A DNA stretch of 40,760 nt from an uncultured Lachnospiraceae bacterium (GTDB lineage Bacteria; Bacillota; Clostridia; Lachnospirales; Lachnospiraceae). The DNA lies in the NCBI GenBank assembly GCA_947626965.1, contig CANQUH010000015.1:1-40760 (forward strand), written 5' to 3'. A model generated the notes under the pieces. That model did not search any database. It was not told the origin of the DNA and saw only the letters and a list, made by a program, of their open reading frames with translations. Both the position numbers and the translations under genes were made by a program. Positions 1-40,760 of this stretch are shown piece by piece. The first letter of the stretch is position 1; each line of letters opens with the position of its first letter.

Positions 1-40
1 CTATTAGATGTTTTAGATTGGACTTTGTAACTATTAACCA

Positions 41-58
41 GTAGTCATTCTTGACTAC
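41..58. promoter_or_regulatory. Perfect 7-bp inverted repeat, candidate TetR operator
   Basis: The arms GTAGTCA and TGACTAC are exact reverse complements separated by 4 bases, giving an 18-bp palindrome that ends 27 bases before the first start codon. Size and symmetry suit a dimeric repressor. Two TetR-type regulators are encoded nearby, but which protein binds here is inference. The first bases of the window (TTAGATGTT at 5-13) resemble the sequence just after the -10 box of the promoter at 6245-6285, so the promoter of this operon may lie just outside the window. Confidence 0.5.
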
Positions 59-85
59 ATCATTATTATACTAGGAGAAATAAAA

Positions 86-1024
86 ATGGCAGATAAAAAC
101 AGACCTCTCAGACTTGGAATGCATACGTATACCCTGCATTTCTTCGGACTGGGAGAAAGCTGGGGATTCGGCAAGGATTATTATTTTGAGCAGACTATGT
201 CCCTGTATGAACTGATGGACAGGGCTGTGGAATGGGAGCTTGACGGCCTGCAGATCACAAAAGTAGATCTTCTGACGACTGCAAAGGAGGAACCATTCTC
301 GGAGGAGAACCTGAGAAAAGTCGCACAGGCCGCGAAGGAACACGGATTGTTCCTGGAATTTAATTCTTCGTTTCATGCGGGCAGTGATTCCCGGGTGAAC
401 TGCACAGTGCAGGAGGCTCTGAAGATCGGACATGAACTGGGTGCCGAGCTGGTTAAGTTCAGTCTGGATATAATCCGGCCCAGAGAGCTGTATGGTTCCT
501 GCATGCATCCGGATGTCATGCGCCAGATGGCGGATCGTTATGACGAATTTAAGGCGGCGATTCCACTGATCGAGGAATACGGCATGCAGGTTGCCATTGA
601 AAATCATACGGACACGTTTGCCGATGAAATCCTCTGGATTGTCGAAAAGCTGAATCATCCGCTGATCGGGACCTGCGTGGACACGATGAATCCGCTGCAG
701 GTAATCGAAAATCCTTATTATGCGATGGAACGGATGCTTCCCAGAGCGTACTGCTGTCATTTCAGCGACGACATCATTGTCGTTGATCCGCTTGGGGTAC
801 ACGATATCGGCGCGCCGCACGGACAGGGTTCCATGGATTGTCCCGCAATGGTTGCACAGATTCGTGAGAAGTCTTCCATGGATAAAATCATATTTGAAAA
901 TGAGATTGCTTTTAAGAGTCTTGACGAGCCGATTGAAGAAGCGCGGAAGAGAGAACTTCAGGCATGCGAGGAGAGCGTGCGCTATCTGCGGGATGTACTG
1001 AAGCTGGGTGCCAGAAACAGATAA
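86..1024 (+). CDS. Sugar phosphate isomerase/epimerase-like TIM barrel protein
   Basis: A 312-residue cytoplasmic protein of the xylose-isomerase-like TIM barrel superfamily (AP endonuclease 2 / IolE-like fold). Members isomerise or epimerise sugars and related polyols with a divalent metal. The expected metal-binding quartet is visible at the ends of successive beta strands: Glu172 (in AIENH), Asp199 (in CVDTMN), His225 (in CCHFSD) and Glu271 (in IFENE). The start is fixed by AGGAG at 73-77, 8 bases upstream of the ATG. The gene is followed after 42 bases by an MttB-family methyltransferase, so the two are probably co-transcribed and may act on one methylated or polyol-like compound. Substrate unknown; the family call is firm, the pathway is not. 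Confidence 0.85.
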   Translation: MADKNRPLRLGMHTYTLHFFGLGESWGFGKDYYFEQTMSLYELMDRAVEWELDGLQITKVDLLTTAKEEPFSEENLRKVAQAAKEHGLFLEFNSSFHAGSDSRVNCTVQEALKIGHELGAELVKFSLDIIRPRELYGSCMHPDVMRQMADRYDEFKAAIPLIEEYGMQVAIENHTDTFADEILWIVEKLNHPLIGTCVDTMNPLQVIENPYYAMERMLPRAYCCHFSDDIIVVDPLGVHDIGAPHGQGSMDCPAMVAQIREKSSMDKIIFENEIAFKSLDEPIEEARKRELQACEESVRYLRDVLKLGARNR

Positions 1025-1066
1025 GAATGAGATAAGAAATTTAAAATAAAAACAGGAGGAACGAAT

Positions 1067-2455
1067 ATGTCAAGAGAACAGATGATTCATAACGCGGCCA
1101 TGGAGATCATGCGGGATGTAGGTGTGAGGATTTACAATGAGAAAGCCATTGGAATACTGAAAAAGAATGGCATTAAGGTAGAGGGGGAAACTGCGTTTTT
1201 CACAGAAGAACAGGTGATGCACTGGGTAAAGATGGCGCCTGAGTCATTTACCATTTATGCCCGAAATCCAAAGTATGACATGGTGATCGGCGGCGATCAT
1301 GTAAATCCGGCCCCTACGTATGGATGCGCTTTCATCGATGAGTGGGATGGCACGCGCCGTTATGGAACCTTGGAAGATTATATTAAATGTCTGAAACTGG
1401 TTCATGAGAATGAGGATTACTCCATCAATGGCGGCATTATGATCCAGCCGAACGATGTTCCGGAAGAGATTGCGGCAATGGAGATGTTTTATACGACGCT
1501 GAAATACTCCGATAAGGCGATTATGCTTCCCACGGGATTTAAAGAAGAGATGGAACGGATCATGGAAGCAGCCTGTGAGTTTTTTGGCGGCAGGGAAGCT
1601 CTTCTGGAAAAACCAAGAATGATCGCGCTGATCAATACGGTTTCTCCGCTGGCTCTGGATGGAAGAATACTGGACTGCCTGATGCTTCTCGCTGAGTACG
1701 GACAGCCTGCGATTCTCTGCCCGGCCACCATGCTGGGGGCTACGGGTTCCCTCTCCATGGCGGGAACGCTTGCCAGCGGCACGGCGGAAGATCTTGCGGG
1801 TATTGTTCTGGCGCAGATGATACGTCCGGGAACGCCGGTTGTTTTCGGGATCCAGTCGACTGCGGCTGATATGCGAGGGGGCATTACATTTGCCTGCGCT
1901 GCCCCGGAAGGAACGCTGATGCAGGGGTTTGCGGCTGATATGGCGAAATTTTACGGACTTCCTTCCAGAGGCGGAGGATGCCAGACCGACGCGCCGGTGA
2001 TCAATTGCCAGGCCGGATATGAGTCCATGCTGACCTTTTCTTCCGCATACCGCCATGGGATCAATCTGGTTATGGAAGCCGGCGGCGTCATGGACAGTGT
2101 CAACGCTACTTCTTTTGAGAAGATGATCATTGATTTTGAGATTATCCGTCAGGTGAAGGCCTCGTTCACGCCTATTGAGGTGAATGAAGAGACGCTGAAC
2201 CTGGATGAGATCAAGGAGATTGGCCATGACGGAAGCTTCGTTGATTCCGATTATACGCTGGATAACTTTACAGATCTGTATGCTCCGCGCGTAGGGTCCC
2301 GCAACGCAAAGGGCGCTGATTATTTCAAAGAAAGCATAGATAAGGAAATGGCACGGCTGCTGAGCAGGTATGACAGCAATCCTCCCGCAGTGGACGAGGA
2401 CGCTCTGGGCAGAGCAAAAGCGGCGCTGGAAAAAACGGGGCGGAAACTTATCTGA
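1067..2455 (+). CDS. MttB-family (trimethylamine methyltransferase-like) protein, non-pyrrolysine
   Basis: A 462-residue protein of the trimethylamine:corrinoid methyltransferase family (COG5598). Characterised members without pyrrolysine demethylate quaternary amines such as glycine betaine, proline betaine or carnitine and pass the methyl group to a corrinoid protein. The family-typical region PSRGGGCQTDAPVINCQAGYE lies near residues 299-325 and the frame contains no internal amber codon, so this is a non-Pyl homologue. AGGAGG precedes the ATG. Length is slightly below that of archaeal MttB (about 495 residues, from memory). No corrinoid protein, corrinoid:THF methyltransferase or reactivating ferredoxin is encoded next to it in this window. 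It sits between a TIM-barrel isomerase and a TetR regulator whose ATG follows the stop by 8 bases. Substrate cannot be deduced. Confidence 0.85.
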   Translation: MSREQMIHNAAMEIMRDVGVRIYNEKAIGILKKNGIKVEGETAFFTEEQVMHWVKMAPESFTIYARNPKYDMVIGGDHVNPAPTYGCAFIDEWDGTRRYGTLEDYIKCLKLVHENEDYSINGGIMIQPNDVPEEIAAMEMFYTTLKYSDKAIMLPTGFKEEMERIMEAACEFFGGREALLEKPRMIALINTVSPLALDGRILDCLMLLAEYGQPAILCPATMLGATGSLSMAGTLASGTAEDLAGIVLAQMIRPGTPVVFGIQSTAADMRGGITFACAAPEGTLMQGFAADMAKFYGLPSRGGGCQTDAPVINCQAGYESMLTFSSAYRHGINLVMEAGGVMDSVNATSFEKMIIDFEIIRQVKASFTPIEVNEETLNLDEIKEIGHDGSFVDSDYTLDNFTDLYAPRVGSRNAKGADYFKESIDKEMARLLSRYDSNPPAVDEDALGRAKAALEKTGRKLI

Positions 2456-2463
2456 CGGACAGT

Positions 2464-3105
2464 ATGAAAGGAAATCAAACAAAACGGCGTCTGATCCTGT
2501 CAATGTATGGCAGGCTGAAGGAGCAGGAGGCTTCGGAGATTACCGTGCGGGAATTCGCAAAAGAGAATAACTGTTCTCCGGCAGCTTTATACAGGCATTT
2601 TGAAAGTCTGGAATATCTGATCATCCTTGGATCGGTAAAATTTTTCATGGATTATATGACGGAATACGGGCGCCTGATGGACTCCGGCGGAAAGCTGCTG
2701 GAGTCCTATGTGAAAGGCTGGCAGTTATTCAACCGGTATGCGTTTGAAAGACCGGATCTGTATTATCGGCTTCTGTGGGGACATTATAATAAAGATCTCT
2801 CCGACGCGCTGGCAGAATATTTTGAATTGTTTCCCACGAAAGGGTCAGAGCAGTATCCGGCTTACTTTTACACGCTGCTGTTTACAAGCGATATCAGGGA
2901 AAGAGATTTTCTGGTGCTGAGGCGGGCGGTCAATTACGGTATGCTGTCCTATGAGGACGCGGTTTATTTCAGCAGCTCCAACACACTGCTTGTAAAAGGA
3001 ATGCTGGAAATGTATATGGGGTGCAGCCGGGAGGAAAGGAAGCAGGGGGAGGAGACATGCAACCGGCTGCTTCTGAGGAATCTGGGCAATGTAATTTACA
3101 GATGA
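2464..3105 (+). CDS. TetR/AcrR-family transcriptional regulator (copy 1)
   Basis: A 213-residue regulator with a TetR-type N-terminal helix-turn-helix at about residues 20-52 (ITVREFAKENNCSPAALYRH). A helical ligand-binding domain follows. It is closely similar over its whole length to the second regulator at 6340-7005, roughly two thirds or more identical by eye, including YRHFE.LE.LIILG and the WQLFN.YAFERPDLYYRLLWG core. The start lies 8 bases after the methyltransferase stop, so it is the third gene of that operon and probably autoregulates it. Ligand unknown; the local catabolic substrate is a reasonable guess. Confidence 0.85.
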   Translation: MKGNQTKRRLILSMYGRLKEQEASEITVREFAKENNCSPAALYRHFESLEYLIILGSVKFFMDYMTEYGRLMDSGGKLLESYVKGWQLFNRYAFERPDLYYRLLWGHYNKDLSDALAEYFELFPTKGSEQYPAYFYTLLFTSDIRERDFLVLRRAVNYGMLSYEDAVYFSSSNTLLVKGMLEMYMGCSREERKQGEETCNRLLLRNLGNVIYR

Positions 3106-3121
3106 AATATAAGAGAATCGA

Positions 3122-3145
3122 GCAGGAGGCGGTTTTTCCTCCTGC
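3122..3145 (+). terminator. Stable hairpin after the first TetR gene
   Basis: GCAGGAGG (3122-3129) pairs perfectly with CCTCCTGC (3138-3145) around a T-rich loop. There is no T-tract after the stem, so termination is uncertain; it could instead be a processing or attenuation hairpin before the MFS gene. Confidence 0.35.
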
Positions 3146-3226
3146 GCATAAAACAAAAGAGAGGCTCAGTCTGTGAATAGGGGCACGCAATGCAGGTATG
3201 AGCGTTTGATAAGAAAGGAGAAGCGT

Positions 3227-4531
3227 ATGAAAATCAGCGGCAGTAAACGATGGGGGATTGTTGCGCTTTGCGCCCTGATGGCAGGGGTGATGGTATATGT
3301 ACCGTTTTTGCGCTACAGCTATTATGATCAGATGTGTATTTTATTTACTCAGTACAAGCCGATTGTTCCGGCGTCCGAGGTGAATGAATTTATCGGTGAT
3401 TTTGGACTTGCGTTCGGCGTGGTATCCATGATCGGGTATCCGTTTGGCGGGATTCTCGCAGATAAATTCCGTGAAAAGTGGCTGCTGATCCTGGGAGGCG
3501 TCCTGATGGGGCTTTGTTCCTTCTGGTTCGGAATGGTGCCTGGAAAGATGTCTATTGTGATTATACATATTCTGTACGGAGTGGGCACCAGTTTTATGAT
3601 CTGGTCCGCTTACCTGAAACTTACCCGTAAGATGGGAAATTCTGAGGAACAGGGACGCATGTTCTCCACTTCAGAATTTGTAAGAGGTATTTTTGGCACG
3701 CTGATTGGATTTGTCGGCGTAGGTCTGCTGAGCAGGGCGGTGCTTTCCGGCGGAGAGATCGATCCGCAGCTGATCGGTCAGCAGTGGAGAATGCTGCTGT
3801 TTATCAACGGAGGTCTGTTTTTCCTGTTCTCAATTCTGCTGTTCTTCTTCCTGCCGGATGATGTTGTGGGTGCGGAGGAGGATGAGTCGGCCGCGCAGGC
3901 AGAGTTCAGCATCGGCAATGTGGTCACTGTTTTGAAGATGCCGGGAACCTGGCTGATCTCTGCCCTGATCTTCTTCTGTTTTTCCTTCACTTCCGCGGGA
4001 AACGGGTATCTTGGTGCGTATACGGTGAATGTTCTGGGAATTTCGGCTACCCAGGCGAGTGTATTTGCGATCCTTCGAAACTATATCATTGCGGCGCTTA
4101 TGACATTCGCGATCGGATTTATTTCAGATAAAATTGGAAACAAATCAAAGACACTGGGCATTTACCTGTTTATAGCGACGATTCTCTGTGCAGCCCTGAT
4201 TTTCACAAAGAGCGTTGTTGTCCTGTGTATCGCGGTATCCTTTGCCTTTGCGATTGTATATTCCGGTATGAGAGGAATCTACTTTGCGATGCTTGGAGAG
4301 GTCGGCATCCCGCTTCATCTCACGGGCGTTTCTACCGGTATTATTTCCATGCTCTGTTATCTTCCGGATGTATATTTCGCGAAGCTGGCCGGTTCCTGGC
4401 TGGATGCGAACGGCAACACAGGATACGATTATATCTGGTTTTATACGATTGCATGCGGTGTACTGGGCGTAATTACGGCGGTGGTCACTTACCGCTATTC
4501 GCAGAAACTGGCCGATAAGAAAAAGAACTGA
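3227..4531 (+). CDS. MFS transporter
   Basis: A 434-residue integral membrane protein with about 12 hydrophobic segments and a major-facilitator motif-A-like loop after TM2 (GYPFGGILADKFREKW). The central loop, residues about 205-225, is acidic (GAEEDESAAQAE) and separates the two six-helix halves, as usual in the family. The in-frame ATG at 3173 has no ribosome site; the ATG at 3227 is preceded by AAAGGAG about 7 bases upstream and starts directly before the first helix, so it is chosen. The gene follows the TetR gene by 121 bases. Its substrate is presumably the compound processed by the upstream isomerase and methyltransferase, which is inference from position only. Confidence 0.85.
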   Translation: MKISGSKRWGIVALCALMAGVMVYVPFLRYSYYDQMCILFTQYKPIVPASEVNEFIGDFGLAFGVVSMIGYPFGGILADKFREKWLLILGGVLMGLCSFWFGMVPGKMSIVIIHILYGVGTSFMIWSAYLKLTRKMGNSEEQGRMFSTSEFVRGIFGTLIGFVGVGLLSRAVLSGGEIDPQLIGQQWRMLLFINGGLFFLFSILLFFFLPDDVVGAEEDESAAQAEFSIGNVVTVLKMPGTWLISALIFFCFSFTSAGNGYLGAYTVNVLGISATQASVFAILRNYIIAALMTFAIGFISDKIGNKSKTLGIYLFIATILCAALIFTKSVVVLCIAVSFAFAIVYSGMRGIYFAMLGEVGIPLHLTGVSTGIISMLCYLPDVYFAKLAGSWLDANGNTGYDYIWFYTIACGVLGVITAVVTYRYSQKLADKKKN

Positions 4532-4540
4532 TTTCATTTG

Positions 4541-4575
4541 CGGATATGTCATGTGCAGCGTGGCATATCCGTTTT
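4541..4575 (+). terminator. Hairpin plus short T-run between MFS and symporter genes
   Basis: CGGATATG (4541-4548) pairs perfectly with CATATCCG (4564-4571), followed by TTTT. It looks like a weak intrinsic terminator or attenuator between the two transporter genes. It also argues against the in-frame ATG at 4546, which lies inside the stem. Confidence 0.55.
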
Positions 4576-4596
4576 CATAAGAAGGGAGGCGGTTTT

Positions 4597-6036
4597 GTGA
4601 GTACCGTTCATGTTGTGCTTGCTGCGGTTCTGGTGATTGCTGATTTGTTGATTTGTACGGTGATCGGGATCCGTACCAGGGGAAATGCGGCGGATGCCGA
4701 CGATTATTTTATCGGAGGAAAAAAGACAGGAGTTGTACTGCTGTTTCTTACCGCCTGGGCTTCTTTCAGCGGTTCCGGCAACTTTATCGGACAGGCCGGA
4801 CGCGGAGCCATGGAAGGAATCAGCGCTTACTGGCTGTGGCTGGGCGAGGGGTTTCTGGGAGGTATCATTATGGGATATCTTCTGGCGCCTTATCTGGCAC
4901 GATTCAAATATCTGAGTATGCCGCACTTTGTTTCAGGATACCTGTTTGGAGGAGACCGATATATCCGGAGAGTCGGAGGAATCGCCGCTCTGATGCCGAA
5001 CGTAGTCTGGCCGGGAGCGCAGATCATGGGCGTTTCCTATGTGCTGGAGCAGATTTTTGGCATTGATTACTGGGTGGCCTGCCTGATATGCGGTGTGGTC
5101 TTTATCTTCTATACGGTCAGCGGAGGCCTGGAAGCAGTCATCTACGCAGACGCGGTACATGGAACCATGCAGATGATCTTTGCTGCCGTCGTCATTTATT
5201 TTGGTCTTAAATCCTTTCATTTTGATCCTGGATTCCTGAAAGAAGGAATTATGGCAGTGGATCCGTCAAAGTGGGATCTGTTTGTCGAAAAGCCATTTGT
5301 CATCGCGACCAGTTTCCTGACGGGCCTTGTGGGAGCGATATCGAATCCGATTTTCTGGAACCGCGCGTTTGCCGCGAAAGATGTGAAAACGGCAAAACAG
5401 GCTTATGGCGTGACATTTTTTATGAACATCATCTTGGTTTTTCTGATGATCACAATCGGGATTGCCTCTCTTATGTATACGGATTCCGGCGACAGGGCTC
5501 TGGTATGGATGATCCTGAACAAAATGCCGGCATTCTGCGGCGTGATACTGGCGGAAAGTGTGCTGGCGGCTTGTATGTCCTGCGCGGATACCCACCTGAA
5601 CTGCGCGGCTGCCAATATTGTGTCGGACATCATGGATCCGGAAGGAAAACTGGATGGGAAAACGAGTGTCCGGTATGCCAGAATCGCGACCTTCGCGGCA
5701 GGGGTTGTGGCATTGGTTTCCAGTATATTCGGGGATTTTATTTATGCATTAGGCACTTATGGCTACACAGTTTGCGGAGGTGTTCTGATTCCGATGTTTG
5801 TGGTAGGACTGATCTGCCGCGACAGGAAGTCGGAGACTTTTCGCTCGCGCCTGAGCGTATCTGCCGGAAGAATTGGCGTGACCTGCGGACTGGCGGCCGC
5901 CCTTGCATTTGAACTGATTCCGTCATGGAAGGCCGTTTTTGGCGGCGGAGTCATACCGGCGATCGCCGCGACGGTGCTCTGCACGGTCATTCCAAATTTC
6001 TTTTTCCATGATCAGACGTGGAAGATAACTGCATAG
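4597..6036 (+). CDS. Sodium:solute symporter family protein
   Basis: A 479-residue membrane protein of the SSS family (sodium/pantothenate, proline or sugar symporter type) with about 13 hydrophobic segments. Family features include the N-terminal DDYFIGGKKTG.....TAWASFSG block, which leads into TM2 and the sodium-site region, and the segment VSGGLEAVIYADAVHG in the SSS signature area. The GTG start at 4597 has GGGAGG 7 bases upstream; the alternative ATG at 4546 lies within a hairpin and adds a non-hydrophobic extension. It is the second secondary transporter of the cluster, so two different uptake routes, or uptake plus product exchange, may serve the same pathway. Substrate unknown. Confidence 0.87.
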   Translation: MSTVHVVLAAVLVIADLLICTVIGIRTRGNAADADDYFIGGKKTGVVLLFLTAWASFSGSGNFIGQAGRGAMEGISAYWLWLGEGFLGGIIMGYLLAPYLARFKYLSMPHFVSGYLFGGDRYIRRVGGIAALMPNVVWPGAQIMGVSYVLEQIFGIDYWVACLICGVVFIFYTVSGGLEAVIYADAVHGTMQMIFAAVVIYFGLKSFHFDPGFLKEGIMAVDPSKWDLFVEKPFVIATSFLTGLVGAISNPIFWNRAFAAKDVKTAKQAYGVTFFMNIILVFLMITIGIASLMYTDSGDRALVWMILNKMPAFCGVILAESVLAACMSCADTHLNCAAANIVSDIMDPEGKLDGKTSVRYARIATFAAGVVALVSSIFGDFIYALGTYGYTVCGGVLIPMFVVGLICRDRKSETFRSRLSVSAGRIGVTCGLAAALAFELIPSWKAVFGGGVIPAIAATVLCTVIPNFFFHDQTWKITA

Positions 6037-6094
6037 TATGATGATGTTTAGTTCAGAAGGATATATAAATATAGAATAAATGGGCGAAAGGAAG

Positions 6095-6122
6095 CCGCCG
6101 GTGGTATTTTTGCTATCGGCGG
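6095..6122 (+). terminator. GC-rich hairpin in the gap after the symporter gene
   Basis: CCGCCG (6095-6100) pairs with CGGCGG (6117-6122), and G:T pairs can extend the stem inward around a T-rich loop. There is no T-tract downstream. It is the only clear structure in 6037-6244 and probably marks the end of the first transcription unit. Confidence 0.4.
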
Positions 6123-6244
6123 TGATGTTATGTGCAGACCCAGGCAGCAGGCAGGGAAACGGACCGCGCGGGGGAGCAGGAGGAAAAGCCGATTCCGGAC
6201 TGATTTTGTGAAGGGTAAAGAGAGTGTATTATCGAAAAAGAACG

Positions 6245-6285
6245 AATTTTCTTGACGTCCAGCTTATAATCGGATAGTATTTTTA
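6245..6285 (+). promoter_or_regulatory. Promoter A with conserved spacer (second TetR gene)
   Basis: The -35 box TTGACG (6252-6257), a 17-base spacer and the -10 box TAGTAT (6275-6280) form a good sigma-A promoter. The 41-bp stretch is 37/41 identical to the element at 7220-7260 upstream of the MATE gene, including the spacer and flanks that sigma factor does not need to read. That suggests a shared operator overlapping both promoters. Confidence 0.75.
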
Positions 6286-6339
6286 GATGTTGGAACTGAT
6301 TCAGCAACTAATTTTCTATAACGATACAGTAGGTGAAGT

Positions 6340-7005
6340 ATGGCTGGATATGAGAAAGGGAATAAAACAAAAAAACGTCTGATTATGGCGATGTATGAGA
6401 AATTAAAGACGCAGGAGGCGTCGGAAATCACCGTACGTGAGTTTGCCGGGGAGAATGGCTGTTCACCCGCAGCTTTATACCGTCATTTTGAAAACCTGGA
6501 ACATCTGATCATTCTCGGCGCGGTAAGATTCTTTATCGATTATATGACGGAATACGGAAAACTGATGGATTCCAGCAGTGATCCGCTGGAATCCTACATC
6601 AGAGGATGGCAGCTGTTCAACAAGTATGCGTTTGAGCGGCCGGATCTGTATTATCGGCTTCTGTGGGGACAGTACAACACAACATTTTCAGAAGCGCTGG
6701 AAGAGTATTTTGAACTGTTTCCCATGACAGGATCGGAACAGGATCCGGCATATTTTTATACGATGATGTTTACAAACGATATCATGGAGCGCGATCTTCT
6801 GATGCTGAGACGGGCGGTGAATGAAGATATGCTGTCTTATGATGATGCTGTCTATTACAGCAAATCGAATACACTGATCGTAAAAGGAATGCTGGAATTG
6901 TATATGGATCGTGATCTGGAGGAGAGGAAACAGGGGGAGCAGGAATGCAATCAGCTGCTTCGGAAAAATTTTGAGAAAGTGTATGCCTTGCGGGATAAAG
7001 ATTAA
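6340..7005 (+). CDS. TetR/AcrR-family transcriptional regulator (copy 2)
   Basis: A 221-residue TetR-type regulator and paralogue of the one at 2464-3105. The HTH (ITVREFAGENGCSPAALYRH) is almost identical in the two proteins, so they may recognise similar operators. Differences concentrate in the ligand-binding half and the charged C-terminus. The gene has its own promoter at 6252-6280; the ATG at 6340 is preceded by a poor ribosome site (AGGTGAAGT). It lies between the catabolic cluster and a MATE exporter whose promoter is nearly a copy of its own, so autoregulation together with control of the exporter is the simplest model. Confidence 0.85.
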   Translation: MAGYEKGNKTKKRLIMAMYEKLKTQEASEITVREFAGENGCSPAALYRHFENLEHLIILGAVRFFIDYMTEYGKLMDSSSDPLESYIRGWQLFNKYAFERPDLYYRLLWGQYNTTFSEALEEYFELFPMTGSEQDPAYFYTMMFTNDIMERDLLMLRRAVNEDMLSYDDAVYYSKSNTLIVKGMLELYMDRDLEERKQGEQECNQLLRKNFEKVYALRDKD

Positions 7006-7083
7006 TATCTTTGGTACGCCGTACCTGATTCGGCCGCGGCCACTCACACAGAGAAGATCAGGCCCGACACGGTTTTTATGCAG

Positions 7084-7119
7084 TCAGACAGAGGGAACTC
7101 AGCCTTCTGTCTGAATTTT
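7084..7119 (+). terminator. Intrinsic terminator after the second TetR gene
   Basis: TCAGACAGA (7084-7092) pairs with TCTGTCTGA (7105-7113), followed by ATTTTA. Two additional near-pairs extend the stem toward the loop. It separates the regulator from the MATE transcription unit. Confidence 0.65.
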
Positions 7120-7219
7120 ACTATTTCATTCTTCTACTTTGCAGCGGTGTTTTTTGCTTTTTTATATCTCTTGAGGAAAGAGCGAACTGAACTGGCAAAT
7201 ATTTTTGCCGTTCGTTATA

Positions 7220-7260
7220 AATTTTCTTGACGGCCAGCCTGTAATCGGATAGTATTCTTA
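7220..7260 (+). promoter_or_regulatory. Promoter B, near copy of promoter A (MATE gene)
   Basis: TTGACG (7227-7232), a 17-base spacer and TAGTAT (7250-7255). Identical at 37 of 41 positions to 6245-6285, with the spacer core CCAGC.T.TAATCGGA kept. Transcription would start about 90 bases before the MATE start codon. Confidence 0.75.
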
Positions 7261-7351
7261 TGCGTGCGAGTTTACCAGAGAGACAGGACAGAATTCTTTG
7301 GATACTGGATACCGCATGTGCGGGTCCGGTCAGATATGAAGGAGGATGCGT

Positions 7352-8710
7352 ATGAATCACACAAAAAGCGCCGGCGGCAGGATCACGGAGGGTGTGATCT
7401 GGAAACAGCTTCTTGCGTTTTTCTTTCCCATTTTGCTGGGAACTTTTTTTCAGCAGCTGTACAACACGGTTGATATGGTAATTGTGGGGCGGTTTGTCGG
7501 CAAGGAGGCGCTCGCCAGTGTGGGAGGATCCTCCGGTCAGGTGGTCAACCTTGTGGTTGGCTTTTTTACGGGGCTGTCCGCGGGGGCGGGCGTGATTGTC
7601 TCCCAGTATTACGGAGCGAATGACGAGAGGAATCTGAACATATCCATCCAGACGGCCTATCTGTTTTCTGTGCTGGGGGGCATACTGTTTACGGTGCTCG
7701 GGATCAGTCTGGCCCCGATGATGCTGCGACTGATGAACACACCGGAAGAACTGATGGCCGATTCTGCCGCGTACCTCAGGATTTACTTTGCGGGTATCGT
7801 TTTTGTATTCATTTATAATATAGGCTCCGGAATCCTGCGTTCACTTGGAGATTCGAAGCGGCCGCTGTATTATCTGATCGCGTGCTGTCTGGTGAATATT
7901 GTGCTGGATCTGGTTATGGTGGCAGGCTTAAAACTGGGAGTGCCCGGCGTGGCAATCGCGACGGTGATCTCTCAGGCGTTCAGCGCGTTTCTGGTAACGA
8001 GAGCGCTGATGAAATCGGAGGATATTTACAAACTGGAACTGCGGAAATTTTTGTTCCGCGGGAGCGTGCTGAGATCGCAGCTGTTTATCGGACTTCCAGG
8101 AGGATTCCAGTCGGTGATGTACGGTCTCTCCAATATCATCATACAGTCCGCGATCAACGTATACGGAACGGATACGGCGGCAGCCTGGGCGACAGTCTCG
8201 AAGCTGGACGCGGTGTTCTGGATGATCAACGGAGCTTTTGGCATCTCGATCACAACATTTGTCGGCCAGAATTACGGCGCGGGCAAATATGACCGGATGA
8301 AAAAAGGCGTGTGGGACTGTCTGCTCATGCATCAGATCTTTTCCGTGGCAGTCAGCGCGATTCTGCTGATCTTCCGCGTGCCGATGTTCCGGATTTTTAC
8401 GGAGGACGCGGATGTGATCCGGATCGGCGGAGAGATCATGATGGTGATTGTGCCGTGCTACGTCGTGTTCAGCTTTGTCGAGATTTTTTCCGGTGCGCTG
8501 CGCGCAGTGGGGGATGTGATCATTCCGATGCTGCTGACGATGTTCGGCGTCTGTCTTCTGCGTATCGTGTGGATTTTTTTTGCGGTGCCGTTCAGTCCGT
8601 CCGTGCGGATGATCGTGATGAATTATCCCGTGTCGTGGACGTTGACAGCGGTGCTGTTTATCGTTTATTATCTGCAGAAAAAGAAAAAGTGGACGGCTGT
8701 TGTTCATTGA
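7352..8710 (+). CDS. MATE family efflux transporter (NorM/DinF-like)
   Basis: A 452-residue multidrug and toxic compound extrusion protein with about 12 membrane helices in two similar halves. The N-terminal half carries the MATE-typical block FQQLYNTVDMVIVGRFVGKEALASVG. Corresponding sequence begins the second half (QNYGAGKYDRMKKGVWDCL, near residue 308). Family members export cationic drugs or metabolites using sodium or proton gradients. The ATG at 7352 is 6 bases after AAGGAGG; the ATG two codons earlier overlaps that site and is rejected. Its promoter is shared in sequence with the neighbouring TetR gene, so export of a compound sensed by that regulator is likely. Confidence 0.9.
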   Translation: MNHTKSAGGRITEGVIWKQLLAFFFPILLGTFFQQLYNTVDMVIVGRFVGKEALASVGGSSGQVVNLVVGFFTGLSAGAGVIVSQYYGANDERNLNISIQTAYLFSVLGGILFTVLGISLAPMMLRLMNTPEELMADSAAYLRIYFAGIVFVFIYNIGSGILRSLGDSKRPLYYLIACCLVNIVLDLVMVAGLKLGVPGVAIATVISQAFSAFLVTRALMKSEDIYKLELRKFLFRGSVLRSQLFIGLPGGFQSVMYGLSNIIIQSAINVYGTDTAAAWATVSKLDAVFWMINGAFGISITTFVGQNYGAGKYDRMKKGVWDCLLMHQIFSVAVSAILLIFRVPMFRIFTEDADVIRIGGEIMMVIVPCYVVFSFVEIFSGALRAVGDVIIPMLLTMFGVCLLRIVWIFFAVPFSPSVRMIVMNYPVSWTLTAVLFIVYYLQKKKKWTAVVH

Positions 8711-8728
8711 AATGAAAGGAGAACCATT

Positions 8729-9958
8729 ATGAAAAAGTACGTATCCAGAACAATTTTTTCTTTTCTTGCGGCACTGATCCTGTGCCCGCTGCTGTGGTGC
8801 GGCACGGCAAGCGCCAGCGCTACGGGGTGTCTTCTCCTGGTGGTGAAAGTCTACGATACGCAGACAGAAAAACCCATTAATGACAAGGATTTCTTTTCTT
8901 CACTGAAAGCAAGTGTTTTTGAAGACGGGGCACATGTAAGGGATGTAAAGTTTGATGTTGAGGAGGGAACGCTGTATTCCGTTTATTTCGATTATCCTGT
9001 TCCCTATACTTATGTCAATGGAACAATAGGAGAAAACATCCCTGCTGTTCCCGAATGGACGCCGACTTTAACGCTTGGAAAAAAGTATGACGTCAAGATT
9101 TTTCTTCCAGAGAATTATGAACTGAAAAATGTTTTCACGGAAGATACCATTACACCTGATCATTATACGGTATCCGACAGGACTCTTTCCTTTGTCTACG
9201 ATGCGGTAATACATGAGGCTGTCCAGCAGCCAGGCTCCGGCGCGACCTTCGAGCTGGAATTTTATAACGGACCAAAACCCGAACCTGAGACAGAGCCAAA
9301 ACCTGAAACTGGGACAAAGCCTGAGCCTGAGACAGAGTCCAAACCTGGGACAGAGCCCGAAACTGAAACAAAGCCTGAACCTGAGACAGAGTCTGAACCA
9401 TCGACAGAATCATCCTCAAAACTCACTACAGAGATCAAGGTTCCCCAGAGCAGTTATAAGCTGACTGTCGGCGACAAGAAGTTTTCTCTGGAGGCGGCAA
9501 TAGAGAATGGAAACGGTCTTGTCTGGCAGTCCAGCGACAGTTCCGTCATTCAGGTTTCCAAAGATGGTGTGATCACGGTCAAAGGACCGGGAAAAGCGGT
9601 CGTTTCCATAAGCAGTCCGGCTTCTGATAAATATACGGGAGCATCTGTGAATGTCAGTTTTACCGTAAAACCCAAAAAAGTGACCGGCGTTAAGGCAGCA
9701 AGTCCGAAAGCCGGGAAAGCAAAAGTGACCTGGAAAAAAGCCGGTTCTGTGTCAGGTTATCTGATTAAGACTGCTTCGGATAAGAAATTTACAAAAAATG
9801 TGAAAACATACAATATAAAGTCGCCCGATACCGCTTCCCGGACAATCAGCGGACTCAAAAAAGGAACCCTTTATGTAAAAATATGCGCGTACAAAGCGGC
9901 CGCGGACGGACAGATTAAAGGGGCCTACAGCGCTGTCCAAAAGGTAAAGATAAAATAG
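8729..9958 (+). CDS. Secreted protein with Pro/Glu/Thr repeats, Big_2-like and Fn3-like domains
   Basis: A 409-residue exported protein. Residues 1-31 form a signal peptide (KKYVSR, hydrophobic core, cleavage near TASASA). Residues 32-180 form an unrecognised, possibly prealbumin-like or surface-adhesin-like domain. Residues 182-230 are a low-complexity linker of P-E-T-E/P-K-P-E units. About residues 233-312 resemble a bacterial Ig-like Big_2 domain (LTVGDKKFSLEA, VWQSSDSSVIQVSKDG, GKAVVSI), and residues 315-409 an Fn3-like domain (KVTGVKAAS, VTWKKAGSVSGYLI). No LPXTG sorting signal or C-terminal helix is present, so attachment to the cell wall is not evident. AAAGGAG precedes the ATG. It follows the MATE gene by 18 bases and may be co-transcribed. 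Function unknown. Confidence 0.8.
   Translation: MKKYVSRTIFSFLAALILCPLLWCGTASASATGCLLLVVKVYDTQTEKPINDKDFFSSLKASVFEDGAHVRDVKFDVEEGTLYSVYFDYPVPYTYVNGTIGENIPAVPEWTPTLTLGKKYDVKIFLPENYELKNVFTEDTITPDHYTVSDRTLSFVYDAVIHEAVQQPGSGATFELEFYNGPKPEPETEPKPETGTKPEPETESKPGTEPETETKPEPETESEPSTESSSKLTTEIKVPQSSYKLTVGDKKFSLEAAIENGNGLVWQSSDSSVIQVSKDGVITVKGPGKAVVSISSPASDKYTGASVNVSFTVKPKKVTGVKAASPKAGKAKVTWKKAGSVSGYLIKTASDKKFTKNVKTYNIKSPDTASRTISGLKKGTLYVKICAYKAAADGQIKGAYSAVQKVKIK
9272..9418 (+). repeat. Coding tandem repeat (Pro-Glu-Thr-Lys linker)
   Basis: Degenerate hexa- to dodecanucleotide units of the type CCTGAGACAGAG / AAACCTGAA run through this stretch and encode residues about 182-230 of the secreted protein. 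All units are in frame. The length could vary between strains by slippage, changing the distance between the N-terminal and Ig-like domains. Confidence 0.75.
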
Positions 9959-9992
9959 CACCGACCGAAGCAGAGTGGAGACCAAATACCCC

Positions 9993-10035
9993 GCCCCTTG
10001 GGGCGCTGCAAGATTGATACCCCGTTGCTTGCAGC
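9993..10035 (+). other. Double hairpin before the ATPase gene
   Basis: GCCCC/GGGGC (9993-10004, two-base loop) is followed immediately by GCTGCAAG (10005-10012) pairing with CTTGCAGC (10028-10035). There is no T-tract. It may terminate the surface-protein transcript or be a small dispersed repeat; nothing else is visible in 9959-10086. Confidence 0.45.
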
Positions 10036-10086
10036 AGGGTCTTTGATTTCGGGGATCCGGGAAACTGAGAAGGGAAGTATTATTTT

Positions 10087-11697
10087 ATGGCGAAACGCTT
10101 TAATGTTACAGGGGCCTGCAGTCCGCGATTTCATTATATGGTGAACATAGAACAGCGTCTCAGGGATATCCGGCGTATGGTTGACCGCGGCGATTATTTT
10201 ACAATCAACCGTGCCCGCCAATATGGAAAGACAACTACTTTGGGTGCGCTGGAAAGATTCCTTCAGGATGATTATGTGGTGATTCATACAGATTTTCAGA
10301 TGCTTAGCAGTGAGGATTTTGCGAGTGAGCAGATGTTCGTAAGGGCTTTTGTGAAAGCGCTGCTCAGAGCCGTTGAGGGGAACTCCTGTGTATCCGGGGA
10401 TATTATTCAGGGGCTTGAAAGGTTTGCAGAAGCAGATGCTGTTTCAGGCAGGTTGTCTGAACTGTTTCCATATCTGAGCGGCTGGTGCGGACAATCTCCC
10501 AGGCCGGTTATCCTGATGATTGATGAAGTTGACAGTGCTTCCAATAATCAGGTTTTTATAGATTTTCTTGCCCAGCTCAGAGGATACTACCTGCTGAGAA
10601 CTTTAAAAGATGTTCCCACATTCTGGTCAGTTATTCTGGCCGGAGTTCATGACATTAAACATATAAAAGGGAAAATCAGCAGGCAGACGGAGCCAAATCA
10701 GAGACACGGGGATAACAGCCCCTGGAATATAGCGGCTGATTTTCTGATTGATATGAGCTTTGACAAAGACGGAATAAAGGGTATGCTGGATGATTATGAA
10801 AAAGATTATCATACCGGAATGGACACAGATCAGATAGCGGAATTGCTCTATGAGTATACGTCGGGTTATCCGTATCTTGTATCACGGATCTGCAATATCA
10901 TGGATGAAAGGCTTTTGATCAGTGCCGGATATCCTGATTTGAAAACCGTATGGACGAAGGAGGGATTTCTGGAATCTGTCCGTCTGTTTCTTTCAGAAAA
11001 GAACAGCCTTTTTGAGTCGCTGATTAATAAACTGACTGATTATCCGGAGCTTGGGGATGGATTGTATGATCTTCTGTTTTCAGGAAAAAGCATTGTTTAT
11101 AATCCTGATGCGGAAGATATTTCTGCAGCGCAGATGTTTGGATTTATTAAGGAAAGCGAAGGAACTGTCGTAATCGCAAACCGCATTTTTGAAATACGGC
11201 TGTATAATTATTTTCTTTCTTCTGCAGAAATTCAGAACAACAGTCTGCACAGATCAGCAATACAGGATAAAAATCTGTTTATTGAAAATGGCCGTTTAAA
11301 TATGCGGATGGTGCTGGAACGATTTACTGTTCAGTTTACCAGTTTATATGGCAGCCATCCAGAGAGGTTTCACGAAGAAGAAGGCAGAAAATATTTTCTT
11401 ATGTTTTTGCGGCCGATTATCAATGGGACAGGAAATTACTATATTGAACCGCAGACCCGGACAGCGACCCGTTCAGATGTGATTGTTGATTACAGAGGAG
11501 AGCAGTTTGTAATCGAACTGAAAATATGGAGAGGTCAGGCTTATCATGCAAAAGGAGAAAAGCAGCTTGTGGATTACCTGAAATATTATCATCTGAAAAC
11601 GGGATATATGCTTACTTTTAATTTCAATGAAGAAAAGACCACAGGGATAAAAGAAGTTTTTACTGAAGGAAAATATTTAGTAGAAGCATTTGTATGA
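10087..11697 (+). CDS. AAA-like ATPase with C-terminal PD-(D/E)XK nuclease-like domain
   Basis: A 536-residue protein matching the AAA-ATPase_like / PDDEXK_9 architecture. A Walker A variant RQYGKTT has its lysine at residue 48, and Walker B ILMIDEVD has Asp146-Glu147. The C-terminal region has the nuclease-fold pattern VIVD (Asp468) followed by VIELKIW (Glu477, Lys479) and a GEKQLVDYL helix, as in PD-(D/E)XK proteins. Such proteins are numerous in gut Firmicutes and Bacteroidetes; their role is unknown, with roles in mobile DNA or defence proposed only from fold. The gene is visibly richer in A+T than its neighbours and has no functional partner nearby, suggesting acquisition by transfer. 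The ATG at 10087 has only a weak upstream site (GAAGGGAAG about 12 bases away). Confidence 0.8.
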   Translation: MAKRFNVTGACSPRFHYMVNIEQRLRDIRRMVDRGDYFTINRARQYGKTTTLGALERFLQDDYVVIHTDFQMLSSEDFASEQMFVRAFVKALLRAVEGNSCVSGDIIQGLERFAEADAVSGRLSELFPYLSGWCGQSPRPVILMIDEVDSASNNQVFIDFLAQLRGYYLLRTLKDVPTFWSVILAGVHDIKHIKGKISRQTEPNQRHGDNSPWNIAADFLIDMSFDKDGIKGMLDDYEKDYHTGMDTDQIAELLYEYTSGYPYLVSRICNIMDERLLISAGYPDLKTVWTKEGFLESVRLFLSEKNSLFESLINKLTDYPELGDGLYDLLFSGKSIVYNPDAEDISAAQMFGFIKESEGTVVIANRIFEIRLYNYFLSSAEIQNNSLHRSAIQDKNLFIENGRLNMRMVLERFTVQFTSLYGSHPERFHEEEGRKYFLMFLRPIINGTGNYYIEPQTRTATRSDVIVDYRGEQFVIELKIWRGQAYHAKGEKQLVDYLKYYHLKTGYMLTFNFNEEKTTGIKEVFTEGKYLVEAFV

Positions 11698-11714
11698 TTG
11701 ATGAAAATCTGTGA

Positions 11715-11743
11715 TTGACAAGGCATAAGCGAATGCATATAAT
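11715..11743 (+). promoter_or_regulatory. Consensus sigma-A promoter of the glycine riboswitch operon
   Basis: TTGACA (11715-11720), a 17-base spacer and TATAAT (11738-11743) match both consensus hexamers exactly. It begins 17 bases after the ATPase stop and drives the long leader that holds the riboswitch. Such a strong promoter fits control exerted mainly by the downstream RNA switch. Confidence 0.88.
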
Positions 11744-11864
11744 TTAACAGAAGAGACAGAAATTCTTCGGCCTTTGCAGGCGAAGAGATGAACTGAAAAA
11801 CAATATAGAACAGGAATACGTCAGGATCCCTGATTCTGGCGGTGATTATTCGGATGATGGAACC

Positions 11865-12010
11865 GGGAGAGACTGCGGATGCAGCGCCGAAGGGGCAGGC
11901 AAAAACTCTCAGGCAAAAGGACCGGTTTCGGACGAAACTCTGGAAAGCGCACGCGCACCGACGAAGCAATCCGCAGCTGCGGAGAATCTTACAGGTCTAC
12001 AGACAGAGGC
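11865..12010 (+). promoter_or_regulatory. Tandem glycine riboswitch
   Basis: Two consecutive glycine aptamers are recognisable. The first carries GGGAGAGAC, GCGCCGAAGGGGCA and CTCTCAGGCAAAAGGACC. The second starts with CTCTGGAAAGC and carries GCACCGACGAAGCAA, ATCTTACAGG and ACAGACAGAGG. These are the hallmark conserved loops of the gcvT-type tandem element, which binds glycine cooperatively. The P1 stem of aptamer 2 pairs CTCTG (11938-11942) with CAGAG (12004-12008). An intrinsic terminator follows within 11 bases. The RNA therefore controls the amidohydrolase and two membrane proteins downstream. Most such elements switch genes on with glycine; the direction here is uncertain. Confidence 0.92.
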
Positions 12011-12020
12011 AGTAAATCTA

Positions 12021-12070
12021 AAAAGTGTCTGAAAATGCGCGGAGTTTCCGAATATTTTCAGACACTTTTT
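12021..12070 (+). terminator. Riboswitch expression-platform terminator
   Basis: A perfect 16-bp stem (12021-12036 with 12054-12069, core GTGTCTGAAAAT / ATTTTCAGACAC) is capped by a small CGGA/TCCG hairpin and followed by TTTTTGTGTT. TGTCTG at 12026-12031 in its 5-prime arm is also complementary to CAGACA at 12000-12005 at the 3-prime edge of aptamer 2, a possible antiterminator. Confidence 0.9.
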
Positions 12071-12129
12071 GTGTTGCAGGAAACTGTCGTCTCAAAGGCA
12101 GGGACCGAACTTATGAAGGAGGGAACAAT

Positions 12130-13344
12130 ATGAATGTACAGGATATTTTGAAAGAGGCGTCGGCGCTGCAGCCGCATCTTCAGTCAGTCAGAAGGGAACT
12201 TCACCGTCATCCGGAGGTGGGGTTTGACTTGGAGAACACAAAAGCTTTGGTAAAAAAGGAACTTGCGGCTATGGGGTATGAACCGCAGGACTGCGGGAAA
12301 TCAGGTGTGATCGCTCTGGCAGGCGGGAAAAAACCGGGTAAGACCATCCTGCTTCGCGCGGATATGGATGCGCTTCCGGTCGGAGAGGAAGCAGAGGTGG
12401 ACTATAAGAGTGAAATCGAGGGGAAGATGCACGGTTGCGGCCATGACATGCATACGGCGATGCTGCTCGGAGCTGCAAAGCTGCTGAAAGAACATGAAGA
12501 TGAGATCGAAGGAACGGTTAAGCTGGAATTTCAGCCGGCGGAGGAAATTTTCCAGGGATCTCCGGATATGATTGCGTCGGGACTTCTGGAGAATCCGAAG
12601 GTTGACGCCGCGATGATGATTCATGTAGTGGCGGGAATGCCGATGCCTTCCGGCATGCTGCTGGTGCCGGGTGGAGGAATCTCAATGGCTTCCTGCGAGC
12701 AGTATCACATCACAGTAAAAGGAAAAGGCGGTCACGGTTCCACTCCGCATGTGTCGATCGACCCGATCACGGCGGCCGCCCATATTCATCTCGCATTGCA
12801 GGAGATTAACAGCCGCGAGATTGACGGAAATGATTTCGGTGTGTTTACGACCGGACATTTCGAGGCGGGCAAGGCGTCGAATGTCATCCCGGACACCGCG
12901 GAGATGTGGGGCACGATCCGGACGACGGATCCGGACAACAAAGTCGGCGAGCTGATCCGAACCCGTATGACGGAGATCACAAAAGGTGTCGCCATGGCGC
13001 TGCGCTGTGAGGCGGAAGTGGAATTTTATGATTTCTGCCCCTGCATGATGATCAATCCGGAGCTGGCGGCGGATCTGATGAAGTATATGAAGGAGCTGCT
13101 TGGGCCGGCAGTGGTCGATCTGGCTGTCGTGTCCGGCGGCAAGGCGGGAGGCGGCAGCGAGGATTTCGCGTTTGTGAGCCATAAGGTGCCGACTGTCAGC
13201 ATGTTCCTTACGACAGGAAACACGCAGGAAGGATATCTCTACGGTCAGCATCATCCGAAGGTGAGGTATGACGATTCCGTGCTGTACTGCGGCAGCGCAG
13301 CCTATGTGCAGATGGCGCTGCGGTGGCTGGAGGAGCACAAATAA
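12130..13344 (+). CDS. M20-family amidohydrolase (hippurate/N-acyl-amino-acid hydrolase type)
   Basis: A 404-residue cytoplasmic metalloamidase of the M20 family, closest in motif content to hippurate hydrolases and IAA-amino-acid hydrolases, which release a free amino acid from an N-acyl conjugate. Metal-site motifs are complete: HGCGHDMH (Cys103, His105), QPAEE (Glu138/139), MIHVV (His165) and GQHHPK (His374/375). RELHRHPE and LLRADMDALP are typical N-terminal signatures. The ATG at 12130 has AAGGAGGG 6 bases upstream; a longer frame starting at 12025 runs through the terminator hairpin and is rejected. Sitting behind a glycine riboswitch, its substrate is plausibly an N-acylglycine or glycine-containing dipeptide, which is inference. 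Confidence 0.9.
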   Translation: MNVQDILKEASALQPHLQSVRRELHRHPEVGFDLENTKALVKKELAAMGYEPQDCGKSGVIALAGGKKPGKTILLRADMDALPVGEEAEVDYKSEIEGKMHGCGHDMHTAMLLGAAKLLKEHEDEIEGTVKLEFQPAEEIFQGSPDMIASGLLENPKVDAAMMIHVVAGMPMPSGMLLVPGGGISMASCEQYHITVKGKGGHGSTPHVSIDPITAAAHIHLALQEINSREIDGNDFGVFTTGHFEAGKASNVIPDTAEMWGTIRTTDPDNKVGELIRTRMTEITKGVAMALRCEAEVEFYDFCPCMMINPELAADLMKYMKELLGPAVVDLAVVSGGKAGGGSEDFAFVSHKVPTVSMFLTTGNTQEGYLYGQHHPKVRYDDSVLYCGSAAYVQMALRWLEEHK

Positions 13345-13398
13345 AACGATATCGGGGCCAAAGATGCCAAACGGATTGTTCCGTGCTTCGCGTCTTCA

Positions 13399-13450
13399 CT
13401 CCGTTGCGGTCGGTGCTGGACGAGCGCCACTGGCGCTCAGCACTCTACAA
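13399..13450 (+). repeat. Structured intergenic repeat (copy 1)
   Basis: GAGCGCC/GGCGCTC (13422-13428 with 13432-13438) is flanked by GTGCT/AGCAC, forming a strong hairpin between the amidohydrolase and the first membrane protein gene. The sequence from TCCGTTGCGGTCG to CAGCACTCT can be aligned with 34483-34530. It may adjust relative expression within the operon by termination or processing. Confidence 0.5.
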
Positions 13451-13550
13451 TCCTGCCCAGGATCCGGGCAGCAAAAGAAAATTCCGGCAAAAGAGAACGT
13501 GCGCCGTTAAAAGCGCATCACAAAAAACATAAGGAAAAGGAGAGGAAGAT

Positions 13551-14261
13551 ATGGTAAAAGGTTCCGTTGTGGCGGGAAGCCCGCTGCTGTATATTCTGAT
13601 CGCGATCGGACTGATCTACGTTGTGGTCATCGCGGTGATCAGCGCCAGGCGCGCGGCAAAAAGATGCCGGGAACTTGGCATCACAAAAGAAACGATTAAT
13701 AATGTGATCAAGGCAAGCATCACTTCGGCGATTGTGCCGAGTATCGCTGTCCTTCTGGGATTTGTCACGCTGAGCGTTACGCTCGGGGCGGCCTGGCCGT
13801 GGTGGCGTCTGTCGGTTATCGGCTCGCTTTCCTATGAAGTCATGGCCTCGCAGTACACGGCGGACGGAATGGGGATCGCGCTGTCAAGCGTGCTTTCCTC
13901 CGACGCGAACGTATTCGGGGCAATCATTCTCGTCATGACGATCGGCGTCATGATTGAGCCGCTGGCGGTTGTGATCCTCGCAAAAAAATATTCGACCGGC
14001 CTTATGAAGGCAAGCGGATCAAGCGACTGGGGACAGATCCTCTCGGGCGTATTTTTCCTCGGGATGTTCGCGGTCTATCTTCCGATCATGATGTTCACGG
14101 ATCTTCCGACGACGCTGACGCTGGTCACAAGTCTGATTGTCACGGTGCTGTGCGGAATCGCGTCGCAGAAAGCGGCGTGGCTGGGGAACTTTACAATGGC
14201 GATTGCACTGATTGTCTCGATGAGCTCGAGCGTGCTGTGGGTATCGCTTTTCGCGAAATAA
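13551..14261 (+). CDS. DUF5058-like polytopic membrane protein
   Basis: A 236-residue membrane protein with about six hydrophobic segments. It resembles the DUF5058 family of Clostridia, recalled from memory rather than searched. After an N-terminal helix (residues 9-28) comes a basic loop (ARRAAKRCRELGITKETINNV), then TM2 near 54-75, and the rest is almost entirely hydrophobic. GGAGAGG precedes the ATG. It follows the amidohydrolase by about 206 bases containing a hairpin repeat and precedes another small membrane protein by 20 bases; the pair probably forms one transporter complex. Function is not established. Given the glycine riboswitch upstream, transport of glycine, a glycine conjugate or a small peptide is a reasonable hypothesis. 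Confidence 0.75.
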   Translation: MVKGSVVAGSPLLYILIAIGLIYVVVIAVISARRAAKRCRELGITKETINNVIKASITSAIVPSIAVLLGFVTLSVTLGAAWPWWRLSVIGSLSYEVMASQYTADGMGIALSSVLSSDANVFGAIILVMTIGVMIEPLAVVILAKKYSTGLMKASGSSDWGQILSGVFFLGMFAVYLPIMMFTDLPTTLTLVTSLIVTVLCGIASQKAAWLGNFTMAIALIVSMSSSVLWVSLFAK

Positions 14262-14281
14262 TGTAAGGAGGGGGAAATACA

Positions 14282-15025
14282 ATGGCTAAGAAAAACAGTC
14301 CGTCATCCAAAGTCCAGCTTGACCCGTATGTGGAGTGGTCCCACCATTTCGGACGCGTCACGCTGACCACTTTTATCATTTACATGCTGCTTGTCCCGAT
14401 CATTACCTGCGCGGTCTATCACTGCTTCCCGAGCATTTCCACGATGATCCCCGGGCTTGTCACGATTCTGATTATCATGGTGCCGACCGGGATCGCGGAG
14501 GTCGGAGGCTACACGCCGATTCTCGGATCTTCAAGTTATCTGACCTTTGCGACCGGCAATCTGATGAACCTGAAAATGCCGTGTGTGCTGAATGCGCAGA
14601 AGCTCGCGAAGGTGGATCAGGGAACGCCGGAAGGCGACGCAATTGCGCTGATCGCGACTGCGGTATCCTCGATTGTGACGATCGTCATCATGGCGCTTGG
14701 TCTGCTGCTGATCGTGCCTCTGCAGCCTCTGATGAACAATGAGTATGTCGCGACGGCGGCCAACTATATCATGCCGGCGCTGTTCGGCTGCATGGCGCTG
14801 AGCCTGTTTGGAAAAGGCGGCGGAAAGACCTACGTCAAGAACCGTCTGCTGTCCGTGGCGCTCCCGGCCGTGCTGGTGGCTCTGCTGACGATTTTCGGCA
14901 TCGCGAATGCAGGTATGGCGAGCTGGCTGATGCTTGTCATGATTCCGCTGAGTATCCTGTGCGCCCGTATCCTGTGGAAGAAGGGCGTGGTCAGGGTTGT
15001 GCCGATGGATGAAGTGAAGAAGTAA
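14282..15025 (+). CDS. Polytopic membrane protein, probable partner of the upstream DUF5058-like protein
   Basis: A 247-residue hydrophobic protein with about six to seven predicted membrane segments after a short hydrophilic N-terminus (residues 1-30). Notable loops are GIAEVGGYTPILGSSSYLTF near residues 64-83 and the gate-like stretch ATGNLMNLKMPCVLNAQKLAKVDQGTPEGD near 84-113. Glycine-rich and small-residue patterns suggest a re-entrant or transport core. The ATG at 14282 has AAGGAGGGG 9 bases upstream and lies 20 bases after the previous stop, so the genes are translated together. I do not recognise a named family with certainty. With its partner it is the candidate permease of the glycine-riboswitch operon. 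Confidence 0.7.
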   Translation: MAKKNSPSSKVQLDPYVEWSHHFGRVTLTTFIIYMLLVPIITCAVYHCFPSISTMIPGLVTILIIMVPTGIAEVGGYTPILGSSSYLTFATGNLMNLKMPCVLNAQKLAKVDQGTPEGDAIALIATAVSSIVTIVIMALGLLLIVPLQPLMNNEYVATAANYIMPALFGCMALSLFGKGGGKTYVKNRLLSVALPAVLVALLTIFGIANAGMASWLMLVMIPLSILCARILWKKGVVRVVPMDEVKK

Positions 15026-15113
15026 CGGCGGCTCTGAACGGGCGCCGCTGGCACATCGTACTGCCCGATATGCGGGTATGATCATCGTTTATGGTTAAAT
15101 TTTGATGCAGATG

Positions 15114-15169
15114 AAAATGAAAACTGCCGCTGCAGGAACGTTCATTCCAACAGCGGCAGTTTTCATTTT
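15114..15169. terminator. Strong bidirectional terminator of the glycine operon
   Basis: A perfect 19-bp stem pairs 15114-15132 with 15151-15169, core ACTGCCGCTG / CAGCGGCAGT, flanked by AAAATGAAA and TTTCATTTT. A-runs and T-runs on the two sides let it act in either direction. Confidence 0.88.
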
Positions 15170-15223
15170 CCCTGTTTAGTTTTAAAATGGAACTTGAATA
15201 TACGACCAGATTAAAAAATCCGA

Positions 15224-15252
15224 TTGACAATCTCCGGGAAACGTGTTATATT
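15224..15252 (+). promoter_or_regulatory. Promoter of the large surface-protein gene
   Basis: TTGACA (15224-15229), a 17-base spacer and TATATT (15247-15252) make a near-consensus promoter about 345 bases upstream of the ATG. The first palindromic operator begins only 7 bases after the -10 box, so it covers the transcription start. Confidence 0.85.
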
Positions 15253-15258
15253 TTTGAA

Positions 15259-15276
15259 AGTTAGAAAGTGCTAACT
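15259..15276. promoter_or_regulatory. Palindromic operator 1 (MarR-like)
   Basis: AGTTAG-N6-CTAACT, perfect arms, placed over the predicted transcription start. MarR-family dimers commonly bind palindromes of this size and A/T-rich TTAG..CTAA type; the assignment to that family is inference. Confidence 0.7.
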
Positions 15277-15358
15277 AAGTCTGCAGATTCATTTCTGCCT
15301 GGTTTGGCATCCAGGGATGTTTATGAGAAGTGAAAATGCGGATTATTTTGTGCACGAT

Positions 15359-15376
15359 AGTTAGTATGTTCTAACT
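15359..15376. promoter_or_regulatory. Palindromic operator 2 (MarR-like)
   Basis: A second perfect AGTTAG-N6-CTAACT, with a different 6-base spacer (TATGTT), exactly 100 bases from the first. Conservation of the arms but not the spacer is what a protein-binding site would show. Confidence 0.7.
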
Positions 15377-15391
15377 TTTATATTAAAGTAT

Positions 15392-15409
15392 GGTTAGTAT
15401 TGGCTAATC
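15392..15409. promoter_or_regulatory. Palindromic operator 3, degenerate
   Basis: GGTTAG-N6-CTAATC keeps the GTTAG/CTAA core with changes at the ends of the arms. Its centre is 33 bases from that of operator 2, about three helical turns, so dimers could sit on the same face of the DNA. Confidence 0.55.
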
Positions 15410-15595
15410 AATGTGAGAGTTACATTTTCCCGCAAGAGTGTCATGGGTTGTCAGCGCATGGCAGAAAGATTTGGGGAATGTGGACTGCAGAAAAGAATTT
15501 TTGGGGAAGGATTTTCTGCATCGCATCGCAGAGCGCTGCCGCAGGTCACGGAGTGAACTGCAGCGGCATGACAAAAAAGAAGGAGGAGGAAACTT

Positions 15596-18500
15596 ATGAA
15601 ACACAGTACAAAAAACAAAATTCTGTCTGTGATTGTTGCAGCGTCCATGATTGTCAGTCTTGTTCCCGTCCCGCTTTATGCGGCGGAGGCTGACATTGTG
15701 GAAGCAGACAGCGATTATGAAGTAGTGGGAGAGAGTCCCAGCCTGGAAAATGTGACGGCAGGAACGGTTCAGGAATCCAACGAAGAGTCTGTGGTTTTGC
15801 AGGAAGAAATTATTTCCGGCGAGGGTAGTTCGGAAATCAGGGAAGAACCTGTCCTTGAAACGGAAAATTTGGAGAATAGTCTGGATGAGGCGGAAACGTC
15901 CGGCTCAGAAGAGGATATTTTATCCACGATTCTGGAAAATGATCTGGAACTGCAGGAAATCAGCATTGACGGGATTGAAGAAGCGGAGAGCGAACCGGAT
16001 CTGGTCAGTGAAAACGGAGCGCTTCCGGCGGCCGAAGAGACGGATTATGCGCTGATGAATATTCCTTATGAGAAATTTTATCAGGCGGTCGGAACTGCGG
16101 CAGGCGCGGATTATGACGCCATGAGTTCCGCGACGAACAAGGTCGGAAACTACGGCAAGGCCGGAGGAGCTTTCCACTCGGCAAAGACGGCTGAAGTCGG
16201 AGCAGACAATACGGTTACCGCGGTTGGCGGGGCAAACGGCGCGAAGAATGAAGGCGTGACCTGGCCGGTCAAAATAAGCGCGGGTGCGAAAGGTAAATTA
16301 AGTGCGTTTGGCGGCACAGAGATCACCAGTGAGTCAAAGGTTACAACAGCCACGCTTGGGCGCGGAAGCACAAGCGCCAGCTATCTTGTCAGCTATGAAG
16401 CGCTGACGGAGGCGCCTGCTTACTCTTACTATTATTTGAGCGGTGAGCCGACGAACTATCTGACGCTTGATGTGGACAGCCAGAATCAGCCGCAGTTTTC
16501 GACGGGAAAAAGCACCGCAGTTTCCGGAAGTGCGGCTGAGATTGCAGACAGTTACGGCACGCATCACGCGGATGTGCAGCTGGTGATCGAGGCGGCTTCC
16601 CAGGATATGGGGGACAAGCTGATCAATGCCGTAGTTATCACCACGAGTGACGGAAGCACCGGTCTGATACATGTAAGCAACATCTGGGCGGCCAACGAAC
16701 TTGGATGGAATGTGATTCCTGGCCCGGATCTGGGAGGGAAAACAATTACCGGAATCCGCTATTACTGCAGCGTCAAGGATGACAGCGTTGGGGAAGACAA
16801 CAGCGGAGCGCCGGACTATCAGAACTATATTTACGAGTATTCGGTAAGTAAAGCGGTCAAAAAATATAACAACGCGGAAAGTCTCAAGGCAGAATTTGAC
16901 GGGAGCAGTTCAGTGACGGTGACCGGACTCCCGGCGGATATCCAGAACCCGAAAGCGACCGTATACCATACGGACGGGGGAAGACCGGCGACCCTTACCT
17001 ACCTGACTCCAGCGACAACGGATGGGGACGGCAATACGGTTCCGGAAGAGGTGAAGATCGAAAACGGAAAGATCGCGCTTGCGTCAGGGCTGGTTGACCA
17101 GACGGAATATACGATTGCGGTCAGCAGTGACAATTATGCTTTCAAAACATTCACGGAGGTATACACTGCAGAGGCGGAATACGCTCTGATGAATATTCCT
17201 TACGCGGAGTTTTATCAGGCCGTCAGTGTTTCCGGCAGCGCGGATTATGACGCCATGAGCTCCGCGACGAACAAGGTCGGAAACTACGGTATGGCCGGAG
17301 GAGCCTTCCACTCGGCAAAGACGGCTGAGGTTGGAGCAGACGGCGCAGTTACCGCGGTCGGCGGAGCGAACGGGGCAAAGAATGAAGGTGTGATCTGGCC
17401 GGTCAAGATAAGCGACAGTGCAAAAGGCAAGCTGAGCGTGCTCGGCGGTACGGAAGTCACCGACCGGTCCAAAGTCACAACGGCCACGGTGGGACGCGGA
17501 AATACAAGCGCCAGCTATCTGGTCGGATATGAGACTCTGACGGAGGCGACTGCATATTCCTACTATTATCTGAGCAGCGAGCCTGCAAACTACCTGACAC
17601 TGAATGTGGACAGCCAGAATAAAGCGCAGTTTACAACAGGAAAGAGCAGCGGCGGGAATAGCGGTACGATAGAGATCACAGACAGCTACGGCACGCATCA
17701 CGCGGACGTGCAGCTGGCGCTCAAGGAAACTCCTGAGGCTGTGAGCAGCAGCCTGATCAATGCGGTAGTCATTACCACAGAAGACGGAAACAGCGTCGGC
17801 CTGGTACATGTAAACAACATCTGGCTGACGAGCGAGCTTGGCTGGAACGTGGGCAGCGGTCCGGATCTGGGAGGAAAGACAATTACAGGAATCCGCTACT
17901 ACTGCAGCGTCAAGGACGACAGCGTAGAGGCAGACAACAGCGAAGCGCCGGCCTATCAGAACTATATTTACGAGTATTCGGTAAATAAGGCAGTCAAAAA
18001 GTATAACAATGCGGAAAGTCTCGAGGCGGAGTTTGACGGAAGCAGTTCTGTCACGGTGACCGGACTCCCGGCGGATATCCAGAATCCGAAAGCGACCGTA
18101 TACCATACGGATGGGGGAAGACCGGCGACCCTTACCTACCTGACTCCGACGACAACGGATGGGGACGGCAATACGGTTCCGGAAGAAGTAGCCGTGGAAA
18201 ACGGAAAGATTGCGCTTGCGTCAGGGCCGGCTGACCAGACGGAATATACGATTGCGGTCAGTAGTGATAATTATGCGTTTGCAACATTCACGGTAACATA
18301 CACAGCGCCGGAGACGGAGAAACCTGGAACGGACAATCCTGAAACGGAGATCAAGCACACAGTGACCTACAATGCCAACGGACAGAAAGATGTCAAAAAC
18401 ATGCCTTCTGACAGTACATCCTATGAAGCAGGAAAGAGCGCGGAAGTAAAAGGAACACCTGTCAGCAAGACGAAATTCTTTGTGGGATGGAACACACAGG

Positions 18501-19057
18501 CAGACGGAAAAGGAACAGCATACAAAGCAGGCGGTAAAGTTAAAATGACGGCCGACGTTACACTGTACGCGCAGTGGAAAGATGCGTACACAGCTTCGAA
18601 GCTGACCTATAAAGTGTCCGGGTATAATCAGGTGACATGCACTGGAACTACCGGAAAGAACCAGACTTCGATTAAGATTCCGGCTAATGTAAAATATTCC
18701 GGGATCACATACAAAGTAACTTCCGTCGCGAAAAAGGCATTTGCGAATATGGCGAAACTGAAAACCGTTACGGTTGGAAACAATGTGAAGACGATCGGAA
18801 ACAAAGCGTTTTTCAAGTGCGCGAAACTGAGCAGAGTCACGATCGGAACAGGTCTTGTGACGATCGGGAAGAATGTGTTCAACAGCGCAAAGAAAGGCTG
18901 CGTGATTACAATCAGCAGCAAAAAGCTGAGCACTGTAAAAACGGCGGTCAACAAAGGAACCGAAAACATGACGGTAAAGGTTCCGAAGGGCAAACTTAAA
19001 GCCTATAAGAGCCTGCTTCAGAAAACTGCAAAAGATGTCACAGTAGAAGCAAAATAA
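15596..19057 (+). CDS. Large secreted repeat protein (Tp47-like repeats, InlB repeat, BspA-type LRR)
   Basis: A 1153-residue exported protein. A signal peptide spans residues 1-30 (KNKILSVIVAASMIVS, cleavage near PLYAAEA). Residues 31-145 are strongly acidic. Two tandem repeats of about 377 residues start near 150 and 527 (YALMNIPY..FYQAV, DAMSSATNKVGNYG) and recall the penicillin-binding Tp47 domain-C-like proteins of Clostridia (family from memory). Residues about 920-997 are a Listeria-Bacteroides (InlB B-type) repeat (TVTYNANG, FVGWNTQADGKG, TLYAQW). Residues about 1000-1150 resemble BspA-type leucine-rich repeats (KAFANMAKLKTVTVGNNVKTIG). There is no LPXTG motif. GGAGGAGG precedes the ATG. 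It is a probable host or mucin-surface interaction protein, monocistronic and under three palindromic operators; the ligand is unknown. Confidence 0.85.
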   Translation: MKHSTKNKILSVIVAASMIVSLVPVPLYAAEADIVEADSDYEVVGESPSLENVTAGTVQESNEESVVLQEEIISGEGSSEIREEPVLETENLENSLDEAETSGSEEDILSTILENDLELQEISIDGIEEAESEPDLVSENGALPAAEETDYALMNIPYEKFYQAVGTAAGADYDAMSSATNKVGNYGKAGGAFHSAKTAEVGADNTVTAVGGANGAKNEGVTWPVKISAGAKGKLSAFGGTEITSESKVTTATLGRGSTSASYLVSYEALTEAPAYSYYYLSGEPTNYLTLDVDSQNQPQFSTGKSTAVSGSAAEIADSYGTHHADVQLVIEAASQDMGDKLINAVVITTSDGSTGLIHVSNIWAANELGWNVIPGPDLGGKTITGIRYYCSVKDDSVGEDNSGAPDYQNYIYEYSVSKAVKKYNNAESLKAEFDGSSSVTVTGLPADIQNPKATVYHTDGGRPATLTYLTPATTDGDGNTVPEEVKIENGKIALASGLVDQTEYTIAVSSDNYAFKTFTEVYTAEAEYALMNIPYAEFYQAVSVSGSADYDAMSSATNKVGNYGMAGGAFHSAKTAEVGADGAVTAVGGANGAKNEGVIWPVKISDSAKGKLSVLGGTEVTDRSKVTTATVGRGNTSASYLVGYETLTEATAYSYYYLSSEPANYLTLNVDSQNKAQFTTGKSSGGNSGTIEITDSYGTHHADVQLALKETPEAVSSSLINAVVITTEDGNSVGLVHVNNIWLTSELGWNVGSGPDLGGKTITGIRYYCSVKDDSVEADNSEAPAYQNYIYEYSVNKAVKKYNNAESLEAEFDGSSSVTVTGLPADIQNPKATVYHTDGGRPATLTYLTPTTTDGDGNTVPEEVAVENGKIALASGPADQTEYTIAVSSDNYAFATFTVTYTAPETEKPGTDNPETEIKHTVTYNANGQKDVKNMPSDSTSYEAGKSAEVKGTPVSKTKFFVGWNTQADGKGTAYKAGGKVKMTADVTLYAQWKDAYTASKLTYKVSGYNQVTCTGTTGKNQTSIKIPANVKYSGITYKVTSVAKKAFANMAKLKTVTVGNNVKTIGNKAFFKCAKLSRVTIGTGLVTIGKNVFNSAKKGCVITISSKKLSTVKTAVNKGTENMTVKVPKGKLKAYKSLLQKTAKDVTVEAK
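16040..18300 (+). repeat. Two long in-frame direct repeats inside the surface-protein gene
   Basis: 16040-17170 and 17172-18300 encode the two ~377-residue repeats. Many stretches are identical in DNA, for example around 16916-17040 and 18050-18180, so the duplication is recent or homogenised by recombination. Unequal crossing-over could change the copy number. Confidence 0.85.
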
Positions 19058-19118
19058 AAACAGAACAGGTGTTTCTCAAGTGATTCTGAAGAAAATAAAA
19101 ATTGTGTACTTATCATCA

Positions 19119-19147
19119 TTTACATGACTTTGTTTTTAGGATATAAT
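19119..19147 (+). promoter_or_regulatory. Promoter of aquaporin gene 1
   Basis: TTTACA (19119-19124), 17-base spacer, TATAAT (19142-19147). The same two hexamers and spacing precede the convergent second aquaporin gene. Confidence 0.8.
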
Positions 19148-19219
19148 GGAAGAAGTCTTGAGATCAGTGAACAGCTGGTACGGCTTATTCTCACAATTAC
19201 GAAGGAGGTATATGATTCT

Positions 19220-19915
19220 ATGAAAAAGTACATTGCAGAATTTATTGGTACGGCAGTTCTGGTCGTGCTCGGCTGCGGCACGGCCATGCTGGTCGGCTGT
19301 GACGCTGCGGCAGGCGGAGGGTACGTGCTGACGGCGCTTGCGTTCGGTCTGGTCATCGTGGGGATGGCGTACTGCATCGGCAATATTTCCGGCTGCCATA
19401 TCAATCCTGCGGTATCCCTCGGGATGCTGATGACAAGCCGCATGGAGAAAAAGGAATTTGTCAGGTATGTGGTTGCCCAGTTCCTCGGCGGTTTTGTGGG
19501 AGCACTGATTCTGTGCATTATTTTCAGGCTCGGCAAGGTGCCGGATATGACCGGCGGTTTCGGTTCCAACGGACTGGCAGGCGTGAACGGCAATCCGGGT
19601 TCCGGTATTATCGTCGAGATTGTTCTGACGTTTATTTTCGTCATAACAGTCCTGGGAGTGACAGACAAGAAAATGGCGGATCATGGTTCTTTTGCAGGTA
19701 TCGTGATCGGTGCTACGCTGACGCTTGTGCATATTCTTGGAATTGGTCTGACCGGTACCAGCGTAAATCCGGCCAGAAGCTTCGGCCCGGCGCTTATAGC
19801 TGCTTTTTCAGGAAATCTTGCTCCGCTTGCCTGCGTATGGGTATTTATCATCGGGCCAGTGGTAGGAGCAGCGCTTGCGGCAATTGTGTATGATATGCTG
19901 ACCAGTGAGTTATAA
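19220..19915 (+). CDS. aqpZ: Aquaporin, MIP family (AqpZ-type), copy 1
   Basis: A 231-residue inner-membrane channel with six helices and two half-helices carrying the paired NPA motifs (HINPAV, Asn62; SVNPARS, Asn183). The selectivity-filter positions read Phe42, His171, Thr180 and Arg186, the water-specific pattern of AqpZ rather than the glycerol pattern of GlpF. Passive water flow is therefore the likely role, though small neutral solutes cannot be excluded. The ATG at 19220 follows AAGGAGGT; an upstream in-frame ATG at 19124 overlaps the promoter and is rejected. It is convergent with a closely similar second gene, and both use a TTTACA-17-TATAAT promoter. Confidence 0.92.
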   Translation: MKKYIAEFIGTAVLVVLGCGTAMLVGCDAAAGGGYVLTALAFGLVIVGMAYCIGNISGCHINPAVSLGMLMTSRMEKKEFVRYVVAQFLGGFVGALILCIIFRLGKVPDMTGGFGSNGLAGVNGNPGSGIIVEIVLTFIFVITVLGVTDKKMADHGSFAGIVIGATLTLVHILGIGLTGTSVNPARSFGPALIAAFSGNLAPLACVWVFIIGPVVGAALAAIVYDMLTSEL

Positions 19916-19926
19916 TCAGATTTTGT

Positions 19927-19966
19927 GCGAAAAAAGCTCCCGGAATTATCCAGGAGCTTTTTTCGC
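19927..19966. terminator. Bidirectional terminator between convergent aquaporin genes
   Basis: GCGAAAAAAGCTCC (19927-19940) pairs perfectly with GGAGCTTTTTTCGC (19953-19966). The A-run and T-run within the stem let it serve both converging genes. The remaining ~110 bases before the second stop codon hold no obvious further feature. Confidence 0.85.
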
Positions 19967-20080
19967 GCAGGTCCGTGTGAGGAAAACAGTTGCTTCCCTG
20001 TTTTGGAATCGAAGGAAAGGTGGTTTCCATCGCGCCGACGGAGCTTGTTCAGCTGGAGGTGCATAGATTGTGCTTTTATA

Positions 20081-20773
20081 TTATGCCTCTTTAGTCAGAA
20101 ACTTGTAGGTAAGGGCAGCAAGGGCCGCGCCCGCGAACGGGCCGACGATGAATACCCATACACAGGCGATCGGAGCGGTATTTCCGGAGATCGCGGCTAC
20201 AATCGCCGGGCCAAGGCTTCTGGCCGGATTTACGCTTGTGCCGGTCAGGCCGATGCCGAGGATGTGCACCAGTGTGAGGGTAAGACCGATCACAACACCC
20301 GCGAACGAACCATGATTCGCCTTCTTGTCTGTCACGCCGAGGATCGTCAGCACAAAGATGTAGGTCAGGACGAGCTCAACGAGAAGTCCCGCAATCGCGC
20401 TGCCGTTGACGCCGGCAAGACCGTTGGCGCCAAAGCCGCCCGTCATATCTGTGACGCCGCCGGATACAAAGATCAGCAGAAGGATCAAAGAACCAAGCAG
20501 AGCGCCAAGGCACTGTGCAACCACATAGCCAAGGAAATCCTTCACTTCCATGCCGCCGCTCATCAGCACGCCGAGCGACACTGCAGGGTTGATATGACAG
20601 CCGGAGATGTTTCCGACGCAGTATGCCATACCCACGATCACCAGACCGAACGCGAGAGCTGTCAAAATGTAACCGCCGCCGGACGCCGCATCGCAGCCTA
20701 CCAGCATGGCCGTACCGCAGCCGAGAGTCACCAGGACTGCCGTACCCATGAATTCTGCAACGTATTTCTTCAT
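20081..20773 (-). CDS. aqpZ: Aquaporin, MIP family (AqpZ-type), copy 2
   Basis: A 230-residue paralogue of the convergent aquaporin, about three quarters identical by eye. It has both NPA motifs (HINPAV, SVNPARS), the LVHILGIGLTGTS segment and the same Phe/His/Thr/Arg filter, so it should also be a water channel. Differences lie mostly in the loop between the two halves (SGGVTDMTGGFGANGLAGVNGSAIAG) and the C-terminus. The start at 20773 has AAAGGAGGT 7 bases upstream; a longer frame to 20884 crosses the promoter and is rejected. The 5-prime leader has a CGGCAA/TTGCCG hairpin (20811-20827). Two retained copies in opposite orientation suggest a dose or regulatory difference. Confidence 0.92.
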   Translation of the reverse strand: MKKYVAEFMGTAVLVTLGCGTAMLVGCDAASGGGYILTALAFGLVIVGMAYCVGNISGCHINPAVSLGVLMSGGMEVKDFLGYVVAQCLGALLGSLILLLIFVSGGVTDMTGGFGANGLAGVNGSAIAGLLVELVLTYIFVLTILGVTDKKANHGSFAGVVIGLTLTLVHILGIGLTGTSVNPARSLGPAIVAAISGNTAPIACVWVFIVGPFAGAALAALTYKFLTKEA

Positions 20774-20836
20774 TATACGTACCTCCTTTGTACTTTTTGC
20801 AGAGTTTGCGGCAATATTTTTGCCGAAATCAAAATC

Positions 20837-20865
20837 ATTATAGCTGATAAGGAGACATCTGTAAA
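20837..20865 (-). promoter_or_regulatory. Promoter of aquaporin gene 2
   Basis: Read on the minus strand: TTTACA (20865-20860), 17-base spacer, TATAAT (20842-20837). The same hexamers and spacing as the promoter of copy 1, although the spacers differ. Confidence 0.8.
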
Positions 20866-20987
20866 GTGCGGAAAAAATAGACAATTCAGGGGGAAAAGAA
20901 AAAACGGGTTGAATTAATGTCCAAAATGTAATACTCTATAAGTGGTAAATGGTGGAAAATCTATGCAGTTTTGAAAAGGAGAAAAAA

Positions 20988-22490
20988 ATGATTCAGGAAA
21001 ATAAAAACACCGAGAGCATGGAGGAACTGTTTATGACCCCGCGCAGAAGCGTTGTCTTTATCGGGTCGGAGTGCTATCCGTTTGTCAAGACGGGAGGTCT
21101 GGGGGATGTTATGTACGCGCTTCCCAGGGAACTGGCGAAGCAGAACTGCGACGTAAAGGTCATTCTTCCGCGGTACCACTGCATTCCGTGGGAGTACCAG
21201 GAACGGATGATTTACCGCGGCGCGTTCGAGATGGATCTCTGCGCGGACGGCAGATCGTTCTATGTCGGCATCATGGAATATGTGTGGGACGGCGTCGTGT
21301 ATGACTTCATCGACAACGACGAGTTTTTCGGATGGGGAAATCCGTACACGAATCTGGTCGACGATATCCCGAAGTTCTGCTACTTTGCGAAAGCTGCGCT
21401 CTCGGCGCTGCTCTACATGGACTGGATCCCGAACATTATTCACTGCCACGACTGGCAGGCGTCGCTGGTTCCGGTCTATCTGAGGACTCTGTTTGAGAAT
21501 ACGGAGCTGAACTCCGCAAAGACGATTCTCACGATCCACAATCTGCGCTTCCAGGGTATTTACAATATTCCGGCCATTCATTACTGGTCAGGTCTGCCGG
21601 ACTATGTGTTCAACAAGGACGCGCTCAAGACGGGTTATGAGGATGCGAATATGATGAAGGGCGGCCTGACTTATTCGAATATCATCACGACGGTAAGCGG
21701 CACCTACGCCGGGGAGATTCAGACTCCGTATTACGGAGAAGGGCTCGACGCGCATCTGCGCTATCACTCCGGCAAGCTGAGAGGAATCGTAAACGGGATC
21801 GACTGCGGCATCTGGAATCCGGCCACGGATCATCTGCTGTACTCGACCTATGATATCACGAATGTGCTGGAAAAGAAGCGGGAAAACAAGCACGGTCTGC
21901 AGGAGGAACTCGGCCTTGTGCAGGATGATCACAAGTTTGTGATTGGTCTGGTCTCGAGACTGACAAATCAGAAGGGGCTCGATCTGCTCAATGCGATCAT
22001 CCCGGAGATCATGGACGAACATACACAGCTCGTTGTGCTCGGTACCGGAGATGATATTTATGAGAATTCCTTCCGGTATTATGAAAATGCCTACAAGGGA
22101 AATGTCTGCTCGAACATCATGTACGACGAGACGCGCGCGCACCGGATCTACGCAGGCGCGGACGCTCTGCTGGTGCCCTCGCAGTTTGAGCCGTGCGGTC
22201 TGACACAGCTGATTGCCATGCGCTACGGCACTGTGCCGATTGTCCGCGAGACAGGCGGCCTGCGGGATACCGTGGAGCCCTACAATATGTATTACAACAC
22301 TGGAAACGGCTTTACGTTCGACAACTATGACGCAGGTCTTCTGCTGGATGCGATCAACCGCGCGAAGACCGTGTACTTTACGAACCGCTGGTGCTGGGAT
22401 GAGATGGTCCAGAGAGATATGGACAAGGATGTCTCATGGGAAAGCTCGGCGAGACAGTACAAGGATCTGTATCTGGAGCTGACCTGGTAA
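20988..22490 (+). CDS. glgA: Glycogen synthase (ADP-glucose, GT5 family)
   Basis: A 500-residue glycosyltransferase of family GT5 that extends alpha-1,4-glucan from ADP-glucose. The N-terminal signature KTGGLGDV starts at Lys34. The C-terminal domain has SRLTNQKGLDL and the conserved donor-site region PSQFEPCGLTQLIAMRYGTVPIVRETGGL. An N-terminal extension of about 20 residues precedes the first strand (SVVFIGSECYPF). AAGGAG lies 6 bases before the ATG at 20988; the in-frame ATG at 20949 lacks a ribosome site. Other glg genes are absent from the window, so glgA is separated from its pathway here. It is followed by a clear terminator and is likely monocistronic. Confidence 0.93.
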   Translation: MIQENKNTESMEELFMTPRRSVVFIGSECYPFVKTGGLGDVMYALPRELAKQNCDVKVILPRYHCIPWEYQERMIYRGAFEMDLCADGRSFYVGIMEYVWDGVVYDFIDNDEFFGWGNPYTNLVDDIPKFCYFAKAALSALLYMDWIPNIIHCHDWQASLVPVYLRTLFENTELNSAKTILTIHNLRFQGIYNIPAIHYWSGLPDYVFNKDALKTGYEDANMMKGGLTYSNIITTVSGTYAGEIQTPYYGEGLDAHLRYHSGKLRGIVNGIDCGIWNPATDHLLYSTYDITNVLEKKRENKHGLQEELGLVQDDHKFVIGLVSRLTNQKGLDLLNAIIPEIMDEHTQLVVLGTGDDIYENSFRYYENAYKGNVCSNIMYDETRAHRIYAGADALLVPSQFEPCGLTQLIAMRYGTVPIVRETGGLRDTVEPYNMYYNTGNGFTFDNYDAGLLLDAINRAKTVYFTNRWCWDEMVQRDMDKDVSWESSARQYKDLYLELTW

Positions 22491-22550
22491 GAACAGTGCG
22501 GTTCTCCGGCACAGCGCGGCATTGATTCAGGCGTATGCCTGAGTATGCAG

Positions 22551-22573
22551 AAAACCCTCCAGTGGAGGGTTTT
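22551..22573. terminator. Intrinsic terminator after glgA
   Basis: AAAACCCTCC (22551-22560) and GGAGGGTTTT (22564-22573) form a perfect 10-bp stem with a 3-base loop. The flanking A- and T-runs make it work for glgA and for the converging histidine kinase gene. A second small hairpin, TCAGGC/GCCTGA, lies at 22527-22542. Confidence 0.85.
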
Positions 22574-22588
22574 CCTTATTGCCCGGAA

Positions 22589-24343
22589 TTATTCAGATCT
22601 CTGTGTTTCGTCAGCCGGCAGATGAAGCGCGGTCTGTGCAGTGAAAATGCCATCCCTGCAGAAAATGTCCAGGAGACTGTGGTATTTAACCGCGATCGCG
22701 TTCATCTGGCGGATCCCGAAACCGTGCGACAGAGGATCCTCCTTGACTGTAAGGAACTGCCCGTCCGGGGCTGTGCGGAGTTCGGATTCCTCGCAGGAAT
22801 TGCGGCAGCAGACTGCGAGGAATCCGTTTTTCAGTTCGGCCCGAAAGTCGATAAAGCGCGGCTGCGCCGGATCCTTCTCCTTCAGCCGGCAGCATGCCTC
22901 GACAGAATTGTTCAGCATATTCATGAGGAGGGAACACAGATCTTCCTCTCCGATTGGAAGACACTCCGGGAGCAGTACTTTCGCCTTAAAACGAATGTCT
23001 TCACGGACTGCCTTCTGCGAGATATTCTGCAGAATTACGTCAGTCATAAAATTCTGCGAGAACGACATGGGTCCGGATGCCGTGATCTGCTGACAGCGGT
23101 CATCAAGATGTTTTCCGAGTTCATCGATTTTTCCCTGCTGGTACAGGGAGTAGAGTGAGAGCAGATCGTTTTTCCACTCATGGCGTATGGCGGAGGTCTG
23201 GCGGGTGTTATTGACGATCGCGTTGTAGCCGGATATGATCAGGTTGTTTTTTTCTTTCAGCATCTGCGTTTCCGTAATCATGCCGGACAGGGTGATGATG
23301 TGAAAGACAATTGCCGCGCCTGCGCAGGACAGGATAAGGTAATTGGTCAGCAGCAGAATAAAACTCCTGGAGACATAGTGATATGCAAAAGGCTGAGAGA
23401 TTATATGCAGGAGATTGGAAATCATCGGGATCTCTATGCTGTCCGCCAGATTGGCAGGCAGCAGTGCCAGCAGCAGCAGCGCTCCAGCCAGATTAAAAAA
23501 GAGAAAAAAGCGGAACAGCCTTTTTTTGCGGTTCAGCAGTGTATAAATAAGCAGGCAGACAGGAACGCATAAAAGCATCACGTTGCTGATGGAAGACTGG
23601 ACATCCATTGAAGGAGTGAGACAGGCGCTTGTCTGATACAGAGAGTAAACCATGTAGCAGGCGGAGGCCGCCGCTACCGCGATCAGACTGTAGTCGGGCG
23701 TCTGCATGAAGATGCCGAAAAGAAATACGCCGCATATAAGCAGAAACAGCAGCGCGGACATGCCTCCGGGGACTGCGTAGTAATTTGTGCATGCCGCATG
23801 CAGGGAATCTGTTTCAAGTGAGGAGGCGACCCGAAGGAGAGGGGGAAAAATGTAGGACTCAGTGTCGTGGAAACGGTAAAGCAGACGGATCTCAGAGCCG
23901 CTGTTTTTCGGGGAGAGTGTGAGCTGGATATGCGAATTTACAGTGACCGGGGCATCTGCTGCATCGTTCGCGGGGAAAGCAGACTGGCGCGCAGAGCTGC
24001 TGTAGGCGGAAGCTCCGTCAATGAAAAGCTGGATGTCTTCCAGATTAAAGGTATAAAGGGAAAGCTGCTCATCATTTCTGGAAATGGTGTCCAGATGAGT
24101 CGTAAAGGTATAAAATCCTTCCGTTTTTGGCGGTTCCTCCACGCAGGCTGACAGGTCCAGGGAAGTGACGGTTCCGTCTGTGTCCGTATACTGTATGCTC
24201 TCAAAGTCGATCAAGACGCTGTGTGAGGGAGAACTCTCGTTTGTAAAAAGGCGCAGGAACAGAAAAACTGCGGCGCAAAGGGCGGCAAAAATGATCAGGC
24301 ACATCCACTGCTTTATTTTTTTGACTTCTTTAATCTTCTTCAT
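22589..24343 (-). CDS. GHKL-type sensor histidine kinase with extracellular and 7TM-like sensor region
   Basis: A 584-residue membrane kinase. TM1 lies at about residues 14-33, an extracellular domain at about 40-190 (beta-rich, reminiscent of 7TMR-DISM sensors), then a block of about six membrane helices (193-352). The kinase core is of the AgrC/GHKL class: phospho-acceptor region AIRHEWKNDL with His388, N-box LLMNMLNNSVEA (about 472-483), and a G-box HGFGIRQMNAIA (540-551). It faces a LytTR response regulator 67 bases upstream in the same transcript. No peptide pheromone or export gene is adjacent, so the signal is unknown; the extracellular domain suggests an external small molecule or cell-wall cue. 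Confidence 0.88.
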   Translation of the reverse strand: MKKIKEVKKIKQWMCLIIFAALCAAVFLFLRLFTNESSPSHSVLIDFESIQYTDTDGTVTSLDLSACVEEPPKTEGFYTFTTHLDTISRNDEQLSLYTFNLEDIQLFIDGASAYSSSARQSAFPANDAADAPVTVNSHIQLTLSPKNSGSEIRLLYRFHDTESYIFPPLLRVASSLETDSLHAACTNYYAVPGGMSALLFLLICGVFLFGIFMQTPDYSLIAVAAASACYMVYSLYQTSACLTPSMDVQSSISNVMLLCVPVCLLIYTLLNRKKRLFRFFLFFNLAGALLLLALLPANLADSIEIPMISNLLHIISQPFAYHYVSRSFILLLTNYLILSCAGAAIVFHIITLSGMITETQMLKEKNNLIISGYNAIVNNTRQTSAIRHEWKNDLLSLYSLYQQGKIDELGKHLDDRCQQITASGPMSFSQNFMTDVILQNISQKAVREDIRFKAKVLLPECLPIGEEDLCSLLMNMLNNSVEACCRLKEKDPAQPRFIDFRAELKNGFLAVCCRNSCEESELRTAPDGQFLTVKEDPLSHGFGIRQMNAIAVKYHSLLDIFCRDGIFTAQTALHLPADETQRSE

Positions 24344-24410
24344 AATAAATCAGACACCTCCCGGAAAACTTAATAAGGGTTTCATCTTTTTGTTTCTCTG
24401 CTTTCGCGCC

Positions 24411-25121
24411 TCAGACGCAGTTTATATAGCGGATAAATGATTTCTGAAAGCTGTCATAGTATTTCCTCCCGATCGGCAGAGTTACGTTATTGGACAGCGA
24501 TACGGAGGAATGAGAAATATTGCGGATGTAGCGGAGATTGACGGTAAAGCTGTTGTGACAGCGGCAGAAGTCCTCCGCGGGGAGAGAGTTCATAAAAAGA
24601 GTAAGCGTGGAGCGGGACGGTATATCTCCGTCCGGCGTATGGATATGGAGAATGTGATCCATGACCTCCACGTAAATAATGTCGTCAATGCAGACAGGCA
24701 GAATTTTGCTTCCGGAGCGCACATTGATATGAGGCATATTATGATGATGCAGGCGGATATCCGCGCTGAGCGCCTCATCAAGCGCGCTGCGTTCGACAGG
24801 CTTGATCAGAAAATGGACAGGCTGGACTCCATATCCGTCGCGCAGATAGATTTCATGTGCGCTTACAAAGACAATACTGATCTGGTTTTCCTGTTTTCTG
24901 AGATCCCGGGCCAGACTGATGCCGTCCTTTCCTCCCAGCTCAATATCAAGAATCACGAGATCGAAGGAATTTCTCATCTGGAGTGAATGTTCAAATTCTT
25001 CGGCATTGCGGAAAGTGGTAAGTGAGTGTTCCATGTGTTTTTCTGTAAGGATATCGCTGCACAGACGGCAAATATCATCTCTTATGATCGATTCATCTTC
25101 GCATACGGCTATTTTGTACAT
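24411..25121 (-). CDS. LytTR-family response regulator (AgrA/LytR type)
   Basis: A 236-residue cytoplasmic regulator. The receiver domain covers residues 1-120, with acidic pair Glu8-Asp9, phospho-acceptor Asp59 (VILDIEL) and the PVHFLIKPVE switch region. The LytTR DNA-binding domain covers about 131-236 (INVRSGSKILPVCIDDIIYVEVMDHILHIHT, then CHNSFTVNLRYI). LytTR regulators bind pairs of short direct repeats upstream of target promoters. It is the first gene of the pair with the kinase and is divergent from the BTAD regulator at 25392. The ribosome site before the ATG is poor (GGGGGC). Confidence 0.9.
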   Translation of the reverse strand: MYKIAVCEDESIIRDDICRLCSDILTEKHMEHSLTTFRNAEEFEHSLQMRNSFDLVILDIELGGKDGISLARDLRKQENQISIVFVSAHEIYLRDGYGVQPVHFLIKPVERSALDEALSADIRLHHHNMPHINVRSGSKILPVCIDDIIYVEVMDHILHIHTPDGDIPSRSTLTLFMNSLPAEDFCRCHNSFTVNLRYIRNISHSSVSLSNNVTLPIGRKYYDSFQKSFIRYINCV

Positions 25122-25338
25122 TTTATGCCCCCGTTTTCATATTTAAAAGAATAAGGGATCTTTTCCCTGGCATTATTTTAATATAAATACAGAACCAGAA
25201 CAAGCGTGACATGCAAAAAAGCGCAAACAGCAAATATTTAACGTGAACAACATCGAGGCAAAGCGGCAATATGTGTTAATATTATTTTGTCAGTACAGGT
25301 GGAAAACAATGGATGAACTGAAAGAGATGAAATAATAT

Positions 25339-25368
25339 GTGATATCACTGCCGGTGATATCGCAGCCG
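25339..25368. promoter_or_regulatory. Two 15-bp direct repeats upstream of the BTAD regulator
   Basis: GTGATATCACTGCCG (25339-25353) and GTGATATCGCAGCCG (25354-25368) agree at 13 of 15 positions and abut each other. Each contains the core GTGATATC. They end 23 bases before the start codon. SARP/BTAD and LytTR regulators both use direct repeats, so autoregulation or control by the divergent response regulator is possible. I see no convincing promoter in 25122-25338. Confidence 0.5.
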
Positions 25369-25391
25369 GACTGGCGCAAAGGAGGAACGGC

Positions 25392-26585
25392 ATGTCAAAA
25401 GAGGTACTGCAGGTAAAAATGTTTGGAGGTTTTTGTCTCTTTTACGAAGGAAGACGGATCAGAGTGGGACGCGATATAAACTCCAGGCTTCTGCAGCTGA
25501 TGCAGCTGCTTCTGCTGAATACAGAGGCGGACGGTATCCCGAAAGCAAGTCTGATCAGGATATTGTACGGGCGGGAGGAAATAGAGAACGGGAACGCGAG
25601 TCTGAACAGCGCGATCTTTCGTCTGCGGAAAAATCTGAAGAAAGCCGGACTGCCGGACTGCGAGTATGTAATTCTTCAGGATGGGAGATGCCGGTGGAAC
25701 AAGGAAATACCGGTGGAGGTGGATGTCCTTCAGTTTGAACAGCTGATTCAGGACGGGCAGGCGGAGAAGGATATTTCGCGGAGGATGGATCTGTATCTTA
25801 AGGCGTGCAGACTTTATACCGGGGAATTTCTTCCAGGTCTGGTCGGAGAGGAGTGGGCGAAAATCCGCAACGTTTCCTGCCAGGAACTGTACACGGCCGT
25901 TCTTACCAGACTGTGCGAGTGGCTGATGCAGCAGGAACGGTTTGAGGAGGTTTATCAGCTGACCGGTACCGCCGCGGCGATTTATCCGTTCGGAAACTGG
26001 AATCTGTACCGGATCGACAGTTTGATTGCCATGTCCCGCTGCAGCGAAGCTTTAAAAGTTTATGAGGACGTGACCAGGCTGTACTTTGATGAGCTGGGGC
26101 TGCCTCCGTCGCGGGAAATGCTGGAAAGGGCGCACACGATGGCCGAGAGACTTTCTCAGTCGGAAGAGGTTTTTCCGGATATCCAACAGAGGATACTCGA
26201 ACGGGGAAAAGAAGAGGGCGCCTATTACTGCACATATCCGAATTTTATTGACATTTACCGCGTGATCAGCCGCATAAACGAACGCCGCAGACTGTCCGCA
26301 TTTGTTTTGATCTATACGTTTGCCGACAGCCGGAAGAACAGGGAACCGGAGGAACAGGAGACGGCCCGTGTGCTGAAGGAATCGATTATGTCTTCGCTGC
26401 GGCAGGGAGATTTTTTCACGCGCTACAGTCAGCAGCAGTATCTTGTGCTTTTGACGGGGCTTCGGCGGGAAGACTGCGAAAAGGTGTCGGCGAGGATTGA
26501 AACCGCCTTTCGGAAAAACATAAAGCGGAGTACCTGCCAGCTTGACAGCAGTGTTTTTTCCATCGAAGAAATAAATGAGAACTGA
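25392..26585 (+). CDS. BTAD/SARP-like transcriptional regulator with degenerate GGDEF-like C-terminus
   Basis: A 397-residue protein. Residues 1-95 resemble an OmpR/SARP-type winged helix (VKMFGGFCLFYEGRRI, NSAIFRLRKNLKKAGL). Residues about 105-250 match the helical bacterial transcriptional activator domain (LYTGEFLPGLVGEEWAKIR, Y.GNWNLYRIDSLIAM, LKVYEDVTRLYFDELGLPPS). The C-terminal 120 residues look like a worn GGDEF fold (FVLIYTFADSRK, then RQGDFFTRYSQQQYLVLLTG): RYSQQQY replaces the active-site GGDEF, so no cyclase activity is expected. AAAGGAGG is 5-6 bases before the ATG. It is divergent from the two-component genes and followed by a terminator. Targets unknown. Confidence 0.82.
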   Translation: MSKEVLQVKMFGGFCLFYEGRRIRVGRDINSRLLQLMQLLLLNTEADGIPKASLIRILYGREEIENGNASLNSAIFRLRKNLKKAGLPDCEYVILQDGRCRWNKEIPVEVDVLQFEQLIQDGQAEKDISRRMDLYLKACRLYTGEFLPGLVGEEWAKIRNVSCQELYTAVLTRLCEWLMQQERFEEVYQLTGTAAAIYPFGNWNLYRIDSLIAMSRCSEALKVYEDVTRLYFDELGLPPSREMLERAHTMAERLSQSEEVFPDIQQRILERGKEEGAYYCTYPNFIDIYRVISRINERRRLSAFVLIYTFADSRKNREPEEQETARVLKESIMSSLRQGDFFTRYSQQQYLVLLTGLRREDCEKVSARIETAFRKNIKRSTCQLDSSVFSIEEINEN

Positions 26586-26588
26586 ACG

Positions 26589-26639
26589 GCCGGCTGCTGC
26601 CTGAAAGAAACAGGAGACAGCCGGCAAAATTTTTTTTCT
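26589..26639 (+). terminator. Intrinsic terminator after the BTAD regulator
   Basis: GCCGGCTG (26589-26596) pairs with CAGCCGGC (26618-26625), with an inner CCTG/CAGG stem, followed by AAAA and a long T-run. Confidence 0.9.
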
Positions 26640-26660
26640 ATTTGTTCATAAAAAATTCAA

Positions 26661-26689
26661 TTGTCTTGCCAGCCTGAAAGTGCTACAAT
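26661..26689 (+). promoter_or_regulatory. Probable secA promoter
   Basis: TTGTCT (26661-26666), 17-base spacer, TACAAT (26684-26689), ending 62 bases before the secA start. Confidence 0.65.
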
Positions 26690-26751
26690 ACGAAAGAATA
26701 TGTGGGAGAATTGAAACAATCATTATGATATGAATGGAGAAGAGAAGCAGA

Positions 26752-29328
26752 ATGAATGTAATTCAGAAAATTTTCGGAACTCACAGTCAGCGTGAATTGA
26801 AAATGATCATGCCGCTTGTGGACAAGATAGAGAATCTGCGGCCGGCCATGATGGAGCTGAGTGATGAACAGCTGAAAGCGAAGACACAGGAGTATAAGGA
26901 GAGATACGCGAATGGGGAGTCGCTCGACTCTCTGCTTCCGGAGGCGTTTGCGACAGTGCGCGAGGCGGCAAGACGTGTCCTGGATATGGAGCACTACCGC
27001 GTGCAGCTGATCGGCGGTATTATTCTGCATCAGGGTCGTATTGCGGAGATGAGGACCGGCGAAGGAAAAACGCTTGTCTCCACGCTTCCTGCCTATCTGA
27101 ATGCACTGACCGGAGAGGGCGTCCATATCGTTACGGTCAACGATTATCTGGCGCACCGTGACGCCGAGTGGATGGGGAAGGTGCACGAATTCCTTGGACT
27201 GACTGTCGGCTGTGTGCTGAATTCCATGGATAATGACGAGCGCAGGAAGCAGTATGCCTGCGATATTACCTATATTACGAACAATGAGCTTGGATTTGAC
27301 TATCTGCGTGACAATATGGTCATCTACAAAGAGCAGCTTGTGCAGAGGAACCTTGTGTACGCGATCATCGACGAGGTCGACTCCGTACTGATCGACGAGG
27401 CCCGTACGCCGCTGATCATTTCCGGACAGAGCGGCAAATCCACGAAGCTGTACGAGGTCTGCGATATTCTGGCGCGTCAGCTTGAGCGCGGCGAGGCGAG
27501 CGGCGAGGTCACAAAGATGACGGCGATCATGGGCGAGGAAATCACGGAGACCGGGGATTTCATAGTCAACGAGAAGGACAAGATCGTCAACCTGACCGAG
27601 CAGGGCGTCCACAAAGTAGAGAAGTTTTTTGGTATTGACAACTTTGCCGACGCTGAGAATCTGGAGATTCAGCACAATATTATCCTTGCGCTGCGTGCGC
27701 ACAACCTGATGTTCCGCGACCAGGATTATGTGGTCAAGGATGATCAGGTTCTGATCGTCGATGAGTTTACGGGCCGCATCATGCCGGGCCGCCGCTATTC
27801 GGACGGTCTGCATCAGGCGATCGAGGCGAAGGAGCATGTGAAGGTGAAGCGTGAGAGCAAGACACTCGCGACGATCACGTTCCAGAACTTTTTCAATAAA
27901 TATAAAAAGAAGGCCGGCATGACCGGTACCGCTCTGACAGAGGAGAAGGAATTCCGTGATATCTACGGGATGGATGTAATCGAGATCCCGACCAACCGCC
28001 CGGTGATCCGTAAGGATCTTGAGGACGCGGTGTATATGACAAAGAAAGAGAAATACCGTGCGGTCGTCGAGGCAGTCAAGGAGGCGCACGCGAAGGGACA
28101 GCCGGTTCTGGTCGGCACGATCACAATTGAGGTTTCCGAGCTGCTTTCCGGCATGCTGCGCAGGGAAGGAATCCAGCACAAAGTCCTGAACGCGAAGTTC
28201 CATGAGATTGAGGCGGAGATCGTTGCGGATGCCGGTATTCACGGCGCGGTCACAATCGCGACGAACATGGCAGGCCGTGGTACGGATATCAAGCTTGACG
28301 ACGAAGCGCGCGAGGCGGGCGGTCTGAAGATTATCGGTACAGAGCGCCACGAGTCCCGGCGTATCGACAACCAGCTGCGCGGACGTTCCGGCCGTCAGGG
28401 AGACCCGGGCGAGTCGAGATTCTACATCTCGCTGGAGGACGATCTGATGCGTCTGTTCGGTTCCGAGAAGATGATGAAGGTCTTCAAATCGCTCGGCGTC
28501 GAGGAGAATGAGCAGATCGAGCACAAGATGCTTTCAAGCGCGATCGAGAAGGCCCAGACGAAGATCGAGGGCAACAACTTTGGAATCCGTAAAAACCTGC
28601 TTGAGTACGATCAGGTCAACAATGAACAGAGAGAGATTATCTACGCGGAGCGCCGCCGTGTGCTTGACGGCGAGAGCATGCGCGATTCAATCTTCAAGAT
28701 GATCACGGATATCATCGACAATACGGTTGACGCCTGTATGGGCGAGAATTCCGACCGGGAGCAGTGGGATCTGCAGGAACTGAATTCTCTGCTTCTCCCG
28801 ACGATTCCGGTAAAGCCGGTGACAGCTGAATCGATCAGCGAATTCCGGAACAAGAACGAGATCAAGCAGATGCTGAAAGAGCAGGCGGTCAAGCTGTACG
28901 AGCTCAAGGAGGCGGAGTTCCCGGAGCAGGAGCAGATCCGCGAGCTGGAGCGCGTCATTCTTCTGAAGGTGATCGACCGCAAATGGATGGATCACATCGA
29001 TGATATGGATCAGCTGCGCCAGGGCATCGGCCTGCAGGCGTATGGCCAGAAGGATCCGCTTGTCGAATATAAGATGAGCGCGTATGAGATGTTTGACGCC
29101 ATGACATCCGCAATCCAGGAGGATACGGTGCGTCTGCTGTTCCACGTCAAGGTGGAGCAGAAGGTGGAGCGTGAGGAGGTGGCGAAGGTCACCGGTACGA
29201 ACAAGGATGATTCCGGTCCGAGAGCCCCGAAGAAGCGCACCTCGGAGAAGATTTATCCGAATGATCCGTGTCCGTGCGGCAGCGGAAAGAAGTACAAGCA
29301 GTGCTGCGGGCGCAAGAAGGTCAGCTGA
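26752..29328 (+). CDS. secA: Preprotein translocase ATPase SecA
   Basis: The 858-residue motor of the Sec export pathway, working at the membrane with SecYEG. The Walker A motif MRTGEGKT has its lysine at residue 106 when translation starts at 26752, the same number I recall for B. subtilis SecA, which supports this start over the ATG at 26734. DEAD-type sequence [20 protein letters not shown], the cross-linking domain, the helicase motif GRGTDIKL and [10 protein letters not shown] are all present. The C-terminus ends with the zinc-binding SEC-C motif [13 protein letters not shown], used with SecB or the ribosome in many bacteria. It is full length and normal. prfB follows after 153 bases, the common Firmicute order secA-prfB. 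Confidence 0.97.
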
Positions 29329-29481
29329 TGACCGGAACAGCGCGGCATTTTCCTGATTTGGCCGTCCGGGAAATTTATGTGCGGAAAAAGAAACGAAGCG
29401 GAGAATGCAGAAATTCGGATTCTGCGCGGACAGTGAGTCATTACATGTTTGAATTTGTTTTTATAGAAAGAGGGTGAAGCT

Positions 29482-30607
29482 GTGGTTGAGCTCGACCAGT
29501 TCAAAAGTATTTTAGGAAGTTATGAGAAACCATTAGTGGAAGTGAGGGATTCACTTTGACCTGGTGAATAAAGAACAGAGGATCCAGGAATTAGAGAGAG
29601 AGATGGAGGCGCCTGATTTCTGGGATAATCCGGAGAAATCCCAGGAATCCATGCGCACGCTGAAATATTTAAAGGATGATCTGGAGACATACAAAAAGCT
29701 GAAGGATCAGTATGAGGAGATCGAGCTTCTGATCGAGATGGGCTACGAGGAAAATGATGAATCCGTGATCCCTGAGATTCAGGAAATGCTGGAGTCGTTC
29801 CAGGCAACGTTCGAGGATATCCGGATCCGCACGCTGCTCTCCGGTGAGTATGACAAGGACGACGCGATTCTGACGCTCCATGCGGGAGCCGGCGGGACGG
29901 AGTCCTGCGACTGGGCTTCCATGCTGTACCGGATGTTTACGCGCTGGTGCGATAAGAAGGGTTACGAGGTCGAGGTGCTTGACTATCTCGACGGCGAGGA
30001 GGCGGGCATCAAATCCGTGACATTTGAGGTGCACGGGGAGAATGCCTACGGCTATCTGAAGTCGGAGAAAGGAGTTCACCGTCTGGTGCGTATCTCTCCG
30101 TTCAACGCGGCGGGCAAGCGTCAGACCTCCTTTGTGAGCTGCGATGTCATGCCGGATATAGAAGAAGATGTGGACGTCGAAATCAATCCGGATGACCTGC
30201 GGATCGACACGTACCGGTCCAGCGGGGCTGGCGGCCAGCACATCAACAAGACATCCTCGGCGATCCGCATCACGCATCTGCCGACGGGCATCGTTGTGCA
30301 GTGCCAGAATGAGCGGTCCCAGCATCAGAATAAGGACAAAGCCATGCAGATGCTGAAGGCAAAGCTCTATCTGCTGAAGCAGCAGGAGAACGCGGAAAAA
30401 GCATCCGGGATTCGCGGCGAGGTCAAGGAGATCGGCTGGGGAAATCAGATCCGCTCCTATGTCATGCAGCCTTACACGATGGTGAAGGATCACAGGACAA
30501 ATGCCGAGTCCGGAAATGTCGCGAGTGTTATGGACGGAAATATTGATTTGTTCATCAATGCGTATCTGAAATGGACGTCGCTGGGACAGAAGGCGGAAGA
30601 AGCATAA
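29482..30607 (+). CDS. prfB: Peptide chain release factor 2, with programmed +1 frameshift
   Basis: RF2 terminates translation at UGA and UAA. The gene is in two frames: GTG at 29482 opens a 25-codon segment (VVELDQFKSILGSYEK...VRDSL) that ends at TGA 29557-29559. Skipping T29557 joins it to the main frame (DLVNKEQRIQELERE). The full product is join(29482..29556, 29558..30607), about 374 residues. The main body carries the stop-codon-recognition motif SPF (RISPFNAAGKRQ) and the peptidyl-hydrolysis motif GGQ (SSGAGGQHINK). An annotation starting at GTG 29564 would lack the first 27 residues. AGAAAGAGGG precedes the true start. Synthesis is expected to be autoregulated by RF2 level. Confidence 0.96.
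29544..29560 (+). other. RF2 programmed +1 frameshift site
   Basis: The slip sequence CTT-TGA-C (29554-29560) is preceded by GTGAGGG, an internal Shine-Dalgarno-like stretch a few bases upstream, as in other prfB genes. A slow UGA decoded by scarce RF2 allows the ribosome to slip +1 onto TTT and continue. The distance between the GAGGG stretch and CTT is slightly longer than the E. coli arrangement. Confidence 0.93.
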
Positions 30608-30613
30608 ATAACA

Positions 30614-30650
30614 GAAAGGCCGGGGCCGGTTTGGAAGGTCCCGGCCTTTC
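30614..30650 (+). terminator. Hairpin terminator after prfB
   Basis: GAAAGGCCGGG (30614-30624) pairs perfectly with CCCGGCCTTTC (30640-30650). The T-run is part of the stem and short, so efficiency is uncertain. Confidence 0.7.
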
Positions 30651-30662
30651 CATGGAGGCTGG

Positions 30663-31102
30663 GCTTTCTTAGACTCCCATGCCCGCGTTGCGGGCATTAT
30701 CATGAATGAAAGCTCTCCGGATTGCTCCGTTGCTCTGCAACTCTCGCAATCCTTGTCATGTATTCGCAAATCGCATCACTCACATCCGTTCGTGATTGCT
30801 GTTTTGCTCATACATGTCAGCGTCTCTTATGCATAGTCAGTCTGGCAAGCAAACTTGCCGCCTGTCTCTGCATAGAGACAGAGCTTTCTTAGACTCCCAT
30901 GCCCGCGTTGCGGGCAACACCATGAGTGAAAGCTCTTCGGATTGCTCCGTTGCTCTGCAACTCCCGCAATCCTTGTCATGTATTCGCAAATCGCATCACT
31001 CACATCCGTTCGTGATTGCTGTTTTGCTCATACATGTCAGCGTCTCTTATGCATAGTCAGTCTGGCAAGCAAGCTTGCCGCCTGCCTCTGCATAGAGACA
31101 GA
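30663..31102. repeat. Two tandem 220-bp structured repeats
   Basis: Unit 1 is 30663-30882 and unit 2 30883-31102; they differ at about 8 of 220 positions, and the first 8 or so bases of a third unit follow. Each unit is full of inverted repeats: GCCCGC/GCGGGC, GGATTGC/GCAATCC enclosing GTTGC/GCAAC, CATGTAT/ATACATG, GGCAAG/CTTGCC and CTCT-GCAT-AGAG. Short open frames cross it but have no ribosome sites. It may be an insertion-like repeat family or a structured RNA; function unknown. Confidence 0.9.
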
Positions 31103-31122
31103 GCTTTCTCAGTAAAAAATAC

Positions 31123-31151
31123 TTGCATCAGCGGGAAAAGTATGTTAGTAT
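31123..31151 (+). promoter_or_regulatory. Promoter of the ACT-hom-apgM operon
   Basis: TTGCAT (31123-31128), 17-base spacer, TAGTAT (31146-31151). It starts about 20 bases after the tandem repeat and leaves a leader of about 110 bases, in which I see no T-box or known riboswitch. Confidence 0.65.
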
Positions 31152-31269
31152 CCTTGGATGGTATACAAACGTTTTTCACACACATACATTTTTGAAGAAA
31201 AGACAAGAATTAAAAGCATTATGTGATATTCAATGCGGCTGTATTGCATGGCTGGGAGGGAAGCAATTT

Positions 31270-31713
31270 ATGCCTGAAAAGACCAAGTACTATGTTGTCA
31301 GACAGAAGGCGGTACCTGAGGTGCTTCTGAAGGTTGTGGAGGCGAAATGGCTGCTGGATTCCAAGAAAGCGGCGACCGTTCAGGAAGCGGCTGATCAGGT
31401 CGGGATCAGCAGAAGTTCTTTTTATAAATACAAAGATGATATTTTTCCATTCCGCGACAATGTGAAGGGCAAAACGCTGACGTTTGTGATGCAGATGCAG
31501 GACGAGCCGGGGCTGCTCTCGGATGTGCTGAATGTGATCGCCAGATATCAGGCAAATATTCTGACGATCCATCAGAGTATTCCGACGAACGGGGTGGCCT
31601 CCCTGACGCTCAGCATTGATATTCTTCCGGAGACGGGCGATGTATCAGGCATGATCGAGACGATCGAGGCGAAAGAGGGAGTTCACTATCTGAAGATACT
31701 GGCAAGGGAGTGA
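31270..31713 (+). CDS. ACT domain-containing protein (UPF0735/PheB-like)
   Basis: A 147-residue cytoplasmic protein. Residues 1-65 form a helical, HTH-like segment (AATVQEAADQVGISRSSFYKYKDDIFPF), and residues about 72-147 an ACT domain (LTFVMQMQDEPGLLSDVLNVIARYQANILTIHQ). ACT domains bind amino acids and regulate their metabolism. The ATG at 31270 has GGGAGG upstream; the longer frame from 31123 overlaps the promoter and is rejected. It is the first gene of an apparent operon with homoserine dehydrogenase, a conserved Firmicute pairing, so sensing threonine or a related amino acid is plausible. The HTH-like part could bind DNA, but that is unproven. Confidence 0.88.
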   Translation: MPEKTKYYVVRQKAVPEVLLKVVEAKWLLDSKKAATVQEAADQVGISRSSFYKYKDDIFPFRDNVKGKTLTFVMQMQDEPGLLSDVLNVIARYQANILTIHQSIPTNGVASLTLSIDILPETGDVSGMIETIEAKEGVHYLKILARE

Positions 31714-31881
31714 ACCGGTGCCAGCCGGTTTAAATGATAGTTTGATCCTGATGTCAAAACTGTGGGAAAACGTTTGAGCTGCAGGCTGCAAAACAGGCGC
31801 GTAGCCAGTACAGGAGAAAACGCGCAGAGGTTTTGGAAAATGCGCGGAAAAAGGAAGAAAAGAAAATGTGGAGGAATTGAT

Positions 31882-33084
31882 ATGCAGGTAGCAGTATTAG
31901 GTTACGGTACGGTAGGTTCAGGCGTGGTTCATGTGATTGAGGAGAACCATGACAGTATTCTGAAAAAGACCGGCGTGGATCTTGAGGTAAAATATGTGCT
32001 GGATCTGAGAGATTTCCCGGGAGATCCGATTCAGAAAAAAGTAGTACACGACTATGAAGTCGTTGTGAACGATCCTGAGGTGAAGATCGTTGTCGAGGTG
32101 ATGGGCGGGGTCAACCCGGCCTATACATTCACGAAGCGCGCGCTTGAGGCAGGCAAGAGCGTCTGCACATCCAACAAAGAGCTGGTGGCACGTCACGGCA
32201 CGGAGCTGATTGCGGTTGCCCGCGAGCACAATGCGAGCTATATGTTTGAGGCGAGCTGCGGAGGCGGAATCCCGATCATCCGTCCGCTGCGCACTTGTCT
32301 GTGTGCGGATGTGATCGATGAGATCACCGGTATCGTGAACGGGACGACCAACTACATCCTGACCAAGATGATCCAGGAGGGTCTTGAGTTTGAGGATGTT
32401 TTGAAAGAGGCGCAGCAGAAGGGGTATGCGGAGCGCAATCCGGAAGCAGATATCGAGGGACACGACGCATGCAGAAAGATCGCGATTCTTTCTTCTCTCG
32501 CCTATGGAAAGCGTGTTGACTACACAGATATCTATACAGAGGGAATCACAAAGATTACATCGACGGATATTCTTTACGCGAAGGCGATGGGAAAGACGAT
32601 CAAGCTGCTTGCTTACAGCCGCAAAGAAGGAGATAAGGTTCTTGCGATGGTGGCTCCGTATCTGGTTGGTCAGGCGGATCCGCTTGCAAGCGTGAACGGA
32701 GTGTTCAATGCGATTTTTGTTCACGGAAACATGCTTGGCGACGCGATGTTCTACGGTCAAGGAGCCGGAAAGGACGCTACCGCAAGCGCGGTCGTATCCG
32801 ACGTCATCGAGGAAGCGCAGGTTCTTGGCACCAGCGTCATGTCCGCGTGGGAGCCTGAAAAGCAGGAACTGATGAACGTTGCCGACATGAGATGCCGTTT
32901 CTTTGTGCGCGTGAGCGGATCTGACACAAATGCGGCCAGTGACGCGTTCGGGAATATCGAACTGTTTGACGCAGGTGTATCCGGAGAATACGGTTTTATC
33001 ACGGAAGAGATGAGTGAGGCGGAATACCAGGCGAAAGCGCTGAAACTTGACGGCGTGCTTGCGATGCTGCGTATCCGGGATTAA
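31882..33084 (+). CDS. hom: Homoserine dehydrogenase
   Basis: A 400-residue NAD(P)-dependent enzyme that reduces aspartate semialdehyde to homoserine, the branch point to threonine and methionine. The nucleotide-binding motif VLGYGTVGSGV begins at residue 4. Also visible are the substrate-site region TSNKELVARHG, the signature GIVNGTTNYILTKM, and the catalytic segment AERNPEADIEGHDACRK. The C-terminal 80 residues look like a short ACT-type regulatory domain (RCRFFVRVSG...GEYGFITEEMSEAEY), usually mediating threonine inhibition. GGAGG is 7 bases before the ATG at 31882; the earlier in-frame start at 31762 lacks one. It follows the ACT protein and precedes the ApgM-like gene. Confidence 0.95.
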   Translation: MQVAVLGYGTVGSGVVHVIEENHDSILKKTGVDLEVKYVLDLRDFPGDPIQKKVVHDYEVVVNDPEVKIVVEVMGGVNPAYTFTKRALEAGKSVCTSNKELVARHGTELIAVAREHNASYMFEASCGGGIPIIRPLRTCLCADVIDEITGIVNGTTNYILTKMIQEGLEFEDVLKEAQQKGYAERNPEADIEGHDACRKIAILSSLAYGKRVDYTDIYTEGITKITSTDILYAKAMGKTIKLLAYSRKEGDKVLAMVAPYLVGQADPLASVNGVFNAIFVHGNMLGDAMFYGQGAGKDATASAVVSDVIEEAQVLGTSVMSAWEPEKQELMNVADMRCRFFVRVSGSDTNAASDAFGNIELFDAGVSGEYGFITEEMSEAEYQAKALKLDGVLAMLRIRD

Positions 33085-33129
33085 ACTGGACAGCGTGCCC
33101 GCGCTGCATTTCTGTGCATCGCGAAGCGT

Positions 33130-33167
33130 TGTTACGTTCACGACCTGCAAGGGAGCGAACTGTAACA
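33130..33167 (+). other. Imperfect hairpin between hom and the ApgM-like gene
   Basis: TGTTACGTTC (33130-33139) pairs with GAACTGTAACA (33157-33167) with one bulged base. Another short stem, CAGCG/CGCTG, lies just before it near 33091. No T-tract follows, so processing or attenuation is as likely as termination. Confidence 0.45.
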
Positions 33168-33263
33168 GTTCTGGTTAGCGTGGTATTTGCTTTGATGCGG
33201 CTGATTCCAGGAAGAGTCAGCCGTGTGCTCATAGAATGAATGATAAATCAGAGGGGTAATATT

Positions 33264-34463
33264 ATGAAATATATTGTCATACTGGGTGATGGAATGAGTG
33301 ACGAGCCGGTAGAGCAGCTCGGGGGAAAGACGCCGCTTGAGGCCGCAGTGACTCCGGCGATGGACGAGCTTGCCGCCAGTTCGGAAATTGGACTGCTGCA
33401 TACGATTCCGGAGGGGATGAAGCCGGGAAGCGACACAGCCAATCTTGCCGTGATGGGTTATGACCCGAAAAAATACTATACAGGGCGTTCTCCGCTTGAG
33501 GCGCTTAGCATCGGCGTGCCGATGGAGGAGACGGACGTGGCGTTTCGCTGCAACATCGTGACCCTGTCCGAAAATGAACCTTACGAGGAGAAGACAATCA
33601 TCGATCACAGCTCAGACGAGATCAGCACGGAGGATGCCGCGGTGCTTCTGGACGCCGTGCGCGCGGAGCTTGAGGATGAAAATTATCAGTTTTATGTCGG
33701 GACGAGCTACCGCCATTGCCTGATCTGGAAAAACGGCAGGGTGGTGCCGCTGTCGGCGCCGCACGATCATCTCGGGGAATTTGCGGGATCATATCTTCCA
33801 GAAGATGAGACGCTGCGCAGGATGCAGAAGAGAAGCTATGAGATTCTCTCGCAGCATCCGATCAACCTTGCGCGCAAGGCAAAAGGACTGAATCCGGCGA
33901 ACAGCCTGTGGTTCTGGGGAGCAGGCACACGCCCGATGCTTTCCTCCTTTGAGGAACTTTACGGAAAGAAAGGCGTCATGATTTCCGCGGTTGACCTGCT
34001 CAAGGGAATCGCGGTCGGCGCGGGAATGCGCAATATCATAGTGCCGGGGGCGAACGGCGGACTCAACACCAATTACGAGGGGAAAGCGCAGGCTGCTGTG
34101 GACGCTCTGCTGAAAGAGGGCGCGGACTTCGCGTACATCCATCTGGAAGCGCCGGATGAGATGGGGCACCAGGGGAGTCTGGAGCGTAAGATAAAATCAA
34201 TCGAGAATCTGGATCAGAGGATCGTCCGGATCGTGAAAGAGCAGATGGACGCGTCAGGAGAGCCGTACCGCATGTTGATTCTGCCGGATCATCCGACGCC
34301 GCTTCGAATCCGCACGCACAGCTCCGAGCCGGTTCCGTATCTGCTCTACGACAGCACGAAGCCGCTGGAGTCGCATCTGCTTTACAACGAGAAGGACGCG
34401 AAGAAGAGCGGCATTTACCGCGAGCACGGATATGAGATGATGGGGTATCTGTTATCGCGCTGA
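33264..34463 (+). CDS. apgM: Cofactor-independent phosphoglycerate mutase-like protein (ApgM family), possible homoserine kinase analogue
   Basis: A 399-residue member of the alkaline-phosphatase superfamily, archaeal-type phosphoglycerate mutase branch (COG3635). The N-terminal metal site GDGMSDEP and the nucleophile region KPGSDTANLAVMGYDP are seen, as are the C-terminal metal-binding motifs EAPDEMGHQG and LPDHPTPLRIRTH. AGAGGGG precedes the ATG. Bacterial homologues beside threonine-biosynthesis genes have been proposed to replace homoserine kinase. The position directly after hom, with no thrB in the window, favours phosphorylation of homoserine over glycolysis. Both activities remain possible, and the symbol names the family only. 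Confidence 0.85.
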   Translation: MKYIVILGDGMSDEPVEQLGGKTPLEAAVTPAMDELAASSEIGLLHTIPEGMKPGSDTANLAVMGYDPKKYYTGRSPLEALSIGVPMEETDVAFRCNIVTLSENEPYEEKTIIDHSSDEISTEDAAVLLDAVRAELEDENYQFYVGTSYRHCLIWKNGRVVPLSAPHDHLGEFAGSYLPEDETLRRMQKRSYEILSQHPINLARKAKGLNPANSLWFWGAGTRPMLSSFEELYGKKGVMISAVDLLKGIAVGAGMRNIIVPGANGGLNTNYEGKAQAAVDALLKEGADFAYIHLEAPDEMGHQGSLERKIKSIENLDQRIVRIVKEQMDASGEPYRMLILPDHPTPLRIRTHSSEPVPYLLYDSTKPLESHLLYNEKDAKKSGIYREHGYEMMGYLLSR

Positions 34464-34477
34464 TCGGGGAACAGTTT

Positions 34478-34550
34478 TGCGTTCCGTTTCGGTCGATACT
34501 AAGCGTGCGCCTCTGGCGCACAGCATCTCTGCATAGAGACAAAACTTTTA
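34478..34550 (+). repeat. Structured intergenic repeat (copy 2)
   Basis: GTGCGCC/GGCGCAC (34505-34511 with 34515-34521) corresponds to the hairpin at 13422-13438, with matching flanks (CCGTT..CGGTCG, CAGCA.CTCT). Its end, CTCTGCATAGAGAC followed by AAAACTTT, matches the end of the 220-bp units at 30663-31102. It therefore links the two repeat types. Confidence 0.55.
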
Positions 34551-34554
34551 CAAT

Positions 34555-34607
34555 AAACCGCCCATATCAGAGAAATGTGAGAAATTTCCTGATATGGACG
34601 GTTTTTT
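34555..34607. terminator. Terminator after the apgM-like gene
   Basis: ACCGCCCATATCAG pairs with CTGATATGGACGGT with one mismatch, followed by TTTTTT. It ends the threonine-type operon and may also serve the converging DUF975 gene. Confidence 0.88.
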
Positions 34608-34626
34608 CATACGCGGGCCGTATATA

Positions 34627-35430
34627 TCAGTTAAATGGCTCATCCTGTGAGTCCTCTGATTCATAAGCGGAGGACTCGGAATATTCCTGTTTTTCTTCTT
34701 CTGCGGAAATCAGATTCAGATAGAACTGTGTGCTTGTCGTGGTCATGTACGGACTAATCCAGATCATTCCAATTCCAAAGCTTAAAAAGCCGAGCAGCAG
34801 GATCCCGAGAAAGCTCAGCTGCAGGCGGAAATACCTCAGCTTGCTTCCGTTCATCATCCGCTGACTCTCACGCAGAAGCTCACGTGACGTTTTCCATGGA
34901 CTGTCAGCATAGAGATAGGGAAACATTGCGTAACCAAGCGTGAGCCGAAAATATCCCGCGATGCAGAGCGGAACTGCGGCGAGAAGTCCGATGCCCCAGA
35001 GCGCATTTCCGGAGCGAAGCGCCAGGACAAGCAGGACTGAGGGAACTGCCGAGCAGAAAATGGTGGCGGCCGCTATGACCGCGAAGTATCCGCTAATGTG
35101 TTCCGGCCGGTGGGTGAAACCGAAAAACAGGTCCTTGAACTGGAAGGTTCTTCCGCGGCAGATGTTCAGGTAGAGGAACATGGAGCCGACGGAGAGGATT
35201 GTTGAAAACAGCCGGATGATGATCTGACAGACTGCCCAGGGAATTGAGAAGACGATGGAACCGTCCGCCGCGATCCCGAATCCGGAAGAGGGGAACGCCA
35301 TGCCGATAATTTCCTCGAAAATCATGTTCAGCATGATTTCTGCAAGAAAAACGTAGGCCATGAACCCCCATTTTCCAAGAAGGACAGCTCTGGCGCTGCT
35401 TTTAAGTTCTGCGGTAGATGCTTTATTCAT
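34627..35430 (-). CDS. DUF975 family integral membrane protein
   Basis: A 267-residue membrane protein matching the DUF975 pattern: an N-terminal cytoplasmic helix (STAELKSSARAVLLGKWG), about six hydrophobic segments, and the conserved loop FGFTHRPEHISGYF near residues 103-116. The block YAMFPYLYADSPWKTSRELLRESQRMMNGSKLRYFRL lies near residues 167-203. The C-terminal tail (EEEKQEYSESSAYESEDSQDE) is highly acidic. The function of this family is unknown. It lies 112 bases after the upstream minus-strand membrane protein gene and may be co-transcribed with it. Confidence 0.85.
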   Translation of the reverse strand: MNKASTAELKSSARAVLLGKWGFMAYVFLAEIMLNMIFEEIIGMAFPSSGFGIAADGSIVFSIPWAVCQIIIRLFSTILSVGSMFLYLNICRGRTFQFKDLFFGFTHRPEHISGYFAVIAAATIFCSAVPSVLLVLALRSGNALWGIGLLAAVPLCIAGYFRLTLGYAMFPYLYADSPWKTSRELLRESQRMMNGSKLRYFRLQLSFLGILLLGFLSFGIGMIWISPYMTTTSTQFYLNLISAEEEKQEYSESSAYESEDSQDEPFN

Positions 35431-35542
35431 ATATGTTTGCCTCCTGAAGGGGAAATGTCATGTGAAAGTCCCCGACTGTCCTGCAGAGGGATAATACCCT
35501 CACTGGAGAGGGGGGAATTTCTGAATTTTGCACTGGTGCGAT

Positions 35543-36223
35543 CTATATGTACTCGCTTCCTGAGGGACCCGTCCGGCTGCCTCCTCCCGGTTCGGAACCG
35601 CCGAAATCATACCAGTAAGAAAAGATGTCGTCCATATCCGGCAGGGCGTCGTTTCCGCTGTCCGGCAGGGAGCCGCCGTTATCCGGCAGAGTATTGCCGT
35701 CTTCGTGCGGCAGAACACTGCCGTCTTCCGGCAGGCCTTCACCGTTTCCATAGTATTTGTTGAAGTATTCGTTGGCGCGTTTGTCGTCGTCCGGCACGGA
35801 ATCTGGAGCGTTATCCTCTTTTTCATCTTTGCCGTCTCCGAAATAATCGTCAAACTCAACGTCGAGCCCCAGCTCCTGCGCATAATAGTCGAACATGTAT
35901 TCCAGCTGGCTGCGCATTTCCGGATTTGTCATTACCGTATAGACAGCTATGACTGTTGTCACAACAGAGGCAGTGATGCCAATGACCGATACAAAAACGG
36001 CGATCCTGCCTTTACCTGTGAGCCGTCTGTTGCGGCCGCGGGAGAGCAGTGCGAGCAGGATGGAAAGCGCTCCGGCAGGAACCGCGATATAAAACATGAG
36101 ACTGCTGAATATGGAGAGAAAGGCAAGGATAAAAGACGCCGTGGACATGGCGCTGCTGTACTCCATTCCAGGGGTATTGGGCCCATAATAGTCATCGTAA
36201 TTGTTACGTCTGTCAAAAAACAT
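35543..36223 (-). CDS. Membrane protein with acidic Pro/Gly-rich tail (DUF4190-like)
   Basis: A 226-residue protein with two hydrophobic segments (about 30-60 and 78-100) flanking a basic loop (SRGRNRRLTGKGR), the arrangement of DUF4190-like proteins. About 125 residues follow, very acidic and repetitive: LPEDGSVLPHEDGNTLPDNG and further LPD.G units. A Tyr/Asp-rich N-terminus (DRRNNYDDYYGPN) precedes the first helix. The ATG at 36223 is 7 bases after GAAAGGAG; the TTG two codons earlier is less likely. No function is known. The tail is probably disordered and may be extracellular or a binding platform. Confidence 0.75.
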   Translation of the reverse strand: MFFDRRNNYDDYYGPNTPGMEYSSAMSTASFILAFLSIFSSLMFYIAVPAGALSILLALLSRGRNRRLTGKGRIAVFVSVIGITASVVTTVIAVYTVMTNPEMRSQLEYMFDYYAQELGLDVEFDDYFGDGKDEKEDNAPDSVPDDDKRANEYFNKYYGNGEGLPEDGSVLPHEDGNTLPDNGGSLPDSGNDALPDMDDIFSYWYDFGGSEPGGGSRTGPSGSEYI

Positions 36224-36497
36224 GGACAAACTCCTTTCGTAAGAAATCTGCTGTCCGGGGATCCAAAAAAGAATTACCCCATGCCGCTGTGCCGGTCAGA
36301 CAGAGGTATACGGTATTCTTTGCGGCTGTCTCAGCAAAAAATTCTGAGAAGAAACAGCGTAAACAGCATAACCGTATGGTAGCACAAAGGAGAATTTTTG
36401 ACAAGTGTGCAGGGATGCGTTTCCTGGCGTTGATAAGGGATATTTTTGGGAGTTTATCTGCCGTGCGGGGCAGCGGAGAAGCGCCGCCATATTTGTC

Positions 36498-36526
36498 TTG
36501 CGGGAAACGACGTGTTGTGTTAAACT
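36498..36526 (+). promoter_or_regulatory. Possible tex promoter
   Basis: TTGCGG (36498-36503), 17-base spacer, TAAACT (36521-36526) in the 510-base gap before tex. TTGACA at 36398 has no matching -10 box at the right distance. Moderate match only. Confidence 0.45.
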
Positions 36527-36560
36527 GACAGCCGGATATACGCTCCGCGAGGATGCGCAG

Positions 36561-36630
36561 GGATTCGGAGCCGAAGATGTCTGCTGACGCAGACCCGAAT
36601 CCCGCGCGCAAAACTCGCAAGCGAGTTTTG
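36561..36630 (+). other. Stacked hairpins in the tex leader
   Basis: GGATTCGG/CCGAATCC (36561-36568 with 36595-36602) encloses GTCTGC/GCAGAC (36579-36594). Immediately after comes a 10-bp hairpin, CAAAACTCGC/GCGAGTTTTG, at 36609-36630. The rest of 36224-36733 shows nothing else I recognise. The structure may be a leader RNA element or another intergenic repeat. Confidence 0.6.
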
Positions 36631-36733
36631 AATCAAAAAATAATACTCTCAGAAATAGATGGGAAAGTATTCTTTCCGGAATCCCGCATCAGAGCTTGCG
36701 GGTAAGTTTTGAAGCAGAAAGGAATTATAAGAT

Positions 36734-38878
36734 ATGGATATTATAAAGGCACTTGCGCAGGAACTTGAAATCAGGCCGCAGCAGGCGGAGGCGGCTGTGA
36801 AGCTGATCGACGAAGGAAACACGATCCCTTTTATCGCGCGGTACCGCAAGGAGGCGACCGGTGAGCTCAACGACGAGGTGCTCAGAAAGCTGAATGAGCG
36901 TCTTGCCTATCTGCGTAATCTTGAGGAGAAGAAAGCGCAGGTAATTTCCGTGATCGAGGAGCAGGGCAAGCTGACACCGGAACTCCGCAAGCAGATCGAG
37001 GAAGCTCAGACACTGGTTGTGGTGGAAGATCTGTACCGTCCGTACCGGCCGAAGCGGAGGACGAGGGCCACGATCGCGAAGGAGAAGGGGCTGGAACCGC
37101 TGGCGAATCTGATTCTTCTGCAGTCGCTGAAAAGGCCGGCGCTTGAGGAGGCGGCGGCCTATGTATCGGAAGAAAAAGGCGTGTCCACAGCGGAGGACGC
37201 GCTTGCCGGAGCGAAGGATATTCTCGCGGAGTCCGTCTCCGACGAGGCAAATTACCGCAGCCGGATCCGCAGCATGACGATGAAGGAAGGTCTTCTGACG
37301 AGCGAGGCGAAGGACGAGAAAGCGCAGTCGGTCTACGAGATGTATTATCATTACTCGGAGCTGGCGGCAAAGGCGGCGGGACACCGGATTCTGGCGCTGA
37401 ACCGCGGGGAGAAGGAAAAATTCCTCACAGTAAAGATTGAGGCGCCGGAAGATAAAATTCTGCTCTATCTGCAGAAGCAGGTAATTAAAAAAGACAATCC
37501 CTATACCTCACCGGTGCTGCGCGAGGTTGTGGAGGACAGCTATAAGCGTTTGATCGCTCCGGCAATCGAGCGGGAAATCCGCAATGAACTGACTGAGAAG
37601 GCGGAGGACGGCGCAATCGCCGTATTTGGAAAAAATCTGGAGCAGCTGCTTTTGCAGCCGCCGATTGCAGGGCAGGTCGTGCTCGGCTGGGACCCGGCGT
37701 TCCGCACCGGCTGCAAGCTGGCAGTTGTGGACGCGACCGGCAAGGTGCTCGACACGACAGTCGTGTATCCGACTGCGCCGACAAACGAGGCGAAGATCCG
37801 CGCGGCAAAGGATACCGTGAAAAAGCTGATCGAAAAATACGGAATCACACTGATCTCTCTTGGAAATGGAACCGCCTCCCGCGAGTCGGAGCAGGTGATC
37901 GTTGATATGCTGAAGGAAGTGCCGCAGAAGGTGGCGTATGTGATCACGAATGAGGCCGGCGCTTCCGTCTATTCCGCGAGCAAGCTGGCGACCGAGGAGT
38001 TTCCGAATTTTGACGTGGGGCAGAGGAGCGCGGCTTCAATCGCGCGCAGAGTGCAGGATCCGCTCGCGGAGCTGGTAAAGATCGATCCGAAGTCGATCGG
38101 TGTCGGTCAGTATCAGCACGATATGAATCAGAAAAAACTTGGGGAAGCGCTCGACGGCGTTGTGGAGGACAGCGTGAACCGGGTCGGTGTGGATCTGAAC
38201 ACGGCGTCTGCGCCTCTGATGGAGCATATTTCAGGCATCACAAAAACGATCGCGAAGAACATTGTCGCCTACCGTGAAGCGAACGGAAGGTTTGTGACTA
38301 GACGTGAGCTGCTGAAAGTTCCAAAACTTGGACCGAAGGCGTTTGAACAGTGCGCCGGTTTTATGCGGATCAGCGGCGGGAAAGAAGCGCTCGACGCGAC
38401 AAGCATTCATCCTGAAAGTTATGAGGCCGCGAAAAAGCTGCTGTCTGAGCTTGGCTATACGGAGGACTGGATCACAGAGACAGGAGCGAAGTCAGTATAC
38501 ATCAAAGATTATAAAAAGATGGCAGAGAAGCTCGGCATCGGCGAGCCGACGCTGCGCGATATTGTAAAAGAGCTGTGCAAGCCGGGACGCGACCCGCGCG
38601 ACGAGATGCCGCAGCCGATTCTGCGCACGGACGTGCTTGAGATGAAAGATCTGAAAGAGGGGATGATCCTGAAAGGGACGGTCCGCAATGTCATTGACTT
38701 CGGTGCGTTTGTCGATATCGGCGTTCATCAGGACGGGCTGGTTCATGTCTCCCAGCTCTCCAGCAAAAAGTTTGTGAAACATCCGCTCGAGGTGGTAAGC
38801 GTCGGGGACATCGTGGAAGTAAAGGTTCTGAGCGTGGACCTGCAGAAGAAGAGGATTGCGCTGACGATGAAGCTGTGA
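36734..38878 (+). CDS. tex: Tex-family RNA-binding transcription accessory protein
   Basis: A 714-residue protein with the full Tex layout: an N-terminal helical domain (FIARYRKEATGELNDEVLRKL near residues 36-56), the YqgF/RNase-H-like domain (VVLGWDPAFRTGCKLAVVD near 315-334), helix-hairpin-helix repeats (VGVDLNTASAPLMEHISGI; LLKVPKLGPKAFEQCAGF) and a C-terminal S1 domain (about 640-714, GMILKGTVRNVIDFGAFVDIG). Tex binds nucleic acid and supports transcription of difficult or toxin genes in several bacteria. The ATG at 36734 follows AAAGGAA by about 9 bases. It appears monocistronic. Confidence 0.95.
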   Translation: MDIIKALAQELEIRPQQAEAAVKLIDEGNTIPFIARYRKEATGELNDEVLRKLNERLAYLRNLEEKKAQVISVIEEQGKLTPELRKQIEEAQTLVVVEDLYRPYRPKRRTRATIAKEKGLEPLANLILLQSLKRPALEEAAAYVSEEKGVSTAEDALAGAKDILAESVSDEANYRSRIRSMTMKEGLLTSEAKDEKAQSVYEMYYHYSELAAKAAGHRILALNRGEKEKFLTVKIEAPEDKILLYLQKQVIKKDNPYTSPVLREVVEDSYKRLIAPAIEREIRNELTEKAEDGAIAVFGKNLEQLLLQPPIAGQVVLGWDPAFRTGCKLAVVDATGKVLDTTVVYPTAPTNEAKIRAAKDTVKKLIEKYGITLISLGNGTASRESEQVIVDMLKEVPQKVAYVITNEAGASVYSASKLATEEFPNFDVGQRSAASIARRVQDPLAELVKIDPKSIGVGQYQHDMNQKKLGEALDGVVEDSVNRVGVDLNTASAPLMEHISGITKTIAKNIVAYREANGRFVTRRELLKVPKLGPKAFEQCAGFMRISGGKEALDATSIHPESYEAAKKLLSELGYTEDWITETGAKSVYIKDYKKMAEKLGIGEPTLRDIVKELCKPGRDPRDEMPQPILRTDVLEMKDLKEGMILKGTVRNVIDFGAFVDIGVHQDGLVHVSQLSSKKFVKHPLEVVSVGDIVEVKVLSVDLQKKRIALTMKL

Positions 38879-38902
38879 CGGGATCTGTCCGGCAGAGTCC
38901 GG

Positions 38903-39080
38903 GGCCGGAAGAGGCGCAGAAGGACAGAAAAGTCGGAAGCCGGTGAAACGCACGGGAACAAGGAAAATGGCCGAAAGAAACACAGAAGGACGGAAAAACT
39001 GGGAGCCGGAAAAGTGCATGGAAACAGAGGAAAGCAGCCGGAAGAGACGCAGAAGGACAGAAAAGCCGGGAATCCGAGAA
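38903..39080 (+). repeat. Degenerate 66-67-bp tandem repeat, about 2.7 copies
   Basis: Units start near 38903, 38969 and 39036, each with a GGCCGGAAGAGRCGCAGAAG-like opening followed by GACAGAAAA..C.GGAA. The stretch is purine-rich and fills the gap between tex and the MATE gene. An in-frame ATG at 39014 lies inside it but lacks a ribosome site. Function unknown; copy number may vary. Confidence 0.75.
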
Positions 39081-39097
39081 TAGTGGGAGGAATCTGG

Positions 39098-40501
39098 ATG
39101 GCAGCTGCAGAAAAACATGCCGCGAAAGAAGCCGCGGCGCAGAACACGGAATTATTTGAGAGAATGCCGGTGCCGTCGGCGGTCAGGATCATGGCCGTCC
39201 CGACGATCATCGGCCAGCTGATCGTACTGATCTATAATATGGCGGATACCTTTTTCATCGGGAGGACCAACAACCCGTACATGGTAGCGGGCGCTTCGCT
39301 GATCCTGCCGGTATTCAACATCTCGCTGTCTCTTGCCGGACTGGCCGGAGCAGGAGGAGGCGCGCTGATCTCGCGTCTGCTTGGCCAAAAGAGGGTGGAG
39401 GAGGCAAGAAAGGTCTACAGCTTCAGTATCTGGCTGTCCATATTGATTGCGGGAATCTTTTCTGTGGCAGTCGGACTGTTTATGGAGCCGTTGATGCATC
39501 TGCTGGGCGCTGATCACAACACTTATGAATATGCGCATGTTTACGCGGCCTGCGTGATCGGTCTTGGGGGTATTCCGACCGTGCTTTCCAATGTGCTCTC
39601 AACAATGCTCCGCAGCGTCGGGGAGTCGAAGAAGGCGGGCTTCGGGATCACGATGGGCGGAGTGATCAACATCGTGCTGGATCCGCTGTTCATGTTTGTT
39701 CTGATGCCTTCAGGAATGGAGATTGCGGGAGCGGGCATCGCGACCTGCCTTTCCAACTGTATTTCCTGCCTCTATTTTATCATTATGATCTGGAAGCTGG
39801 GGCCGGATTCCGTGCTGAAGCTCTGCAGACCTGCCCGGCTGCCGGAACCGTCGAGCATCGCTCAGATTTTTGGCGTTGGTATCCCGTCCTGCGTCGCGAC
39901 GTTCCTGTTCGACCTGGACTATATTGTCATTGACCGCCTGATGTCCGGCTACAATGGGATTGCGCTTGCGGCAGTCGGTATTGTGCTGAAGGCGGAACGT
40001 CTTCCGCTGAATGTAGGCATTGGCATCTGTCAGGGAATGATGCCGATCGTGGCTTACAATTATTCCGCGAAAAACTATGACAGGATGCGGGAGACAATCC
40101 GTTTTTCCAGAAGACTCGGTCTCGTATGCGCGGTTGTCAGTATCACGCTGTATGAGATCTTCTCGCCGTCCATTATGCGTTTTTTCATCGCGGACGCGCA
40201 GACAGTCAGCCTTGGAACGGGCTTTCTGCGGATTCGCAGCCTCGCGACGATCCTGATGTTTATGAGTTTCTTCCATGTCTATCTGTTCAACAGCTACGGC
40301 AGGGGGAAGGAGGCGCTTTTTCTCGGCATCATGCGCTGGGCCGTGTTCAACATCCCGATGCTCTTTATCCTGAACGCTGTGTTCGGGATCTATGGGATTG
40401 TCTGGGCGCAGTTTGCCGCGGATGTGCTGACTGTCGCTCTGTCGGTGTATGTCCATGAGCGGTATCAGAGGAGGCTGGCGGAGATATCCGTGGCATCATG
40501 A
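39098..40501 (+). CDS. MATE family efflux transporter
   Basis: A 467-residue MATE exporter of about 12 helices. It resembles MepA-like or uncharacterised Firmicute MATE proteins (MPVPSAVRIMAVPTIIGQLIVLIYNMADTFFIGR, then FNISLSLAGLAGAGGGALISRLLGQKR). It is not closely similar to the MATE protein at 7352. The ATG at 39098 follows GGGAGG by 9 bases; the earlier ATG at 39014 adds a charged tail encoded by a tandem repeat and is rejected. No regulator is adjacent. Substrate unknown; sodium- or proton-coupled drug or metabolite export is the family role. Confidence 0.88.
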   Translation: MAAAEKHAAKEAAAQNTELFERMPVPSAVRIMAVPTIIGQLIVLIYNMADTFFIGRTNNPYMVAGASLILPVFNISLSLAGLAGAGGGALISRLLGQKRVEEARKVYSFSIWLSILIAGIFSVAVGLFMEPLMHLLGADHNTYEYAHVYAACVIGLGGIPTVLSNVLSTMLRSVGESKKAGFGITMGGVINIVLDPLFMFVLMPSGMEIAGAGIATCLSNCISCLYFIIMIWKLGPDSVLKLCRPARLPEPSSIAQIFGVGIPSCVATFLFDLDYIVIDRLMSGYNGIALAAVGIVLKAERLPLNVGIGICQGMMPIVAYNYSAKNYDRMRETIRFSRRLGLVCAVVSITLYEIFSPSIMRFFIADAQTVSLGTGFLRIRSLATILMFMSFFHVYLFNSYGRGKEALFLGIMRWAVFNIPMLFILNAVFGIYGIVWAQFAADVLTVALSVYVHERYQRRLAEISVAS

Positions 40502-40599
40502 GGACAAAATCTTTTATTTTTTCAGACTCTTCCGCTCGCGCCCTTCAGGTCAGGTTTATTCAAATACAAAGGTCTGCCGTTTGCAGATTAAACTGCCTG

Positions 40600-40628
40600 T
40601 TGCTTTTTTGAGGGATCTGAGTTATACT
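40600..40628 (+). promoter_or_regulatory. Promoter of the FMN riboswitch transcript
   Basis: TTGCTT (40600-40605), 17-base spacer, TATACT (40623-40628), about 80 bases before the riboswitch. Confidence 0.7.
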
Positions 40629-40705
40629 GTAAATAAGTAAAAGCTTTGCGGTCTGTTTTATGTCATGCAGGCAGGCTTTTGCAGAAATTTATTTAAAATT
40701 TAATC

Positions 40706-40760
40706 AGAAAAGTTCTTCGGGGCAACGTGAAAATCGTGACCGGCGGTATAGTCCGCGAAC
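40706..40760 (+). promoter_or_regulatory. FMN riboswitch (RFN element), truncated by the window end
   Basis: The conserved 5-prime part of the RFN element is present: TTCTTCGGGGCA, a GTGAAAATC.TGACCGGCGG block and AGTCCGCGA. The second half of the aptamer and the expression platform lie beyond 40760. The controlled gene is therefore unseen, but riboflavin biosynthesis genes or a riboflavin transporter (ribU type) are the usual targets. Confidence 0.9.

What the first reader, a model, noticed from the sequence alone, without database searches (positions are those of the whole stretch)
11715..15025. Glycine riboswitch controlling an N-acyl amidohydrolase and an uncharacterised two-protein membrane system
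A consensus promoter, a clear tandem glycine aptamer and a 16-bp terminator precede an M20 amidohydrolase of the hippurate-hydrolase type. Two small polytopic proteins, one DUF5058-like, follow. Usual glycine riboswitch targets are gcv genes and amino-acid symporters. Here the implied pathway is uptake (or export) of a glycine conjugate or glycine peptide through a new two-subunit carrier, followed by release of glycine. N-acylglycines such as hippurate and glycine-conjugated bile acids are plentiful in the gut.
Basis: partly seen in the sequence, partly recalled or inferred. Interest (0 to 1): 0.75.

Follow-up and report, generated by a model that had tools for sequence, protein, structure and literature searches.

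The report
Glycine riboswitch on hydrolase-membrane-pair operon
A bacterium has put its only detected glycine-sensing RNA switch in front of a gene for an amide-cutting enzyme and two uncharacterised membrane proteins, and a similar arrangement turned up in a second, distant branch with another gene order, which suggests a glycine-repressed system for scavenging glycine from larger molecules.

Summary
In detail: a 12/12 promoter, a glycine aptamer (RF00504, 66.9 bits), a weaker second aptamer and a 16-bp terminator precede an M20D amidohydrolase, a DUF5058 protein and a partner without a Pfam or NCBIfam family. DUF5058 and partner are adjacent in 79 of 80 named loci; an M20 gene is near in 62 of 80. 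Glycine riboswitches precede this operon in two distant clades with different gene orders: window plus sister genome (tandem aptamer, M20 first), and Falcatimonas, a Pseudobutyrivibrio MAG and a Lachnospiraceae MAG (single aptamer, DUF5058 first). In these five genomes it is the only RF00504 match. Two other genomes carry the operon divergent from riboswitched gcv genes. The terminator overlaps the aptamer's P1 in 13 of 13 gcvT leaders (ON type), 0 of 12 symporter leaders and 0 of 5 operon leaders (predicted OFF). Best reading: glycine represses uptake and cleavage of a glycine-yielding peptide or N-acylglycine. Against it: most relatives examined, including the closest, lack the riboswitch; substrate, transport and direction of control are untested. 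'DUF5058' occurs in no paper of the held library.

The parts
11715..11743 (+). sigma-70-type promoter, perfect -35 and -10 hexamers, 17-bp spacer
   Evidence: 12/12 matches
11854..11934 (+). glycine aptamer 1
   Evidence: RF00504 66.9 bits (gathering 32); the best-scoring of 24 compared aptamers is a gcvT-leader aptamer of the same genus, 68/79 identical
11938..12010 (+). degenerate glycine aptamer 2 (P1 5' strand at 11938, P1 3' strand ending about 12008)
   Evidence: covered by the tandem model RF03166, 91.4 bits in all, sub-threshold; not matched by RF00504; positions
12000..12031 (+). proposed antiterminator: CAGACA 12000-12005 with TGTCTG 12026-12031
   Evidence: pair probability about 0.2 when the transcript ends at or just after 12031, about 0.8 when it reaches 12041; there -25.4 kcal/mol free against -22.4 with P1 enforced
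12022..12068 (+). intrinsic terminator hairpin followed by a U-rich tail
   Evidence: 16 outer pairs, -24.9 kcal/mol; 13-nt gap to P1
12130..13344 (+). M20D amidohydrolase, 404 aa (P0005)
   Evidence: dN 0.002 / dS 0.22 against sister genome G301
13347..13461 (+). dispersed repeat inserted between M20 and DUF5058 genes
   Evidence: 44 matches in the own genome; absent in G301
13551..14261 (+). DUF5058 membrane protein, 236 aa (P0001)
   Evidence: PF16481 170 bits; dN/dS about 0.05; mostly helical model, pLDDT 71.5
14282..15025 (+). partner membrane protein, 247 aa (P0002), no named family
   Evidence: no Pfam/NCBIfam family; adjacent to DUF5058 in 79 of 80 named loci; helical model, pLDDT 79.4

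Best explanation
A glycine-repressed scavenging operon. SHOWN by sequence: the leader carries a glycine aptamer and a terminator; DUF5058 and its partner are a conserved adjacent pair; an M20 hydrolase is usually near; the riboswitch is present upstream in two distant clades. INFERRED from folding: without glycine the 5' arm of the terminator pairs with the 3' side of aptamer-2 P1 (antiterminator) and the operon is read; with glycine P1 forms, the terminator forms, and transcription stops. INFERRED from family and context: DUF5058 plus partner form a two-subunit secondary carrier that brings in a small amide containing glycine (a dipeptide or an N-acylglycine), which the presumably cytoplasmic M20D enzyme cuts to release glycine; glycine then closes the loop.
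For: Two clades far apart in the DUF5058 tree carry the riboswitch (fewest changes of the label 3), with different gene orders and aptamers nearest to different kin: window to gcvT leaders, the other clade, after one another, to symporter leaders. In the five genomes with it there is one RF00504 match each, on this operon, and no convincing gcvT. The terminator overlaps P1 in 13 of 13 gcvT leaders, in 0 of 12 symporter leaders that have a terminator (13 examined) and in 0 of 5 operon leaders; folds that exclude P1 are favoured in the window and three relatives. Pair adjacent 79 of 80, M20 within 1.6 kb on the same strand 62 of 80 named loci, while TIGR01891 genes over cut-off number only 1 to 4 in each of 7 genomes searched. 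In L154 and L161 the operon is divergent from riboswitched gcvT-H-PA-PB-lpd and followed by lplA/lipA. Strong purifying selection on all three proteins.
Against: Of 80 named DUF5058 loci only 3 have the riboswitch directly upstream; of 36 order loci none (one 14.3-bit match at E 0.99 in L065). The window's closest relatives L132-L135 (58-86% identical) have none, and for L132 and L134 none anywhere in the genome; L138 and L166, inside the second riboswitch clade, also lack it. One gain with two losses fits the tree as well as two gains. In the window aptamer 1 is the conserved one, and L139-L141 have a stem 3' of the aptamer (type-1-like, my reading), both of which PMC6944388 links with gcv (ON) contexts. 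The window antiterminator is weak (probability about 0.2) until the transcript reaches 12041; energies are MFE predictions without the ligand term, and gcvT leaders were not run through that folding test. No call tests transport or substrate. Glycine genes (gcv, glyA, lipoate genes) occur in only 3 of 118 loci.
Confidence: 0.5

Rival explanations
1. ON switch with detoxification or export: high glycine turns the operon on and the pair exports glycine or a glycine derivative.
For: The window aptamer is nearest to gcvT aptamers; aptamer 1 conserved and type-1-like singlets go with gcv contexts in PMC6944388 (passages read); in two genomes the operon lies beside the gcv operon.
Against: P1 and terminator do not overlap in 5 of 5 operon leaders but do in 13 of 13 gcvT leaders; an exporter gives no clear role to a hydrolase that is near the pair in 62 of 80 loci.
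Confidence: 0.13
2. The riboswitch is real and OFF, but the substrate holds no glycine: the operon supplies another amino acid or nitrogen, and glycine is only a signal of amino-acid plenty.
For: Most relatives examined lack the riboswitch; neighbours differ widely: tryptophan-synthase-like genes in L131 (same contig as L138 by length), probable glutamate synthase genes in L165/L166 (guessed from size, not tested), a PALP enzyme in L092; different M20 branches go with different branches of the pair.
Against: A glycine-specific RNA precedes the operon in two clades, and gcv genes adjoin in a third branch.
Confidence: 0.25
3. The riboswitch controls only the M20 gene in the window; the membrane pair is expressed separately and its nearness is incidental.
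For: 206-bp gap with a dispersed repeat between M20 and DUF5058.
Against: In L139-L141 the riboswitch directly precedes DUF5058; the sister genome lacks the repeat; M20 is near the pair in 62 of 80 loci.
Confidence: 0.1

Closest known systems
Glycine riboswitch on sodium:alanine symporter genes (agcS/SAF), e.g. Streptococcus pyogenes (PMC5829553, passages read)
   Same: Glycine aptamer; terminator apart from P1 in symporter leaders of related genomes as here; predicted repression by glycine; target includes membrane proteins
   Different: Target here is a hydrolase plus a two-protein membrane pair that matches no symporter family; in the window the aptamer is nearest to gcvT aptamers
Glycine riboswitch on gcvT operons, e.g. 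Bacillus subtilis (PMC5666159, passages read)
   Same: Tandem aptamer and terminator; aptamer 1 of the window nearest to gcvT leaders of its genus
   Different: gcvT leaders compared have the terminator overlapping P1 (13 of 13), the window does not
amhX (COG1473, M20D) under tandem SAM or T-box RNAs in Bacillota (PMC12452182, passages read)
   Same: An M20D amidase controlled by amino-acid-related leader RNAs
   Different: Other ligands; no DUF5058 pair mentioned in the passages read
AbgAB-AbgT (aminobenzoyl-glutamate utilisation), recalled; the only call is a PDB sequence hit of the M20 protein to 3io1
   Same: M20D hydrolase coupled to a dedicated carrier
   Different: AbgT is a single large carrier (recalled); here two small proteins. 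Relation to AbgT beyond the Pfam and PDB-sequence searches not tested

Membership tests
Glycine riboswitch (RF00504) | score over gathering cut-off | tested here: met
   66.9 against 32 bits, aptamer 1 only
Glycine riboswitch (RF00504) | binds glycine | not testable with these tools
   no binding assay
glycine-GGAnGA variant (RF03166) | score over gathering cut-off | tested here: not met
   91.4 against 110 bits
Glycine OFF switch | terminator does not overlap P1, unlike gcvT leaders | tested here: met
   gap +13
Glycine OFF switch | antiterminator that excludes P1 | tested here: inconclusive
   favoured by 3 kcal/mol in MFE at transcript end 12041, but probability about 0.2 at shorter lengths
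Glycine OFF switch | glycine lowers expression | not testable with these tools
   no assay
M20D amidohydrolases (TIGR01891) | score over curated cut-off | tested here: met
   318.1 against 153.75 bits
M20D amidohydrolases (TIGR01891) | conserved C/H/E motif residues | tested here: met
   H101, C103, H105, E138, E139, H165 conserved in at least 93% of 30 aligned M20 proteins; their role as metal ligands is recalled
Carboxypeptidase CpsA equivalog (NF040868) | score over curated cut-off | tested here: not met
   333.2 against 500 bits
Hippurate hydrolase (function) | cleaves N-acylglycine | not testable with these tools
   no assay
DUF5058 (PF16481) | score over gathering cut-off | tested here: met
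   170.1 against 28.2 bits
Any Pfam or NCBIfam family for the partner | score over cut-off | tested here: not met
   the 60 rows of A7 scanned against Pfam give only scattered weak matches
Known fold for the partner | significant structural match in PDB | tested here: inconclusive
   no Foldseek match with E <= 0.001; monomer model pTM 0.62
Known fold for DUF5058 | significant structural match in PDB | not tested
   model made (pLDDT 71.5, pTM 0.51); search machine busy

The most novel reading that the evidence does not exclude
DUF5058 and the unnamed partner are the two subunits of a new secondary-carrier family built to feed M20 amidohydrolases with small amides, found in Clostridia and Treponema; in two Clostridia branches it became the sole detected target of glycine riboswitch control in the genome, by independent capture of a gcvT-like and a symporter-like aptamer, making a glycine-scavenging pathway outside the known glycine regulon.
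Probability: 0.42. Interest if true: 0.75.

Novelty: new variant of a known kind. Interest (0 to 1): 0.6.

Why it matters
It gives two protein families without a known function (one without even a family name) a concrete, testable role, and adds a hydrolase-plus-membrane-pair module to glycine riboswitch targets, which in the passages read are glycine cleavage and metabolism, glycine or alanine transporters, serine metabolism and, from metagenomes, malate synthase and phosphoserine aminotransferase. Because the RNA's ligand is known, it narrows the search for the substrate of an otherwise unassignable pair that is widespread: 84 of 397 genomes of the window's family carry DUF5058 over cut-off.

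Tried and rejected
Considered and rejected: glycine-GGAnGA variant riboswitch (sub-threshold; aptamer 1 matches RF00504). DUF5058 and partner as homologues of one another: hhalign probability 0.2. Relatives in the PDB by sequence: nothing meaningful for DUF5058 (three weak Prp31 hits), none for the partner. Other leader RNAs at operons without the glycine riboswitch: Rfam at gathering on 25 of 80 named loci gave, besides the three glycine hits, cobalamin, T-box, THF, FMN, tRNA and group II intron matches; on 22 of 36 order loci tRNA, 6S and one cobalamin match and no RF00504. I did not study whether any of these serves the operon. A first geometry script (35 leaders) misassigned P1 or the terminator in some symporter leaders (3 negative gaps, 1 without terminator); the rule was made stricter and rerun on 31 leaders, dropping L106, L122, L125 and L128, whose downstream gene was neither gcvT nor symporter nor this operon. 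The 26 comparison leaders come from the 30 loci that one search listed and from L154/L161; they include near-identical relatives and are not independent. Model R1 was built with the window and L139-L141 in it, but these four had been found by Rfam first.
Full report
WHAT IS THERE. The window (G000:C15 in the held genome) carries, from 11715 to 15025 on the + strand, a perfect promoter, a glycine aptamer (RF00504, 66.9 bits), a degenerate second aptamer seen only through the tandem model RF03166 and below its cut-off, a 16-bp terminator, an M20D amidohydrolase, a DUF5058 protein and a partner without any Pfam or NCBIfam family. Against the sister genome G301 the three coding regions differ by 112 nucleotides, 102 of them in synonymous codons; dN/dS is about 0.01, 0.05 and 0.03.

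THE PAIR AND ITS HYDROLASE. In 295 genomes of the order, DUF5058 was found in 40 (36 over cut-off) and the partner in 38. On wider stretches the partner adjoins DUF5058 in 35 of 36 order loci, 79 of 80 named loci and 35 of 35 family loci, and an M20 gene lies on the same strand within 1.6 kb in 22 of 36, 62 of 80 and 27 of 35. Two main M20 sorts occur: the M20D sort of the window (42-58% identical) and a longer sort (PF01546) with a likely N-terminal membrane helix that I recall as PM20D1/Cps1-like; a third, divergent sort is rarer. TIGR01891 genes over cut-off number 1 to 4 in each of seven genomes, so this nearness is far from chance.

THE RIBOSWITCH IN OTHER GENOMES. Of 30 riboswitch loci listed for 60 related genomes, 13 lead into a symporter gene, 11 into gcvT, 2 into this M20 gene (window and G301) and 4 into none of these. 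Of 80 named DUF5058 loci, three have a glycine riboswitch directly upstream of the operon: L139 (Lachnospiraceae MAG RGIG970), L140 (Falcatimonas sp. MSJ-15) and L141 (a Pseudobutyrivibrio MAG), first found by Rfam at gathering and again with an aptamer model. There the order is DUF5058, partner, M20, not M20 first as in the window. They lie in another clade than the window, one that also holds L138 and L166 without the riboswitch (a quick tree of 60 rows, 59 of them from A6, which uses 58 of the 80 loci; fewest changes of the label 3). The window aptamer scores best against gcvT-leader aptamers (68/79 identical to L105); those of L139-L141 are nearest to one another and then to symporter-leader aptamers. 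This suggests two separate captures, though one gain with two losses fits the tree equally. In two further genomes, L154 and L161 (Roseburia hominis An869 by record title), the M20-DUF5058-partner operon is divergent from a riboswitched gcvT-gcvH-gcvPA-gcvPB-lpd operon and is followed by lplA and lipA genes (gene names from my reading of the sequences, gcvT backed by PF01571). In L132 a glyA-like gene lies two genes upstream (name from my reading). Such glycine genes occur in 3 of 118 loci in all.

Against this, the riboswitch is rare: the closest relatives of the window, L132 to L135, have none, 36 order loci have none beyond one noise-level match, and no new case came from 63 further stretches.

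ONE SWITCH PER GENOME. In G000, G301 and the genomes of L139, L140 and L141 the riboswitch on this operon is the only RF00504 match, and gcvT was not found except for a weak fragmentary match in G301 (49 bits). Sodium:alanine symporter genes were found in four of these five, with only a fragment in the L140 genome, so they are not under a detected glycine riboswitch there. G000 is 89% complete, and MAGs can miss genes.

ON OR OFF. In B. subtilis gcvT, glycine turns the operon on through a terminator that forms without glycine (PMC5666159, passages read); in S. pyogenes the symporter gene is repressed by glycine (PMC5829553, passages read). I measured the gap between the 3' end of P1 and the strongest terminator in 31 leaders: gcvT -3 to -6 nt in 13 of 13 (they overlap, so P1 and terminator exclude one another); symporter +20 to +96 in 12 of 13, with no terminator found in the thirteenth; this operon +13, +13, +72, +118 and +51 in 5 of 5. 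Folding of the transcript up to the terminator loop places the terminator's 5' arm in a structure that excludes P1, in the window (-25.4 against -22.4 kcal/mol with P1 enforced, at transcript end 12041; at shorter ends the antiterminator has a probability of only about 0.2) and in L139-L141 (-45.4/-31.4, -48.4/-42.7, -55.1/-46.8). gcvT leaders were not put through this folding test. This is the layout of an OFF switch. A conflicting cue: PMC6944388 (passages read) links conserved aptamer 1 and 3' ghost aptamers with gcv contexts, and both cues occur here.

MECHANISM. Best reading: low glycine lets the operon be read; the pair imports a glycine-bearing amide; M20D frees glycine; glycine shuts the operon. 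Feedback repression suits supply, not disposal. The carrier role is inferred from two small helical membrane proteins with strongly conserved motifs (for example W84, R86, S88, G91, Y95, E96 in 59 of 59 DUF5058 rows; Y86, T91, G92, K98, P100 in 60 of 60 partner rows) and from the nearness of a hydrolase. AlphaFold models are mid-confidence and helical (partner pLDDT 79.4; DUF5058 71.5); the partner has no significant PDB match and the DUF5058 model could not be searched. No call bears on the true substrate.

LITERATURE. 'DUF5058' occurs in 0 papers of the held library. 'Glycine riboswitch' with 'peptidase' gives 16 papers (15 listed; only the listing and abstract starts seen), none of the listed titles pointing to this operon. 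Broader any-two-term searches with hippurate, M20, amidohydrolase or hippurate hydrolase listed 25 of 8,063 and 10 of 1,103 papers, none of those listed holding 'glycine riboswitch'. PMC3766115 sorts glycine riboswitch targets into glycine metabolism, glycine transporters and serine metabolism (passages read). PMC12452182 lists the M20D gene amhX under tandem SAM or T-box RNAs (passages read). The library lacks most subscription papers, so earlier mention cannot be excluded.

Noticed in passing
window 30709-30887 and 30929-31107 (- strand): Two tandem copies of Clostridiales-1 RNA (RF01699, 91.8 and 96.6 bits), inside a 239-bp direct repeat that is 95% identical.
   Followed up: no
window 13347-13461: A 115-bp dispersed repeat with 44 matches in the own genome; inserted between the M20 and DUF5058 genes here but absent at this site in sister genome G301.
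   Followed up: partly
window 15596-19057: 1153-aa protein with two 1.1-kb tandem copies (83% identical DNA) and matches to the Shr-like haemoglobin-interacting domain, List_Bact repeats and LRR_5; it follows the operon behind a second promoter-like site at 15224-15252.
   Followed up: no
window 2466-3073 and 6354-6961: Two related genes (79% identical DNA) without any Pfam match at 1e-4, lying on either side of a sodium:solute symporter gene.
   Followed up: no
window 10087-11697: 536-aa protein with weak AAA-type ATPase matches and a C-terminal PD-(D/E)XK-like domain, directly upstream of the promoter.
   Followed up: no
L165 and L166: The DUF5058-partner-M20 operon follows two long genes (about 1517-1553 and 497 aa) that by size look like glutamate synthase subunits (a guess); no riboswitch detected.
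   Followed up: no
L183-L211: A second branch of the DUF5058 pair, most of it beside a longer M20 enzyme (PM20D1/Cps1-like, recalled); its regulation and substrate are unexplored.
   Followed up: partly
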